Source: Allosphingosinicella indica (GTDB lineage Bacteria; Pseudomonadota; Alphaproteobacteria; Sphingomonadales; Sphingomonadaceae). From it: DNA of 64,000 nt. Numbering within the stretch: position 1 is the first letter of the stretch; each line of letters begins with the position of its first letter. The stretch covers positions 1,665,501-1,729,500 of the forward strand of contig NZ_LT840185.1 of NCBI RefSeq assembly GCF_900177405.1, given 5' to 3'. Both the position numbers and the translations under genes were made by a program. This document shows positions 1-64,000 of the stretch, in pieces. The notes below the pieces were generated by a model, which saw only the letters and a program-made list of their open reading frames with translations, made no database searches and was not told where the DNA came from.

Positions 1-2
1 AC

Positions 3-860
3 GGGCCAGTGGCGACCGGCGCCGCGGTCAATCGCGCCGGCATCGACAATCTCGCCGCTTACACGATCGCCCACGGCGTCAGCGAGGTCGTGCTGGCGCT
101 GGAGGAGCGGCGCAACGCGCTGCCGCTCGCCGATCTGCTGCGCATCCGCACCACCGGCGTGCAGGTCACCGACCTCTCGACCTTCCTGGAGCGCGAAACT
201 GGGCGCGTCGATCTCGACACGCTCAACCCGTCGTGGCTGATTTTTTCCGACGGCTTCACCGCCGGGCGGCGGCTGTCGAGCTTCGGCAAGCGCGGTTTCG
301 ACATTCTGGTCAGCGCGCTGATCCTCGCGCTCGCCTGGCCGCTGATCGCGCTCACCGCCCTGCTCATCAAGCTCGAAAGCCGCGGGCCCGCTTTCTACCG
401 GCAGCGCCGCGTCGGGCTGTTCGGCGAGGCGTTCGACGTGCTGAAGCTCCGCTCGATGCGGCAGGACGCCGAAGTCTCCGGCGTCGCAGTCTGGGCGCAG
501 CAGGACGATCCGCGCATCACGCGCATCGGCTCTATCATCCGTAAGCTCCGCATCGACGAGCTGCCGCAGGCGTGGAGCGTACTGAAGGGCGAGATGAGCT
601 TCGTCGGCCCACGCCCCGAGCGGCCGCAATTCGTCTCCGATCTCGAGGCGCGCCTGCCATATTATGCCGAGCGGCACATGGTGAAGCCGGGGATCACCGG
701 CTGGGCGCAGATCAACTATCCCTATGGCGCCTCGGTCGAGGATGCGCGGCGCAAGCTGGAATTCGACCTCTATTATGCCAAGAATTACACGCCCTTCCTC
801 GATCTGCTGATCCTGCTGCTCACCGTCCGCGTCATCCTCTGGCCGTCGGGCGCGCGATGA
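3..860 (+). CDS. PEP-CTERM/XrtA-associated sugar transferase, 5' end outside window
   Basis: Bacterial sugar transferase that would load the first sugar phosphate onto a lipid carrier for exopolysaccharide synthesis at the inner membrane. The reading frame is open to the left edge, so the N-terminus (usually several membrane segments plus a nucleotide-binding-like domain) is missing; 285 residues are visible. A hydrophobic segment at about residues 100-120 precedes the catalytic domain, which shows the family signatures FYRQRRVG, KLRSMR, DELPQ, FVGPRPERP and KPGITGWAQI. The stop overlaps the prsK start by four bases (ATGA). The adjacent PrsK/PrsR/PrsT genes place it in the exosortase-linked subfamily. 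The subfamily call is inference from context; the enzyme family is clear. Confidence 0.92.
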   Translation, partial: GPVATGAAVNRAGIDNLAAYTIAHGVSEVVLALEERRNALPLADLLRIRTTGVQVTDLSTFLERETGRVDLDTLNPSWLIFSDGFTAGRRLSSFGKRGFDILVSALILALAWPLIALTALLIKLESRGPAFYRQRRVGLFGEAFDVLKLRSMRQDAEVSGVAVWAQQDDPRITRIGSIIRKLRIDELPQAWSVLKGEMSFVGPRPERPQFVSDLEARLPYYAERHMVKPGITGWAQINYPYGASVEDARRKLEFDLYYAKNYTPFLDLLILLLTVRVILWPSGAR

Positions 861-2920
861 TCGTTGCGGTCGGCCTCTGGAGCCACGCGCTCGCCGCGAT
901 CCTCTATCTCGCGCTGTCGGTCTGGGCGATGCGGGGCGGTCGCTCGGCGGCGCTGTCGGCGGCGTTCGGAGCGACGGCGCTGTGGGCGGCGCTGACTGCG
1001 TTCGAAGGGCCGGGCGCGCTGCTGCCGGGGCTTGCCGAGGCGGCGCGCAACTTCGCCTTCCTCTCCTTCATGTATGCGATCGTACGGCAGGCGGATCGTG
1101 ACGAGCGGACGCGCGCGCTGACCGCGGTCTATGTCGTCGTCGCCGGCGTCATCGGCTTCCAGGTCGCGATCGCGGGCGTGCTCCCCGCCTTCCGCCACGA
1201 ACCGATGGTCGGCCCGGCGCTGCAATCGACCGCCGCGCTGCTCGGCCTCACCATCGCCGCGGGATCACTGGTGCTGGTTCACAATCTCTACGGCCAGGCG
1301 GCGCAGGAATCGCGCTGGGGGCTGCGCCTCCCCGCGCTCGCGCTGGCCGGCCTCTGGGTCTATGATCTCCATTATTACACCGTTTCCTATCTGAACGGCG
1401 CGCCGGCGGCGGACCTGTTCGCGATGCGCGGCGCGGTCGTCGCGATGCTCGCGCCGTTGTTCGCGATCGGCAGCCGGAGGACCGCGCAATGGCGGCTGCG
1501 GCTGTCGCGCGCTGCGACCTTCCAGTCGGTCTCGCTGATCGCGATCCTCGCCTATCTCGTCGTGATGATGGCCGCGTCGCGGATGCTTGCCACCGCCGAG
1601 GGTCGCTGGGCGGACATGGTGCAGATCGGCCTCGTCGCTGCGCTCACTTTGCTGGTCGCGGTGATCCTTCCCTCGGGCAAGGCGCGCGCATGGCTCGGCG
1701 TGATGATCGCCAAGCATTTCTTCGAGCACCGCTACGATTATCGCGCCGAATGGCTTCGCTTCACCCGCACGGTGGGCGGTGGCGGCGAGGACGATGCGCC
1801 GCTCGGCCAGCGGCTGGTCCAGGCGCTCGCCGACATCGCCGGATCGCCGGCCGGGCTGCTGATCGAGGTGGAGGAGGGGAAGCTCGTACCCGCCGCGCGG
1901 TGGAACTGGCACGCGGAGGCCGCGCCGGGTACGCCGGGCGAGTTCGATCTCGTCCGCTTCGTCGAGGCGACCGGCCACGTCATCGATTTCGACAAGGTCG
2001 AGCGCGACGGCATGACGGTCGATGGCCGCCGCATTCCGGTGCCGGACTGGATGGCGGCCAACGGCGCTGCCTGGGCAGGCGTGCCGTTGCTGCACCACGA
2101 GCGCTTGGCGGGGATCGTAATTCTCGCGCACCCGCGGCTGCGGCGCCCGCTCGATTGGGAGGATTTCGATCTGCTGCGCGCAGCCGGGATCCAGACCGCA
2201 TCCTATCTCGCCGAGGCGCGGGGCGCCGAAGCGCTGGCCGATTCACGCCGGTTCGACGAGTTCAACCGCCGCTTCGCCTTCATCATGCACGACATTAAGA
2301 ATCTGGTGAGCCAGCTCAGCCTCGTCGCGCGCAATGCCGAACGCCATGCCGACAACCCCGAATTCCGCGCCGACATGGTGGCGACGCTGCAAGGCTCGGT
2401 CGCCAAGATGAATGCGCTGCTCGCGCGCCTGTCGCACGCGCCGCCTGCGGAAGGCGAGGCGCTGCGTCCGGTCGCCGTCGAGGCCATCGTCGCTGCGGTC
2501 GCGGCTGCAAAGGCGCCGCTCCACTTCCTTACCGCCGAATGTGCGCCCGGCCTGATCGCCGCGGCCGATCCGCTGCGGCTGGAGCAGGCGCTCGCGCATC
2601 TCGTCCAGAACGCGATCGACGCCAGCGATCCCGAAGCGATCGTGCGCATCGCCGCGCGGTTCGAGGGCGGCGACGTCGCGATCGACGTGGTCGACGAAGG
2701 CTGCGGCATGTCCGCGCAATTCATCCGCACGCGGCTGTTCCAGCCGTTCGCCTCCACCAAGCAGGGCGGCTTCGGCATCGGCGCCTATGAGGCGCGCGCG
2801 CTGGTTGCGGCGATGGGCGGGCGGCTCGAGGTCGAAAGCCGCGAAGGGCGCGGCACGCGCTTCACCATCCTGCTGCCGGCAACGACCGGCGAGATAGAAA
2901 GCGAGCGGAGACGCGCATGA
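857..2920 (+). CDS. prsK: PEP-CTERM system sensor histidine kinase PrsK
   Basis: Membrane histidine kinase, 687 residues, paired with the following NtrC-type regulator. The start at 857 overlaps the preceding stop (ATGA) and gives an N-terminus that is immediately hydrophobic; the longer upstream extension is read from inside the sugar transferase and is not credible. About eight hydrophobic segments fill the first 270 residues. A GAF-like region follows at about 320-460. The phosphoacceptor motif MHDIKNL has its His near residue 478. The ATPase part has QNAIDAS (N box), VDEGCGM (G1), STKQGGFGIG (F/G2). The signal sensed is unknown; in exosortase systems this pair is thought to control exopolysaccharide and PEP-CTERM protein genes. 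Confidence 0.93.
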   Translation: MIVAVGLWSHALAAILYLALSVWAMRGGRSAALSAAFGATALWAALTAFEGPGALLPGLAEAARNFAFLSFMYAIVRQADRDERTRALTAVYVVVAGVIGFQVAIAGVLPAFRHEPMVGPALQSTAALLGLTIAAGSLVLVHNLYGQAAQESRWGLRLPALALAGLWVYDLHYYTVSYLNGAPAADLFAMRGAVVAMLAPLFAIGSRRTAQWRLRLSRAATFQSVSLIAILAYLVVMMAASRMLATAEGRWADMVQIGLVAALTLLVAVILPSGKARAWLGVMIAKHFFEHRYDYRAEWLRFTRTVGGGGEDDAPLGQRLVQALADIAGSPAGLLIEVEEGKLVPAARWNWHAEAAPGTPGEFDLVRFVEATGHVIDFDKVERDGMTVDGRRIPVPDWMAANGAAWAGVPLLHHERLAGIVILAHPRLRRPLDWEDFDLLRAAGIQTASYLAEARGAEALADSRRFDEFNRRFAFIMHDIKNLVSQLSLVARNAERHADNPEFRADMVATLQGSVAKMNALLARLSHAPPAEGEALRPVAVEAIVAAVAAAKAPLHFLTAECAPGLIAAADPLRLEQALAHLVQNAIDASDPEAIVRIAARFEGGDVAIDVVDEGCGMSAQFIRTRLFQPFASTKQGGFGIGAYEARALVAAMGGRLEVESREGRGTRFTILLPATTGEIESERRRA

Positions 2921-4296
2921 ACGCCGAAACCAAGATCAAGGCGGACGTGCTGCCCAAGCTCCTCGTCATCGAGGATGATGAGGGGCTCAGCCGCCAGCTC
3001 CGCTGGGCCTATGAGGATTATGAAGTGCTGGTCGCGCCCGACCGCGCCACCGCGATCGATCTGCTGCGATCGGCCGAGCCCGACGTGGTGACGCTCGATC
3101 TCGGCCTGCCGCCGGATCCCGACGGCGTCACCGAAGGCTTCGCAACGCTGGAGGCAATCCTGTCCTTGAAGCCCGCGACCAAGGTGATCGTCGCCTCGGG
3201 CCACGGCGCGCAGGAGAGCGCGCTCCGTGCCATCGCGTCGGGCGCATATGATTTCTACCGCAAGCCGGTCGATATCGACCAGCTCGGCCTCATCGTCCGC
3301 CGCGCCTTCCAGCTCCACGCGCTGGAGAGCGAGAACCGGCGGCTGGAGGAACGATCGGGCGACGACCGCACCGTGCTCGGCACGATGGTGACCTCGGCGC
3401 CTGAGATGACCAAGGTCGCGCGGACGATCGAGCGCGTCGCCAATGCCGATGTGTCGGTGATGCTGCTGGGCGCGAGCGGGACGGGCAAGGAATTGCTCGC
3501 GCGCGGCCTCCACGATGCGAGCGCGCGGCGCGGCGGCGCGTTCGTCGCGATCAACTGCGCGGCGATTCCCGAGACTTTGCTCGAGGCAGAGCTGTTCGGC
3601 CATGAAAAGGGCGCCTTCACCGGCGCGATCCGCACCACCGAAGGCAAGATCGAGCTGGCGCAGGGCGGGACGCTCTTCCTCGACGAGGTCGGCGACATTC
3701 CGCTGCCGCTTCAGGCCAAGCTGCTGCGTTTCCTGCAGGAGCGCGTGATCGAGCGGATCGGCGGGCGCAAGGAAGTGGCGGTCGACACGCGCATCGTCTG
3801 CGCGACGCACCGCAATCTCGAGGAGATGATCGCCGAAGGGAGCTTCCGCGACGACCTCTATTACCGCCTGGCGGAGATCGTGGTGCGCATCCCCGCGCTC
3901 GCTGAGCGGCCGGGGGACGCCACCCTGCTCGCCAAGCATTTCCTCAATCGCTTCGCGCGCGAGATGAACCCGGCGGTAAAGGGCTTCGCGCCCGCCGCGC
4001 TTGCCGCGATCGACGGCTGGGCCTGGCCCGGCAATGTCCGCGAGCTGGAAAATCGCGTGAAACGCGCGGTCATCATGGCCGACGGCAAGCTGGTCGTCCC
4101 GGAAGATCTCGATTTTCCGAAGGTGGAGGATGCGCTGCCCGTGAACCTCAAGGCCGCGCGCGAGGAGACCGATCGCAAGGTGATCCGCGGCGCGCTGGGG
4201 CGGACGGAGGGCAATATCTCCGCCGCCGCCAAGCTGCTCGGGATCAGCCGGCCGACGCTCTACGATCTCATGAAGCAATACGACCTGCAGCCGTGA
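2917..4296 (+). CDS. prsR: PEP-CTERM-box response regulator, sigma54-dependent activator PrsR
   Basis: Response regulator of 459 residues. The receiver domain (about 15-130) has the acidic pair in IEDDEG and the phosphoacceptor Asp in TLDLGLP. The sigma54-interacting AAA+ domain (about 150-380) has Walker A GASGTGKE, the sigma54-contact loop GAFTGA and Walker B TLFLDEVG. A Fis-type helix-turn-helix ends the protein (NISAAAKLLGISRPTLY). Family knowledge: PrsR activates sigma54 promoters of genes next to PEP-CTERM loci. I saw no convincing TGGC-N8-TTGC promoter inside this window, so its targets probably lie elsewhere. Translationally coupled to prsK and prsT by four-base overlaps. Confidence 0.95.
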   Translation: MNAETKIKADVLPKLLVIEDDEGLSRQLRWAYEDYEVLVAPDRATAIDLLRSAEPDVVTLDLGLPPDPDGVTEGFATLEAILSLKPATKVIVASGHGAQESALRAIASGAYDFYRKPVDIDQLGLIVRRAFQLHALESENRRLEERSGDDRTVLGTMVTSAPEMTKVARTIERVANADVSVMLLGASGTGKELLARGLHDASARRGGAFVAINCAAIPETLLEAELFGHEKGAFTGAIRTTEGKIELAQGGTLFLDEVGDIPLPLQAKLLRFLQERVIERIGGRKEVAVDTRIVCATHRNLEEMIAEGSFRDDLYYRLAEIVVRIPALAERPGDATLLAKHFLNRFAREMNPAVKGFAPAALAAIDGWAWPGNVRELENRVKRAVIMADGKLVVPEDLDFPKVEDALPVNLKAAREETDRKVIRGALGRTEGNISAAAKLLGISRPTLYDLMKQYDLQP

Positions 4297-6125
4297 TCCG
4301 CACTCCGCCCTCCGCAGCGATCGCACTTGCGCTGGCCCTGGCCGGCTGTTCCAACGCGTCCACGCCCGGCTTTGATCAAAGCCTGAAGCGCGGCGCCGAA
4401 GCGTTCAACGCAGGCGATCCCAAGACCGCGCGCATCGAGCTGATGAACGCGATCAAGGCGCGGCCGGGCGACGCACGCGCGCGGCTGCTCCAGGCGAAGG
4501 TGCAGATCGCGCTGGGCGACGGCGTCGCCGCCGAAGCGGAGATCGCGCGCGCCCGTGCGTCGGGCGTGCCTGCGGATGCAACCCGGACGCTGATGGCCGA
4601 GGCGCTGCTGTTGCAGGGGCGGCCTGCCGATGCGCTCGCCGAAGCGAAAGCGGCGCCCGCCGCCCATGCCGGCGATGCCGCGCGGCTGGCCGGCAAGGCG
4701 CAGCTCGCAGGCGGCGACATGGACGCCGCCGGCGCGAGCTTCGATCGTGCCGCCGAGCTGACGCCGGAGAGCGCACCGCTCTGGGTCGATATCGCGCGCT
4801 ATCGCCGTGCGGTGGGCGACATCGGCGGCGCGATCGGCGCGGCGGACCGCGCGCTGGCGCTCGATCCGCGCGCGGACGGCGCGCTGCTCGTGCGCGGCGA
4901 ACTCACCCGGACGCAATATGGGCTGAAGGCGGCGCTGCCCTGGTTCGACCGTGCGCTCGAGGCGAAGCCCGACGATGCGACCGTGCTGCTAGAGAAAGCG
5001 GCGACGCTGGGCGAAATGGGCGCGATGCGCGAGATGCTGGCAGCGACGCGTGCGGCGCTGAAGGCCAGCCCCGGCCACCCGATGGCCTTTTATCTCCAGG
5101 CGGTGCTTGCCGCGCGCGGCGGCAATTATGCGCTGGCGCGGGCGATCTACGCCAAGAGCGGCGGCGCGCTCGCCGCGGAGCCGGGGCCGGCACTGTTCGG
5201 CGCCGCGCTCGATTATCAGGCGGGCAATTTCGAAGCGGCGTCCGATACGCTCGCCAAGCTGCTCGCCGATCAGCCCGACAATCTGCGCGCGCGGCGCCTG
5301 CTCGCCGCGTCCGAATGGCGCGCGGGCGAAATGGCCGACGCGCTTGCCGCGATCCGCCCGATCGCCGATCGCGAGGATGCCGACAGCTATGCGCTGGCGC
5401 TCGCGGGCGAGGCGGCAGCGAAGCTCGGCAGGGCTGCGGAGGCGGCGGACTATCGCGCGCGTGCTGCACGACCGCTGCGCTGGGACGGCGTGATCGCGCC
5501 GATCGGTGGCGATGCCGGCGCGGTCAATGGCGATGTCGCGGCGATCCGCGAAGCGCTGTCGCGCGCCGATTCCGCTTATGCTTTTGCGCTGGCGCGGCAG
5601 CTTGCCCGCGACAATCCCGGCGCGCCCGATGCCTGGCTGCTGGTCGGCGACGTGCTGATGCTCGCAGACGATCCCGCCGCAGCGGTCGATCCCTATCGCA
5701 CCGCCGCCAACATCGCCTTTACCGAGCCGGTGGCGCTGCGGCTGATCGAGGCGCTCGACCGATCCGGCCAGGACGCCGCTGCGACCGAGACGCTGCGGCT
5801 GTTCCTCGATCAAAATCCGCGCTCGATCCCGGCGCTGCTCATTGCCGCCGAACGCTATGCCGGGGCGGGCGAATGGGCCAATGCCGAAGCCGCCTATCAC
5901 GCCGTCCGCCGCCGCATCGGCACGCGCGACGCGGCGCTGTCGGGCAATCTTGCCTGGGCCTATGCGCGGCAGGGCGATCATGCCGCTGCACTGCCGATCG
6001 CGCGCCGCGCCTGGGAGGTCGATCGCGGCAATCGCCAGTCGATGGACGCTTATGGCTGGATGCTGTTCAAGACCGGCCGCAAGGCCGAGGGGCTGGCGCT
6101 GATGCTCGCTTCGGTCGCGCCCTAG
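4293..6125 (+). CDS. prsT: PEP-CTERM system TPR-repeat lipoprotein PrsT
   Basis: Exported tetratricopeptide protein of 610 residues starting at GTG 4293, overlapping the prsR stop (GTGA). The N-terminus is a lipoprotein signal: a hydrophobic run followed by the lipobox LAGC with Cys near residue 19. The rest is helical TPR-like repeats rich in Ala with periodic LL/A..A.A patterns, ending in a repeat containing DAYGWMLFKTGR. Members of this family from other proteobacteria are often near 900 residues, so this one is short. Role: probably scaffolding or export of the polysaccharide in the periplasm, inferred from the locus. The stop shares bases 6122-6125 with the convergent efflux gene. Confidence 0.9.
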   Translation: MIRTPPSAAIALALALAGCSNASTPGFDQSLKRGAEAFNAGDPKTARIELMNAIKARPGDARARLLQAKVQIALGDGVAAEAEIARARASGVPADATRTLMAEALLLQGRPADALAEAKAAPAAHAGDAARLAGKAQLAGGDMDAAGASFDRAAELTPESAPLWVDIARYRRAVGDIGGAIGAADRALALDPRADGALLVRGELTRTQYGLKAALPWFDRALEAKPDDATVLLEKAATLGEMGAMREMLAATRAALKASPGHPMAFYLQAVLAARGGNYALARAIYAKSGGALAAEPGPALFGAALDYQAGNFEAASDTLAKLLADQPDNLRARRLLAASEWRAGEMADALAAIRPIADREDADSYALALAGEAAAKLGRAAEAADYRARAARPLRWDGVIAPIGGDAGAVNGDVAAIREALSRADSAYAFALARQLARDNPGAPDAWLLVGDVLMLADDPAAAVDPYRTAANIAFTEPVALRLIEALDRSGQDAAATETLRLFLDQNPRSIPALLIAAERYAGAGEWANAEAAYHAVRRRIGTRDAALSGNLAWAYARQGDHAAALPIARRAWEVDRGNRQSMDAYGWMLFKTGRKAEGLALMLASVAP

Positions 6126-7675
6126 TCCGCCATCACCGGCGGGCCGGCGTGCGGCTTCGCCTTGCGCAACAGGAAGACGAGCGGCAGCACCGCAAAGGTC
6201 ACCAGCATCATCACGTGGAAATCGTCGATATAGGCGATCATCGCGGCCTGCCGGTTGATCTCGGCGTCGATCATCGCGAGGCCGGCGTCGCTGATGTTGG
6301 AGAAGCGCGCGGCGATGCCGGGATCGACCGGCGGGATCGTCGCCTCGGTCATATGCTGCGAGAGATCGGCGTGGCTGATCTGGATGTTGCGCGCAAGCAG
6401 CATGGTCACCATCGAAATGCCGATCGATCCGCCGAGGTTGCGCGAGAGATTGAGCAGGCTCGCCGCGGTCGTCCGATAGTGCGGCGCGAGCGTGCCGAAG
6501 GCGAGCGTGTTGAGAGGCACGAAGATGAGGCCGAGCCCCAGCCCCTGCACCACGCCGCTGACGATGATCGGCCGCGAATCCATGTCGAGCGTGAAGCCCG
6601 ACATCTGCCAGAGCGAGATGCCCATCAGCGATATGCCGGCGAAGATCAGCACGCGCGCGTCGATCCGGTCGAGCAGCTTGCCGGCGAGCACCATCGAGAT
6701 CAGCGTGCCAACGCCGCGCGGCGCGGTGAGGAAGCCAGACTGGAGCACCGAATAGCCGAACAGCCGCTGGAGCAAAGGCGGCAGCAACGCGAGCCCGGCA
6801 AGCAGCAAGACGCCCGTTACCGCCATGAAGAACAAGGCAGTCGCTAGGTTGCGATCGGCGAACATGTGCGGCTCGAAGATCGGGCGCTTGGCGGTCATCA
6901 TGTGAACGCCAAACATCCAGGCCGCCGCGACCGCGATGCCGCCTTCGATCCAGATTTCGGTGGAGTCGAACCAGCCCGCCGTCTCGCCGCGATCGAGCAT
7001 CAATTGCAGCGCGCCGACCGCGAGCGCGAGCAGCGCGAAGCCGAACAGATCGAACCGCCGCTTCATCGTGCCGGTCTCCGGCAGGTAGCGGAGTGCCATC
7101 ACCGTCGCGATCACGCCGACGGGGAGGTTGACCAGGAACACCCAGCGCCAGTTGAAGCTGTCGGTCAGCCAGCCGCCCAGCACCGGCCCCAGGATCGGGC
7201 CGATCATGATGCCGCCGCCGAACATCGCCATCGCCTTGGCGTGGCGCTCGGGCGGGTTGATGTCGAGCATCACCGATTGCGCGAGCGGCACCAGGAAAGC
7301 GCCCGAAATGCCCTGCGCGGCGCGGAAGATCACCATTTCCGGCATGTTCTGCGCGATGGCGCAGAGCAGCGAGGTGACGGTGAAGCCGATCACCGCGAAC
7401 AGGAACAGCCCCTTGCGGCCGACCCGCTCCGACAGCCAGCCGGTGATCGGGATCGCGATCGCGGAGGCGACGATGTAGCTGGTGAGCACCCAGGTGATGC
7501 TCTCCGGCGTCGCGCCGAGGCTGGTCTGCATGTGTGGCAGCGCGACGTTGGCGATCGTCGTGTCCAGCACCTGCATCAGCGTGCCGAGCATCACGGCGAC
7601 GGTGATCATGCCGCGCTCGAACCCGCCGATGTGGCTGGCGGCGGTGCCGGGGTTGGGGAGGGCGGCGCTCGCCAC
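6122..7675 (-). CDS. emrB: DHA2-family MFS multidrug exporter, EmrB type
   Basis: Inner-membrane proton-driven drug exporter, 517 residues, matching the usual length of 14-helix DHA2 transporters. Visible motifs are the antiporter motif GPILGPVLGGW after helix 4-5, motif A-like GWLSERVGRKG, and MQVLDTTIANVALP near the N-terminus, which is diagnostic for DHA2. Start is GTG at 7675, four bases after the emrA stop, so the two are probably co-translated. With EmrA it should form a periplasm-spanning pump that uses a TolC-like outer-membrane channel; no outer-membrane gene is present here. Regulation probably comes from the MarR gene at the head of the operon. Confidence 0.94.
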   Translation of the reverse strand: MASAALPNPGTAASHIGGFERGMITVAVMLGTLMQVLDTTIANVALPHMQTSLGATPESITWVLTSYIVASAIAIPITGWLSERVGRKGLFLFAVIGFTVTSLLCAIAQNMPEMVIFRAAQGISGAFLVPLAQSVMLDINPPERHAKAMAMFGGGIMIGPILGPVLGGWLTDSFNWRWVFLVNLPVGVIATVMALRYLPETGTMKRRFDLFGFALLALAVGALQLMLDRGETAGWFDSTEIWIEGGIAVAAAWMFGVHMMTAKRPIFEPHMFADRNLATALFFMAVTGVLLLAGLALLPPLLQRLFGYSVLQSGFLTAPRGVGTLISMVLAGKLLDRIDARVLIFAGISLMGISLWQMSGFTLDMDSRPIIVSGVVQGLGLGLIFVPLNTLAFGTLAPHYRTTAASLLNLSRNLGGSIGISMVTMLLARNIQISHADLSQHMTEATIPPVDPGIAARFSNISDAGLAMIDAEINRQAAMIAYIDDFHVMMLVTFAVLPLVFLLRKAKPHAGPPVMAD

Positions 7676-7678
7676 GGA

Positions 7679-8731
7679 TCAGCGCTCCGCGCCGCCCTTG
7701 GTGTCGACGGTGACATCGGCGGAAAGCCCGGCAAGCAGCGGCCGGCTGGTCGGCGCATCGATGCGGATGCGGACCGGCACGCGCTGCGTGACCTTCACCC
7801 AATTGCCGGTGGCGTTCTGCGCCGGGAGCACCGAGAATTCGGAGCCGGTGCCCGCGCCGATGCTGGCGACATGGCCTTTGGCCTTCATCCCCGGATAGGC
7901 ATCGAACTCCACCTCCGCCGGCTGGCCGACGTACATTTTGGCGAGATCGGTTTCCTTGTAATTGGCCTCGATCCAGATGTCGTCGCTGCGCACGATCGTC
8001 ACCATCGGCACGCCGGAAACGACGGTGTTGCCGACCTGGAGTCGGTCCGACTGGGCGACGATGCCGTCGGCGGGCGCGCGGATCTCAGTGCGCTTTAGAT
8101 CCAGCAGCGCCTTCTCGCGCGCCACCCGCGCCGCCTCGATCGCGGGCTGGTTGGAGGTGCCGCCGGAGGCGAGCGCGGCGCCCGCATTCGCCGCGCTGGC
8201 GCGCGCGTTGGCGAGCCGCTCGCGCGCTTCCTCGACGTCGTGCAGCGCGTCGTCATATTGCCGGCGCGTGGTGAAGCCGCGATCGAGCAGCTCGGAATAG
8301 CGCGCGAAGTTGCGTTGCGCGTAGCCGAGGTTGCTCTCGGCGCCGCGGATGTCGGCATCGGTGCCGGCCGAGCGGGTCTGGAGCTGCGTCACTTCGACCG
8401 ACGCGGCCTTCATCTGCGCCTCGGCCTGCGCCAGCGCGATGCGATACGGCCGCTGGTCGATGCGGAAGAGAAGCTCGCCCTTCTTCACGCGCTGGTTCTC
8501 GCGGACAAAGACCTCGGCGACGGGGCCGCTGACCTCGGCGCTCACCGAGACCTTGTCCTGCTGGACATAGGCGTTGTCGGTGGAGACGTAGCGGCCCGAG
8601 GTCAGCCAGAAATAGCCGCCGACCAGCGCCAGCAGCAGCGGCACGGACAGCATCAGCCAATTCCGCCATTTGGGTGTCTTGCGCTCCGCCGCCATTTCGA
8701 CCGCATCGGCCGTCATCGCCATATCGCTCAC
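7679..8731 (-). CDS. emrA: HlyD-family membrane fusion protein, EmrA type
   Basis: Periplasmic adaptor of 350 residues for the EmrB exporter. One transmembrane helix near residues 25-45 (LMLSVPLLLALVGGYFWL) is followed by the split biotinyl-lipoyl motif (VSAEVSGPVAEVFVRENQ and the later APADGIVAQ), a helical hairpin (about 100-200) and a beta-barrel region containing IWIEANYKETDLAKM, typical of EmrA. Start is taken as GTG 8731, overlapping the marR stop as GTGA; ATG 8722 is an alternative. The gene lies between marR and emrB with overlaps at or near each junction. Confidence 0.93.
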   Translation of the reverse strand: MSDMAMTADAVEMAAERKTPKWRNWLMLSVPLLLALVGGYFWLTSGRYVSTDNAYVQQDKVSVSAEVSGPVAEVFVRENQRVKKGELLFRIDQRPYRIALAQAEAQMKAASVEVTQLQTRSAGTDADIRGAESNLGYAQRNFARYSELLDRGFTTRRQYDDALHDVEEARERLANARASAANAGAALASGGTSNQPAIEAARVAREKALLDLKRTEIRAPADGIVAQSDRLQVGNTVVSGVPMVTIVRSDDIWIEANYKETDLAKMYVGQPAEVEFDAYPGMKAKGHVASIGAGTGSEFSVLPAQNATGNWVKVTQRVPVRIRIDAPTSRPLLAGLSADVTVDTKGGAER

Positions 8732-9171
8732 GATGCCCTCCTCGCGGCGCCTTCGCCGCGTTTGTCCAGATTGTCGCGCACCCGCGCCAGTAGGTCGCGC
8801 AGCGCGTCCAGTTCGCCCTCATCCATGCCCGCGAAGGCGTCGGCGAACATGCGATCGGCGACGCGGCGGAGCTTCGCCACCACCGGCGCTGCTTCCGGCG
8901 TCAGGAAGATGCGCCAGGCGCGGCGGTCGGTGGCGTCAGCGCGCCGCTCGACCAGGCCCGCCTCGGCGAGCCGGTCGATCATGCGGCCGATGGTGATCGG
9001 CTCGACATCGAGCGCATCGGCGAGCTCGATCTGGCGCAGCCCGTCCTGACGGCGCAGCTTGGCGAGCACGCGCCATTGCGCGCGGTTCACGCCGAGCGCG
9101 GCGGCGCGCTTGTCGAAATCACGGCGAATCGCGCGTGACGTCTCGACGATCTCGTAGGCGAGATTTTCCAT
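8728..9171 (-). CDS. MarR-family transcriptional regulator of the emrAB operon
   Basis: Winged-helix regulator of 147 residues, the normal MarR length. The recognition region RQDGLRQIELADALDVEP is followed by the wing LVERRADATDRRAW with the conserved D-R pair. It is the first gene of marR-emrA-emrB, so it probably represses its own operon and is released by a drug-like ligand. A perfect palindrome lies 10 bases upstream of its start. Ligand unknown. Start at ATG 9171 is the only one that leaves the N-terminal helix intact. Confidence 0.9.
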   Translation of the reverse strand: MENLAYEIVETSRAIRRDFDKRAAALGVNRAQWRVLAKLRRQDGLRQIELADALDVEPITIGRMIDRLAEAGLVERRADATDRRAWRIFLTPEAAPVVAKLRRVADRMFADAFAGMDEGELDALRDLLARVRDNLDKRGEGAARRAS

Positions 9172-9180
9172 GCAGGTGAA

Positions 9181-9199
9181 ATAATATCAGACGATATTA
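9181..9199 (-). promoter_or_regulatory. Candidate marR-emrAB promoter and MarR operator
   Basis: Bases 9182-9199 form a perfect 7-bp inverted repeat, TAATATC-AGAC-GATATTA. Read on the minus strand, TGA followed by TATTAT (9186 to 9181) resembles an extended -10 box, so the palindrome would overlap it. Position and symmetry fit autorepression by the adjacent MarR protein. Sequence is seen; function is inferred. Confidence 0.6.
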
Positions 9200-9223
9200 G
9201 TTGCAACCAGAAACGAAAAAATA

Positions 9224-11008
<1,785 letters not shown>

Positions 11009-11148
11009 GGCGGGGCAGATAGGGGCTTTGCGCCCGCCCGTCACCCACGCGCATTTTTGGATTGCAAACCAACGGTTTACATATTTGAGATCATTTGATT
11101 TTTTGACGGTCTTAGGGCATCATCCGGCATCACTGTTGGAGGGTGGTG

Positions 11149-11421
11149 ATGATCCGTCTGGTTATGCTGTGCGCGGCTTTGGCCATGTCTGCCCAGGCGA
11201 CCGCACTTTCGGAAACGTCCGGCGGCAAGAAGAAGCCCAGCAAGACCAAGCTGGTCTGCAAGATGAGTGCGCCGGCGCTCGGCACCCGGCTGGGAGCGAC
11301 GCGCAAATGCGCGACCGAGCAGGAGTGGGCGACCTGGGAGCGCGAGATCGCAGAGGAATCGCGCCGCAATATCGACAAGGTCCAGATGCAGCGCGCGACA
11401 GTCTGTCCGCCGAACTGCTGA
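11149..11421 (+). CDS. Small secreted Cys-containing protein of unknown function
   Basis: I do not recognise a named family. The product is about 90 residues with a short signal peptide (MIRLVMLCAALAMSAQATA) and a mature part with three cysteines, a Lys-rich start, and the pattern GTRLGATRKCAT followed by EW and a helical stretch. Small exported proteins with this C...GxRLG..R.C layout are common in sphingomonads. Start is chosen at ATG 11149 because GGAGGG at 11138-11143 lies five bases before it; two in-frame GTG codons just upstream are too close to that site. It stands alone between two ABC-F genes. Confidence 0.7.
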   Translation: MIRLVMLCAALAMSAQATALSETSGGKKKPSKTKLVCKMSAPALGTRLGATRKCATEQEWATWEREIAEESRRNIDKVQMQRATVCPPNC

Positions 11422-11474
11422 CCGCTTTCCAAATGCCCTGACAACCGTCCGCTGCCCGTGTAAGGGGCGCGGCC

Positions 11475-13355
11475 ATGCTCAACATGTCCGGCATAACCGT
11501 CCGCCTCGGCGGGCGCACGATCCTCGACGGCGCCAGCGCGGCGCTGCCGCCGGGCGCGCGCGTCGGGCTGATCGGGCGCAACGGCGCGGGCAAGTCCACG
11601 CTGATGCGCGTCGTCGCCGGGCTGATGGAGCCGGACGAGGGTAGCGCCGAGATGCCGCGCGCCGCGCGGATCGGCTATATCGCGCAGGAGACCCCTTCCG
11701 GAACCGCGACGCCGTTCGAGACGGTGCTGGCCGCCGACACCGAGCGTGCCGATTTGCTCGCCGCGTCCGAGACCGAGAGCGATCCGCACCGCCTTTCCGA
11801 GATCCACGAGCGGTTGAATGCGATCGGCGCGCACGCCGCGCCAGCGCGTGCGGCGCGCATCCTCGTCGGTCTCGGCTTCGACGAGGCGGCGCAGCAGCGG
11901 CCGCTCGACAGTTTCTCCGGCGGCTGGCGGATGCGCGTGGCGCTCGGCGCCCTGCTCTTCTCCGCGCCTGATCTGCTGCTGCTCGACGAGCCTTCCAACC
12001 ACCTCGATCTCGAAGCGACGCTGTGGCTGGAGAATTTCCTCAAGAGCTATCGCGCGACGATGCTGATCGTCAGCCACGAGCGCGACCTTTTGAACAATGT
12101 CGTCGATCACATCCTCCATCTCGAGGGTGGCAAGGTGACGCTCTATGCGGGCGGCTATGACGCGTTCGAGCGGCAGCGCGCCGAGCGGCAGGCGCAGCAG
12201 GGCGCGATGCGCGAGAAGCAGCTTGCCGAGCGCGCGAAGCTGCAGGCGTTCGTCGATCGCTGGCGCGCCAAGGCCTCCAAGGCGAAGCAGGCGCAGAGCC
12301 GCGTCAAGGCGCTCGCCCGGATGCAGCCGATCGCCGAAGTCGCTGCCGACCCGAGCCTCAGCTTCGATTTTCCGAGCCCCGCCGAGATGAAGCCGCCGCT
12401 GGTGATGCTCGACATGGCGGCCGTCGGCTACGCGCCCGGCAAGCCCGTGCTGTCGCGCGTCAGCCTCCGCCTCGATCCCGACGACCGCATCGCCTTGCTC
12501 GGCCGCAACGGCAACGGCAAGACGACGCTGGCGCGGCTGCTGGCGGCGCAGCTCGCGCCTATGGACGGCGAGATGAACGCGCCCGGCAAGCTCAAGGTCG
12601 GCTATTTCACCCAATATCAGGTCGAGGAGCTGGATAGCGGCGACACGCCGCTCCAGCATATGAGCCGGCTGATGCCCAAGGCGACGCCGGCGGCGGTGCG
12701 CGCGCAATTGGGCCGTTTCGGCTTTTCGGGCGACAAGGCGACGATGCAGGTCGCGAAGATGTCGGGCGGGGAGCGCGCGCGGCTCGCGCTCGCGCTCATC
12801 ACCCGCGATGCGCCGCACCTCCTCATCCTCGACGAGCCGACCAACCATCTGGACGTCGATGCGCGCGAGGCGCTGGTCCAGGCGCTGGCCGATTATGGCG
12901 GCGCGGTCGTGATGGTCAGCCACGACCGGCACATGCTGGAGCTGGCGGCCGACCGGCTGGTGCTGGTCGATGACGGCACCGCACGCGAGTTCGACGGCAG
13001 TCTCGACGATTATACCGATCTGGTCCTCGGCCGCGGCGCGCAGCGTCCGGGGTCAGACGCCGCAGCGGCGCCCAATCGCAAGGATCAGCGCCGCGCCGCC
13101 GCCGAAGCGCGCGAGCGCAACAAGTCGCTGCGCAAGGCCATGCAGCAGGCCGAAGCCGACATCGCCAAGCTGGAGGTGCGGCGCACCGAGATCGACCGTG
13201 CGATGTTCGATCCCTCCTCAGCGAAGGCGGAGGACGCGGGCCGGACGATGACCGAGCTGATGAAGCTCCGCGCCCGCGTCTCCGACCAGATCGAAGCGGC
13301 GGAGGCGGCGTGGCTGGAAGCGAGCGAAGCCGCGGAACGGCAGGACGCAGCTTAG
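11475..13355 (+). CDS. ABC-F ATPase, YheS-like
   Basis: Second ABC-F protein of the window, 626 residues. First cassette: GRNGAGKSTLM, FSGGWRMRVALG, LLLLDEPSNHLD; second: GRNGNGKTTLA, MSGGERARLALAL, LLILDEPTNHLD. The linker contains a long charged helix (about 230-300) with RWRAKASKAKQAQSR, and the C-terminal 90 residues are a coiled coil starting at NRKDQRRAAAEARER, as in YheS. Start ATG 11475; ATG 11484 is possible. Convergent with the M61 peptidase gene, overlapping it by four bases at the stop codons. Expected role: translation factor acting at the ribosomal E site. Confidence 0.9.
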   Translation: MLNMSGITVRLGGRTILDGASAALPPGARVGLIGRNGAGKSTLMRVVAGLMEPDEGSAEMPRAARIGYIAQETPSGTATPFETVLAADTERADLLAASETESDPHRLSEIHERLNAIGAHAAPARAARILVGLGFDEAAQQRPLDSFSGGWRMRVALGALLFSAPDLLLLDEPSNHLDLEATLWLENFLKSYRATMLIVSHERDLLNNVVDHILHLEGGKVTLYAGGYDAFERQRAERQAQQGAMREKQLAERAKLQAFVDRWRAKASKAKQAQSRVKALARMQPIAEVAADPSLSFDFPSPAEMKPPLVMLDMAAVGYAPGKPVLSRVSLRLDPDDRIALLGRNGNGKTTLARLLAAQLAPMDGEMNAPGKLKVGYFTQYQVEELDSGDTPLQHMSRLMPKATPAAVRAQLGRFGFSGDKATMQVAKMSGGERARLALALITRDAPHLLILDEPTNHLDVDAREALVQALADYGGAVVMVSHDRHMLELAADRLVLVDDGTAREFDGSLDDYTDLVLGRGAQRPGSDAAAAPNRKDQRRAAAEARERNKSLRKAMQQAEADIAKLEVRRTEIDRAMFDPSSAKAEDAGRTMTELMKLRARVSDQIEAAEAAWLEASEAAERQDAA

Positions 13356-14995
13356 TTTCCCGCCAGCCGCTTCCGGCAGGCGGCGCCCGCCTTGGGCTTC
13401 AGCTCGAACTGCTGGAAGCGCACTCGCTCCTCGCTGCGCGGCAGCCAACTCAGCACACGCTCGCCCTGCTCGTCGGCGACGCGCATGACGATCGGTACGC
13501 GCGAGTCGCCATATTTGAAGCTCTCGCGGCGGACGTAGCGCATCCCCGGCCGCAGCCCCGCCGCCCAGGCCGGGCTCGCGGTGTCGACGGTTTCGAAGCG
13601 GAGCACGCCGTCCTTTTCCTCGGCGGAATAGCCGGACTCGTAGCGCGGCTGCTCCTGCCAGCGGAGCGGACCGCAGGCGTAGAAGAGGTTGCCGAGCAGA
13701 TCGACCGGCGTGCCGGCGAGCATCGCATCGCGCCGCGCGGGCGTCAGCGCGGGAAAGACACGCAGGAAACGCCCGGCCTGAGTCTCGCCGGGGGCGAAAC
13801 GCCCCGGATGCTGCGCCATCTGGACCAGCGCCGCGCGGACGCTCGCCTGGCTGTCGAGCGCGAGCGCGAGCATGTTGCCGCGATCATAGACCTGTTGCTG
13901 CGCGTCGCCGTCCTGCCAGAAGCTCTCCGCCAGCGCGGCATAGGGTTTGGTGCGGGCGGGGGAGGAGGCGTAGCGGAGGAACAGTTCGTTCAGCGCCGCC
14001 GCAGCCTCTTTCTCGTCGCGCAGCCCTGCGCGGACCAGCACCGAATTGGTGACGAAGTCGTTGAATCCTTCGGTGAACCAATATTCGGCCGCGTCGGGCC
14101 TAGCGAGCGGGCCGAGGCTGCCGCCGAGCCAGCGGTGCCCATATTCGTGCGCGAGCAACCGGACGATGTCGGTCATCGGCACGTTTGGGGTCGCGGCGAG
14201 CGCGAAGCCGCCGGTGCGGCCGGTGCCGCCATAGCTCATCGCGCCCGTCTCCCAGCCGGTGAGCGGGATCATCGGCACGAAATAGGGGACGGCGGGCGCC
14301 TGCCAATAGGCGTTGGAGGCAGCGATCACCTTGGCGAGAGCGTCGGCGAATTCGACGTCGCTGTAGGGAAAACGGCCGCGCAGCACGGTCGTGACCTTTT
14401 GCCCGCCGACGTCGCGGCTGGCGATGCGGAGATCGGTGCCGCCGATGAAGATGCCCTGCGCCGCATCGTTGACGGTGAAGCGCGGTGCGGAATCGAGGCT
14501 CCCCGCCACCCGCCATCCCGCCGGTGCCGGCCCCCAGCGGAAGCGCGCCGGCTCGGCCAGGCGCCCCTCCAGCGTCGCCAGCGCGCCCTCGCCGTGGATG
14601 TAGAAGAAGTTCGGCCGCAGCACCGGCCGTGCCTTCTCATATTCCACGGCGGGATCGGCGGCGGTGAGCTTGGCGATGCGGTAGCGCAAAGTGATCGGCG
14701 CGCCGGGGGCGTGGTCGATGCGCCTTTTATCCGGCGCGCCGCCGCCAGCAATCCTGCCACCCTCGGCGGTCAGATCGCCGATCGCTTCGTAGAGCTTGTC
14801 GCTGCCCGCCCATGCGTTGGGCAGCTCGACCACCGTCGTTCCGTCCGCATCGCCCGCGAAGCGCAACGTGATGTCGATCGCGGCGAGGCCGTTGGCGCCG
14901 GTCATCGGCGTCATCGCATATTCGACGCCCGCGGGGGGCGCCGGTGCGGCGCCGATCAGCAGCAGCGCGAGCGCCGCCGGGACCGCGCGCGTCAT
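13352..14995 (-). CDS. M61-family (glycyl aminopeptidase-like) metallopeptidase with PDZ domain
   Basis: Exported zinc peptidase, 547 residues. A signal peptide with cleavage near residue 20 is followed by an N-terminal beta domain, a thermolysin-like catalytic domain with HEYGHRWLGG (HExxH plus downstream region TEGFNDF supplying the third ligand), and a C-terminal PDZ-like segment around residue 460-520 (ASPAWAAGLRPGMRYV). This is the M61 architecture. Its start overlaps the stop of the amidohydrolase gene (ATGA), so the two are likely one operon of periplasmic hydrolases. Substrate unknown; M61 enzymes prefer small N-terminal residues. Confidence 0.88.
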   Translation of the reverse strand: MTRAVPAALALLLIGAAPAPPAGVEYAMTPMTGANGLAAIDITLRFAGDADGTTVVELPNAWAGSDKLYEAIGDLTAEGGRIAGGGAPDKRRIDHAPGAPITLRYRIAKLTAADPAVEYEKARPVLRPNFFYIHGEGALATLEGRLAEPARFRWGPAPAGWRVAGSLDSAPRFTVNDAAQGIFIGGTDLRIASRDVGGQKVTTVLRGRFPYSDVEFADALAKVIAASNAYWQAPAVPYFVPMIPLTGWETGAMSYGGTGRTGGFALAATPNVPMTDIVRLLAHEYGHRWLGGSLGPLARPDAAEYWFTEGFNDFVTNSVLVRAGLRDEKEAAAALNELFLRYASSPARTKPYAALAESFWQDGDAQQQVYDRGNMLALALDSQASVRAALVQMAQHPGRFAPGETQAGRFLRVFPALTPARRDAMLAGTPVDLLGNLFYACGPLRWQEQPRYESGYSAEEKDGVLRFETVDTASPAWAAGLRPGMRYVRRESFKYGDSRVPIVMRVADEQGERVLSWLPRSEERVRFQQFELKPKAGAACRKRLAGN

Positions 14996-16581
14996 TGCGC
15001 GCCCTTCTGCGCCGCCACCATTGCGGCGACATCGGCGAGGAGGGCGTGCGCGTCGTAGACGATGCCGTCCTTGATGGTCCAGCGCACGCCGCCGACCCGC
15101 TCCACCTTGCCGTTCTTGTCGAGCCGCTCGAAGCCGGTGCCGTAGAGAGTCTTGAAATTGTGCAGCGGATTTTCCGGCACGATGACGAGATCGGCGAGCA
15201 TCCCCGGCCGCACCATGCCGATCGGCGCCTCGATCCCCTTGGGCCGGTAGATTTCGTAGGCGCCGTTGCGCGTCGCGGCGACGACCGTCTCCAGCGGCGT
15301 GAATCCCGCCTCCTGGAGCATCTCGAGCTCCTGGATGTAGGGGAAGCCCCAGCTCTGATAGATATAGCCGGGATCGGAGCCGACGGTGACGATGCCGCCC
15401 ATATTCTTATAGTCGTTCATCAGCCGCATGTACGGATTGTAGAAGCGCCGCCACGCGACCTCCTTCTCGGTCGTCCAGTCGAACCAGTAGCTGCCGTGGT
15501 TCACCCGGCTCGGCGCGAAGAAGCGGTAGAGCGAGGGCAGGGTATATTTCTCGTGCCAGTCGGCGTTGCGCGCGCGCATCAGATCGCGCGAGGCCGAGTA
15601 GATGTTGAGCGTGGGATTGAAGATCACGCCATTCTCGAGCTGCTCCTCGAGATAGGCCTTCCACTCCGGCCCGCCGGGCTCGACGATCTGATCGGCCAGG
15701 CGGGCGATCTCGTAGAACCGGTCCTGCTCGTCGAACATGTTATAGTCATTCGAATATTTGGGCAGCCGCCCCTCGCGCAGCAGGCTTTCGAAATGGCCGT
15801 AGAAATGGGTGACGGTGCCGAGCCCCAGCTCGCCCGCGATCCGCGCATTGACCTCCGCGACGCCGCCCTGGCCGAGATGCGCGACGCTGCCGAGCTTGAG
15901 CTTCTTGGCCTCGTCGAGCGCGGCGGCGGTGACGGGCCGCGAGGTGTCGTTGAACAGCTTGATGCCGTCATAGCCCTGCGCCGCCGCCCAGCGAACCCAG
16001 GCGCGCGCCTTTTCGGGCGTGTCGAGGCGGCCGATATTGCCGCCGTCGCCCAGCACCGCATAAGCGAAGATGCGCGGCGCGACGATGCTATTGTCGGCGC
16101 TGCGCCGCTTGTCGGCGATCGATTCCGGGCCGAAGTGGATCGGCACGCCGCGCACGCTGGTGACGCCGTGCGCCAGCCAGAGCTTGTAGCCGTAGCTCGG
16201 CTGCGGCGCCTTCCCGGCATCGCCATTGTGGCCGTGGGTGTCGATGAAGCCGGGCAGCACGAACATGCCGGTCGCGTCGATCTCCTGCGTCGCGTCGCGC
16301 GGCTCGCGGTTTGCGGGGACGGGGAGGCCGGGCGTGCCCGCGCCGCGCACGTCGGTGATGCGGTTGCCCTCGATGACGATGTCGACCGGCCCCTTCGGCG
16401 GTGCGCCGCTGCCGTCGATCAGCGTCGCGCCGCGGATGACGAGCTTGGCATAAGGGCCCGCGCCTTCGTCCGCGCGACGCGCGGGAACCGGCTCCATCCG
16501 TTGCGCGATCGCGGAATCGGCGGCGATCCCCAGCAGCAGGGCGCAGCAGGCGCCAACCTGGGCGAGAACGGAAAACCGCAT
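14992..16581 (-). CDS. Secreted amidohydrolase-superfamily protein
   Basis: Exported metal-dependent hydrolase of 529 residues from ATG 16581, supported by the strong site AAGGGGG just upstream; a longer frame lacks a signal peptide at its start. The signal peptide runs to about residue 28. The catalytic TIM barrel shows GFIDTHGHNGDAG (HxH metal pair), VAHLGQGG and VTHFYGHFE (further His ligands) and VGSDPGYIY (Asp). The end IGMVRPGMLADLVIVPENPL is the typical closing beta domain of imidazolonepropionase-like amidohydrolases. Probably a peptide or amide hydrolase working with the M61 enzyme; exact substrate unknown. Confidence 0.87.
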   Translation of the reverse strand: MRFSVLAQVGACCALLLGIAADSAIAQRMEPVPARRADEGAGPYAKLVIRGATLIDGSGAPPKGPVDIVIEGNRITDVRGAGTPGLPVPANREPRDATQEIDATGMFVLPGFIDTHGHNGDAGKAPQPSYGYKLWLAHGVTSVRGVPIHFGPESIADKRRSADNSIVAPRIFAYAVLGDGGNIGRLDTPEKARAWVRWAAAQGYDGIKLFNDTSRPVTAAALDEAKKLKLGSVAHLGQGGVAEVNARIAGELGLGTVTHFYGHFESLLREGRLPKYSNDYNMFDEQDRFYEIARLADQIVEPGGPEWKAYLEEQLENGVIFNPTLNIYSASRDLMRARNADWHEKYTLPSLYRFFAPSRVNHGSYWFDWTTEKEVAWRRFYNPYMRLMNDYKNMGGIVTVGSDPGYIYQSWGFPYIQELEMLQEAGFTPLETVVAATRNGAYEIYRPKGIEAPIGMVRPGMLADLVIVPENPLHNFKTLYGTGFERLDKNGKVERVGGVRWTIKDGIVYDAHALLADVAAMVAAQKGAQ

Positions 16582-16700
16582 GAAAACCCCCTTGAACTCG
16601 TTTCCCCGCCGCGGCTTGCGCGCAGCTTGACGGCACATTCATGGCCTATTCAACGCTGCTTGACTATGCCACCAACACACCTTCCGGGGACCAGTGGGAC

Positions 16701-17009
16701 ATGATGTTGCGTAAGACCTTCCTGATCACCGTTCTTGCCCTCGCGCTGCCGCTCGGCGCGGTGGCCGACGCGCGCCCGCGCGAGCGCGATCAGGACGCCG
16801 CCTACGAGGCGCGGCAGCAGGGCCGCATCATGTCGCTCCGCACCATCGAATCGCGCATCGTGCCGCGCATGGGCGGCGCCGATTACCTGGGCCCGGAGCT
16901 CGACGCCGGATCGGGCCGCTACCGGCTGAAGTTCATGCGCGAGGGGCGCGTGATCTGGGTCGATGTCGACGCGCGCACCGGCCAGCTCATCGGCCGATCG
17001 GGCAACTGA
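16701..17009 (+). CDS. Small exported PepSY-like protein
   Basis: Protein of about 102 residues with a clear signal peptide (MLRKTFLITVLALALPLGAVADA) and a mature C-terminal half resembling a PepSY unit (YRLKFMREGRVIWVDVDARTGQ). Start taken at ATG 16701 (or ATG 16704); a 20-residue longer frame from 16641 would bury the signal. It precedes a response regulator and kinase in the same direction, an arrangement in which the exported PepSY-like protein may tune the kinase sensor domain from the periplasm. That link is inferred from position only. Confidence 0.72.
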   Translation: MMLRKTFLITVLALALPLGAVADARPRERDQDAAYEARQQGRIMSLRTIESRIVPRMGGADYLGPELDAGSGRYRLKFMREGRVIWVDVDARTGQLIGRSGN

Positions 17010-17130
17010 GCCCTATCGCATATCCGAAACGATCGGCGGTGCGCCGCAATCTTCTGGCGACGAAACTATTGACGGCGAGGTCGGTTGGGCCGCTAAACGC
17101 GGGCAAATACTTTGCCAGAAAGGTCCATCC

Positions 17131-17811
17131 ATGCGGGTTTTGATCGTCGAAGACGAACCCAATCTCGGCCGCCAGCTTCGCGCCACGCTGGAAGGCGCCG
17201 GTTACGCCATCGATCTCGCCACCGACGGCGAGGACGGCCATTATCTCGGTTCCACCGAAAGCTATGACGCGATCATCCTCGATCTCGGCCTGCCGGAGAT
17301 CGACGGGCTGACCGTGCTCGATCGCTGGCGCAAGGAAGGCATGAAGGTGCCGGTGCTGGTGCTGACGGCGCGCGATAGCTGGTCGGACAAGGTGGCCGGG
17401 CTCGATGCCGGCGCCGACGATTATCTCGCCAAGCCGTTCCAGACCGAGGAGCTGATCGCCCGGCTCCGCGCACTCATCCGCCGCGCCTCGGGCAACACCA
17501 GCTCCGAGCTGACCGCAGGCGACGTGCGGCTCGACACGCGATCGGGCAAGGTGACGCTGCAGGGCGAGCCGGTGAAGCTCACCGCGCAGGAATATAAGCT
17601 CTTGAGCTACCTGATGCACCACAAGGGCAAGGTCGTCAGCCGCACCGAGCTGATCGAGCATATCTACGATCAGGATTTCGACCGCGATTCGAACACGATC
17701 GAAGTGTTCGTCACGCGCATCCGCAAGAAACTGGGCGCCGACGTCATCACCACCATCCGCGGCCTCGGCTACAGCCTGGAGGATCCGGAGAACCGGACGC
17801 CGCAGGACTGA
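17131..17811 (+). CDS. OmpR/PhoB-family response regulator
   Basis: Transcriptional response regulator, 226 residues. The receiver has EDEP (acidic pocket), ILDLGLP (phosphoacceptor Asp near 51), LTARDSW and YLAKPF. The winged helix C-terminal domain has KLTAQEYKLLSYLMHHKGKVVSRTEL and VFVTRIRKKLG, typical of PhoP/QseB-like regulators. ATG 17131 is chosen because the receiver fold begins at residue 2 (MRVLIVEDEP); longer frames read non-conserved sequence. The kinase begins 43 bases downstream. Confidence 0.95.
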   Translation: MRVLIVEDEPNLGRQLRATLEGAGYAIDLATDGEDGHYLGSTESYDAIILDLGLPEIDGLTVLDRWRKEGMKVPVLVLTARDSWSDKVAGLDAGADDYLAKPFQTEELIARLRALIRRASGNTSSELTAGDVRLDTRSGKVTLQGEPVKLTAQEYKLLSYLMHHKGKVVSRTELIEHIYDQDFDRDSNTIEVFVTRIRKKLGADVITTIRGLGYSLEDPENRTPQD

Positions 17812-17854
17812 CGATGCCCGCACCCCGGCCCGCCGCCGGCCGCGCCGGACCGCA

Positions 17855-19231
17855 ATGAAGTTCGCGTTCGCCAAGCGGCTGGTGCCGCGCCGCGCCACCG
17901 TCGCGTCGGGATCGCTGACCCGGCGCATGATCACGGTAGCGGCGCTGTGGATCATCGTCCTCCTCGGCGTCGGCGGCGTCGCGCTCGATCGGGTGCTGAC
18001 CAGCGCCATCACCCGCAATTTCGACGCCCAGCTCGAATATGTGCTGACCGCGCTGATCGCCTCGGCCGAGATTGGCCCTGACGGCGAGCCCTATCTCAAC
18101 CGCCCGCCCGCCGATCAGCGGTTCCTGGAACCCTATTCGGGCCTTTATTTCCAGATCTCCGGCCAGAACTTCGAGCCGTTCCGCTCGCGATCGCTGTGGG
18201 ATCGCGCGATCCGCACGGGCGCCGCGCACGACGATCGCGGCATCCACATATACGACAGCGCCGAATTCCAGGATGAGACGCTGCGCATCCTGGAGCGCGA
18301 CGTGCTGCTGCCGGGATCGCAAACGCAATGGCGTTTCCAGGTCGCGCAAAGCCGCGACGGGCTCGACGAACAAATCGACGTGTTGCGCCGCACGATGATC
18401 CGCTCCTTCGTGCTGCTCGGCGTAGGCCTCGTCCTGCTGGCGGTGATCGAGGCCTTTTACGGGCTGTGGCCGCTGCGCCGCGTGCGTCGCGCGATCGCCG
18501 CGATCCGCTCCGGCGAGAGCGCGCGGATCGACGCCCAATTCCCCAACGAGATCCAGCCGCTGATCGAAGAGCTCAACGCGCTGCTCGAACATAATGAAGT
18601 GCAGGCGGAGGAGGCGCGGCGCCACGCGGGCAATCTCGCGCATGCGCTGAAGACGCCGCTCACCGTCATCACCAACGCCGCGACCGCGAAGAGCCCCGAC
18701 CTCGCCGACACCGTCCGGCGCGAGGCGGTGACGATGCGGCGGCAGGTCGATCACCACCTTGCCCGCGCCCGCGCGATCGGCCGCCGATCCAACGCGCAGG
18801 CACGCTCGGACGTCTGGCCCTCGCTGCAGGCGGTAGAACGCGCGGTCGACCGGCTCTACGAGCATGTCACCATCGACCTCGCGGGTGACCGGCAGGTGGC
18901 GGCGCATGTCGAGCGGCAGGATCTCGACGAGATGCTCGGCAATCTCATCGAGAATGCAGCCAAATATGGCGGCGGCCGGGTGTTCGTGACGGTCAAGAAG
19001 ACGCCCGAATGCGTCGAGATCGAGATCGAGGACGATGGCCCCGGCATTCCCGCCGATCAGCGCGACGCCATCTTCGGCCGCGGCGCACGGCTCGATCTCG
19101 AAAAGCCCGGCACCGGCCTCGGCCTCGCCATCGTCCGCGACGTCGCCGAAATCTACGGCGGCTCGGTCGAACTCGAAGAGAGCGAAGACCTTGGTGGCCT
19201 TCTTGCCCGGCTGAAGCTGCCGGTGGTGTGA
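17855..19231 (+). CDS. Two-component sensor histidine kinase, PhoQ/TctE-like
   Basis: Membrane kinase of 458 residues. Two transmembrane helices (about 30-50 and 180-200) flank a periplasmic sensor of roughly 130 residues; a HAMP-like segment follows, then the phosphoacceptor motif NLAHALKTPL (His near 268), the N box NLIENAAKYGG, and EDDGPGIP/GTGLGLAIV. The layout resembles PhoQ-like kinases. It pairs with the upstream response regulator. The signal could be cations or peptides by family analogy, but nothing in the sequence decides it. Confidence 0.92.
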   Translation: MKFAFAKRLVPRRATVASGSLTRRMITVAALWIIVLLGVGGVALDRVLTSAITRNFDAQLEYVLTALIASAEIGPDGEPYLNRPPADQRFLEPYSGLYFQISGQNFEPFRSRSLWDRAIRTGAAHDDRGIHIYDSAEFQDETLRILERDVLLPGSQTQWRFQVAQSRDGLDEQIDVLRRTMIRSFVLLGVGLVLLAVIEAFYGLWPLRRVRRAIAAIRSGESARIDAQFPNEIQPLIEELNALLEHNEVQAEEARRHAGNLAHALKTPLTVITNAATAKSPDLADTVRREAVTMRRQVDHHLARARAIGRRSNAQARSDVWPSLQAVERAVDRLYEHVTIDLAGDRQVAAHVERQDLDEMLGNLIENAAKYGGGRVFVTVKKTPECVEIEIEDDGPGIPADQRDAIFGRGARLDLEKPGTGLGLAIVRDVAEIYGGSVELEESEDLGGLLARLKLPVV

Positions 19232-19235
19232 GCCA

Positions 19236-19268
19236 TTGCGCAACGTTACGGTAAGACGTATCTTACCG
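19236..19268 (+). promoter_or_regulatory. Toxin-antitoxin promoter with palindromic operator
   Basis: TTGCGC (19236-19241) and TATCTT (19259-19264) form a plausible -35/-10 pair with a 17-base spacer. A perfect 8-bp inverted repeat, CGGTAAGA-CGTA-TCTTACCG (19249-19268), covers the -10 box and ends two bases before the antitoxin ATG. Transcription would begin at or very near the ATG, and no ribosome binding site is visible, so the message may be leaderless. This is the expected design for autorepression by an AbrB-type antitoxin. Confidence 0.6.
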
Positions 19269-19270
19269 AC

Positions 19271-19555
19271 ATGAACGCACACACTAAATTGTCGGCGAAG
19301 GGCCAGATCGTCATCCCGAAAGCGGTGCGCGAGCGCATGAAATGGGCACAGGGCGACGATCTGGAAATCGTCGAGACGGCGGGTGGTCTTTTATTGCGTC
19401 CCAGAACGCCGCGTCGCGAGACGATCACGCTGGAAGAATTCCGGCGCCGGGTTCCGCGCCATGAGGGACCGGCGGTTTCGCTGGAAGAAATGGAAAAAGC
19501 GATCGACGAGGCGATGGCGGAGCGCTGGAAGCGCAAGGAAGCCGACAGCCGGTGA
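19271..19555 (+). CDS. AbrB/MazE-type antitoxin
   Basis: DNA-binding antitoxin of 94 residues. The N-terminal swapped-hairpin domain is clear: KLSAKGQIVIPKAVRERM and GDDLEIVET. The C-terminal half (about 50-94), charged and helical, should wrap the toxin. The stop overlaps the toxin start (GTGA). The dimer would bind the palindrome directly upstream of its own start codon. Confidence 0.9.
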   Translation: MNAHTKLSAKGQIVIPKAVRERMKWAQGDDLEIVETAGGLLLRPRTPRRETITLEEFRRRVPRHEGPAVSLEEMEKAIDEAMAERWKRKEADSR

Positions 19556-19941
19556 AGGCCATCGATACCAATATCCTGATCCGCGCGATTACTGGTGACG
19601 ATCCGCGCCAGGCAGAACGGGCAAACGAAATCATCGCATCGGGCGTGTTCGTCTCGTCGGGCGTGTGGATCGAAAGCGAATGGGTTCTCAGCTTTTCTTA
19701 CCACTGGCCTCGCGATCGCATTGCCGACGCGCTGGCCATCTTCATGGAGCTGGCGACCGTCCACGCTGTCGATCTCCAAGGATTGCGCTGGGCGCTTGAC
19801 CGATACCGGGAAGGAGCCGACTGGGCTGACATGATTCATCTGGTCGATGCCGCAGACGTCGCAACTTTCGTGACTTTCGATCGCGCGCTGGCGCGACGCG
19901 CAGGTCCGCAGGCACCGGCACATGTCGAGACCGTCGCATGA
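19552..19941 (+). CDS. VapC-like PIN-domain ribonuclease toxin
   Basis: PIN-domain nuclease of 129 residues beginning at GTG 19552. Acidic active-site residues are in place: Asp5 (AIDTNILIR), Glu41 (WIESEW), Asp93 (ADWADMIH) and Asp110 (TFDRAL). VapC-family toxins cut tRNA or rRNA loops; the target here is unknown. It is paired with the AbrB-type antitoxin (a VapBC-like pair). Its last bases overlap the start of the polyprenyl diphosphate synthase gene (ATGA at 19938-19941), so toxin and essential enzyme are probably on one message. Confidence 0.88.
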   Translation: MKAIDTNILIRAITGDDPRQAERANEIIASGVFVSSGVWIESEWVLSFSYHWPRDRIADALAIFMELATVHAVDLQGLRWALDRYREGADWADMIHLVDAADVATFVTFDRALARRAGPQAPAHVETVA

Positions 19942-20951
19942 CCGCGACCGTCCACACTTTTCCGGGCAAGACTACGCCTTCGCTCGATGCGATGGTGCAG
20001 CTTGTCGCGGCGGACCTCAATCAGGTGAATGCGGTCATCCTCGCGCGGATGCAGAGCGAGGTGGCGCTGATCCCGGAGCTGGCCGGGCATCTCATCGCCG
20101 GCGGCGGCAAGCGGATGCGGCCGATGCTGACGCTCGCCTGCGCGCGGCTGCTCGATTACGGCGGCGCGCGGCATCACAAGCTCGCCGCGGCGGTGGAGTT
20201 CATCCATACCGCGACTTTGCTGCACGATGATGTCGTCGACGGCTCCGGCCTCCGGCGCGGGCGGCGGACGGCCAACATCATCTGGGGCAATCCGGCGAGC
20301 GTGCTGGTCGGAGATTTCCTATTCAGCCGCGCTTTCGAGCTGATGGTGGAGGACGGCAGCCTCAAGGTGCTGCGCATCCTGAGCCGCGCCTCCAACGTGA
20401 TCGCTGAGGGCGAGGTCAACCAGCTCACCGCGCAGCGCCGGATCGAGACCAGCGAAGACCAGTATCTCGACATCATCGGCGCGAAGACCGCCGCGCTGTT
20501 CGCCGCCGCCTGTCGCATCGCTGCAGTGGTCGCGGAGCGCGAGGATGCGACCGAGGAGGCACTCGACGCCTATGGCCGCAATCTCGGCATCGCCTTCCAG
20601 CTCGTCGACGATGCGATCGATTATGCATCGGACGGCGCGACGATGGGCAAGGACGCCGGCGACGATTTCCGGGATGGTAAGGTGACGCTGCCGGTGATCC
20701 TCGCGCATGCGCGCGGCGACGCGGCGGAGCGCACCTTCTGGCGTGATGCGATGGAAGGCCGCCGCACCAGCGATGCCGATCTCGCCCACGCCACCCGGTT
20801 GCTGGAGACGCGCGGCGCGATGGCCGATACGCTCGACCGCGCGCGCCATTACGGGCAGCGCGCGGTCGATGCGCTTGGGCCGTTCCCGGCTGGCAAGGCC
20901 AAGGCCGCGCTGGTCGAGGCGGTGGAGTTCGCGATCGCCCGCGCCTACTAG
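19938..20951 (+). CDS. ispB: All-trans polyprenyl diphosphate synthase (octaprenyl/decaprenyl type)
   Basis: Class I prenyltransferase of 337 residues that elongates isoprenoid diphosphates to the long side chain of ubiquinone. First Asp-rich motif HDDVVDGSGLRRG, basic GGGKRMRP near residue 53, second motif FQLVDDAIDY; the residues before the first motif (AATLLHDD context) are small, fitting a long-chain product. Sphingomonads usually make ubiquinone-10, so decaprenyl is likely; this is from family knowledge, not from the sequence. The ATG overlaps the toxin stop. A hairpin with a T-rich tail follows 75 bases downstream. Confidence 0.93.
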   Translation: MTATVHTFPGKTTPSLDAMVQLVAADLNQVNAVILARMQSEVALIPELAGHLIAGGGKRMRPMLTLACARLLDYGGARHHKLAAAVEFIHTATLLHDDVVDGSGLRRGRRTANIIWGNPASVLVGDFLFSRAFELMVEDGSLKVLRILSRASNVIAEGEVNQLTAQRRIETSEDQYLDIIGAKTAALFAAACRIAAVVAEREDATEEALDAYGRNLGIAFQLVDDAIDYASDGATMGKDAGDDFRDGKVTLPVILAHARGDAAERTFWRDAMEGRRTSDADLAHATRLLETRGAMADTLDRARHYGQRAVDALGPFPAGKAKAALVEAVEFAIARAY

Positions 20952-21025
20952 GCGCCGAACCGCCTTCCGGCCTGATGCCGTGCTTGCCCTCGTCCGCCGC
21001 CTGCACTAAGTCCTCCGCCATGTTC

Positions 21026-21058
21026 GGCCGCTCCGGTAGGGGCGGCCCTTATTGTTTT
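21026..21058 (+). terminator. Intrinsic terminator or attenuator before the TrcR-like gene
   Basis: GGCCGCTCC (21026-21034), loop GGTA, GGGGCGGCC (21039-21047) forms a 9-bp stem with one G-U pair, followed by CTTATTGTTTT. It ends the polyprenyl synthase unit and lies only 15 bases before the next gene's start, so it could also act as a leader structure. Confidence 0.65.
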
Positions 21059-21072
21059 CGGGAGACGAGACA

Positions 21073-21747
21073 GTGGCTCAGCCGCTCATGCCCCATGCGA
21101 CCGCGTCCTGGCTGGTCGACAACAGCGCGCTCACCTTCGAGCAGATCGCCGCCTTCTGCGGCCTCCATATCCTCGAGGTCCAGGCGATCGCCGACGACAC
21201 CGCCGCAACCAAGCTCACCGGCCGCGATCCGATTCGCGCCGGCGAGCTCAGCCAGGCGGAAATCGACCGCGGGCAGGACGATCCCAAATATCGCCTGCAG
21301 ATGCAGCGCGAGCCCGACAAGGCGGTCCGCACCAAGGGGCCGCGCTACACGCCGGTCTCCAAGCGGCAGGACAAGCCCGATGGTATCGCCTGGCTGATCC
21401 GCAACCATCCCGAGCTTTCGGACGGGCAGATCGGCAAGCTGATCGGCACCACGCGCACCACCATCGGCGCGATCCGTGATCGCAGCCACTGGAACATCGC
21501 CAATATCCAGCCGAAGGATCCGGTGACGCTCGGCCTCACCACCCAGCGCGAACTCGACGCCGCTGTCGCCAAGGCGGCGAAGGCGGGCCGTGGCGAGGGC
21601 ATGCCGGTCGATCTCGACATCGATCGCGACCGTGCGGCGCTGATCGAAGAGCTACGCGCCGAGCGCGAGGCGGCGGCGCGCGAAGCCGAAGCCGCTCATG
21701 CCGCCGAGGAGCAGACCGAGGGCTTTGTCGATCCCTTCGCCCGCTGA
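21073..21747 (+). CDS. DUF1013 protein, TrcR-type cell-cycle transcriptional regulator
   Basis: Alphaproteobacterial regulator of about 224 residues. The body has WLVDNSALTFEQIAAFCGLH and a second helix-turn-helix-like unit IGKLIGTTRTTIGAIRDRSH; the tail after residue 180 is a charged coiled coil. The family is restricted to alphaproteobacteria and has been named TrcR in Caulobacter-like annotations; I am fairly sure of the family and less sure of the role. Start is set at GTG 21073, seven bases after GGAGA; the TTG at 21052 sits inside the T-rich tail of the preceding hairpin. Confidence 0.85.
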   Translation: MAQPLMPHATASWLVDNSALTFEQIAAFCGLHILEVQAIADDTAATKLTGRDPIRAGELSQAEIDRGQDDPKYRLQMQREPDKAVRTKGPRYTPVSKRQDKPDGIAWLIRNHPELSDGQIGKLIGTTRTTIGAIRDRSHWNIANIQPKDPVTLGLTTQRELDAAVAKAAKAGRGEGMPVDLDIDRDRAALIEELRAEREAAAREAEAAHAAEEQTEGFVDPFAR

Positions 21748-22792
21748 ACGGGCTGCGCCGGCTCCCGAGGGGCTGAGCTATCCGTTCGGCGATGCCGATC
21801 CGGCGCGCGGCGCGATCGTCGAGATCGCCGACGGGATCGGCTGGGCGCGGCTATCGATGCTCGGGCCGCTCAAGCATGTGAACGTTTGGCTGCTCGACGA
21901 CGGCGACGGCGTTGCGATCGTCGATACCGGCCTCAACACCTCGCGTGTCCGAGACGAGTGGGAGGCGCTGATCGACGGCCCGCTCGCCGGGCGCCGCGTC
22001 ACCCGCGTCATCGTCACCCACTTTCATCCCGATCATCTCGGCCTCGCCGGCTGGCTGTGCGAGCGGTTTGCGGCGCCGCTCTGGATGACGCGCACCGAAT
22101 GGCTGCTCGGCCGGATGCTCGCCGCCGACGCGCGCGACACGCCGCCGCCAGAGGCGTTCGATTACTGGCACGGTGCCGGCTGGGAGGAAGCGCGGATCGC
22201 GGCGGCCGAAGCGCGGGGTTGGCGCCTGTTCGCCTCCGCCGTGAGCGCCATACCGGCGCAGTTCATCCGGTTGATGGACGGCGACTCCATCGCGATCGGC
22301 GATCGCAACTGGCGCGTCGTTGTCGGCAGCGGTCATAGCCCCGAACATGCCTGCCTGATCGACGATGCCGGCGGGATCATGATCGCGGGCGATCAGGTGC
22401 TGCCGCGGATCACCTCCAACGTCTCGCTTAGCCTCAGCGAGCCAAGCGCCGATCCGCTCGGCGAATGGCTCGCTTCGATCGACAAGCTGCGCAGCCTCTC
22501 GCCCGATCTGCTCGTGCTGCCCTCGCATGGCGACCCGTTCACCGGCCTCCACCCGCGCCTCGACGCACTCGACACCAATCACCGCGACCGGCTGACGGCG
22601 CTGGAGGCGTTTCTCGACACGCCCCGGCGCGCGGTCGACTGCTTCCCGATCCTGTTCGACCGGCCGATCGACGACACGCTCTACGGCCTCGCCACCGGCG
22701 AGGCACTGGCGCACCTCCGCCATCTCGAGGTCACCGGCCGTGCGGTGCGCGAGCAGCGCGGCCGGACTTGGTGGTTCGCGCGCGCGGCCTGA
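21725..22792 (+). CDS. Metallo-beta-lactamase-fold hydrolase
   Basis: MBL-fold protein of about 355 residues. Zinc motif VTHFHPDHLG, later GSGHSPEHACL, DDAGGIMIAGDQVLP and LPSHGDPF supply the remaining ligands. The C-terminal helical region (LDALDTNHRDRL, then a winged-helix-like tail ending ARTWWFARAA-like) matches the LACTB2-like group of MBL hydrolases. The start is uncertain: no ATG lies near the fold, so TTG 21725, preceded by GAGGAG, is preferred over ATG 21698; both overlap the upstream gene. Substrate unknown. Confidence 0.82.
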   Translation: MSIPSPAERAAPAPEGLSYPFGDADPARGAIVEIADGIGWARLSMLGPLKHVNVWLLDDGDGVAIVDTGLNTSRVRDEWEALIDGPLAGRRVTRVIVTHFHPDHLGLAGWLCERFAAPLWMTRTEWLLGRMLAADARDTPPPEAFDYWHGAGWEEARIAAAEARGWRLFASAVSAIPAQFIRLMDGDSIAIGDRNWRVVVGSGHSPEHACLIDDAGGIMIAGDQVLPRITSNVSLSLSEPSADPLGEWLASIDKLRSLSPDLLVLPSHGDPFTGLHPRLDALDTNHRDRLTALEAFLDTPRRAVDCFPILFDRPIDDTLYGLATGEALAHLRHLEVTGRAVREQRGRTWWFARAA

Positions 22793-22836
22793 CGGTTGCT
22801 TGACCATGGCGCGCTGCCAAGCCAATGCTTGTGGCC

Positions 22837-23085
22837 ATGTCCGAACAGAGTGACGCCATCGCCGCGCTGTCCTTCGAGGCGGCGCTGAAGCGGCTGGAGG
22901 AGATCGTCCGCCTGCTGGAGAGCGGCGAGGCCTCGCTCGACCAGTCGATCGAGCTCTATAACGAGGGCGATGCGCTCCGCCGTCAGTGCGAGGCGCGGCT
23001 GGAGGCGGCGCAGGCGCGGATCGAGAAGATCCAGCTCGGCCGCGACGGCGCGCCGGCCGGCACGGCGCCGTTCGACGGTGGCTGA
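22837..23085 (+). CDS. xseB: Exodeoxyribonuclease VII small subunit
   Basis: Small subunit of exonuclease VII, 82 residues, with the conserved [20 protein letters not shown] and [11 protein letters not shown]. It is one long helical hairpin. ATG 22837 gives the usual N-terminus; ATG 22825 adds four residues. It is followed within eight bases by ispA, the common xseB-ispA pairing. The large subunit xseA is not in the window. Confidence 0.95.
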
Positions 23086-23092
23086 GGCACGG

Positions 23093-23992
23093 ATGGCCGA
23101 CGCCGACGCCAGCCTCGGCCCCGCGCTCGCGCGGATCGGCGCCGATGTCGATGGCATGTTCGATGCGCTGCTCGCCGTCCCAGCCGACAGCCGCGCGCGG
23201 CTTTACGAAGCGATGCGCCACGCTGCGATCGGCGGCGGCAAGCGGCTGCGGCCCTTGCTGGTCGTCGCCGCGGCAGGGCTGTTTCATGTCGATCGCGCGC
23301 GCGCGCTGCGCGTCGGCGTCGCGGTCGAGTGCATCCACGTCTATTCACTGATCCACGACGATCTGCCGTGCATGGACGATGACGATCTGCGCCGCGGCAA
23401 GCCGACCGTTCACAAGGCGTTCGACGAATGCACCGCGGTCCTCGCCGGCGATTCGCTGCACGCGCTCGCGTTCGAAGTGCTCGCCGACGAGGCGACGCAC
23501 GACGATCCCTTCGTCCGCTCGGAACTGATGCTGGAACTGGCGCGTGCCTCCGGCCCCGCCGGTATGGCGGGCGGCCAGATGATGGACCTGATGGCGGGCG
23601 ACGGCGCGCTCGACATGGCGGCGGTGACACGGCTGCAGCAGTTGAAGACCGGCGCGCTGATCGGCTTCTGCCTCGAGGCGGGGGGGATCATGGGCCGCGT
23701 GCCCCCCGAAGGCCGCACGAGTCTGCGCGGTTACGCGCGCGATGTCGGTCTCGCCTTTCAGATCGCCGACGACCTGCTCGACGTCGAGGGCGAAGAGGCC
23801 AAGACCGGCAAGCGGGTCGGCAAGGATGGCGCGGCGGGCAAGGAAACCTTCGTTTCGCTGGTCGGCGCCGATCGCGCGCGTCAGCAGGCCGGGATGCTGG
23901 TCGATCAGGCGGTCGCGCATCTCCAGAGCTTCGGCGGCGAGGCGGACCTGCTTCGCGCCATCGCCCGCTTCGCCGTCGCGCGCGACCATTGA
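23093..23992 (+). CDS. ispA: Geranyl/farnesyl diphosphate synthase
   Basis: Short-chain prenyltransferase of 299 residues that makes farnesyl diphosphate from isopentenyl and dimethylallyl diphosphate. Motifs: GGGKRLRP, HDDLPCMDDDDLRRG (first Asp motif with the two-residue insertion typical of bacterial FPP synthases) and FQIADDLLD. ATG 23093 is used; GTG 23078, overlapping the xseB stop, is also possible. It supplies the substrate for the polyprenyl synthase 3 kb upstream. Confidence 0.94.
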   Translation: MADADASLGPALARIGADVDGMFDALLAVPADSRARLYEAMRHAAIGGGKRLRPLLVVAAAGLFHVDRARALRVGVAVECIHVYSLIHDDLPCMDDDDLRRGKPTVHKAFDECTAVLAGDSLHALAFEVLADEATHDDPFVRSELMLELARASGPAGMAGGQMMDLMAGDGALDMAAVTRLQQLKTGALIGFCLEAGGIMGRVPPEGRTSLRGYARDVGLAFQIADDLLDVEGEEAKTGKRVGKDGAAGKETFVSLVGADRARQQAGMLVDQAVAHLQSFGGEADLLRAIARFAVARDH

Positions 23993-24005
23993 CCGGGGGA
24001 ATGGC

Positions 24006-24509
24006 ATGACCCGCATCGGCGTTTATCCGGGCACCTTCGATCCGATCACGCTCGGCCATATGGACATCATCCGCCGCGGCGCGAAGCTGGTCGACCGGCT
24101 GGTGATCGGCGTCACCACCAATCCCAGCAAATCGCCGATGTTCAGCGTCGAAGAGCGCACCGCGATGGTGGAGCGCGAGATCGCGGGGCTTTCCGGCGAC
24201 ATCCGCGTCGTCACCTTCGATTCGCTGCTGATGGACTTCGCCGAGCGCGAGAAGGCGCAGATCATCGTCCGCGGCCTCCGCGCCGTCGCCGATTTCGAAT
24301 ATGAGTATCAGATGGCGGGTATGAACCAGCAGCTCAACTGCCGCGTCGAGACCGTCTTCCTGATGGCCGACGTGTCCTTGCAGCCGATCGCCTCGCGGCT
24401 GGTGAAGGAGATCGCGCTCTACGGCGGCGACATCGGCAAGTTTGTGACGCCCGCGGTGGCCGAGCAGGTCGGCCACCGCGTCACCGAGATCGGCCGCAAG
24501 GGGTCATGA
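24006..24509 (+). CDS. coaD: Phosphopantetheine adenylyltransferase
   Basis: Fourth step of coenzyme A synthesis, 167 residues, normal length. The nucleotidyltransferase signature YPGTFDPITLGH (T/HxGH), the loop NPSKSPMFSVEERTAM, IVRGLRAVADFEYE and SRLVKEIALYGGD are all in place. The gene starts 13 bases after ispA and probably belongs to the same transcript. Confidence 0.97.
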   Translation: MTRIGVYPGTFDPITLGHMDIIRRGAKLVDRLVIGVTTNPSKSPMFSVEERTAMVEREIAGLSGDIRVVTFDSLLMDFAEREKAQIIVRGLRAVADFEYEYQMAGMNQQLNCRVETVFLMADVSLQPIASRLVKEIALYGGDIGKFVTPAVAEQVGHRVTEIGRKGS

Positions 24510-24609
24510 ACCGTTCATCGGCGCGGGGGCACGGCGCGCCGTCCGCCGTTCCGCGCAGCATGTTTTTGCTCTAAGAGCGGCCACGAGATTTTTCCGGGTG
24601 AGGGTATCG

Positions 24610-25521
24610 ATGCGTCTCAACAACCTGTTCGCCGCCATCGCGGCGCTGTTCTTCGCGACCGGCCTTGCGGCGCAGACCGCGCAGCCGGCCTTTTCGGTCG
24701 CGCCTCCGCCGCTCGATCCCGAAAACACCTGGGTGCTCGATCTCACCACGGGCGGACGCGTCACCATTCAGCTTCGCCCCGACGCGGCGCCCAATGCGGT
24801 CGAGCGGATCAAGACGCTGACCCGGCAGGGCTTCTACAACGGCACGATCTTCCACCGCGTGATCGAAGGCTTCATGGCGCAGGGCGGCGATCCGGGCGGC
24901 GACGGCACCGGCGGCTCCAGCCTTCCTGACGTGAATGCCGAGTTCAACGTCCTGCCCCACGTCCGCGGCGCAGTCGCGGCGGCGCGCGGCGGCGACGTCA
25001 ATTCGGCGAACAGCCAATATTACATCATGTTCGGCCCGCGCCTGCAGCTCGACCGCAAATATACCGTCTTCGGCCGCGTCGTGAGCGGCATGGAGTTTGT
25101 CGACAAGATCGAGCGCGGCGAGCCGCCGGCCAATCCGTCGCGCGTCGTTCGTGCCTCGATCGGCGCCGACAACGTGCCGCCGCCGTCGCCGCAGGAAGTC
25201 GCCGCCGTGGCCTCCGCGCCGCTGCCGCGGGGCCGCGCCGCCGCGCCACCTGCCGCCGTCCAGTCGCTGGGTTCGGGCACGGCGCAGCCGGGCCAAGCGG
25301 CGCCCGCCGAGGCTGCGCAGCCGACTACGCCGTCGGCCGAGACGCCTGCGACCACGCAGCCGCCGGCGACGCCTTCGGCCCCGCCGCCGAGCGAGTCGAC
25401 CGCCAACCCCAACGAATCGACGACGCCGCAGGACGCGTCCGAGGCCGCGCCGCAGCCCGGGGCGACGCCAACCCCCGAGCCCACGCCGACGCCGCAGCCG
25501 GATACGCCGACGCCGCAATAA
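24610..25521 (+). CDS. Periplasmic cyclophilin-type peptidyl-prolyl isomerase with Pro/Thr-rich tail
   Basis: Cyclophilin of 303 residues. A signal peptide ([20 protein letters not shown]) leads into the isomerase domain at about 35-200, with [21 protein letters not shown] and [11 protein letters not shown]. Residues from about 205 onward are a low-complexity Pro/Thr/Ala/Glu tail ending TPTPQ, likely disordered. Start at ATG 24610 gives the signal peptide; GTG 24598 adds four residues. The stop overlaps the queA start (TAATG). Confidence 0.9.
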
Positions 25522-26552
25522 TGCGCGTCGACCTGTTCGATTTCGACCTGCCGCCCGAACGGATCGCGCTCAGGCCCGCGAGCCCGCGCGACAGCGCGCG
25601 GATGCTGGTCGTGCGGCCCGAGGGCTTCGAAGACCGCGGTGTCGCCGATCTGCCCGCGATGCTCCGTGCGGGCGACATGCTCGTCTTCAACGATACCCGC
25701 GTGATCCCGGCCCAGCTCGAAGGGACGCGCGGCGAAGCGCGGATTGGCGCAACACTGCACAAGCGCGAAGGGCCGCGCGACTGGCGCGCCTTCGTCCGCA
25801 ACGCCAAGCGCGTCCGCGCCGGCGACCGGATCGACTTCGGCGCGGGCGTCACCGCCCTGGCCGGCGACAAAGGCGAGGACGGCAGCATCCTCCTGCGCTT
25901 CGAGGGCGACGAGCCGGTCGAGCTGCTGCTCGAGCGGGCCGGGCGGATGCCGCTGCCGCCCTATATTGCGGGCAAGCGCGAGGCCGACGCGCGCGACGCC
26001 ATTGATTATCAGACGATGTTCGCGAGGGAGAAAGGCGCCGTCGCCGCGCCGACCGCCGCGCTGCACTTCACGCCGGTGTTGATGAATGCTCTGGAAGCGG
26101 CCGGGATCGGCCATGCGACGCTGACGCTCCATGTCGGCGCGGGGACGTTCCTGCCGGTCAAGGCCGAGGACACCGACGCGCACCGGATGCACAGCGAATG
26201 GGGGCGGATCGACGCCGCCACCGCCGATCGCCTCAACGCGGTGCGCGCTGAGGGCGGACGGGTGATCGCTGTCGGGACCACCGCGCTCCGCCTGCTCGAA
26301 AGCGCGGCGGGGGAGGACGGCCTGATCCGTCCGTTCGAAGGCGATACCGCGATCTTCATCACGCCGGGCTACCGCTTCCGCGCGATTGACGGGCTGGTGA
26401 CCAATTTCCACCTGCCGCGATCGACGCTCTTCATGCTGGTCGGCGCGCTCATGGGGCGTGAGACGATGCAGGCGGCCTACGCCCATGCGATCGCTGAAGG
26501 CTACCGCTTCTATTCCTACGGCGACGCGAGCTTATTGTTACCGGAACGATGA
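25521..26552 (+). CDS. queA: S-adenosylmethionine:tRNA ribosyltransferase-isomerase
   Basis: Enzyme that transfers the ribosyl moiety of SAM to 7-aminomethyl-7-deazaguanine in tRNA, making epoxyqueuosine. 343 residues. Typical stretches: [16 protein letters not shown] at the start, [27 protein letters not shown], and [14 protein letters not shown] near the end. Overlaps the cyclophilin stop by one base. tgt, its usual partner, is not in the window. Confidence 0.96.
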
Positions 26553-26592
26553 CGGCGGCGGAACGGGCGGCACGTCCGCGCGTTCCGATGCT

Positions 26593-26739
26593 ATGACGCC
26601 CGTGCTCCCTCCGAAGCAGACCGACAAGCAGGGACGCGCGCGCGGTCTCTACGACGAGCAGCAGCAGCGTTTCGCGCAGGAAAAGCAGCTTGGCCGCCAC
26701 ATCCCCCGGCCGGCGCTGTTCGGCACGCCCGACGCATGA
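26593..26739 (+). CDS. Hypothetical 48-residue basic protein
   Basis: Short frame after queA. The product is hydrophilic, has no signal or membrane segment, and reads MTPVLPPKQTDKQGRARG followed by a Gln-rich helix and RHIPRPALFG. I do not recognise it. Its stop overlaps the next short frame (ATGA), which argues weakly for translation of both. It could be non-coding. Confidence 0.4.
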   Translation: MTPVLPPKQTDKQGRARGLYDEQQQRFAQEKQLGRHIPRPALFGTPDA

Positions 26740-26918
26740 GCCAGCCCGGCGAGCGTCCGCAGCCCGATCCCGCGCCCGCGGCGCCGGACGGCAATCCCTC
26801 GCCGACCGGACCCGATCCCGATCTGCCGCAGCCGCACGAGGCGCCGCATCCCGGCACAACGGGGGACGAGCCTTATCCTCCGCAGGACAAGCCCGCGCAG
26901 GAACAGCCGCCGAGCTGA
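26736..26918 (+). CDS. Hypothetical Pro-rich 60-residue protein
   Basis: Frame encoding about one-third proline with many Pro-Asp and Pro-Gly steps (RPQPDPAPAAPDGNPSP). Such composition also arises by chance in GC-rich DNA, so coding status is uncertain; the ATGA coupling to the preceding small frame is the main support. No signal peptide. It ends seven bases before the stop of the convergent DUF3035 gene. Confidence 0.3.
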   Translation: MSQPGERPQPDPAPAAPDGNPSPTGPDPDLPQPHEAPHPGTTGDEPYPPQDKPAQEQPPS

Positions 26919-26925
26919 ATTTCCG

Positions 26926-27339
26926 TTACTGCGGCGTCGAGACGCGCGCTTCCTGGCCGTCGCCTTCGGGCACCTGCAGGATCGTCTGCGTCACCGCGCC
27001 TTTGTCCACCACATTGGTGTCCGGATCGCCGGCGACCGAGCGGGCTCCCTGCGCGGCGCGGTCGCGATCCGCGGCCTGCAGCATCTCCGTCTCGGTGGCG
27101 CTGCGCTGCTGCGGCCCGCCGAACAGTGCGTTGATCGCCTCCGCGCGGGTATCGACCGACGCGGCGCTCGACGTGCCCGGCGCGGGCGGAACGAGCGCAT
27201 AATCCGGCGGCATCACCAGCGGCGCGTTGCGCGCAACCGCGAACTCGTCGGGCGCGCCGCGATTGAACAGCCCGCCCTGGGCGCAGCCGGCGAGCAGGAG
27301 GGCGGCGGAGGCCGCCGTGGCCAGCTTTGCGATACGCAT
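26926..27339 (-). CDS. DUF3035 lipoprotein, BamF-like
   Basis: Outer-membrane-directed lipoprotein of 137 residues. The lipobox LLLAGC has Cys near residue 19; the mature part contains PDEFAVARNAPLVMPPDYAL, the characteristic DUF3035 stretch, then a flexible Gln/Ala-rich tail. This family has been named BamF in Caulobacter, where it accompanies the outer-membrane protein assembly machine; I rely on memory for that. The start (27339) lies two bases after the lspA stop, so it is co-transcribed with the signal peptidase that would process it. Confidence 0.85.
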   Translation of the reverse strand: MRIAKLATAASAALLLAGCAQGGLFNRGAPDEFAVARNAPLVMPPDYALVPPAPGTSSAASVDTRAEAINALFGGPQQRSATETEMLQAADRDRAAQGARSVAGDPDTNVVDKGAVTQTILQVPEGDGQEARVSTPQ

Positions 27340-27341
27340 AG

Positions 27342-27890
27342 TCAAACTTCCTTCTTGGTCTTGCCGTCGCGGGTCAGCAGCGATCGGACCAGCAATAGCA
27401 GGACACCGATGGTAATGGCAGCGTCGGCGACATTGAAGATCAAAAACGGCCGCCATTCGCCGAAATGAAGGTCCAGAAAGTCGACCACATAGCCGTAGCG
27501 GACGCGATCGACGATGTTACCGAGCGCGCCGCCCAGGATCATCGACAGCGCCACCGCGTCCGCCCGCTTGGGCTCTCGCCACAGCCAGACGGCGACGAAG
27601 ATGGCGATTCCCGCGGTCATCGCGACCAGCAGCCAGCGGCCGAGATCGGTGTCGGCGGTGAGCATCCCCATCGATACGCCGCGATTCTCCACCCAGCGCA
27701 GATCGAAGATCGGCAGCAGATCGATCACGCCACGCTGCTGGAGCTGGAGCGGATAGGTGACGATCCACTTCAGGATCTGGTCGACTACGAAGATGCCGAT
27801 CGCGAGCGTGTAGCCGAACGTCCGCCAGCGGCCTTCCTCGCCGGGGTGAGGCGCCGCGACAGGGGCCGGAGTGTCGGTCAATTCAGCCAT
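27342..27890 (-). CDS. lspA: Lipoprotein signal peptidase
   Basis: Aspartyl membrane protease that removes lipoprotein signal peptides, 182 residues with four hydrophobic segments. Catalytic Asp residues lie in YGYVVDFLD and FNVADAA, 19 residues apart as in other LspA. GGALGNIVDRV and the conserved VENRGVSMG are also present. Overlaps the ileS stop by eight bases. Several likely substrates are in this window (PrsT, the DUF3035 protein, the M49-like peptidase). Confidence 0.96.
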   Translation of the reverse strand: MAELTDTPAPVAAPHPGEEGRWRTFGYTLAIGIFVVDQILKWIVTYPLQLQQRGVIDLLPIFDLRWVENRGVSMGMLTADTDLGRWLLVAMTAGIAIFVAVWLWREPKRADAVALSMILGGALGNIVDRVRYGYVVDFLDLHFGEWRPFLIFNVADAAITIGVLLLLVRSLLTRDGKTKKEV

Positions 27891-30813
27891 GCACCACCTT
27901 GTCGCACCGGCCGCAGAGCGCGCCGTCCTCAGTCACTTCGGGAAGCAGCCGCCAGCAGCGGCCGCATTTGTGCCGATCGCTCGCTTCGATCGCGATGCGA
28001 TCATGCTGGCCCTCAGCCACCGCGAGACCGGAGACGATGCAGACTTCCGCAAAATCGAGCGATTTCACGATGGCGACCAGATCGGGATTGGCGAGCTCGA
28101 TCGCGACATTGGCGGCGAGGCTAGAGCCGACCACCTTGTCGCGCCGCATCGGCTCGATCGCCTCCGTCACGCGGATGCGCAGGCCGCGCAGCAATTCCCA
28201 CTTCTCGCCCAGCGCCTCGTCGCGCCACGCGGCATCGACTTCGGGCCATTCCAGCAGGTGCACCGAGCCGCAGTCGGGGAAGCGGGTTTGCCAGACTTCT
28301 TCGGCGGTGAAGGGGATGATCGGCGCGGCCCAGCGGACCAGCGCGTGGAACAGGATGTCGAGCACGGTGCGATAGGCGCGGCGCTTGGGATCGCCCGGCG
28401 CGTCGCAATAGAGGCTGTCCTTGCGGATATCGAAGAAGAAGGCGGAAAGATCGTCGTTGGCGAAATTGGTCAGCGCGCGGACGTAGCGGTTGAACTCGAA
28501 CGCCTCGACGGCGGCCTTGAGCTCGGCATCGAGCAGTGCGACGCGGTGGAGGATGTAGCGCTCCAGCTCCGGCATCGCCGCCGGCGCCACCCGCTCCGCA
28601 TCGTCGAACCCGTCGAGCGCGCCCAGGAGGTAGCGGAAGCTGTTGCGGAGCTTGCGATACATGTCGGTGGTGCCGGACAGCACCTCCTTGCCGATGCGCA
28701 CGTCCTCGAAATAATCGGTGCTCGCGACCCAGAGGCGGAGGATGTCCGCGCCATTGTCGCGGATGATCGCCAGCGGATCGACTACGTTGCCGACCGATTT
28801 GGACATCTTGCGGCCCTGCGCGTCGAGCGCGAAGCCGTGGGTCAGCACGGCATCATAAGGGGCGCGGCCGCGGGTGCCGGCGCTTTCGAGCAGCGAGGAC
28901 TGGAACCAGCCGCGATGCTGGTCCGACCCTTCGATGTAGAGATCGGCGCGGACACCCTCTCCATAGCGCGCCTCGATCACGAAGGCGTGGGTCGACCCGC
29001 TGTCGAACCAGACGTCGAGGATGTCGTTGACCGGCTCGTAATCGGCGAGATCATAGTCCGGGCCGAGCAGCGCCTGATGATCGGCGGTGAACCAGGCGTC
29101 GGCGCCGCCCTGGCGGAAGGCCGCGACAATCCGTGCGTTGACCGCTGGATCGACGAGATACTCGCCGCTCTTGCGGTGGACGTAGAGTGCGATCGGCACG
29201 CCCCAGGCGCGCTGACGGCTGATCACCCAGTCCGGCCGCCCCTCGACCATCGCGCGGATGCGGTTCTTCGAGCGCTCGGGCACCCAGCGGGTATTCTCGA
29301 TCGCATCAAGCGCGATGCCGCGGAGGGTGGGATGGTTGGAGGGCGATCTCTCGACGGTCGCGTCTCGACTGCGCTCGACGCTGCTCGAGATGAGCGGTTT
29401 TGCATTTTTCACTCCGCTCGTCTCGAGCGCAGGGTCGAGCCTGTCGAGACCCGCAGTCGAGAGATCCATCGGGATGAACCACTGCGGTGTGCAGCGGAAG
29501 ATGACCTTGGCCTTCGACCGCCAGCTATGCGGATAGGAATGTTTGAAGTCCGCGCTCGCGGCGAGGAGGGCGCCGGCTTCGCGGAGGTCGGTGCAGATCG
29601 GGCCGTCGGGGGCGTTGAACTTGGGGTTGATGACGCTGCCTTGGCCGCCGAGCCACGCCCAGTCCGGTCGATACTTGCCGTCGTCGGTGACCGCGAAGAC
29701 GGGGCCGATGCCGTGCGCCTTGCACAGATCGAAATCGTCCTCGCCATGATCGGGCGCCATGTGGACGAGGCCGGTGCCCGCATCGGTGGTGACGAACTCG
29801 CCGGGCAGGAACGGGCGTGGCTTGGCGAAGAAACCGCCGAGATGATGCATCGGGTGGCGGGCGACGGTGCCAGCGAGGTCGGAGCCTTCAATCCTTTTGA
29901 TCTGCGTCAAGGTAACAAGCAGTCGGTCTTCGATCGCATCGATCAGGTGCTTAGCTACAAGCACCTTTCGATCCGGCGCAGGAGGTTCATCGTCCGAGAA
30001 CGGGATCGGACGCATTGATGCCAAAACGTAAGCGATCTCTGGCCCGTAAGCTAAAGCCTGGTTGACCGGGATGGTCCAGGGCGTAGTGGTCCACACCACC
30101 GCGTGGGCGCCGATCAGCTCGGGGATCGGGCTTTCGACGATCTCGAACGCCACGTCGATCTGGGTGGAGGTGATGTCCTCATATTCCACCTCGGCGTCGG
30201 CGAGGGCGGTCTTTTCGACCGGGCTCCACATCACCGGCTTGGCGCCGCGGTAGAGCTGGCCGCTCTCCGCGAACTTCAAGAGCTCGGCGGCGATCGTCGC
30301 CTCGGCCTCATAGGCCATGGTGAGATAGGGATCGTCCCACTCGCCCATCACGCCGAGGCGCTGGAACTGCTCGCGCTGCACGCCGACCCACTTGTCCGCA
30401 TAGGCGCGGCATTCGGCGCGGAACTGCGCCTTGGGCACCTCGTCCTTGTCGAGCTTCTTCTTGCGATATTGCTCCTCCACCTTCCATTCGATCGGAAGGC
30501 CGTGGCAGTCCCAGCCGGGGATGTAGGGCGCATCCTTGCCCATCAGGCTGCGGCTGCGGACGATGATGTCCTTCAGCACCTTGTTCATGGCGTGCCCCAT
30601 GTGGAGATCGCCATTGGCGTAGGGCGGGCCGTCGTGGAGGATGAAGCGGGTGCGCCCGGCGCGCGCGGCGCGGAGCTGCTCGTATAGCTTCTCCTGCTCC
30701 CAGCGCGCGAGGATCGCCGGCTCCTTCTGGGCGAGGCCGGCCTTCATGGGAAAATCGGTCTTCGGCAGGAAGACCGTATCGCGCCAATCCTGGGTGGGGG
30801 ACTCATCGGACAT
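27883..30813 (-). CDS. ileS: Isoleucyl-tRNA synthetase with an in-frame palindromic insertion
   Basis: Class Ia synthetase, 976 residues. Class signatures: PYANGDLHMGHAMN (HIGH box) and GRKMSKSVGN (KMSKS box); the C-terminus has a Cys cluster KCGRCWRLLPEV..LCGRCD for zinc. Two oddities stand out. Between QWFIPMD and RGIALDAIENTRW, where homologues have only a few residues, about 44 extra residues are encoded, 41 of them by a palindromic element (29345-29466). Also, the editing-domain segment at 29890-30065 is visibly less GC-rich than its surroundings, with unusual codons. The frame stays open through both. The gene lies between ribF and lspA, the common order. Confidence 0.96.
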   Translation of the reverse strand: MSDESPTQDWRDTVFLPKTDFPMKAGLAQKEPAILARWEQEKLYEQLRAARAGRTRFILHDGPPYANGDLHMGHAMNKVLKDIIVRSRSLMGKDAPYIPGWDCHGLPIEWKVEEQYRKKKLDKDEVPKAQFRAECRAYADKWVGVQREQFQRLGVMGEWDDPYLTMAYEAEATIAAELLKFAESGQLYRGAKPVMWSPVEKTALADAEVEYEDITSTQIDVAFEIVESPIPELIGAHAVVWTTTPWTIPVNQALAYGPEIAYVLASMRPIPFSDDEPPAPDRKVLVAKHLIDAIEDRLLVTLTQIKRIEGSDLAGTVARHPMHHLGGFFAKPRPFLPGEFVTTDAGTGLVHMAPDHGEDDFDLCKAHGIGPVFAVTDDGKYRPDWAWLGGQGSVINPKFNAPDGPICTDLREAGALLAASADFKHSYPHSWRSKAKVIFRCTPQWFIPMDLSTAGLDRLDPALETSGVKNAKPLISSSVERSRDATVERSPSNHPTLRGIALDAIENTRWVPERSKNRIRAMVEGRPDWVISRQRAWGVPIALYVHRKSGEYLVDPAVNARIVAAFRQGGADAWFTADHQALLGPDYDLADYEPVNDILDVWFDSGSTHAFVIEARYGEGVRADLYIEGSDQHRGWFQSSLLESAGTRGRAPYDAVLTHGFALDAQGRKMSKSVGNVVDPLAIIRDNGADILRLWVASTDYFEDVRIGKEVLSGTTDMYRKLRNSFRYLLGALDGFDDAERVAPAAMPELERYILHRVALLDAELKAAVEAFEFNRYVRALTNFANDDLSAFFFDIRKDSLYCDAPGDPKRRAYRTVLDILFHALVRWAAPIIPFTAEEVWQTRFPDCGSVHLLEWPEVDAAWRDEALGEKWELLRGLRIRVTEAIEPMRRDKVVGSSLAANVAIELANPDLVAIVKSLDFAEVCIVSGLAVAEGQHDRIAIEASDRHKCGRCWRLLPEVTEDGALCGRCDKVVHG
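29345..29466. repeat. Palindromic element inserted in frame inside ileS
   Basis: An element of about 122 bases with 11-bp perfect terminal inverted repeats (GATCTCTCGAC at 29345-29355 and GTCGAGAGATC at 29456-29466). Inside is a second inverted repeat: CTCGAGATGAGCGG and CCGCTCGTCTCGAG, one mismatch, around an AT-rich loop TTTTGCATTTTTCACT. Read on the coding strand it adds no stop codon and encodes Ser/Arg/Leu-rich sequence (LISSSVERSRDATVERS). The design resembles Rickettsia palindromic elements that enter genes in frame, though the sequence is different. Confidence 0.8.
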
Positions 30814-30856
30814 CGCGCGCGGCCTTAGCGGGGAAGATGGGGCAAGGAAACACTCC

Positions 30857-30939
30857 CGTCATGCTGAACTTGTTTCAGCATCCAGCGAGGAGCTGCGGTG
30901 CGGTGGCGGACTGGACCCTGAAACAAGTTCAGGGTGACG
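30857..30939. repeat. Dispersed palindromic repeat, copy 1 (ribF-ileS junction)
   Basis: Left arm CGTCATGCTGAACTTGTTTC (ending AGCATCCA) and right arm TGGACCCTGAAACAAGTTCA (ending GGGTGACGA) form a long imperfect palindrome of about 83 bases. Each arm is itself a small hairpin (ATGCTGAA/TTCAGCAT and ACCCTGAA/TTCAGGGT). It lies in the ribF-ileS gap and runs into the ribF reading frame, supplying its last codons and stop. A second copy, inverted, is at 62558-62643. Confidence 0.85.
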
Positions 30940-31861
30940 ATGCGAGGAGGTGCCTCGCCTGCTCGACATCCTGTTTCATCTGCGCGGTGAGGGCATCGAG
31001 GCTGTCGAACTTCGCTTCGTCGCGGAGAAAGGCGATGAGCTCGACTTCGATGGTCTGGCCGTAAAGATCGCCGGCGAAGTCGAAGAAATAGGGTTCGAGC
31101 AATTCCTTGGGCGGATCGAAGGTCGGGCGGATGCCGAGGTTGGCGGCGCCGTCGAGCGTCCGGCCGTCGGGAAGACGTCCGCGCACGGCGTAGATGCCGA
31201 AGCGCGGGCGGAGATAGGCGCCGAGCGCGATGTTGGCGGTGGGATAGCCGATCTCGCGCCCGCGCTTGTCGCCATGCTCGACGACGCCTTCGATCGCGAA
31301 GGGGCGGGTGAGGAGCTTCGCCGCGGCGCCGGGATCGCCGGCCTGCAGCGCCTCGCGGATGCGGCTGGAGGAGACCGGCTCGGCGCCGTCGGCGACCGGC
31401 GCGACCGCATCGACCGACAGGCCGTGCGCGGCGCCGAGCGCCTTCAGCACGCCGACATCGCCGGCGCGGCTCCTGCCGAAGGTGAAATCCTCGCCGGTGG
31501 TGACGCCCGCCGCGCCGATCGCGCCGACCAGCCGCTCGGCGACGAATGCCTCCGGGCTGAGCGCGGCAAGCGCGGCATCGAAGTGGAAGACGATCATCGC
31601 GTCTGCCCCCGCCTCGGCAAAGAGGCGCTGGCGCTGATCGAGCGTGGTCAGGCGGAAGGGCGGCGCGTCGGGTTTGAAGAAGCGCACCGGGTGCGGATCG
31701 AAAGTCGCGACCAGCGCGGGCCGCCCCTCGGCGCGGGCGCGCGCGATGGCGGCGCCGACCACCGCCTGGTGGCCGGAATGGAAACCATCGAAATTGCCGA
31801 GCGCGACGATGCCCCCGCGATACGCATCCGGAACCGCCGAGCCGCCGTCCAGCCGCTCCAT
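30929..31861 (-). CDS. ribF: Bifunctional riboflavin kinase/FAD synthetase
   Basis: Makes FMN and FAD from riboflavin, 310 residues. N-terminal adenylyltransferase: VALGNFDGFHSGHQAVV, ATFDPHPV, TTGEDFTFG, VSSSRIREAL. C-terminal kinase: REIGYPTANI, GIYAVRG, GAANLGIRPTFD. ATG 31861 is chosen at the usual N-terminus; no ribosome binding site precedes it. The final residues (ASSP) and stop codon come from the palindromic repeat that abuts the gene, so the native C-terminus may have been altered by a few residues. First gene of ribF-ileS-lspA-DUF3035. Confidence 0.95.
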   Translation of the reverse strand: MERLDGGSAVPDAYRGGIVALGNFDGFHSGHQAVVGAAIARARAEGRPALVATFDPHPVRFFKPDAPPFRLTTLDQRQRLFAEAGADAMIVFHFDAALAALSPEAFVAERLVGAIGAAGVTTGEDFTFGRSRAGDVGVLKALGAAHGLSVDAVAPVADGAEPVSSSRIREALQAGDPGAAAKLLTRPFAIEGVVEHGDKRGREIGYPTANIALGAYLRPRFGIYAVRGRLPDGRTLDGAANLGIRPTFDPPKELLEPYFFDFAGDLYGQTIEVELIAFLRDEAKFDSLDALTAQMKQDVEQARHLLASSP

Positions 31862-31868
31862 GCGCCGG

Positions 31869-31897
31869 GGTATAGGAGGGGCGGGCGCCGTCGGCAA
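31869..31897 (-). promoter_or_regulatory. Candidate ribF promoter, possibly leaderless
   Basis: On the minus strand TTGCCG (31897-31892), a 17-base spacer and TATACC (31874-31869) form a reasonable housekeeping promoter. The -10 box ends seven bases before the ribF ATG, so the message would begin at or next to the start codon, consistent with the absence of a ribosome binding site. Confidence 0.4.
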
Positions 31898-32168
31898 CGC
31901 AAGGCGGTGCGGGCGCGAATGTTCCCAATGTTCGCACTGGCCATGGGGAGTGGGGCGGGCGGGAAGATAGGCGGACGATGGGAAAGAGCCGATAGGCCCG
32001 ACAATCGCAGAAAGGACGGGTGTAGGACATCGGGTTCGAAAAGCCCTCCCCCTTGATGGGGGAGGGTTGGGAGGGGGTGGCGGCGGAGATGAAGGCGCCT
32101 CCTTCGGAGGCGCCACCCCACCCCAACCCCTCCCCATCATGGGGAGGGGCTAAAAGGGCTCGGCCTTC
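31898..32168. other. Divergent intergenic region ribF / FAD oxidoreductase
   Basis: No gene is credible here. The left part (31898-32043) is unremarkable apart from the ribF promoter just outside it; the right part is filled by a C-rich palindromic repeat (32044-32150). GGGGAGGGG of that repeat lies about 20 bases before the oxidoreductase ATG and may double as its ribosome binding region. I see no clear promoter for the rightward gene. Confidence 0.6.
32044..32150. repeat. C-rich palindromic intergenic repeat, copy 1
   Basis: Outer arms CCCTCCCCCTTGATGGGGGA and (near the other end) CCCCTCCCCATCATGGGGAG, each a hairpin, flank G-rich GGGTTGGGAGGGGGTGGCG and complementary CGCCACCCCACCCCAACC. 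The centre is a perfect hairpin GGCGCCTCC-TTC-GGAGGCGCC (32094-32114). It belongs to a family also found at 46383 and 56333. Confidence 0.8.
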
Positions 32169-33422
32169 ATGGCCACTTCTTGCCCGCACGCGCGTTCAGG
32201 CGCGATGTTGACCGAGAACAGGGATTTGCGCGGCGGACGGCCGTGCTGGCGGGGGGCGGAAAAGCCTCCCATAAAGTCCGATCCGTTGCCGGAGGCACGG
32301 GTCGATGTCGCGATCGTAGGCGCGGGGATCATGGGCGCGTCGATCGCCGAACGGCTGAGCCGCGACGGTGTGCGCGTCGCGCTGGTCGATCGCCGTCCGC
32401 CCGCGCACGGCAGCACCGCCGCATCGACCGCGCTGGTGATGTGGGAAATGGACGTGCCGCTCACTCATCTCGCGGGCGAGATCGGCATGGCCGAGGCGGC
32501 GCGGCGCTGGCGGCGGGTGCATAAGGCGGTGCGCGGGATCGACGCGACGGTCGCCACGCTCGACGCGGACTGCGGCTGGATCGCGCGGCCGATCCTCTAT
32601 CGTGCCGGGACGTTGCTCGATCCCGAAGCGCTGGCGGCCGAATCGCGGGCGCGCGCGGAGGCGGGTCTGCCATCCGAGATCCTGGCGGCGGAGGCGGTCG
32701 CCGCGCGGTTCGACATAGCGCCGCGCGATGCGATTCTCTCGGGCGATGCGTGGGAGGTCAATCCGGTCGCGCTGACCGAGGCGCTGCTGCGCAAGGCGCA
32801 GGCGCGGGGGGCGAGCATCCATCACCCGGTCGACGTCGTCGCGCTTGAGGAGGGCGCCGATGCTGTGACGTTGCGGCTGGAGGATGGCGGCACGATCGAC
32901 GCGGATACCGCGATCATCGCGGGCGGCTATGAGCGCGCGCCTTTGCTCCTGCCGCCGCCGTTCGAGATCGTGTCGAGCTACGCCATCGCCACCGCGCCCG
33001 GCACCGCGCCGCTGTGGCGCGAGAATGCGATGATCTGGGAGGCGTCCGATCCCTATCTCTACGCCCGTGCGACCGCGGACGGGCGCGTGATCGCCGGTGG
33101 CGAGGACGAGGATTTCGCCGATGCGGCGCAGCGCGACGCGCTGATCGAAGCCAAATCGGGCGTGATCGCGGCCAAGCTGGCGGCGATGATCGGCGTGGAG
33201 AATGTCGCGGTGGACTGCGCCTGGGCGGCGGCGTTCGGTTCCTCACCCGACGGGCTGCCCGCGATCGGCCGTGCGGCGAACCACGCGCGCGTGATCCTCG
33301 CCAACGGCTTCGGCGGCAATGGCGTGAGCTTCGCGGCGCTGGCGGCGGAGATCGTGGCGGCGGAGCTTGCCGGAGCGCCCGACCCGGACGCGGACTGCTT
33401 CAGCCCCTATCGCTTCTCATAG
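32169..33422 (+). CDS. FAD-dependent oxidoreductase (DAO/glycine oxidase family)
   Basis: Flavoprotein of 417 residues. After an unusual 40-residue N-terminal extension ([19 protein letters not shown]) comes the dinucleotide fold [20 protein letters not shown]. The DAO pattern continues with [15 protein letters not shown], and near the C-terminus [14 protein letters not shown] and [16 protein letters not shown], which bind the flavin and place the gene with amino-acid or sarcosine oxidase-like enzymes. Substrate unknown. The extension could mean a later start, but no better start codon with a binding site is evident. Convergent with folA, overlapping by six bases. Confidence 0.85.
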
Positions 33423-33911
33423 CCGCTCGAGCGTGACGAAGCTGAAGGCGGGGTGCTCGCCCTCGGCCTGATGATCCTCGCGCGCGACCGGCGTCCAGCG
33501 CGCGGGATCGGGGTAGGGAAGGCTGGTGTCGCCCTCCGCCTGGATATGCACCTCGGTCAGCTCCCAGCGGGTCGCGACGGGATCGAACAGAGCAGCGATC
33601 TCGGCGCCGCCGATCACCGAGGCGGGCTGGCCGGCGATGGCGGCGAGCGCCACGGCGACGTCGGCGACCGGCTCGGCGCCCGCCGCGCGCCAGGCGGCAT
33701 CGCGCGTGACGACGATATGGCGCCGTCCGGGGAGCAGGCCGGGCAGCCCCTCGAAGGTCTTGCGGCCCATGATCATCGGCTTCGCCATCGTCAGCCGCTT
33801 GAAGCGCCTGAGGTCCGCCGGGAGATGCCAGGGCAGCGCGCCGTCGCGGCCGATGACGCCATTGTCGGCGCGGGCGATGACGATCTGGATATCGGGGCGG
33901 ACGTCTTCCAT
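33417..33911 (-). CDS. folA: Dihydrofolate reductase
   Basis: NADPH-dependent reduction of dihydrofolate, 164 residues. [25 protein letters not shown] contains the Trp-Asp-type active-site strand, [12 protein letters not shown] the NADPH site, and VIGGAEI the conserved glycine pair. ATG 33911 with GGAG upstream fits; a 14-residue extension is not conserved. thyA, its functional partner in thymidylate synthesis, lies 0.5 kb away on the same strand, with the SMR gene between them on the other strand. Confidence 0.95.
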
Positions 33912-33993
33912 CTTCGCTCCGTAGCGCCGCCACGGCTGTTCTGCCACCGGCACGCTTGACCCCCGCGCGCCTGCTTCCTAATTCGCCTAGCGC

Positions 33994-34041
33994 GAGGCCA
34001 CGTCCTCCCCCTTTCAGGGTTTCAAGTCCGGGACGGCCCGG
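33994..34041 (+). promoter_or_regulatory. Possible guanidine-II (mini-ykkC)-like leader of the SMR gene
   Basis: CCGGG-ACGG-CCCGG (34028-34041) is a hairpin with the ACGR tetraloop that defines each half of a guanidine-II riboswitch. About 20 bases upstream GAGG-CCACGT-CCTC (33994-34007) is a weaker hairpin whose loop holds ACG but not the exact ACGR. The ribosome binding site AAGGAGG (34054-34060) follows. The downstream gene is of the guanidinium exporter type, the usual client. One of two hairpins is not canonical, so this is tentative. Confidence 0.35.
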
Positions 34042-34065
34042 CGGCTCTTGGGAAAGGAGGCCGTC

Positions 34066-34386
34066 GTGGCCTGGATCATGCTGTTCGCCGCCGGTCTGCT
34101 CGAGATCGTCTGGGCGTTTTCGATGAAGGCTTCGGCGGGGTTCACCCGGCTGACGCCGAGCGTCGTCACCATAGTCGCGATGCTGTTCAGCTTCGCGCTG
34201 CTTGCGGTCGCGATGCGGTCGCTGCCGCTCGGCACCGCTTATACCGTGTGGACCGGGATCGGCGCGGTGGGCGCTTTCGCGGTCGGCGGGCTGGTGCTCG
34301 GCGAGCCGTCGAACCCGATGCGCATCGCCGCCGCGCTGATGATCGTCGGCGGGATCGTGCTGATGAAGGTCTCCAGCCCCGCCTAG
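34066..34386 (+). CDS. SMR-family exporter, SugE/Gdx (guanidinium) type
   Basis: Four-helix membrane protein of 106 residues that works as an antiparallel dimer. Start at GTG 34066, five bases after AAGGAGG, gives the normal N-terminus [20 protein letters not shown] with the essential Glu in helix 1. [14 protein letters not shown] and [18 protein letters not shown] are typical of the Gdx (SugE) branch, which exports guanidinium, rather than the multidrug EmrE branch. Gdx versus quaternary-ammonium specificity is inferred. It is convergent with thyA (shared stop bases). Confidence 0.9.
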
Positions 34387-35177
34387 ATCGCGACCGGCGC
34401 CTTGATATGCGGGTGCGGATCGTAATCGCGGATCACGAAATCCTCAAAGGCATAGCCGTCGATCGCGTCGGGCTTGCGGAGGATCTCGAGCTTCGGGAGC
34501 GGGCGAGTGTCGCGCGAAAGCTGCTCGCGCGCCTGATCGAGATGGTTCGAATAGAGGTGGCAGTCGCCACCGGTCCACACGAACGTCCCCGGCTCCAGCC
34601 CGCACTGCTGCGCGAGCATGTGGGTGAGCAAAGCATAGCTTGCGATGTTGAACGGCACGCCCAGGAACACGTCGGCGCTGCGCTGATAGAGCTGGAGGTT
34701 GAGTCGGCCCGCGGCGACCTGCGTCTGGAACAGGCAGTGGCAGGGGGCGAGCGCCATGCGGTGCTGCTCGCCGGGGTTCCACGCGCTGACGATCTGGCGG
34801 CGCGATGCGGGATCGCGGCGGATGAGGTCGATCAGGTTCGCGATCTGGTCGATGTGGCGGCCGTCGGGCGATTCCCAGTCGCGCCACTGCTTGCCGTAGA
34901 CGGGGCCGAGATCGCCCGCCTCGTCGGCCCATTCGTCCCAGATGCTGACCTTGTTGTCCTGCAGCCAGCGGACGTTGGTGTCGCCCTTCAGGAACCACAG
35001 TAGCTCGATGATGATCGAGCGGAGGTGCAGCTTCTTGGTAGTGAGGAGGGGAAAGCCCTTGGCGAGATCGAACCGCATCTGCGCGCCGAAGACGCTCAAT
35101 GTGCCGACGCCGGTGCGGTCGTGCTGCTCGACACCCTCATCGAGGATGCGGGCCATGAGTTCAAGATAGGGCTGCAT
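34383..35177 (-). CDS. thyA: Thymidylate synthase
   Basis: Methylates dUMP using methylene-tetrahydrofolate; 264 residues, identical in length to the E. coli enzyme. [11 protein letters not shown] at the phosphate site, [12 protein letters not shown] with the catalytic Cys, and [13 protein letters not shown] are seen. Works with FolA, which regenerates tetrahydrofolate. Expected soluble homodimer. Nothing odd. Confidence 0.98.
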
Positions 35178-35320
35178 GGCTTTCGTCTATGGCGCGGCGC
35201 TGCGGCGAATCCAAGCGGCTGGCGTGCCGTAGAAAGCACTAGTCCAAAATGGATATAACTTGCTATAAAGCTGGATCAGTACGCACGTGAACTCGTTCAA
35301 CGGGCATCTCATCAAGAGAA

Positions 35321-35701
35321 ATGTTTGTAAAATGCATTGAAACTGCGCAGGGCGCGGCTGACTTTCTTAATAAGATGTTCGTGGGCGTGCTTCACGAGAA
35401 GATCGTAATAGTCCATCTGGATCACAGCGGCGCAGTATTGAAAGTCTCCACGGAAAACGGCTACAAACAGCATGTTAATTTGCCTATCCGCGCCATCCTG
35501 TTCGAGGCAATGCAGATTAAAGCCGATGCAATAATCATTGCGCACAACCATCCGAGCGGGAATGCGTGGCCCAGCAAGGAGGATTGCGCGGCGACGCGGC
35601 TGCTGGCCGAGACGGCACGCGCGCTGGAGGTGGAGTTGCGCGATCACCTGATTTTCGCGGGCGGCGATTGCCGGAGCTTTCGGGAGATGGGGCTGCTTTG
35701 A
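35321..35701 (+). CDS. Stand-alone RadC-like JAB/MPN domain protein
   Basis: Protein of 126 residues consisting almost only of the JAMM metal-binding fold of RadC. The full motif is kept: HNHPSGNAWPSKED gives H-x-H-x7-S-x2-D, with an upstream Glu. The helix-hairpin-helix part of full-length RadC (about 225 residues) is missing, yet the frame begins with its own ATG and is intact. The first two thirds and the 140 bases upstream are markedly AT-rich (for example GCAATAATCATTGC), the last third is normal for the genome, so the gene may have been acquired. RadC-like proteins are often linked to mobile DNA, but their function is unsettled. Confidence 0.82.
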   Translation: MFVKCIETAQGAADFLNKMFVGVLHEKIVIVHLDHSGAVLKVSTENGYKQHVNLPIRAILFEAMQIKADAIIIAHNHPSGNAWPSKEDCAATRLLAETARALEVELRDHLIFAGGDCRSFREMGLL

Positions 35702-35709
35702 TCCTACTC

Positions 35710-35783
35710 CGTCATTGCGAGGAGCGGAGCGACGCGGCAATCCATCTCGCGGGCTGGATTGCTTCGCTGCGCTCGCAATGACG
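35710..35783. repeat. Palindromic intergenic repeat, CGTCATTGCGAG family
   Basis: Arms CGTCATTGCGAGGAGCGGAG and the complement ending CTCGCAATGACG, with inner GGCAATCCA/TGGATTGC, form a 74-base imperfect hairpin immediately after the JAB gene and before the methyltransferase stop. This type is widespread in sphingomonad and other proteobacterial genomes. Only one copy is present in the window. Confidence 0.8.
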
Positions 35784-35806
35784 GAAAGGGGTGGAGAGGC
35801 CGACTC

Positions 35807-36493
35807 TTACGCCGGGCAGCTCGGGATGTCCTTGGGCTCGGGGCGCGGGCTCTTGCCTTCGAACTGGGCGAAATAGCTTTCGGAATCGGCGAGCCGCTCG
35901 AAGCGGGTGAGCTGATAGCCGAGCGCGAGGAACTCGCAGAGCAGCAGCCGCGGCGGGGTGCCGTGGCGCTCGGTCGGCCGGTCGGCATCAACGACGATGA
36001 CGCGCCCGCCGCGCTTGAGCGCGCCGCGCATGTGCCAGAGGAACTCGCTCGGCTGCGCGATCTCGTGATACATGTGGATCATCAGGATCCGGTCGAACGA
36101 TGCGGGCGGCAGCTTGGGATCGTTGGGCTCGCCCAGCTTCACTGCGACATTGTCGAGCCGCTCGCGCTGGACGCGCTCGGCCAGCGTGTCGCGCGTCTCG
36201 GGGATGATGTCCTGCGCCAGGACGCGGCCGTCCTCGCCGACCAGCGGCGCGAGGCGGACGGTATAATAGCCTTCGCCCGCGCCGATGTCGGCGACCGTCA
36301 TGCCCTGGCCGATGTCGGCGAGATGAACCACGGTGTCGAACTCACGCACGCTGTCGCGCGCATCCTCGTTGGAATAGCGGGCCGAGACGATCGGCGCGAC
36401 GGGGCGCGCGGGTTCGGGGAAGGCGGAGGCCTTGGTCTGCTCCTTGCACCCCGCGACGAGGAGCAGGGGGAGGAGGAGCCCCCTAGTCCACAT
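35807..36493 (-). CDS. SAM-dependent methyltransferase with a lipoprotein signal
   Basis: Class I methyltransferase of 228 residues. SAM-binding motif [17 protein letters not shown], acidic loop [10 protein letters not shown] and [12 protein letters not shown] are clear. Unusually, it begins [16 protein letters not shown], a good lipoprotein signal with Cys near residue 16, so the enzyme would be exported and lipid-anchored, away from its cytoplasmic cofactor. The start overlaps prfB by 11 bases; no internal start with a better site is obvious. Related exported methyltransferase-like proteins exist in this lineage by recollection. Activity and substrate unknown. Confidence 0.82.
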
Positions 36494-37610
36494 CTTCCAC
36501 CTCGACCGTCTCGCCGGTCACGCGCTGCGACAGGGCGGCGGCCATGAAGCGGTCGAGATCGCCGTCGAGCACGTCCGATGGCGCTGTCGAAGTGACGCCG
36601 GTGCGCAGGTCCTTCACGAGCTGATAGGGCTGGAGCACGTAGGAGCGGATCTGATGGCCCCAGCCGATGTCGGTCTTGGCCGCCGCGGTGGCGTTGGCCT
36701 CCGCCTCGCGCTTCTGCAGCTCGGCTTCGTAGAGACGCGCGCGGAGTTGGTTGAACGCCTCGGCGCGGTTCTTGTGCTGCGACCGCTGGTTCTGGCACTG
36801 GACGACGATGCCGGTGGGCAGATGGGTGATGCGCACCGCGCTGTCGGTGGTGTTGATATGCTGCCCGCCCGCGCCGCTCGCGCGATAGGTGTCGATGCGA
36901 AGCTCGCTCTCGTTGATCTCGATGTCGATATTCTCGTCGACCACCGGATAGACCCAGACCGAGGCGAAGCTGGTGTGGCGCCGCGCCGAGCTGTCATAGG
37001 GGCTGATGCGGACGAGGCGGTGGACGCCGCTCTCGGTCTTGGCATAGCCATAGGCATTCTCGCCCTTGAGCAGCAGCGTCGCGGACTTGATCCCCGCCTG
37101 CTCGCCCGAATGCTGGTCGATCAGCTCGACCTTCAGCCCGTGCCGCTCGGCCCAGCGCTGGTACATGCGCTGCAGCATCGACGCCCAGTCGTTGCTCTCG
37201 GTGCCGCCGGCGCCCGAGTTGATCTCGATATAGGTGTCGTTGGCGTCGGCCTCACCGGCGAGCAGTGCCTTCACCTTGTCCTGCTCGGCGCGGTCGGCGA
37301 GCTGGGCGAGCGCGGCGGCGGCATCGTCCGCCATTGCCGCATCGCCCTCCGCCTCGGCCATCTCGATCAGCTCGATATTGTCGGCGAGGTCGCGCTCGAT
37401 CGTGCGCGTCGCCGTGATCGCCTCGTCGAGACGCCGCCGCTCGCGCATCACCTCCTGCGCCTGCTTGGCATCGTTCCAGAGGTTGGGATCCTCGACGCGG
37501 TTGTTGAGCTCGTCGAGCCGGCGCAGCGCGCGATCCCAATCGAGGAAGCGGCGCAGCAGCGCGAGCGCGGCGTTGATCTGATCGACATGGGCTTGCGCTT
37601 CGGCGCGCAT
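36483..37610 (-). CDS. prfB: Peptide chain release factor 2
   Basis: Stop-codon reader for UAA and UGA, 375 residues. The catalytic GGQ lies in [18 protein letters not shown]; the recognition motif region is [16 protein letters not shown], where SPF of E. coli RF2 is [13 protein letters not shown] is conserved. The N-terminus is continuous from ATG 37610, with no internal UGA, so the programmed frameshift used by many bacterial prfB genes is absent. Downstream of mrcA on the same strand. Confidence 0.96.
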
Positions 37611-37662
37611 GGGTCACTCCATTGGCTGTCCCTGCAAAGGGGCGAGGACAGAATATTCATCG

Positions 37663-37689
37663 GGCTGGATCCCCGCTTTCGCGGGGACA
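37663..37689. repeat. Short GC hairpin repeat (CTGGATCCCCGC type)
   Basis: GGGCTGGATCCCCGC-TTTC-GCGGGGAC is a hairpin unit (GTCCCCGC on the other strand) found widely in sphingomonad intergenic DNA. It sits between prfB and the hairpin that follows mrcA. Confidence 0.55.
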
Positions 37690-37690
37690 C

Positions 37691-37717
37691 GCTCTGCGGC
37701 CGATCCGGCCGCAGAGC
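37691..37717 (-). terminator. Strong hairpin at the end of mrcA
   Basis: GCTCTGCGGCCG (37691-37702), loop ATC, CGGCCGCAGAGC (37706-37717) is a perfect 12-bp stem whose last base is part of the mrcA stop codon. There is no T-tract beyond it, so it may stop RNase decay or read-through only partly; it is followed by a second hairpin. Confidence 0.5.
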
Positions 37718-40254
37718 TAGTAGATGCCGCCCTCTCTTTGCAAGAAGTCGCTGTCGCGCCGGTCGGTCGCCGCGGCGCGCTTGGCGCGGGCTTGGGCGAT
37801 GGCGCGGGCGAGGAGATCGGCATCGGCGACTTGATCCTGGCGGATGGTGCGGCGCGGCTCGCTCTCGGGCTTGAATGCTTCCCAGATCACCGCGGCCTTG
37901 GCGTCGTTGCCGCTCGGCCAGGCGCCGAACACCTTCTTGCCGGAACGCCGGTCGATGCGGACCATGCGGATGCCTTCGGGCGCGCGGAACGGCACCACCG
38001 GCTCGTCCTTCAGCGCCTGCTCGGCAAAGGCCTTGAAGATCGGCGCGGCGATGCGGCCGCCCTGTGCGGCACCGCCGAGGCTGCGCGGCTTGTCGTAGCC
38101 CAGATAGATGCCGGCAACGATGTCGGGGGTGCCGCCGATGAACCACACGTCGCGCGGGCCCGACGTGGTGCCGGTCTTGCCGAACAGCGGGCGATTGAGA
38201 TCGCGCAGCCGGGTCGCGGTGCCGCGGGTGACGACGCCTTCGAGGATGTGGACCATCTGATAGGCGGTCATCGGATCCATGAGCTGCTTGGTGCGGAGCG
38301 GCGGGCGCGGCATCGGCTTGCCGTCCCAATCGGGCGCGTTGCAGCCGTCCATCGCGTCGCAGCGGCCGTCGAGCCGGAAGACGACCTTGCCGTTGCGATC
38401 CTGCACATAATCGATGAGGCTCGGTTTCAGCGCCTTGCCCTGGTTGGCGAGGATCGCGAAGGCGTTGGTCATCTTCATCAACGTGGTGTCGCCGGCGCCG
38501 AGCGCGATCGAGAGATAATTGGGGAAATCGCCGACTTCGAGCTGGCGGGCGAGGCGCGTCACCTTGTCCATGCCGATCTGGTTGGCGGCGCGCACCGTCA
38601 TCAGGTTGCGCGACTGCTCGAGCCCCCAGCGCATCGTCTGCGGCCCGGCGCTCGATCCGCCGAAGTTGCGGAAGCATTTCTGCTGCGGCGTGCCGAGATT
38701 GGTGCAGAACGGCCCGTCGACGATGATCGACGCCGGCGTCATGCCGTTGTCGAGCGCGGCGGAATAGACGATCGGCTTGAAGGTCGATCCGGGCTGGCGC
38801 ATCGCCTGGGTGGTGCGATTGAACGAGGATCCGCGCACGTCGAACCCGCCCTGCATCGCGAGCACGCGGCCGGTCGACACCTGCTCGACCACCATGCCAC
38901 CCGAAATCTCGGGCACCGAGCGCAGCGCATAATGATCGCCGTCGCGCTTCACCGCGATGATCATGCCGGGCTGGAGGAAGCCGAAGGCGGCGGAGGAGGT
39001 GCCGCGCTTGGGCATCTGCGCGGCGTAGCTTGGGAGCGTGCTCGTCGTGCCGTCGGTGAAGCCGATTGTCGCGGCGGAATCCGCTTTTTCGATCACCACC
39101 GCGGGGCGCCAGTCTTCATAGCCGACGCCGTAATCGGCGGCTGCGAGCTGGCTGCGCCAATCCTTCGCCATGTCGATCTCGAGCCCCGGATCGCGCCACG
39201 AGCGGCCGCCGTCGAAGCGCATGAGACCATCGCGAAAAGCGCTCTCGGCCGCCTTCTGCATCACCGGATCGTAGGAGCTGCGCACCCACAGGCCCCCGGC
39301 ATAGACGCCATTGGGCCCCTTCTCGGTCTCCTCGCCATATTTCTCGATCAGCTCACGGCGGAGCTCTTCCATGAAATAGCCGCCGACATTCTTCACAGTA
39401 TTGCGCGCGCCGCGGACGGTGCCGAGCGGCTGCGCTTGGGCTGCGGCGCGCTCCGCCGAAGTGATGAAGCCGTTGCGCTCCATTTCGCCCAGAATCCAGT
39501 TGCGGCGGGCGAGCGCGCGCTCGGGATGGCGCTCGGGGCTGTAGTTGCTCGGCGCCTTGGGCAGTGTCGCGAGATAGGCCATCTCGTGCAGCTCGAGATT
39601 CTCGACGTCCTTGTCGAAATAGGCGCGCGCCGCCGCCTGCACGCCATAGGCGTTGCGGCCGAGGAAGATCTGGTTGAGGTACAGTTCCAGGATCTGCTGC
39701 TTGGTGAGCACATCCTCGATGCGCCGCGCGAGGAAGGCTTCTTTCACCTTGCGCGTCACCGAATATTCGTTGGTGAGGAGGAGGTTCTTGGCAACCTGCT
39801 GGGTGATGGTGGAGCCGCCGCGCGCGCGTTCGCCCGACCCGACCTTGGAGGCATAATCATAGACCGCGCCGAGCAGGCCCGGATAATCGATGCCACCATG
39901 CTGGAAGAAAGTGCGGTCCTCGGCGGCGAGGAAGGCCTGGATCATCCGGCGCGGATATTCGTCGTAGGAAAGCTGGACGCGCCGCTCGCGGGCGTAGGTT
40001 TCCACCGGCATTCCGTCGATGTCGCGCACGCTGGTCGGCAGCGGCGGCTGGTAGGTCAGCAGCGATTCGGCAGACGGCAGCCCGCGCGCGAACAGCAGCC
40101 AGAGCAGCAGATAGCCGAGCAGCGGCAGGACGAGCAGCAAAGCCGCGATCTTCACCCAGCGCCGCGACCAATAATCGCCCGCGCGCTGGCGCAGCGCCCC
40201 GGCACGCTCGCGATTGATGGTGAAACGGGTGGGGGAAGCGGTTTCGGCAGTCAT
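37717..40254 (-). CDS. mrcA: Penicillin-binding protein 1A (class A)
   Basis: Bifunctional peptidoglycan synthase of 845 residues. One N-terminal membrane helix (about 33-57), then the GT51 glycosyltransferase with AEDRTFFQHGGID and RGGSTITQQVAKNLLL, an OB-like insertion, and the transpeptidase with SxxK in RQPGSTFKPIVYS, the SRNL motif (SxN) and KTGTTSGPRDVWFIG. Lies downstream of the amidase gene and upstream of prfB on the same strand. Length and order are normal for alphaproteobacteria. Confidence 0.96.
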   Translation of the reverse strand: MTAETASPTRFTINRERAGALRQRAGDYWSRRWVKIAALLLVLPLLGYLLLWLLFARGLPSAESLLTYQPPLPTSVRDIDGMPVETYARERRVQLSYDEYPRRMIQAFLAAEDRTFFQHGGIDYPGLLGAVYDYASKVGSGERARGGSTITQQVAKNLLLTNEYSVTRKVKEAFLARRIEDVLTKQQILELYLNQIFLGRNAYGVQAAARAYFDKDVENLELHEMAYLATLPKAPSNYSPERHPERALARRNWILGEMERNGFITSAERAAAQAQPLGTVRGARNTVKNVGGYFMEELRRELIEKYGEETEKGPNGVYAGGLWVRSSYDPVMQKAAESAFRDGLMRFDGGRSWRDPGLEIDMAKDWRSQLAAADYGVGYEDWRPAVVIEKADSAATIGFTDGTTSTLPSYAAQMPKRGTSSAAFGFLQPGMIIAVKRDGDHYALRSVPEISGGMVVEQVSTGRVLAMQGGFDVRGSSFNRTTQAMRQPGSTFKPIVYSAALDNGMTPASIIVDGPFCTNLGTPQQKCFRNFGGSSAGPQTMRWGLEQSRNLMTVRAANQIGMDKVTRLARQLEVGDFPNYLSIALGAGDTTLMKMTNAFAILANQGKALKPSLIDYVQDRNGKVVFRLDGRCDAMDGCNAPDWDGKPMPRPPLRTKQLMDPMTAYQMVHILEGVVTRGTATRLRDLNRPLFGKTGTTSGPRDVWFIGGTPDIVAGIYLGYDKPRSLGGAAQGGRIAAPIFKAFAEQALKDEPVVPFRAPEGIRMVRIDRRSGKKVFGAWPSGNDAKAAVIWEAFKPESEPRRTIRQDQVADADLLARAIAQARAKRAAATDRRDSDFLQREGGIY

Positions 40255-40360
40255 CTGCCCAGCCGTCTAGCCGATGCCGACGCCGGGGTGAAGCGGATTG
40301 GCCGCGGCTTAGGCGCTGCTCGGCCGCTTTGATACCAGACGGTGGTGCCGGTGCCGCAGT

Positions 40361-41242
40361 TCAAGAACGGTTGGCGCGGCTCGCCATCCGCCGCGCGAAA
40401 TGGGCTTCGATGGCGCGGCGCATGCCTTGGGCGATGCCGCGGCGGCCGTCTTCGGAGGTGATGTAGGCGGCGTCCTGGCGGTTGGTGAGATAGCCGCTCT
40501 CGAACAGGATCGAGGGGATGTCGGGCGCCTTCAGGACGATCAGCGAGGCGAAGCGGTGATATTGCGGGCGGAAGGGAAAATAGGCCTGCCCCTCGCGATG
40601 GAGCAGCCGGGCGAAATCGGCGGCGACGTTCATGCTCTCGCGCTGCGCCAGATCGATGAGGATGTGATTGACCTCGGGCGTGTCGCTCATCTTCGCGCCG
40701 CCGATCACGTCGGCCTGGTTCTCTCGAGAAGCGAGCAGCGCCGCCTCGCGGTCCGAGGCGACTTCGGACAAAGTGTAGATCGTCGCGCCATGCGCCTGAT
40801 CGTTGGACGGCGCCGCATCGGCATGGACCGACACGAACAGGTCCGCCCCCAGCCGCCGCGCGATCTCGTAGCGATCACGCAGCACGAGGAAGCGATCGTC
40901 GGCGCGGGTGAGTGCGACACGGACGCGGCCCGAGGCGACCAGATCGTCGCGGATCGCGCGGGCGAGGGCGAGCGTGACGTCCTTCTCGCGGGTGCCGTCG
41001 TGGGGCGAGGTCGAGCCGGGATCGCGCCCGCCGTGGCCGGCGTCGATCACCACCAGTGGCCGCGCCGGGTTGCGCGAACCCTCGACCGGGGGCAGCGGCA
41101 CGCCGAGCGGGGCCGCGATGTCGTCGAGCGCTATCTCTACGCCGCCGGACGCGTCGCGCGGCGCATCGCTTGCCGGCCACACCGCGGCGGCAAGCGCGAG
41201 CAGCGCGGCGAAGGCGAAACCGACATAGGTCATCGTCATCAT
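40361..41242 (-). CDS. amiC: N-acetylmuramoyl-L-alanine amidase (amidase_3)
   Basis: Zinc amidase of 293 residues that cuts peptide stems from peptidoglycan during division. A signal peptide or anchor (MTMTYVGFAFAALLALAAAV) leads to the catalytic domain with VVIDAGHGGRDPG (His), REKDVTLAL (Glu), FVSVHADA (His) and ILFESGYLTN (Glu). No AMIN domain precedes it, so it is a short form. Start could be ATG 41242, 41239 or 41233. It shares the strand with mrcA, 106 bases upstream of it. Confidence 0.92.
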   Translation of the reverse strand: MMTMTYVGFAFAALLALAAAVWPASDAPRDASGGVEIALDDIAAPLGVPLPPVEGSRNPARPLVVIDAGHGGRDPGSTSPHDGTREKDVTLALARAIRDDLVASGRVRVALTRADDRFLVLRDRYEIARRLGADLFVSVHADAAPSNDQAHGATIYTLSEVASDREAALLASRENQADVIGGAKMSDTPEVNHILIDLAQRESMNVAADFARLLHREGQAYFPFRPQYHRFASLIVLKAPDIPSILFESGYLTNRQDAAYITSEDGRRGIAQGMRRAIEAHFARRMASRANRS

Positions 41243-41654
41243 AGTGACGCACCGGCAGCGTAACGGTCCAGCGAAAATCCCGCATTGGCGCCGCCTTATC
41301 GGTTGCCGGTGGGTTCGGCGGATGCTAGCAACCTCAGGCGGTTCGCAGCGCGGCAGATGACTTGCCCGCGCCGTCCGGACCGGATGAATTCGCTAGGTTG
41401 ACGCTGCATGAGGCTCCCCGCAATCCCGAGACGACGCACGGCCACCCGCCGGCGCGCACGCTCGTTTGCGACGGGATCGGCCCTGCCAGCAGACGCAATT
41501 TTCCTATCAACCCGGACAATCGAGGCGCGTGCCGGCATGGCCGCGCCTTCGTCCTATTTCGAGCGCGTGTGGCGCCTTTCCCCCAGCGGCTGTCTTTCGT
41601 CGGATGACGACGACGGTGCCCTGACGGCGGCGGCACGCGCGTGGAGTATCCATA
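41243..41654 (+). promoter_or_regulatory. Long leader region upstream of rne
   Basis: 412 bases lie between the divergent amidase and rne starts, one of the largest gene-free gaps here. No convincing gene: the overlapping short frames have no family resemblance. Long 5' untranslated regions that let RNase E autoregulate its own mRNA are known for rne genes, so most of this may be leader RNA; TTGACG at 41399 could be a -35 box but has only a poor -10 partner. Structure not resolved. Confidence 0.35.
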
Positions 41655-44090
41655 ATGACAATGCGCATGCTGATCGACGCGCGCCACCGGGAAGAAACCC
41701 GGGTGGCGGTCGTCAAGGGAAACCGGATCGAGGAATTTGATTTCGAGAGCGCCGAGCACCGGCAGCTCAAAGGCAATATCTATCTAGCCAAGGTCACGCG
41801 GGTCGAGCCGTCGCTCCAGGCAGCGTTTGTCGATTACGGCGGCAACCGCCACGGCTTCCTGGCCTTCAGCGAAATCCACCCCGACTATTACCAGATCCCT
41901 AAGGAGGATCGCGAGGCGCTGCTGCGCGAGGAGGCCGAACACGCCGCCGAGGAAGCCGCGCTGCGTGCCGACGAGGGCGACGAGGATGACGGCGGCGTCG
42001 AGGAGATGGAGGCGCCCGCTCCAGTAGGCGACGAGGACGAAGAAGAAGCCCAGCCGCGCGAGGCCGAAGAAGCCGAGAGCGGTAGCGACGAGAGCGCCGC
42101 GGAGAACCTTCGTCGCCGCCGTCAGGCGCTGCGCCGCCGCTACAAGATCCAGGACGTGATCCGCCGCCGCCAGGTGCTGCTCGTCCAGGTCGTCAAGGAG
42201 GAGCGCGGCAACAAGGGCGCGGCGCTCACCACCTATCTCAGCCTCGCCGGCCGCTATTGCGTGCTGATGCCCAACACGTCGCACGGCGGTGGCATCAGCC
42301 GGAAGATTTCCAACGGCGCCGATCGCAAGCGGCTGAAGCAGATCATGGCCGATCTGTCGCTGCCGACGACGATGGGCCTCATCGTCCGCACTGCCGGCCT
42401 CCAGCGCACCAAGACCGAGATCAAGCGCGACTTCGACTATCTCGCCCGGCTGTGGGACGAGATCCGCGACAAGACGCTGCACTCGTCGGCACCGTCGCTG
42501 GTCTACGAGGATTCGAACCTCGTGAAGCGCGCGATCCGCGACATCTACAACCGCGACATCGACGAAGTGTGGGTGGAAGGCGAGGAAGGCTACAAGTCCG
42601 CCCGCGCCTATATGAAATTGCTCATGCCGAGCCACGTCAAGCGCGTGCAGCCCTATTCGGATTCGGTGCCGCTGTTCCAGCGCAACGGCGTCGAGGATCA
42701 GCTTTCGGGCATGTACCAGCCGCTCGTGCAGCTCAAATCGGGCGGCTATCTGGTCATCAACCCGACCGAGGCTCTGGTCTCGATCGACATCAACTCGGGC
42801 CGCTCAACGCGCGAGCACAATATCGAGCAGACCGCTTACGCCACTAACATCGAGGCGGCGCACGAGATCGCGCGCCAGCTTCGCCTCCGCGACATGGCCG
42901 GGCTGGTCGTCATCGACTTCATCGACATGGAATCGAACGGTCATATCCGCAAGGTCGAGAAGGCGATGAAGGACGCGCTGAAGAACGATCGCGCGCGCAT
43001 CCAGGTCGGCCGCATTTCGGGCTTCGGCCTGATGGAGATGAGCCGCCAGCGTCTGCGCACGGGTGTGCTTGAAGCCTCGACCAAGCCGTGCCCGCATTGC
43101 GAAGGCTCGGGCCTGATGCGCACTGCCTCCTCGGCGGGCCTGTCGGCGCTCCGCATGCTTGAGGACGAGGCGGGCCGCGGCCGCGGCAGCCGTATCGTAC
43201 TGCGCGCGGGCCGCGAGGCGGCGATCTACGTGCTCAACAAGAAGCGCCACGAAATCGACGAGGTCGAGGCACGTTACGGCGTGATCGTCGAGGTGCTGAT
43301 CGACGACAGTTTCGAAGGCGCCAAGATGACGGTGGAAGCGCTTGGGCCTCCGCCCGCGCACCGTCCGCGTATCGCCCCCGCTCCGGTCATCGAGGATGAT
43401 GACGACGATTATATCGAGGACGAGGCGGACGAGATCGAGGAAGAGGAAGCCGAGGCCGAGGAGGCCGAAGAGCGTCCGCGTCGCGACCGCCAGCCGCGCT
43501 CCGACGAGGACGAGGGCGGACGCAAGCGCCGCCGCCGTCGCGGCCGCCGCGGCGGACGCCGCAGGAACGGCGAGGAAGAGGGCGGCGCGGAGCGGGGGGC
43601 CGAGGATGCGCCCGCCGCCGAGCCTGCCGAAGCCGAAGCGCCTCTCGAGCCGGTAGCCGACGAGGCAGCGGCAGAAGAGAAGCCGAAGCGCGCCCGCCGC
43701 CGCCCGCGTGCACGGAAGGGCGAGGACAACCCGGCCGAAACTGCGGTCGAGGCAGTTCCCGAAGCCGCGCCGGAGCCCGAGGCGGTCGAGGAAGCGCAGG
43801 CCGAGGAGAAGCCCAAGCGCGCGCGCCGCAGCCGCAAGAAGGCGGAGCCCGAAGCGGAGGCCGCGGCGCCTGCGCCGGCGGAGGCCGAGCCGGCTGCACC
43901 TGCGGCCGCGAACGACAGCGACGCGCCGGCCAAGCCGGCCCGCCGCCGCCGCGCGACCAAGGCGGTTGCCGCCGATGCGCCCGAGGCGCCGGTGCTGGAG
44001 CGCCAGCAATCCGATTCGCCCGACGCAGCCGATGCGGCAAGCGACAGCCCGCCGCGTCGCGGCTGGTGGCAGCGCACCTTCGGCGGCTGA
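41655..44090 (+). CDS. rne: Ribonuclease E
   Basis: Main endonuclease of mRNA decay and rRNA processing, 811 residues. The S1 domain (from residue 35) is interrupted at about 85-160 by a Glu/Asp-rich insert before resuming at IRRRQVLLVQVVKEE. The DNase I-like catalytic part has SIDINSGRSTREHNI and GLVVIDFIDM (metal Asp residues), and the zinc link CPHCEGSG. After about residue 540 comes a long acidic-basic disordered tail with KPKRARR repeats. The C-terminus PRRGWWQRTFGG matches the GWW peptide by which alphaproteobacterial RNase E grips PNPase. An intrinsic-type hairpin follows. Confidence 0.95.
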   Translation: MTMRMLIDARHREETRVAVVKGNRIEEFDFESAEHRQLKGNIYLAKVTRVEPSLQAAFVDYGGNRHGFLAFSEIHPDYYQIPKEDREALLREEAEHAAEEAALRADEGDEDDGGVEEMEAPAPVGDEDEEEAQPREAEEAESGSDESAAENLRRRRQALRRRYKIQDVIRRRQVLLVQVVKEERGNKGAALTTYLSLAGRYCVLMPNTSHGGGISRKISNGADRKRLKQIMADLSLPTTMGLIVRTAGLQRTKTEIKRDFDYLARLWDEIRDKTLHSSAPSLVYEDSNLVKRAIRDIYNRDIDEVWVEGEEGYKSARAYMKLLMPSHVKRVQPYSDSVPLFQRNGVEDQLSGMYQPLVQLKSGGYLVINPTEALVSIDINSGRSTREHNIEQTAYATNIEAAHEIARQLRLRDMAGLVVIDFIDMESNGHIRKVEKAMKDALKNDRARIQVGRISGFGLMEMSRQRLRTGVLEASTKPCPHCEGSGLMRTASSAGLSALRMLEDEAGRGRGSRIVLRAGREAAIYVLNKKRHEIDEVEARYGVIVEVLIDDSFEGAKMTVEALGPPPAHRPRIAPAPVIEDDDDDYIEDEADEIEEEEAEAEEAEERPRRDRQPRSDEDEGGRKRRRRRGRRGGRRRNGEEEGGAERGAEDAPAAEPAEAEAPLEPVADEAAAEEKPKRARRRPRARKGEDNPAETAVEAVPEAAPEPEAVEEAQAEEKPKRARRSRKKAEPEAEAAAPAPAEAEPAAPAAANDSDAPAKPARRRRATKAVAADAPEAPVLERQQSDSPDAADAASDSPPRRGWWQRTFGG

Positions 44091-44102
44091 CACGACGATA
44101 GT

Positions 44103-44142
44103 GCCATCCCGGTCGCTGCCGGGGTGGCGCTCGTCGCTTTCA
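44103..44142 (+). terminator. Probable rne terminator
   Basis: GCCATCCCGG (44103-44112), loop TCGCTG, CCGGGGTGGC (44119-44128) is a 10-bp stem with one U-G pair, followed after nine bases by the T-rich CTTTCATTT. It lies 12 bases beyond the rne stop. Confidence 0.5.
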
Positions 44143-44215
44143 TTTGAGGTTCAGGCGCAGCGGGTCTAGAAATCGGGTCCGGCCCCGAGCGGGCGCAAGA
44201 CGGATCGCTCCCTGG

Positions 44216-45610
44216 ATGTTCTTTTCCCGTCGCGCAGTTTCCGAGACCGATCGACGCGGCCCGGGCTGGTTCGCGCGGCTGCTGGCGATCGTCACGCTGA
44301 GCTTCGCGGTCGCCGCGCAGCCGGCGTTGGCGCAGCAGCAGATCCTCCGCGATTCCGAGACGGAGGCGATGCTCAACGAGATATCGCGCCCGCTGATCGA
44401 GGCGGCGGGGCTGCGGCCGGAAGACGTGCGCATCGTCCTCATCGGCGATCCTTCGCTCAACGCCTTCGTCGCGGGCGGGCAGATCGTCTACATCAATTCG
44501 GGCACCATCACCCGCGCCGACAATGCCAACGAGGTGCAGGGCGTCATCGCGCACGAGCTCGGCCATATCACCGGCGGCCATATCGCGCGCATGGGGCAGG
44601 GGATGCAGCAGGCGACGAGCATCGCCATTCTCTCGCTGATCCTCGCCGCGGCGGCGATGGCGGCGGGCGCGGGCGAGGCGGCGACCGGGGTGATGGCCGC
44701 AGGCCAGCAGGCGGCGATGGGCAAGTTCCTCGCCTTCACGCGTACGCAGGAATCCTCGGCCGACCAGGCGGGCGCCAAATATCTGTCCGCCGCGGGCGAG
44801 AGCGGCAGGGGATCGATCAGCTTCTTCAAGCGCATCCAGAACGAGGAGTTCCGTCTCGCGATCCCGCAGACAGACAGCTACAACCGCACCCACCCGCTGA
44901 CCGGCGAGCGGCTGCAGGCGCTGGAAAATCTCTACAAAAACGATCCCGCGTGGGACAAGCCGACCGATCCCGCGCTGGAGGCGCGCTTCCAGCGCGTCCG
45001 CGCCAAGCTCGCCGGCTATATCGACGATCCGCAGCGGACGATGACGCAGTTCCCGGAAAGCGATACGAGCGTGCCAGCGCGCTATGCCCGTGCCTATGCC
45101 TGGCACAAGCGCGCCTATCCGGACAAAGCCGGGGCGGAGATCGACGCGCTGCTCGCCAATGCGCCGCACGACCCCTATTTCCTCGAGCTGAAGGGCCAGA
45201 TCCTCTTGGAAGGCGGCAAGCCCAGGGAGGCGATCCCGCCGCTGCGCGAAGCGGTGCAGCGCTCCGGCAATGCGCCGATGATCGGCGCCTTGCTCGGCCA
45301 CGCGCTGATCGCCACCGAGGACGAAGCCAATTTCGCGGAGGCCAAGCGCGTGCTGCGCCTCGCGGTGGATCGCGACAACGACAATCCCTTCGCCTGGTAT
45401 CAGCTCGGCATCGTCTACGACCGCGAGGGCGATCAGGCGCGCGCGGCGCTGGCGACGGCGGAGCGCTACAATCTCACCGGCCAGCCGCGGCTTGCGATGT
45501 CGAGCGCGGAGATGGCGATGCGCGGCATCCCGCAGGGCACGCCCGACTGGATCCGCGCGCAGGACATCGCGATGGTTTCCAAGACCGCGACCGAGAAGAA
45601 GCGGCGCTGA
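44216..45610 (+). CDS. M48-family metalloprotease with TPR domain (BepA-like)
   Basis: Periplasmic zinc protease and chaperone-like protein, 464 residues. ATG 44216 places a signal peptide (FARLLAIVTLSFAVAAQPALA) near the N-terminus; a 24-residue longer frame is not needed. Catalytic HELGHITGGH with the third ligand in TQESSADQAGAKYL. The second half is TPR-like. BepA in E. coli helps assemble LptD and clear stalled outer-membrane proteins. Its stop overlaps the DsbA-like start (TGATG), linking two envelope quality-control proteins. Confidence 0.9.
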   Translation: MFFSRRAVSETDRRGPGWFARLLAIVTLSFAVAAQPALAQQQILRDSETEAMLNEISRPLIEAAGLRPEDVRIVLIGDPSLNAFVAGGQIVYINSGTITRADNANEVQGVIAHELGHITGGHIARMGQGMQQATSIAILSLILAAAAMAAGAGEAATGVMAAGQQAAMGKFLAFTRTQESSADQAGAKYLSAAGESGRGSISFFKRIQNEEFRLAIPQTDSYNRTHPLTGERLQALENLYKNDPAWDKPTDPALEARFQRVRAKLAGYIDDPQRTMTQFPESDTSVPARYARAYAWHKRAYPDKAGAEIDALLANAPHDPYFLELKGQILLEGGKPREAIPPLREAVQRSGNAPMIGALLGHALIATEDEANFAEAKRVLRLAVDRDNDNPFAWYQLGIVYDREGDQARAALATAERYNLTGQPRLAMSSAEMAMRGIPQGTPDWIRAQDIAMVSKTATEKKRR

Positions 45611-46371
45611 TGGCACCGGAGCAGGGGCAGGAGGCCGCGGCGGAGCGCCGTGGCGGCATTTCGAACAATTGGAGAATGGGTTTGGCCGCAGGATTGGGCG
45701 GGGTGCTGCTGGGCGCCGCCGCGATGGCGCTCGCGCCGGGGGGCGTCGCGACGGGCGACAAGGCGGCGATCGAGAAGATCGTACGCGATTACATCCTCGA
45801 GAATCCCGAGATCATCCAGGAAGCCGCGAGCAAGCTGCACGAGCGTGAGCTGGCCAAGACGGTGGAAGCGAACCGCGCGCTGATCGAGACGCCGTTCGCC
45901 AGCGCCTGGGCGGGCGATGCCAATGGCGATGTCGTGCTGGTCGAATTCTTCGATTATGCCTGCGGCTATTGCCGCAAGAGCGTCGCCGACGTCGACCGGC
46001 TGCTCGCCGAGGACAAGAGGCTGAAGGTGGTGTGGCGCGAACTGCCGGTGCTGGGGCCGGACAGCGTGACCGCGGCGCAGGCGAGCCTGTCGGCGGCGCA
46101 GGGCGGCAAGTTCCGCGCTTTCTACAAGGCGATGTATAATGCGGGGCGCCCGACCACCGAGAATATCGCCGCGGCGCGCAAGGCGTCTGGCGTGACGGCG
46201 CCCGCGGCGCGGGTCAGCCATCAGGCCGAAATCGACAAGAATTACGAGCTCGCACGCGCGATCAACGCCAGCGGCACGCCGACGTTCGTTGTCGGCGACA
46301 AGGTGCTGCAGGGCGCGGTGGGGTATGATGCGCTGAAGGCCGCGGTCGCCGAAGCGCGGGCGAAGAAGTGA
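45610..46371 (+). CDS. DsbA/Com1-like thiol-disulfide oxidoreductase
   Basis: Membrane-anchored thioredoxin-fold protein of 253 residues. A single N-terminal hydrophobic segment (about 24-45) is followed by a helical region (YILENPEIIQEAASKL, typical of the Com1/ScsC-like group) and the thioredoxin domain with YACGYCRKS (CxxC = CGYC) and the cis-proline loop SGTPTFVVGD. Likely forms or isomerises disulfides in the periplasm. Start overlaps the protease stop. Confidence 0.92.
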   Translation: MAPEQGQEAAAERRGGISNNWRMGLAAGLGGVLLGAAAMALAPGGVATGDKAAIEKIVRDYILENPEIIQEAASKLHERELAKTVEANRALIETPFASAWAGDANGDVVLVEFFDYACGYCRKSVADVDRLLAEDKRLKVVWRELPVLGPDSVTAAQASLSAAQGGKFRAFYKAMYNAGRPTTENIAAARKASGVTAPAARVSHQAEIDKNYELARAINASGTPTFVVGDKVLQGAVGYDALKAAVAEARAKK

Positions 46372-46382
46372 TGGTAGAAATC

Positions 46383-46559
46383 CCCCCCCCCTCGAGGGGA
46401 GAGGGATACGGAGACTTGGCAGCTCGCTGCCTAGTCGCAGTTGGGTGAGGGGTGACAGCGTTCGAGGTTACTCGCCACCGCTGTCACCCCTCACCCAGCT
46501 CCGCCTAAGCTCCTGCGTCGCCAAGGCTGCGCAACCCTCTCCCCTCAAGGGGAGAGGGG
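46383..46559. repeat. C-rich palindromic intergenic repeat, copy 2 with nested 19-bp inverted repeat
   Basis: Outer arms CCCCTCGAGGGGAGAGGG and CCCTCTCCCCTCAAGGGGAG enclose a perfect inner inverted repeat, TGGGTGAGGGGTGACAGCG (46442-46460) with its complement at 46479-46497, separated by 18 bases. It fills the whole gap between two convergent genes and touches the rlmE stop codon, so it may serve as a two-way terminator. Confidence 0.8.
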
Positions 46560-47237
46560 CTAGGTTTGTTGCTCTTCGCTACCCTTGAACCCCTGCGCCA
46601 CGACATACCATTCGCTCGATCCCTTGCGGCTGGCGGGGGGCTTGGCGTGCTTCACGGTGGTGAAGGCGCGCTTGAGATCGGCGACGAGCCCGTGGTCGGC
46701 GCCGCCCGCCAGCACCTTGGCGACATAGGCGCCGCCCGGCCGCAGGATTTCGGTAGCGAACAGCAGCCCCGCCTCGACCAGCGCCATGGTGCGGAGGTGA
46801 TCGGTCTGCTGATGGCCGACGGTGTTGGCCGCCATGTCGGAGAGGACGAGATCGGCAGGGCCGCCGAGCGCCTCCTTGAGCAAGTCGGGCGCGGCATCGT
46901 CCATGAAATCCATCTGGAGGATCGCGACGCCGTCGATCGGATCGGTGGGGAGGAGATCGATGCCGACGACCGACGCCTGCGGCAGCCGCTTGCGCACCAC
47001 CTGGCTCCACCCGCCGGGCGCGATGCCGAGATCGACGACGCGCTTCGCGCCCTTCAGGAAGGCGAATTTCTCGTCGAGCTCGATGAGCTTGTAGGCGGCG
47101 CGGCTGCGATAGCCTTCCGCCTTCGCGCGCTTGACGTAGGGGTCGTTGAGCTGGCGCTCCAGCCAGCGCGTCGATGCGATCTTGCGGCCCTTGGCCGTGC
47201 GGACCCGCGTGCGTGGCCCGCTCCCGGCACGGCTCAT
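46560..47237 (-). CDS. rlmE: 23S rRNA (uridine-2552-2'-O)-methyltransferase
   Basis: RrmJ/FtsJ family, 225 residues. SAM site VVDLGIAPGGWSQVV, catalytic Lys region YRSRAAYKLIELDEKF, and LSDMAANTVGHQQTD carry the K-D-K-E set. The N-terminal extension is short and basic as is usual in alphaproteobacteria. ATG 47237 overlaps the ppx stop (ATGA); a longer upstream frame reads out-of-frame ppx sequence. Modifies the ribosomal A loop. Confidence 0.95.
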   Translation of the reverse strand: MSRAGSGPRTRVRTAKGRKIASTRWLERQLNDPYVKRAKAEGYRSRAAYKLIELDEKFAFLKGAKRVVDLGIAPGGWSQVVRKRLPQASVVGIDLLPTDPIDGVAILQMDFMDDAAPDLLKEALGGPADLVLSDMAANTVGHQQTDHLRTMALVEAGLLFATEILRPGGAYVAKVLAGGADHGLVADLKRAFTTVKHAKPPASRKGSSEWYVVAQGFKGSEEQQT

Positions 47238-48292
47238 ATCCGGTGCCCGTCGCGCGCCATCAGCGAGCGGAGGATGCCCTCGCGGATGCCGCGATCGGCA
47301 ACGCCCAGCGTCTTGGCGGGCCAGATGTCCATGATCGCCTCGAGGATGGCGCAACCCGCGACGACGAGGTCGGCGCGATCGGAACCGATGCACGGCAGTT
47401 CGGACCGCTCGGCATGGCTCATCCGCGACATCCGCTCGGAGATGTCGCGCATCGCCGCCGTCGGCACCATCAGCCCGTCGATCGCTTTCCGGTCATAACT
47501 CGGTAGCGCGAGGTGGACGCTGGCGAGCGTGGTGACGGTGCCGCTGGTGCCCATCAGCCTGATGTCAGTCTTGTCCTGCGGCAGCAGCTCGGCGAAGCGG
47601 CGAAAGGCGTGGCGCGCGCGCTCGCGCATCCGGCCGTAGGCGGCGAGCCGCTCCTCGGGGCCGGGAAGATCCTTGCTGTGCGTCTCGCTCTCGGTCAGCG
47701 AGACGACGCCCCACGGCGCGCTCCACCAGCTCTTGATCCGCGGCGTCGCGACGCCGTCTGTGTCGACCAGCACTACCTCGGTCGATCCGCCGCCGATGTC
47801 GAAGATCAGCGCCGGGCCGTCGCCGGGCTCCAGCAGCCGGTGGCAGCCGAGCATGGCGAGCCGCGCTTCCTCTTCGGGCGCGATGATGTCGAGCCGGATG
47901 CCGGTCTCGTTGTGGACGCGCTCGATGAACTTGCGGCCGTTGACCGCGCGGCGGCACGCTTCGGTGGCGACCGAGCGAGCGATCGAGACCTTGCGGCGCC
48001 GCAGCTTGTCGGCGCAGACCGAGAGCGCGCTCAGCGCCCGGTCCATCGCCGCATCGCTGATCCGCCCGCTCGCGGCGAGGCCTTCGCCCAGCCGCACGAC
48101 GCGCGAGAAGGCATCGACCACGACGAAGCCCTGCTCGGCGGGACGCGCCACCAGCAGCCGGCAATTGTTGGTGCCGAGATCGATCGCCCCATAGGTGTGA
48201 CGAGGACTCGTCCGCACCGGGGGGCGGGAGGGGACCGCACCGGCCGCTCCGTTCAGCGGCGTCTGCGGTGCCGTGGCGGCCGTCTGCGCCAT
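47234..48292 (-). CDS. ppx: Exopolyphosphatase/guanosine pentaphosphate phosphatase family protein
   Basis: Ppx/GppA phosphatase, 352 residues. Actin-like ATPase fold with AIDLGTNNCRLLVA, GEGLAASGRIS, EEEARLAML and IFDIGGGSTEVVLVD. It lacks the C-terminal HD-like domain of the longer enzymes, so it is the short form. ATG 48292 gives a 30-residue Ala/Pro leader before the fold; a still longer frame is not supported. Whether it acts on polyphosphate or pppGpp is not decided by the sequence. Coupled to rlmE. Confidence 0.9.
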   Translation of the reverse strand: MAQTAATAPQTPLNGAAGAVPSRPPVRTSPRHTYGAIDLGTNNCRLLVARPAEQGFVVVDAFSRVVRLGEGLAASGRISDAAMDRALSALSVCADKLRRRKVSIARSVATEACRRAVNGRKFIERVHNETGIRLDIIAPEEEARLAMLGCHRLLEPGDGPALIFDIGGGSTEVVLVDTDGVATPRIKSWWSAPWGVVSLTESETHSKDLPGPEERLAAYGRMRERARHAFRRFAELLPQDKTDIRLMGTSGTVTTLASVHLALPSYDRKAIDGLMVPTAAMRDISERMSRMSHAERSELPCIGSDRADLVVAGCAILEAIMDIWPAKTLGVADRGIREGILRSLMARDGHRI

Positions 48293-48434
48293 AGCCCGAA
48301 CTACTCTTATATTTTCGTTTCGGACGGCCGGAGCCGCCCAGTGACTTGCCGCCGAAGGTATAGGCAATGTGTTAAGAGAGCAAGGACGGCCCCCTTGACC
48401 GCCCAAGGCCGCCCGCCTAATTGGCCCGCACCGC

Positions 48435-48508
48435 TGCCCGATCGTCTAATGGTAAGACTACGGACTCTGACTCCGTCAATCGAGGTTCGAATCCTCGTCG
48501 GGCATCCA
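48435..48508 (+). tRNA. tRNA-Gln (anticodon CUG)
   Basis: A 74-base cloverleaf with encoded CCA. Acceptor TGCCCGA pairs with TCGGGCA; D arm GTC-TAATGGTAA-GAC; anticodon arm ACGGA-CTCTGAC-TCCGT with anticodon CTG; T arm CGAGG-TTCGAAT-CCTCG; discriminator T then CCA at 48506-48508. Reads CAG codons. Confidence 0.97.
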
Positions 48509-48593
48509 GACCTCCCTACATCCCCACCCGCATTGCATCCGCTCTCTGCGGCGCTACACCGTTTCGCACCACGCGGAATCGAGGAGAGGATGT

Positions 48594-50261
48594 ATGCGTA
48601 AGCTGGTGCTGGCGGTGATGCTGGCGGGCGTCGCGGCGTGCAACACGAGCCCTGCTAAGGACGAGGCGCCGGCGGCGAAGGCCGACAGCTACGATCTCGA
48701 CGCGCAGCGCGCCAAGATCGCGCGGATCGCGATGGTGCCCAACACGTCGTTCCTGAACGCAGAGGAGAAGCAGGTGGTGAACCTGCTGATCCAGGCGGCG
48801 GGCTATATGGACCAGATTTATCTCCGCCAGCGCTACGCCGACAATCCGCGGCTGCGCGCGGCGATCGCGTCCGGCAACGCGCCGAACCGCGACGCTCTAC
48901 TCGACATGTTCGACCTGCATTACGGCCCGTGGGACACGCTGGAGGAGAACCATCCCTTCTCGGGCACCACGGCGATGCCGGCGGGGGCGGGCTTCTATCC
49001 GGCCGATCTCACCAAGGAAGCGTTCGACACCTATCTCGCGGCGCATCCGGGCGAGAAGGAGGCGCTCACCAGCCCCTATACGGTGGTGACGCGCGACGGC
49101 GACCGGCTGGTCGCGGTGCCGTATAGCGAGGCCTATCGCGAATGGCTCGAGCCGGCGGCGAAGCTGCTCGAACAGGCCGCGCAGACGACGAGCAACGCCA
49201 GCCTCAAGAAATTCCTGACGCTGCGCGCCGCGGCCTTCCGCAGTAACGATTATTATCCTTCGGAGCTGGCCTGGATGGACGTCAAGGGCACGCCGATCGA
49301 GGTCGTGATCGGCCCCTACGAGGTCTACACCGACAATCTTTTCGGCACGAAGACCGCCTATGAGGCCTTCGTGACGGTGATGGACCCGTCGGCGAGCCGC
49401 GAGCTCGACAGGTGGAAGGCGCTGCTGCCGGACATGGAGCGCAACCTTCCGGTCGAGGAGAAATACAAGAATTTCAACCGGCCGTTCGACTCGCCGATCG
49501 TGGTGGCGGATCAGGTCCGCGGCGGCGGCGACAATGTGCCGGGCGTCCAGACGGTCGCCTTCAACCTCCCCAACGACGAGCGGGTGCGCGAGGCGAAGGG
49601 CGCCAAGAAGGTGATCCTCGCCAACGTGCTGGGCGCGAAATACGACCGCATCCTGGCGCCGATGGCGGGGCAGGTGCTGGTCGCCGATCAGGCCAAGCTC
49701 GTCTCCAAGAAATATATGACCGAGGAGACGCTGTTCCACGAGCTGTCGCACAGTCTGGGGCCGGGGACGATCACGCTCGACGGCCGAAAGACGACGGTCA
49801 ACGCCGAGCTGAAGGATCAATATTCCGCCATCGAGGAGGCCAAGGCGGACGTGATGGGGGTCTACAACATCCTCTTCATGATGCGGCAGGGCCAACTTCC
49901 CGCGGCGGAGCGCGAGGCGGCGCTCGCCACCTATTTCGCGGGCATCTTCCGCGCCGTCCGTTTCGGCATCGACGAGGCGCATGGGCGCGGCGCGGCGATG
50001 CAATATGAGTATCTGCGCGGCAAGGGCGCATTCGAATGGGTGCCCGAGGACGAGCGCTTCCGCGTCAACTTCGACCGGATGGAGGCGGGCATCCGCGATC
50101 TCGTCGCCGATCTCGTGCGGCTGCAGGGCAATGGCGATTATGCCGGGACGAAGACCTTCTTCGACCGGCTCGCCAAGCTCGATCCGAACGCCCGCACGGT
50201 GCTGGCGCGGACCGGCGACATACCGGTCGACATCCAGCCGGAATATCCGGCGAAGATCTAG
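48594..50261 (+). CDS. M49-like (dipeptidyl-peptidase III family) lipoprotein metallopeptidase
   Basis: Exported peptidase of 555 residues. Signal with lipobox (LAGVAAC, Cys near 16). Metal site: LFHELSHSLGPG, then about 55 residues on, SAIEEAKADVMG. DPP III enzymes have a longer HEXXGH motif and EECRAE; here the first is a plain HEXXH (HELSH) and the second EEAKAD, so this is a diverged branch. Overall length and layout (MVPNTSFLNAEEKQVV, GPYEVYTD) match the bacterial DPP III-like group. Probably releases dipeptides at the cell envelope. Convergent with the M42 peptidase gene, overlapping by four bases. Confidence 0.85.
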   Translation: MRKLVLAVMLAGVAACNTSPAKDEAPAAKADSYDLDAQRAKIARIAMVPNTSFLNAEEKQVVNLLIQAAGYMDQIYLRQRYADNPRLRAAIASGNAPNRDALLDMFDLHYGPWDTLEENHPFSGTTAMPAGAGFYPADLTKEAFDTYLAAHPGEKEALTSPYTVVTRDGDRLVAVPYSEAYREWLEPAAKLLEQAAQTTSNASLKKFLTLRAAAFRSNDYYPSELAWMDVKGTPIEVVIGPYEVYTDNLFGTKTAYEAFVTVMDPSASRELDRWKALLPDMERNLPVEEKYKNFNRPFDSPIVVADQVRGGGDNVPGVQTVAFNLPNDERVREAKGAKKVILANVLGAKYDRILAPMAGQVLVADQAKLVSKKYMTEETLFHELSHSLGPGTITLDGRKTTVNAELKDQYSAIEEAKADVMGVYNILFMMRQGQLPAAEREAALATYFAGIFRAVRFGIDEAHGRGAAMQYEYLRGKGAFEWVPEDERFRVNFDRMEAGIRDLVADLVRLQGNGDYAGTKTFFDRLAKLDPNARTVLARTGDIPVDIQPEYPAKI

Positions 50262-51406
50262 TCGCCCTGCGGCACCGCGTCGGCCATCGGCGCGGGGTCG
50301 CTCGGCTGGCTGGTAAAGCCGTGCATGTCCGCAAGCTCCGCCGCGTCGCGGCCGATCTCGACTGCGCTCATCGCATAGCGGACGGTGAGCTCCGCGATCG
50401 AGGTGAGCGCGTGGAGGTGGATGCGCTCGTAGCCGTGGCTCGCATCGACGCCGAAGGTGATGAGCGCAGTGCGCACGTCCGCGCCGCCCTCCAGCGCGGA
50501 GGCGCTGTCGGAGCGGTAGTAGCGGAACACGTCGCGCTGGTGGCGAATGCCGCCCTCCTCGCACAGCCGGATGAGCTTGCGGGTGAGGTGATAGTCGAAC
50601 GGACCGACCTGATCGGCCATGCAGATGGTCACGCCGAACTCGCTGCTGTTCTGCCCCTCGGCGGTGGTGCCGTTGTCGATCGAGACCATCGCCGCGACAT
50701 CGTCGAGCAGCACCGACGAGGCGCCCGAGCCGACTTCCTCGGCAATAGTGAAGATGAAGTGGATGTCGACGGGTGTCTCGACGCCCGCGTCCTGCATCGC
50801 CTTCATCGCCGCCATCATCGCGGCGCAGCCCGCCTTGTCGTCGAGCTGGCGCGAGACGATGAAGCCATTGTCGAGAAATTCGGTGCCGGTATCGATCGCC
50901 ACGAAATCGCCGATGCGCAGGCCAAGCGCAGCAGCCTCGGCTTGGTTGAAGCTTTCCGCATCGACGCGGACTTCGACATGCGGCCAGCCGGCGGGCTGGG
51001 TGTCCACCTCGTCGTTGAAGGTGTGACCGGAGGCCTTCAGCGGCAGGATCGTGCCGCGCAGCGACCCGTCGTCGGTGTAGATGGTACAGCGGCAGTATTC
51101 GGCCGCGCGCGCCGCCCAGGTGCCGATCGGCACCAGCTCCAGCCGGCCGGTCTCCTTAATCCGCTTCACCGTCGCGCCGAGCGTGTCGAGATGCGCGACG
51201 ATGGCGCGCGCGCCTTCGGTCTGTTTGCCCTTGTAGCAGGCGAGGATCGCCCCGCGGCGCGTCACCTGATGGCCCATGCCGATCCGCGCCAGCTCCTCCG
51301 TCACGTGGCGGACGACGTTGTCGGTGTAACCGGTGGGGCTCGGGATCGCGAGCAGCGCGGCGAGCTGGGCCTTGAGATATTCGGGATCGATCTCGGGAAA
51401 GGTCAT
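50258..51406 (-). CDS. M42-family peptidase of the NAGGN osmoprotectant system
   Basis: Metallopeptidase of 382 residues. Metal and catalytic positions: IVAHLDTLGATV (His), LDDKAGCAAMMAA (bridging Asp), TIAEEVGSGAS (Glu), SIDNGTTAEG (Asp) and, late, a His in DASHGYERIH. Always third in asnO-ngg-peptidase operons, where it may break down N-acetylglutaminylglutamine amide when osmotic stress ends; the exact role is not established. Overlaps ngg by four bases. Confidence 0.92.
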   Translation of the reverse strand: MTFPEIDPEYLKAQLAALLAIPSPTGYTDNVVRHVTEELARIGMGHQVTRRGAILACYKGKQTEGARAIVAHLDTLGATVKRIKETGRLELVPIGTWAARAAEYCRCTIYTDDGSLRGTILPLKASGHTFNDEVDTQPAGWPHVEVRVDAESFNQAEAAALGLRIGDFVAIDTGTEFLDNGFIVSRQLDDKAGCAAMMAAMKAMQDAGVETPVDIHFIFTIAEEVGSGASSVLLDDVAAMVSIDNGTTAEGQNSSEFGVTICMADQVGPFDYHLTRKLIRLCEEGGIRHQRDVFRYYRSDSASALEGGADVRTALITFGVDASHGYERIHLHALTSIAELTVRYAMSAVEIGRDAAELADMHGFTSQPSDPAPMADAVPQGD

Positions 51407-53163
51407 GCGGTCTTCCGTCGGCGGGCGGCCCGGGCGGATGCGGGCATGGTCATGGGGAACAGCAAGTCGATGAACGCCTGCGCGGTGGGTTGGGGTTCAT
51501 GGTTGGCAAGGCCGGGGCGCTCGTTGGCTTCGATGAAGACATAATCGGGCCGCGTCGGATCGGGGACGACGAAGTCGATGCCGCACACCGGGATGTCGAT
51601 CGCGCGGGTGGCGCGGATCGCAGCGTCGACCAGTTGCGGATGGACGATCGCGGTGACGTCGTGAATCGTGCCGCCGGTGTGGAGGTTCGCGGCCTTGCGC
51701 ACCGCGAAGTTCGCGCCTTCGGGAGGGATGTCGCCGAGGGCATAGCCGGCCTTGCCGACGCAGCGCTCGGTCTCGCCGTCAAGCGGGATGGTGGATTCGC
51801 CGCCGGTCGCGGCCTCGCGGCGGCGGCTCTGGCGGGCGATGAGATCGCGCACCGTATCGCGGCCGTTGCCGACCACCTCGGCTGGGCGGCGGACCGCGGC
51901 GGCAACGAGCTTATGGCCGATCACAACGAGGCGTAGATCGTCTCCCGGATGATAGCTTTCGACGATCACGCGGTCCGACAATGCGGCGGCGCGGTCAATC
52001 GCGGCTTCGGCATCCTCAACCGTCTCGAGATCGACGGCGACGCCGCGCCCCTGCTCGCCGCGTGCCGGCTTCACCACGAGCGATCCGTGGGTGTCGAGCA
52101 GCGCCTTCACGGCATCTGTGTCCGCGGCCTCGACCTGCTCCGGCACCGCGACGCCGGCTTCGGCGACAATGCGGCGGGTCAGCGCCTTGTCGTCGCAGAC
52201 GGAGAGCGCGACCGCGCTGGTCAGTTCGGACAGGCTCTCGCGACAGCGGACGCTGCGCCCGCCGGAGGAGAGCCGGAAGAGCCCACCCGGCGCGTCGAGT
52301 ACCTCGACGCCGATGCCGCGGCGCCGCGCCTCGTTTACAATGATCCGCGCATAGGGGTTCATCGCCTCGGCCGGATCCTCGCCGACGAACAGCCGCTCGT
52401 TGATCGGGTTGCGGCGCTTGACCGTGAAGGTCTGCAGCCGGACGAAGCCGAGCTTCTCGTAAAGCGCAATCGCGCCGTCATTGTCGTGGAGGACGGAGAG
52501 ATCCATGAATGCCGCGCCGCGCGCCTGGAAATGCTCGGCCAGCCAGCGGACCAGCGCCTCGCCGACGCCCGCCTGCGCGGTTTGCGGATCGACCGCGAGG
52601 CACCAGAGCGATGAGCCGCCCAGCGGATCGCCCGCGGCGCGGCGATGATCGACGCCGGTGACGGTGCCGATCACCGCGCCGGTCTCACTGTCCTCGGCGA
52701 CGAAATAGGTGAGCGCGCGCCGCTCGTCGCCGCCGCGGCGGTCGAAAAAGTCGGGGCGCACCTGGACCATGTTGTTAAGCGCGTAGATGCGGTTGACCGC
52801 GTCGGCATCCGCTTCGCCCGCCATCCGCCGGATGAGGAAGCCCGAGGGCCGCCGCCGCGCGGGGCGATAGGTCGATAGATCGAGCCGGTAGGTGTGCGAG
52901 GGATCGAGGAACAGCTCGGTCGGCGCGCGCGCGATGACGACGTGCGGATCGCCAACATAGATGGCGATGTCGCGCTGGTCCGGCCCCTCGGCGCGGATCT
53001 CGGAGACGAGCGCGTCGGTATCGGCAAAGCTGTTGGCGAAGAGCAGCCGGCCCCAGCCGCAATCGACCACGGCGTTGGGCTCGGGCGCGTCGCCGCGCAG
53101 GTAGCGGTCGCGGTTGTGCGCACGTTCGAGCCGCGCCTCGCTCCGCCCCTGGTTGCGGCGCAT
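51403..53163 (-). CDS. ngg: N-acetylglutaminylglutamine synthetase
   Basis: Two-domain enzyme of 586 residues. The N-terminal part (about 100-280) is a GNAT acetyltransferase (LWCLAVDPQTAQAGVGEALV, LHDNDGAIALYEKLGF); the C-terminal part is an ATP-grasp ligase (SLVVKPARGEQGRGVAVDL, FIEANERPGL). Together they acetylate glutamine and join a second glutamine. ATG 53163 overlaps the asnO stop; longer frames only read antisense to asnO. Middle gene of the NAGGN operon. Confidence 0.94.
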   Translation of the reverse strand: MRRNQGRSEARLERAHNRDRYLRGDAPEPNAVVDCGWGRLLFANSFADTDALVSEIRAEGPDQRDIAIYVGDPHVVIARAPTELFLDPSHTYRLDLSTYRPARRRPSGFLIRRMAGEADADAVNRIYALNNMVQVRPDFFDRRGGDERRALTYFVAEDSETGAVIGTVTGVDHRRAAGDPLGGSSLWCLAVDPQTAQAGVGEALVRWLAEHFQARGAAFMDLSVLHDNDGAIALYEKLGFVRLQTFTVKRRNPINERLFVGEDPAEAMNPYARIIVNEARRRGIGVEVLDAPGGLFRLSSGGRSVRCRESLSELTSAVALSVCDDKALTRRIVAEAGVAVPEQVEAADTDAVKALLDTHGSLVVKPARGEQGRGVAVDLETVEDAEAAIDRAAALSDRVIVESYHPGDDLRLVVIGHKLVAAAVRRPAEVVGNGRDTVRDLIARQSRRREAATGGESTIPLDGETERCVGKAGYALGDIPPEGANFAVRKAANLHTGGTIHDVTAIVHPQLVDAAIRATRAIDIPVCGIDFVVPDPTRPDYVFIEANERPGLANHEPQPTAQAFIDLLFPMTMPASARAARRRKTA

Positions 53164-54932
53164 CAGCCGACGCCCTGCTGCTGGAGCCAGAGTTCGAGAA
53201 GGCCGACCTGCCACAGTTCCGATCCGCGCAGCGGCGTGATGTGGCCGGTGGGATCGGCGAACAGCGTGTCGAGCCATTCGGTCTCGAACAGGCCGCGGTC
53301 CTTGGCGGCGCGGCTCGTCAGCGCGTCGCGGACCAGATCGAGATAGGGGCCGTCGATATATTTGAGCGCGGGGACCGGGAAATAGCCTTTGGGCCGGTCG
53401 ATCACTTCGGACGGGATCACCGTGCGCGCGACGTCCTTCAAGATGCCCTTGCCGCCGTCGGCGAGCTTGAGTGCGGACGGGATCTGCGCGGCAAGCTCGG
53501 CGAGTTCGTGGTCGAGAAAGGGGACGCGCGCCTCCAGCCCCCAGGCCATCGTCATATTGTCGACGCGTTTCACCGGATCGTCGACCAGCATCACCAAACT
53601 GTCGAGCCGGAGCGCCTTGTCGACCGGATCGCCGGCGCCTGCCATCGCGAAATGATCGCGGGCGAAGGCGCGCGGCATCAGCGCCGCCTCGCGCCAGTCG
53701 CCGCCGAGCTGCGCGCGGAGCGTCTCGGCATCGCGATCGAAGAAGGCACCGGAGTAAGCCGCGAGCGGATCGCTGGCGCCGGCGAGCGGCGGATACCAGT
53801 GATAGCCGCCGAATATCTCGTCCGCGCCCTGGCCCGACTGGACCACTTTGATGTGCTTCGCGACCTCGCGCGAGAGCAGGTAGAAGCCGATATTGTCGTA
53901 GCTCACCATCGGCTCGGACATCGCGCCGATCGCGCCGGGCAGCTCGCGCAGCAGATCGCCCGAGGGGACGAAGAGCTGGTGGTGATCGGTCGCATAATGG
54001 CGCGCGATGAGATCGGAATAATGGAATTCGTCGCCCTTCTCGCCATGCGCTTCCTCGAAGCCGATCGAGAAGGTGGCAAGGCCGTGCTGGCCCATCTCGG
54101 CGAGCAGCCCGACGATCAGGCTGGAATCGACGCCGCCGGAAAGCAGCACGCCGACCGGCACGTCGGCGACCATGCGGCGCGCGACGGCGGTGCGCAGCGA
54201 CGCGAGCAGTGCTTCGCGCCATTCGCCGGCGTCGCGCGGCCGGTCGGTGCCGAAGCCCAGCGTCCAGTAGCTCTTCTCGCTGGAGCTGCCGTCCGGCTCG
54301 ATGGTGCGGATCGTCGCGGGGGCGAGCTTGCGGACGCCCTTGAGGATCGTCCAGGGCGGCGGCACCACCGCATGCCAGCTCATGTAGAAGGCAAGCGCCT
54401 CGGGATCGACCGACGTATCGAGGTCGCCTGCTGCGACGAGCGCCGGCAGGGTCGAGGCGAAGCGGAAACGGCCGGAGGTTTCCGCATAGTAGAGCGGCTT
54501 GATGCCGAAGCGATCGCGGACCAGCGATACGCGCCCGCTGTCGCGCTCGTGGATCGCAAAGGCGAACATGCCATGGAGCCGCTCGACCGATTTCGGCCCC
54601 CAGGCGTGCCAGGCCTTGAGGATCACCTCGGTGTCGCCGCCCGAGAAGAACCGATAGCCCGCGTCCTCGAGCTCCTGGCGGAGTTCGCGATAATTGTAGA
54701 TGCAGCCGTTGAAGACCAGCGACAGCCCGAGATCGGGATCGGTGATTGGCTGGTCCGACTTGTTGGACAGGTCGATGATCTTCAGGCGCCGGTGGCCGAG
54801 GCCGACCGGACCGCGCAGCAGCATCCCGCCGGCATCGGGCCCGCGGGGCACTTCGCTTTCCATCATCCGGGCGATCGCCGCGGCATCCGCGGCTTCACCG
54901 TCAAATCTGATTTCGCCCGCTATCCCGCACAT
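53163..54932 (-). CDS. asnO: N-acetylglutaminylglutamine amidotransferase (asparagine synthetase-like)
   Basis: Class II glutamine amidotransferase of 589 residues. Nucleophile Cys2 (MCGIAGEIRFDG), glutaminase loop NGCIYNYRELR and GGDTEVIL, then the synthetase domain with the ATP-pyrophosphatase motif VLLSGGVDSSLIVGL. It amidates the acetylated dipeptide to NAGGN, a compatible solute. First gene of the operon; a candidate housekeeping promoter lies 46-73 bases upstream. Confidence 0.94.
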   Translation of the reverse strand: MCGIAGEIRFDGEAADAAAIARMMESEVPRGPDAGGMLLRGPVGLGHRRLKIIDLSNKSDQPITDPDLGLSLVFNGCIYNYRELRQELEDAGYRFFSGGDTEVILKAWHAWGPKSVERLHGMFAFAIHERDSGRVSLVRDRFGIKPLYYAETSGRFRFASTLPALVAAGDLDTSVDPEALAFYMSWHAVVPPPWTILKGVRKLAPATIRTIEPDGSSSEKSYWTLGFGTDRPRDAGEWREALLASLRTAVARRMVADVPVGVLLSGGVDSSLIVGLLAEMGQHGLATFSIGFEEAHGEKGDEFHYSDLIARHYATDHHQLFVPSGDLLRELPGAIGAMSEPMVSYDNIGFYLLSREVAKHIKVVQSGQGADEIFGGYHWYPPLAGASDPLAAYSGAFFDRDAETLRAQLGGDWREAALMPRAFARDHFAMAGAGDPVDKALRLDSLVMLVDDPVKRVDNMTMAWGLEARVPFLDHELAELAAQIPSALKLADGGKGILKDVARTVIPSEVIDRPKGYFPVPALKYIDGPYLDLVRDALTSRAAKDRGLFETEWLDTLFADPTGHITPLRGSELWQVGLLELWLQQQGVG

Positions 54933-54977
54933 GAGGACGCGGCCTTCTCGGCATGAATTCCGTAAGGCATGGCCTAG

Positions 54978-55005
54978 ACACTAGGGTCCAAGGCCGTGGT
55001 TTCAA
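54978..55005 (-). promoter_or_regulatory. Candidate asnO promoter
   Basis: On the minus strand TTGAAA (55005-55000), a 16-base spacer and TAGTGT (54983-54978) resemble a housekeeping promoter ahead of the NAGGN operon. Overlapping short inverted repeats (CCAAGG / CCTTGG, GGCCTAG) may bind a regulator. Weak evidence. Confidence 0.3.
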
Positions 55006-55094
55006 CCCTTGGCGGCCGATCCGCGCAGGCAAAATGGGCGTTCGATGGCCAGAATATCGCGGCATTACTGACATGGATCAGCTTTCGCCGTCGT

Positions 55095-56225
55095 TCAGAC
55101 AACCAGTTCGGATCGCTCCGGAATCTCGGCCGCGGTTTCGCTCATCTGGAGCGGGAGCTGGATGCGGACGCGGCAACCCGCATCGCCGCCGCTTTTTTCG
55201 AGATTCGCCTCCGGGCCATAGTTGAGCAGCAGCCGCTCGCGCACGTTGGAGAGGCCGACGCCGGTGCCGGGCGCGACATCGCCGCAGCCATCGCCGTCGT
55301 CGCTGACCGTCAGCACCAGCATATCGCCCTCACGCGCCGCGGCAATCGCGACATGGGTGGTCCGCGTCGAAGGCGCGACCGCATATTTGATCGCATTCTC
55401 GACCAGCGGCTGGAGCAGGAAGGGCGGCATCAGCGCGTCGGCGAGATCGGGCGGCAGATCCATGTCCACGGCCAGCCGATCGCCGAAGCGCACGCTCTCG
55501 ATCTCCAGATAGGAATCGAGCATGTCGAACTCCTCGTCGACGCGCGAGAGGCTGTGCGGATCGGCGGTGAGGCTGGCGCGGAGGAAGGATGAGAGCCGGT
55601 CGATCATAGATTCCGCCTCGTCCGCGCGGCCGACGATGACGAGGCTGGAGATGGCGTTGAGCGTGTTGAACAGGAAGTGCGGATTGAGCTGGAAGCGGAG
55701 CGCCAGCATGTGCGCGTCGCGCTCGCTGGCGCGCGATGCGACGAGCAGACGACGATGTTCGCGGAGCTTGAGGTTAGAGGATTGAAACGCGAGCAGCGCG
55801 ACGAACATGCCGGTGTTGTAAGTGTTGAGCGTCGCCGAGCGGATGAAAGCGAAATAGGCGGTGCCGAATTCGGTCATCACGATGCCGGCCCAGGTGCGGA
55901 GCTGGGTGTCCCACAGCGACTGCAGGATCGCGACCGCGAACACGCCGATCGCGACCAGCGTCCAGCGCTTTTCCGCGCGGTAGCGCGACGCCCAACGCAG
56001 CAGGAAGAAGAGCGAGAAACCCATCGCGCCGTCGACGATCATCATCGGGACGCCGATGCCGAACGTCTCGATCAGGGAGGTCTGCCCGCGCAGCACGCCG
56101 GAGACGGTGAAGATCGCGAGGGTGCAGGAATAGAAGAGCAGCGCCAGCCGGACGGCGGCGGCGAACTCCGCCTTCCGCTGCACGGTGCCGTCGAGCAAGG
56201 GCGGGGAAGGAGCGGCCGTCAGCAT
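55095..56225 (-). CDS. LytS/YehU-type sensor histidine kinase
   Basis: Membrane kinase of 376 residues. Four or five hydrophobic segments (about 25-160) are followed by the His-kinase domain of the LytS type: LRFQLNPHFLFNTLNAISSLV (phosphoacceptor His in NPHFLFN), LVENAIKYAV and DDGDG..GVGLSNVRERL. Kinases of this class work with LytTR regulators, but none is adjacent. It is on the same strand as asnO, 162 bases upstream of it, so a role in osmotic control is possible but unproven. Confidence 0.88.
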   Translation of the reverse strand: MLTAAPSPPLLDGTVQRKAEFAAAVRLALLFYSCTLAIFTVSGVLRGQTSLIETFGIGVPMMIVDGAMGFSLFFLLRWASRYRAEKRWTLVAIGVFAVAILQSLWDTQLRTWAGIVMTEFGTAYFAFIRSATLNTYNTGMFVALLAFQSSNLKLREHRRLLVASRASERDAHMLALRFQLNPHFLFNTLNAISSLVIVGRADEAESMIDRLSSFLRASLTADPHSLSRVDEEFDMLDSYLEIESVRFGDRLAVDMDLPPDLADALMPPFLLQPLVENAIKYAVAPSTRTTHVAIAAAREGDMLVLTVSDDGDGCGDVAPGTGVGLSNVRERLLLNYGPEANLEKSGGDAGCRVRIQLPLQMSETAAEIPERSELVV

Positions 56226-56503
56226 CGGGCACCACCGGAAAGAGCGGCCGCCAGGATACGGCGGTCGCGGATCAGCGGCAAGATGGCGCCGCGGCGACTT
56301 CCCGAAACGGCGCAGGCGGTTGCGGGGCTATCGCCCCTCCCCGCAAGGGAGGGGTTGGGGGTGGGTCGCGAGCGACAGCGAGCGCTACTGTGTCGGGAGC
56401 GCCCTTGCGGGCATTGAGCCCGCGCGGTCGCCGGACCCACCCCTGGCCCCTCCCTTGGCAGGGAGGGGAGGAGCTTGTGTGATCTTGTTCGACGCTCAGC
56501 CCC
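56226..56503. other. Intergenic region between LytS-type kinase and ridA-like gene
   Basis: 278 bases without a gene. A C-rich palindromic repeat (56333-56469) takes up half; the rest reads as upstream sequence of the leftward kinase and 3' flank of the leftward aromatic-CoA operon. No clear promoter seen. Confidence 0.5.
56333..56469. repeat. C-rich palindromic intergenic repeat, copy 3
   Basis: Left arm GCCCCTCCCCGCAAGGGAGG then GGTTGGGGGTGGGTC; right arm GACCCACCCCTGGCCCC then TCCCTTGGCAGGGAGGGG. The centre (CGAGCGACAGCGAGCGC) differs from copies 1 and 2. It lies downstream of the aromatic-CoA operon. Confidence 0.8.
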
Positions 56504-56893
56504 TTAGGGCACCACCGCAGTCGCCTCGATCTCGACCAGCGCTTCATCCTCCATCAGCGCGCTGACCTCAACCACCGACATCGCGGGCCAGTTCCGGCCC
56601 AGGATCTCCCGGTAGATCTCGCCGACCCGGCGCGCGTCCTTGAGATAGGCTTGCTTGTCGGTGACGAACCAGGTGAGGCGGACGATATGCTCCGGCCCGG
56701 CGCCATCCTCGGCGAGCACCGCGACGATATTCTTGAGCGCCTGACCGAACTGGCCGGCGAAATCCTTGGCGGGAAAGCTCTCGGTTTCGTCCCAGCCGAT
56801 CTGGCCGGCGACGAATATCATCCGCCCGCTTGCCGACACACCGTTGGAATAGCCCTTGGGGCGCGGCCAGCCGGCCGGTTGCAGCATCTTCAT
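56504..56893 (-). CDS. Rid-family (RidA/YjgF-like) protein lacking the key arginine
   Basis: Small trimeric protein of 129 residues, last gene of the aromatic-CoA operon. The fold signatures are present ([29 protein letters not shown]). In RidA deaminases the stretch PARSCVEV carries the arginine that binds 2-aminoacrylate; here it reads [10 protein letters not shown], with Met in that place. It is thus probably not a classical enamine deaminase but one of the other Rid subgroups found in catabolic operons. A role on an amino-substituted ring-reduced CoA intermediate is possible. Confidence 0.88.
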
Positions 56894-58074
56894 TGTCCGC
56901 TCTCCGCCTGATGCGCCTGCAATGCGGCGCGCGCGATCACCACTTTTTGCACTTCGCTCGCGCCCTCGTAGATGCGGAGCGCGCGGATCTCGCGATAGAG
57001 CCGCTCGACCATCGTGCCGCTCTTGACGCCCATGCCGCCGAAGAGCTGCACCGCCTGATCGATGGTCTGCTGCGCCGTCTCGGTCGCGTGGAGCTTGGCC
57101 ATCGCCGCCTCGCGGGTGACGCGGGGCTGGCCCCGGTCCTTGGCCCAGGCAGCACGGAAGATGAGGAGCTGGCTCGCATCGATGCCCAGCGCCATGTCGG
57201 CAAGCGCGGCCTGCGTCATCTGGAGATCGGCGAGCGGCTTGCCGAAAAGCTGGCGCGAGGAGGCGCGTGCCAGCGCCTCGTCAGCGGCGCGGCGCGCGAA
57301 GCCGAGCGCCGCGGCGCCGACGGTCGAACGGAACACGTCGAGTGTCGCCATCGCGATGCGGAATCCTTCGCCCGGGGCGCCGATGAGATGATCATCGGGC
57401 ACGAAGCAGTCGGTGAAGCGCAAGGTCGCCAGCGGGTGCGGCGCGATCACGTCGATCCGCTCGACGATTTCGAAGCCCTCGGTGGCGGTGGGGAAGGCGA
57501 AAGCGGTGAGGCCCTTCGCGCCTTCGCCCTCGCCGGTGCGGGCGAAGAGGGTCAGGATGTCGGCGATGCTGCCGTTGGAGATCCAGGTCTTCTCGCCGTT
57601 GATCTTGTAGCCGCCCGCGACCTTCTCGGCGCGAGTGCTGGTGCGGGCGACGTCCGATCCGGCCTCGAGCTCGGACAGCGCGAAGCCGGCGATCATCGCG
57701 CCGCGCGCGACTTCGGGCAGATAGCGCTGCTTCACCGCCTCGTCGGCGAAGAGCGTGATCGCGCCGGTGCCGAGCCCCTGCATCGCGAAGGCGAAATCGG
57801 CGAGACCGGAATGATAGCCGAGCGTCTGCCGCGCCAGGCACAGCGAACGCACGTCGAGAGTCTCGCTGGTGCCGCCATAGGCCGCCGGGACGGCGAGCCG
57901 CAGCCAGCCGGCATCGCCGAGCAGCCGCACGAGCGCGCGGCAATCGGCATCGACATCGCCGCTTTCGTGGTGGAGATCGGCATCATGGTCGGCCGCCCAT
58001 TGCGATAGCCGCGCGTGGAGATCGCGATGCGCATCGTCGAGGAACGGCCAGGCGAGGAAGCTCGTGTCCGCCAC
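56890..58074 (-). CDS. Acyl-CoA dehydrogenase
   Basis: Flavoprotein of 394 residues, standard length. [20 protein letters not shown] (FAD-side motif), [33 protein letters not shown] and [19 protein letters not shown] near the C-terminus. Expected to oxidise a cyclic or ring-opened acyl-CoA in the pathway started by the salicylyl/aminobenzoyl-CoA monooxygenase. Overlaps the Rid gene by four bases and follows the enoyl-CoA hydratase gene by three. Confidence 0.92.
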
Positions 58075-58077
58075 GTC

Positions 58078-58893
58078 TCAATTCCCCTCGAACACGGGCT
58101 GCTGCTTGGCGACGAAGGCGTCGTAGGCGCGGCGGAAATCCTCGGTCTTCATGCAGATCGCCTGCGCCTGTGCCTCCATCTCGATCGCGGTCTCGAGGCT
58201 GACGTTCCATTCCATGTTGAGCTGCGTCTTGGTGATGCCGTGCGCGAAGGTCGGCCCTTCGACGAGCGAACGGGCGAAGGCCTGCGCCTCATCGAGCAGG
58301 GTATCGGGCTCGACGATGCGGTTGTGGAAACCCCAGCGCTCGCCTTCCTCGGCGCCGAGTGCGCGGCCGGAGAACAGCAGGTCCGACGCGCGGCCCTGGC
58401 CGATGATGCGCGGCAGGATCGCGCAGGCACCCATGTCGCAGCCGGCGAGGCCGACGCGGGTGAAGAGGAATGCGGTCTTGGCGCGCGGCGTCGCGATGCG
58501 ATAATCGGCGCACATCGCGATGATCGCGCCGGCGCCCGCACACACCCCGTCGATCGCCGCGATCACCGGCTGCGGGCAGCCGCGGATCGCCTTCACCAGA
58601 TCGCCCGTCATCCGCGTGAAATCGAGCAGCTCGGGCATCGTCATCCGGGTCAGCGGGCCGATGATGTCGTGGACGTTGCCGCCCGAACAGAAATTGCCCT
58701 CGGCACCGGTAATCACCACCGCCTTCACGTCCGACGCATAGACCAATGCGCGGAAGGTATCGCGCAGCTCGGCATAGCTTTCGAAGGTCAGCGGGTTCTT
58801 CTGCGACGGCTTGTCGATGGTGACGATGGCGACGCCGGCCTCGAACGCCCAGCGGAAATGGACGGGCGCGAAGCCCGCCGGATCGAATGTCAT
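58078..58893 (-). CDS. Enoyl-CoA hydratase/isomerase-family protein
   Basis: Crotonase-fold protein of 271 residues. Oxyanion-hole segments are visible: [13 protein letters not shown] and [19 protein letters not shown]. The two Glu positions of classical hydratases are not obvious (the first lies in GAGAII), so it may catalyse a different crotonase reaction such as ring hydrolysis. ATG 58893 overlaps the MarR stop; a 33-residue upstream frame is antisense-like. Confidence 0.88.
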
Positions 58894-59372
58894 GCCCTGT
58901 TCCTCTCGACGGATGCGCGCAGGCGGTGAAGGCCGTCCAGCAGCGCATCGGTATCGGCGTCGCTGAGATCGGCGAGATAGGTTTCGATCCACGCTTCGTG
59001 CGCCGCCGCCATCTCGCGGAACGCGGCGCGGCCGGCGGGGGTGAGGCGGACGGTGGCGCTGCGCCGATCGGTCTCGCTCGCGGTGCGCTCGACCAGCCCG
59101 TCCTCGATCAGCCGCGCGACGATGGTGGTGACGTTGCCGCCGGAGACGAGCAGCAGCCGGGTCAGTTCGCCCATCGTCAGCCCGTCCGGCGCCCGGTCGA
59201 GCGTCGCGAGCGCGTCGAAGCGGGGGAGGGTGGTCTCATATTCGTCGATCAGCCGCTGGCGAACGCGCTTCTCGATCACCGTCGCGCAGGAGAGGAGGCG
59301 GAGCCACAGCCGCAGCGGGCGCTTGGCATCGGGCGCGCCGCCGTGCTTCTCGATCGCCGCGGAGGTGCTCAC
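58890..59372 (-). CDS. MarR-family regulator inside the aromatic-CoA operon
   Basis: Winged-helix regulator of 160 residues starting at GTG 59372, which overlaps the SDR stop (GTGA). The DNA-binding part is [44 protein letters not shown]. Related MarR proteins that repress aromatic acid operons release DNA on binding an aryl-CoA. Probable site: the AT-rich palindrome at 62448-62460 before the first gene of the operon. Confidence 0.87.
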
Positions 59373-60123
59373 ATCACTTCCCCGCCCGCGACCGCGATCG
59401 CCTGGCCGGTGACCGAGCGCGCGGCATCCGAGACGAGATAGAGGACGGCGGCGGCGACTTCCTCCGGGTCGATCAGACGCTTCTGCGGGTTGGAGGCGGT
59501 GAGGCTGGCGCGCGCATCGGCTTCGCTGCGGCCGGTCTTTTCGACGATCCGCGCGATGGATTCGCGGACGATCTCGGTGTCGGCATAGCCGGGGCAGACC
59601 GCATTGACGGTAATGCCGGTTCCGGCCAGCTCCAGCGCGAGCGAGCGGGTGAGGCCGAGCAGCGCGTGCTTGCTGGCGGCATAGGCGCTGACATAGGCAT
59701 AGCCCTTGAGCGCGGCAGTGCTGGCGACGTTGACGATGCGCGCCGACGGCATCGCCTTCATCGGATCGAGCGTAGCGCGGATCGCATGGACCGCGCCCAT
59801 CAGATTGACGTCGATCACCTGGCGCCAGTCGGCATCGCTGGACTTTGCGAACGGCGCGGCGGGGGCGATGCCGGCATTGTTGACGAGGATGCCGACCGGG
59901 CCGGAGGCGTCGGCGACTTCGGCGAAGCCGCGGGCGACGTCCGCGGCATCCGCAATGTCGCACGGCACCGCCTTGGCGCCGATCTCGTCCGCCGCCGATG
60001 CCAGGCGCTCCGCGTTGCGGCCCATGATCGTGACAGGATGGCCGGCCGCAACGAGCGCGCGGGCGATGGCGAGGCCGATGCCGCTGCCGCCCCCCGTCAC
60101 CACCGCATGAAGCCTGTCCGCCA

Positions 60124-60124
<1 letters not shown>
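59369..60124 (-). CDS. SDR-family 3-hydroxyacyl-CoA dehydrogenase-like protein
   Basis: Short-chain dehydrogenase of 251 residues. NAD site TGGGSGIGLAIARAL, NNAGIAPAAP, Ser in VASTAAL and the YxxxK motif in YAASKHALLGL. Placed between the monooxygenase and MarR genes with four-base overlaps, so it is likely the hydroxyacyl-CoA or ring-alcohol oxidising step. Confidence 0.9.
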
Positions 60125-62433
<2,309 letters not shown>

Positions 62434-62447
62434 ATCCACAGCCTCAT

Positions 62448-62460
62448 AAACTTTAAGTTT
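62448..62460 (-). promoter_or_regulatory. Candidate MarR or TetR operator of the aromatic-CoA operon
   Basis: AAACTT-T-AAGTTT is a perfect 13-base palindrome in an otherwise GC-rich region, 15 bases before the start of the first gene. Such AT-rich palindromes suit MarR repressors of aryl-CoA pathways; either local regulator could own it. Confidence 0.45.
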
Positions 62461-62557
62461 GAAATATCATCGGGGATGGGAGGGGCGTTGTCAAGGCGCG
62501 GCTACGGACGGCTGTCCTCTGTCGTAGCTGCTTGGATGCCTCGCGCCGACTCTTAGC

Positions 62558-62643
62558 CGTCACCCTGAACTTGTTTCAGGGTCCATGTTGGAGACGGTCG
62601 CGATCGTCATGGACATGGATGCTGAAACGAGTTCAGCATGACG
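62558..62643. repeat. Dispersed palindromic repeat, copy 2 (inverted relative to copy 1)
   Basis: Left arm CGTCACCCTGAACTTGTTTC (then AGGGTCCA), right arm TGGATGCTGAAACGAGTTCA (then GCATGACG). The two small hairpins are those of copy 1 in exchanged order, with one base change (AAACGAG for AAACAAG). It sits between a palindromic operator candidate and the TetR promoter. Confidence 0.85.
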
Positions 62644-62669
62644 GGCGGAGAGGGCAAGAGCCCGCCGAG

Positions 62670-62698
62670 TTGACCCTATCGTCCCCATAATGCATGAT
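62670..62698 (+). promoter_or_regulatory. Candidate promoter of the TetR gene
   Basis: TTGACC (62670-62675), 17-base spacer, CATGAT (62693-62698), followed by an AT-rich stretch and the TTG start 42 bases later. Moderate match only. Confidence 0.3.
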
Positions 62699-62740
62699 TT
62701 TTCGGACAAGCCGTAAAAGCGGCGTCAACGGGGAAGAGGA

Positions 62741-63451
62741 TTGACCAAGGAAGGCGCCGAGCGCCCGCAGACCTATTCGAGTCCCGCAATTCGCGCCCGG
62801 CGCGACCGGATTTTGGATGAAACGCGCAAGATGATCGCCGAGGGCGGCGTCGATGCGCTCAGCATGAACGAAATCGGCCGGCGTGCGGGCGTCGCCAAGC
62901 GCACGCTCTACAATGCCTTCCAGACGCGCGAGCGGATGATCGCCGCGGCGATCGAGGAATATTTCGACGATTATGTCGCGCGCATCCCGTTCCGGGCGGC
63001 GCCGGGCACCCTGATGTACAATCTCGAGCGGATCATCTCGTTCAACCAGCACAATCTCAAGATCCGCAACTATGTCCGCGCGATCATGGCCTCCTATTTC
63101 AGCGGCGGCGCGGATTCGGATATCGCCTCGACGATGCACACTGTCGCGATGCGGGCGAACCGGACGTGGCTGAAGACGGTCGAGGCGGAGGGCGATCTGC
63201 AGCCCTGGATCGATCTCGACGATCTGGTCGGCGATATCGTGCGGTTCGAGTTCGCGACGCTGAGCGACTGGGCGAATTACCGGCTGACCAGCGATGCGCT
63301 CGTTCCCCGATCCGTGATGGGCTATCTCGCGCTTGCCGCCGGGGCGACGCGCGGGGCTGCGCGCGCGGAAATCGAGGCGATGTTGAAATCGGTGGGCGAG
63401 GAGGGCGTGCCCGCACTGCCCCGCCCCGGCCGGATGCGCGCCGCGGCCTGA
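62741..63451 (+). CDS. TetR-family transcriptional regulator
   Basis: Regulator of 236 residues divergent from the aromatic-CoA operon. The N-terminal helix-turn-helix is ILDETRKMIAEGGVDALSMNEIGRRAGVAKRTLYNAF; the rest is a ligand-binding helical domain without clear relatives. The TTG start at 62741 follows GGGAAGAGGA; no ATG lies upstream of the DNA-binding region in frame. It may control the divergent operon together with the MarR protein, or an unrelated target. Confidence 0.85.
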   Translation: MTKEGAERPQTYSSPAIRARRDRILDETRKMIAEGGVDALSMNEIGRRAGVAKRTLYNAFQTRERMIAAAIEEYFDDYVARIPFRAAPGTLMYNLERIISFNQHNLKIRNYVRAIMASYFSGGADSDIASTMHTVAMRANRTWLKTVEAEGDLQPWIDLDDLVGDIVRFEFATLSDWANYRLTSDALVPRSVMGYLALAAGATRGAARAEIEAMLKSVGEEGVPALPRPGRMRAAA

Positions 63452-63461
63452 CCGGCGCCGC

Positions 63462-63920
63462 CTATTGGCAGACGTCCACCCATTCGGCGCCGACCAGCTC
63501 GGCGAGCCGATCGGGCGCGATACGGACCGAACTCGTCCGCGATCCTGCTGCCGGATAGACCGTGTCGAATGCCATCAGCGACACGTCGCAATAGATTGGC
63601 AGCGGCGCGGCGAGGCCGAACGGGCAAACGCCGCCGACGGGGTGGCCGGTGAGCGCGGCGACTTCCTCCGCCGCCAGCATCCGCGGCCGCCCGCCGAGCG
63701 CATCCTTGGTCTTGCGGTTGTCGAGCCGTGCATCGCCGCGTGCAACGACGAGCAGCACGCGGCCGTCGACCCGCAGCGACAGCGTCTTGGCGATGCGGCC
63801 GGGCTCGACGCCCAGCGCCTCCGCCGCCTCCGCCACCGTCGCGGTGCTCTTGCCCTGGTCGATAATCTCGATGTCCGGCGCGTGGGCCGCCAGATAGTCG
63901 CGTACCGATTGTTCGCTCAT
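63462..63920 (-). CDS. YbaK/ProX-type aminoacyl-tRNA deacylase
   Basis: Free-standing editing domain of 152 residues that hydrolyses misacylated tRNA such as Ala- or Cys-tRNA(Pro). GRIAKTLSLRVDGR carries the conserved Lys, and GHPVGGVCPFGL is the family signature. Ends with EWVDVCQ. Convergent with the TetR gene, ten bases apart. Which mischarged tRNA it edits is not shown by the sequence. Confidence 0.92.
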   Translation of the reverse strand: MSEQSVRDYLAAHAPDIEIIDQGKSTATVAEAAEALGVEPGRIAKTLSLRVDGRVLLVVARGDARLDNRKTKDALGGRPRMLAAEEVAALTGHPVGGVCPFGLAAPLPIYCDVSLMAFDTVYPAAGSRTSSVRIAPDRLAELVGAEWVDVCQ

Positions 63921-64000
63921 GCCGTGCGTTTAGCGCAGGCCACCGGTCACGCCACCCCTTGCGGACGACACAGGCACGCATAGAGTGGCCGCGGATGGGA

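Follow-up and report, generated by a model that had tools for sequence, protein, structure and literature searches.

A palindromic REP/BIME-like insert in the open frame of ileS in Allosphingosinicella indica, and the repeated use of its site in relatives

How does a long DNA palindrome come to lie in the open reading frame of an essential gene, and what keeps it there? The question is raised by ileS, the gene for isoleucyl-tRNA synthetase (IleRS), in Allosphingosinicella indica. The gene was analyzed in a window of 64,000 nucleotides (contig NZ_LT840185.1, positions 1,665,501 to 1,729,500), and nucleotide coordinates below are those of this window unless a locus or contig is named. An earlier note, made from the letters of the window alone, had proposed that a mobile palindrome had landed in the gene.

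The palindrome in ileS and its copies in the genome

The host gene is located on the reverse strand at 27883–30813 and is open over 976 codons, encoding a protein of 976 aa with the Pfam domains tRNA-synt_1 and Anticodon_1. Within this open frame, as the earlier note had stated, lies a palindromic element of 122 nt (29345–29466, reverse strand), which is a head-to-head dimer of a module of about 53 nt. An inverted-repeat search recovered the perfect 11-bp outer arms (29345–29355 and 29456–29466) just as described, and also the inner repeat with its one mismatch, although the inner arms were 15 nt long (29383–29397 and 29414–29428) and not 14 bp. Additional arms lie between the outer and inner repeats of the imperfect palindrome, and the AT-rich spacer at 29398–29413 was the most variable part when seven dimers were aligned. 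Folded as RNA, the 122 nt formed a single long hairpin of −77.7 kcal/mol with a z-score of −9.8, and none of 200 dinucleotide shuffles was equally stable. A search of 29000–29900 against Rfam returned three matches, all to miRNA models and far below the gathering scores, and these were taken as hairpin artefacts.

The element occupies a lineage-variable loop (29326–29463, reverse strand, codons 451–496) that ranges from 4 to 71 aa over 104 ileS rows. In the protein of A. indica the loop comprises residues 451–497, that is 47 aa between D450 and R498, compared to 6–8 aa in three rows of the same genus with empty loops and 5–10 aa in empty loops of other clade rows. The insert accordingly adds about 38–41 residues, in agreement with the 41 first estimated. 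The loop follows the motif QWFIPMD and precedes the TLR..ALDAI helix, where we take the chain to pass back out of the editing domain and into the catalytic one. The insert is absent from solved IleRS structures; in the Priestia enzyme, the stretch from residue 414 to 422 corresponds to that from 448 to 501 in the A. indica protein. An AF2 model built from 32 rows had a mean pLDDT of 82.1, matched IleRS structures and gave a TM-score of 0.84 to 8c9f, with pLDDT below 50 for residues 456–492. The model suggests that the inserted loop is probably exposed and disordered. A check for a target site duplication in this filled allele found only GAT/ATC at the flanks of the element.

The palindrome was present at 11 further places in the 2.81-Mb genome, all with E-values of 2.5e-8 or better, and weaker matches began at E 0.002. 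Six of the 11 are full head-to-head dimers, four are tail-to-tail dimers of the 53-nt module and one is a shorter copy; with ileS included, the 12 places thus hold seven head-to-head dimers, four tail-to-tail dimers and the shorter copy. The element in the loop left disordered by the model is therefore a multi-copy palindrome in frame in an essential gene, as had been supposed, but its mobility in this genome fared less well. The other six full-length copies were only 76–85% identical to the ileS copy, so the copies are not fresh, and the genome had no match to a Y1-type transposase.

Reading of the surroundings placed ten of the 12 copies between genes, with the ileS copy intragenic and one copy (L002) bridging two genes. 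In a codon-usage test, ileS alone among the 12 places was coding in one open frame to either side; L002 also had the same frame on both sides, with a score below the threshold, and at most two of the 12 copies are therefore in an open frame. The L002 copy (L002:1216–2361, near 263295 of G000:C1) joins GIY-YIG and SpoU-methylase domains in an open ORF of 382 aa, and it is possible that the element has made a gene fusion here, or that there are two genes with a start inside. Over the seven dimers of the family, 25 of the 42 frames were free of stops. None of 40 pairs had changed on both sides among the copies, a result that says nothing about covariation because the stems hardly vary among the seven dimers.

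Three other palindromes were seen in the window. A CGTC-tagged head-to-head REP dimer at 30857–30939 is located directly upstream of the ileS start and extends to the end of the adjoining ORF, ribF-like by eye, and another CGTC-tagged REP dimer occupies 35710–35783 (CGTCATTGCGAG...CTCGCAATGACG). A large palindrome at about 46383–46560, whose ends are of the CCCTCTCCCC type and whose inner stem is 22 bp long (46439–46500), resembles the F1 inserts found in ileS of relatives.

The same loop in related genomes

To compare the loop across relatives, ileS loci were taken from 30 of 60 genomes, the A. indica genome included, from the best 80 of 572 named candidates and, for two genomes, from stretches. 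The 104 rows mentioned above are the readable, non-duplicate loops. Six unparsed rows were left out (L055, L056, L125, L134, L136 and L138; the first two are F1-like by eye), as were the duplicates L061 (of G019), L063 (with an insert identical to that of L040) and L141–L158. Nine outgroup rows, among them one titled as a Sphingomonadales MAG (L117), had loops of 4–14 residues, eight of them no longer than 11. In the remaining 95 rows, a clade whose members are mainly Sphingomonadales by title, the loop held an insert of a palindrome family in 48, another peptide of at least 14 residues in 32, and was nearly empty in 15.

Families were assigned from motifs and by reading, and one row (L062) was placed in F2 by eye alone. 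F1 has C/T-rich arms, for example CCCTCTCCC/GGGAGAGGG with CCCCTCCC variants, and its 31 rows are perhaps several families. F2 (TCGAC..GCTC; 11 rows) includes the element of A. indica, F4 consists of CGTC-type REP dimers in three rows (L077, L080 and L120, by reading), and F5 and F6 account for two rows and one row. Two rows counted as F1 (L074 and L079) seem to hold F1 and F6 side by side. Compared by eye, F1, F2 and F4 are clearly unrelated to one another, which makes at least three families at this site, and F5 and F6 may add two. The same insert was thus not common to the relatives read, and the idea of a one-off insertion did not hold, since other palindrome families use the same site. 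With further copies present in the A. indica genome as well, neither of the two findings that the earlier note had named as a refutation was borne out. Within the genus, where 26 genomes gave 23 readable rows, there were 13 F1 inserts, 6 F2 inserts, 3 empty loops and 1 other, that is palindrome-family inserts in 19 of 23.

Strong folding went with the palindrome families. Of 81 inserts scored with 60 shuffles each, 40 had a z-score of −4 or lower compared to 3 of 241 control windows, matched in length and taken from the same genes, and this difference was counted in favor of repeat inserts. No insert outside the palindrome families reached this value (0/33), and eight of the 48 labeled inserts remained above it and may be decayed palindromes. 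The open frame runs through F1 arms in all three phases, which argues against selection of one peptide. In contrast, two rows (L107 and L128) with a common non-palindromic insert of 32 residues differed by 10 synonymous codon changes and no amino-acid change; the peptide looks constrained from this comparison, suggesting that some inserts are not neutral.

Some further observations were made in these loci. A 36-residue ileS insert with a common WE.EGGA motif occurs in several genera (L048, L088, L097, L099, L101, L106, L109, L121 and L122); its WEGEG part is similar to F1 repeats in translation, and one might speculate that it is an old, tamed palindrome. A second ileS loop, in the editing domain after TPWTIPVNQA.AYG, has an apparent translated repeat in L041 and L054. 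Two assemblies break at the insert, as expected of a repeat: G002 within it (C71/C57) and G021 just past it (C370/C197).

In two relatives, searches with their own ileS inserts again singled out ileS. G025 had 22 match rows, and the frame test was passed by ileS alone. G016 had 76 match rows, of which 30 were frame-tested and just two, both ileS, passed; one further G016 locus (L186) had a single frame on both sides but with a stop, and a copy in valS (C5:93440), outside those 30, is a second mid-gene copy in that genome.

The history of the loop was followed on a FastTree tree of the 104 rows from which the insert had been excluded, with 46 of 101 inner branches starred. The seven loop states required 43 changes, each of which may be a gain or a loss, compared to a mean of 57.2 after shuffling, and none of 200 shuffles was as low. 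The minimum number of changes forced by the starred branches alone was 13 for F1, 8 for F2, 3 for F4 and 2 for F5. Close relatives differed as well. An empty loop (L085) and an F2 insert (L086) stood in one supported group of four on branches of 0.031 and 0.035, and S. azotifigens (L072) and S. pokkalii (L076) had near-identical IleRS with different palindromes (branches of 0.016 and 0.018, support 93); both pairs were counted in favor of repeated filling. The flanks in the latter pair also differ. Similarly, F1 in L029 was paired with F2 in L051 (support 100), and an empty loop in L112 with F2 in L126 (support 99).

Inserts in other genes and likeness to known repeats

Is ileS special in this respect? 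In a background screen, 20 stretches around ileS (384 kb) with 290 conserved genes were searched, and one repeat per gene, the top one, was judged. An inverted repeat of at least 13 was not specific in itself, being found in 60 of the 290 genes compared to 36 in a codon-shuffled control. The top repeats that coincided with an insert, as judged against homologues, were all in ileS. Strong repeats in L143_4451, L158_7266, L156_15561 and L156_7865 were set aside, since they lay in N-terminal stretches with 0–2 homologues, where the starts are probably too far upstream, as were those in L154_3331 and L150_12990, which lay in conserved coding sequence without an insert. With a stem of at least 16 and a span of at least 45 as criteria, 12 of 35 palindromes in the ileS neighborhoods were mid-gene in an open frame, nine of them in ileS. 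The same criteria applied to 40 other stretches of nine genomes of the genus (800 kb) gave 5 of 29, and four of these five were ordinary coding sequence by eye. The fifth, in a gene of G001 named sufC-like by eye (L235:9734–9884), is an in-frame palindromic insert splitting the ABC domain (ABC_tran by Pfam) and looks like a repeat insert. In-frame repeat inserts outside ileS therefore look rare, with one per 800 kb sampled.

Other genes differed widely. Of 16 valS proteins read from the genus, five had repeat-like inserts, in two loops and with stems of 9–27 (L272, L273, L274, L276 and L277), including A. indica itself (L273) and G016, whose insert belongs to the F2 family of that genome; none was seen in eight proteins read from other families. 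In uvrA, one loop had a z-score of −4 or lower in 9 of 20 scored rows, A. indica included (L324), compared to 0 of 34 control windows; L313 and L315 were left unscored, and L332 is a second uvrA. The nine folding inserts differ in sequence (L314, L316, L324, L326, L327, L328, L329, L330 and L333). Among 24 leuS proteins, 23 were read without such an insert and one had a repeat-like insert with a stop (G022, L306/L310), which may be a real break or an assembly fault in a genome that is 68% complete. The 26 alaS proteins read, of which five had come from the wrong strand, showed no such insert. With none in alaS and one in leuS, tolerance must differ strongly between genes, and among the few loops that take up such inserts that of ileS appears as the most extreme.

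The element resembles REP/BIME sequences in having a short palindromic module, many copies and inverted dimers, and in lying mostly between genes (10 of 12 copies). It differs in the tag by which REPs are defined in PMC3733652, a GTAG or CGTC beside a short stem: read by eye, GTAG is absent from 29345–29466, and CGTC occurs only internally and never before an AT-led stem of 8–9 bp. It also differs from the GTAG REPs, which have a RAYT (Y1) transposase, as the A. indica genome had no PF01797 match. Such matches were present in 11 of 26 genomes of the genus and 19 of 60 relatives. Genomes with and without them have palindromic inserts in ileS. A RAYT as the mover was thus rejected. CGTC REPs are stated to lack a RAYT transposase (PMC3733652).

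The earlier note knew of no described equivalent in sphingomonads, and this needs correction. In PMC3733652 (Di Nocera 2013), CGTC-tagged REPs are reported from sphingomonads and REPs within ORFs from many species. The intragenic examples include tRNA synthetases, in X. oryzae as well as in the sphingomonads E. litoralis and S. alaskensis, uvrA in species other than these two sphingomonads, and recB, in which two Xanthomonas species have REPs at nearly the same position. Loops or linkers are suggested there as neutral places. In-frame REPs, including those in sphingomonad tRNA-synthetase genes, are therefore already known from that paper, and the inverted dimers, mostly intergenic and sometimes intragenic, are as here. 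In contrast to the one same-site case in it, the ileS site has been used repeatedly over a clade, by no fewer than three clearly unrelated families. A search of open-licence papers by title and start of abstract found none on palindromes in ileS, and four words of 14 bases from the F2 repeat led to no paper. Nor did this search bring up a report of several families recurring across a clade at one loop of an essential gene.

Palindromic elements of Rickettsia (RPEs), to which the insert had first been compared, were reportedly described by Ogata in 2000 and 2002, and the title of the 2002 paper is said to call protein-coding palindromes unique to Rickettsia. The comparison stands for translation in frame within a housekeeping gene and the addition of tens of residues. 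It fails for the intragenic share, which is large in RPEs as described in PMC10969869, compared to one of 12 copies, or two with L002, in A. indica. The use of one site by unrelated families also sets the ileS loop apart from RPEs as they are described. MITEs are likewise short with terminal inverted repeats, like the perfect 11-bp arms here.

What fills and refills the loop

The element at 29345–29466 is a genuine REP/BIME-like insertion within an open frame, of a known kind but with an unusual repeated use of one site. We consider it likely, with a probability of roughly 0.7, that a REP/BIME-like repeat is tolerated in the ileS loop and that the loop is filled, lost and refilled by the palindrome families of the lineage. 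One copy of the A. indica family would have landed in a short loop, presumably by transposition-like copying. A stop-free piece of frame-keeping length would be tolerated there because this part of the protein is probably disordered and at the surface, and it would be translated and kept in the mature protein at little cost. The few similar loops in uvrA and valS would be filled and emptied in the same way, and some old inserts may turn into conserved peptides. Several results were counted against this explanation, namely the lack of a Y1 transposase match in the A. indica genome, the unchanged peptide of L107 and L128, the lack of such inserts in alaS with a single one in leuS, and the 32 of 95 clade rows that are filled without any hairpin.

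An unlikely alternative is that the ileS mRNA has a use for the hairpin, such as slowing the ribosome once the editing domain has been made, so that any strong palindrome would serve. The strong folding common to unrelated families, the −77.7 kcal/mol of the A. indica element and the 19 of 23 genus rows are consistent with such a role, but among the 95 clade rows the loop is nearly empty in 15, and in another 32 it has inserts of which none reaches a z-score of −4. Similar inserts in uvrA and valS also speak against it, as does the absence of double-sided changes in 40 pairs, though the stems hardly vary. It is also improbable that the DNA hairpin itself makes a hotspot, where recombination or template switching puts a new palindrome in place of an older one, or inside it, and tolerance of the protein loop is not what holds the site. 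The different palindromes in the almost identical IleRS of L072 and L076, and the two families apparently side by side in L074 and L079, would fit a hotspot, but close relatives with empty and filled loops exist too (L085/L086 and L112/L126), and the differing flanks of L072 and L076 mean that recombination of the gene itself may explain that pair. An ordinary, vertically inherited peptide that is palindromic by chance or codon bias is hardly credible despite the conserved non-palindromic inserts of some clades, given the z-score of −9.8, the many copies and the other families in relatives.

If the loop is indeed filled, lost and refilled by repeats, a bolder proposal can be made, which we hold only tentatively and at somewhat less than even odds. 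A few loops, ileS above all and then uvrA and valS, would be standing docking sites where one palindromic element gives way to another, unrelated one, and from these sites essential enzymes would gain new conserved peptides. Even without this proposal, one loop of an essential enzyme filled many times by unrelated families outside Rickettsia would put the neutrality, harm or use of inserts to a replicated test, and the same loop would show how palindromic inserts become conserved peptides. Such filling would also account for odd insertions in sphingomonad IleRS, UvrA and ValRS. If true, the docking sites would be a replicated natural experiment in which protein sequence is made from selfish DNA.
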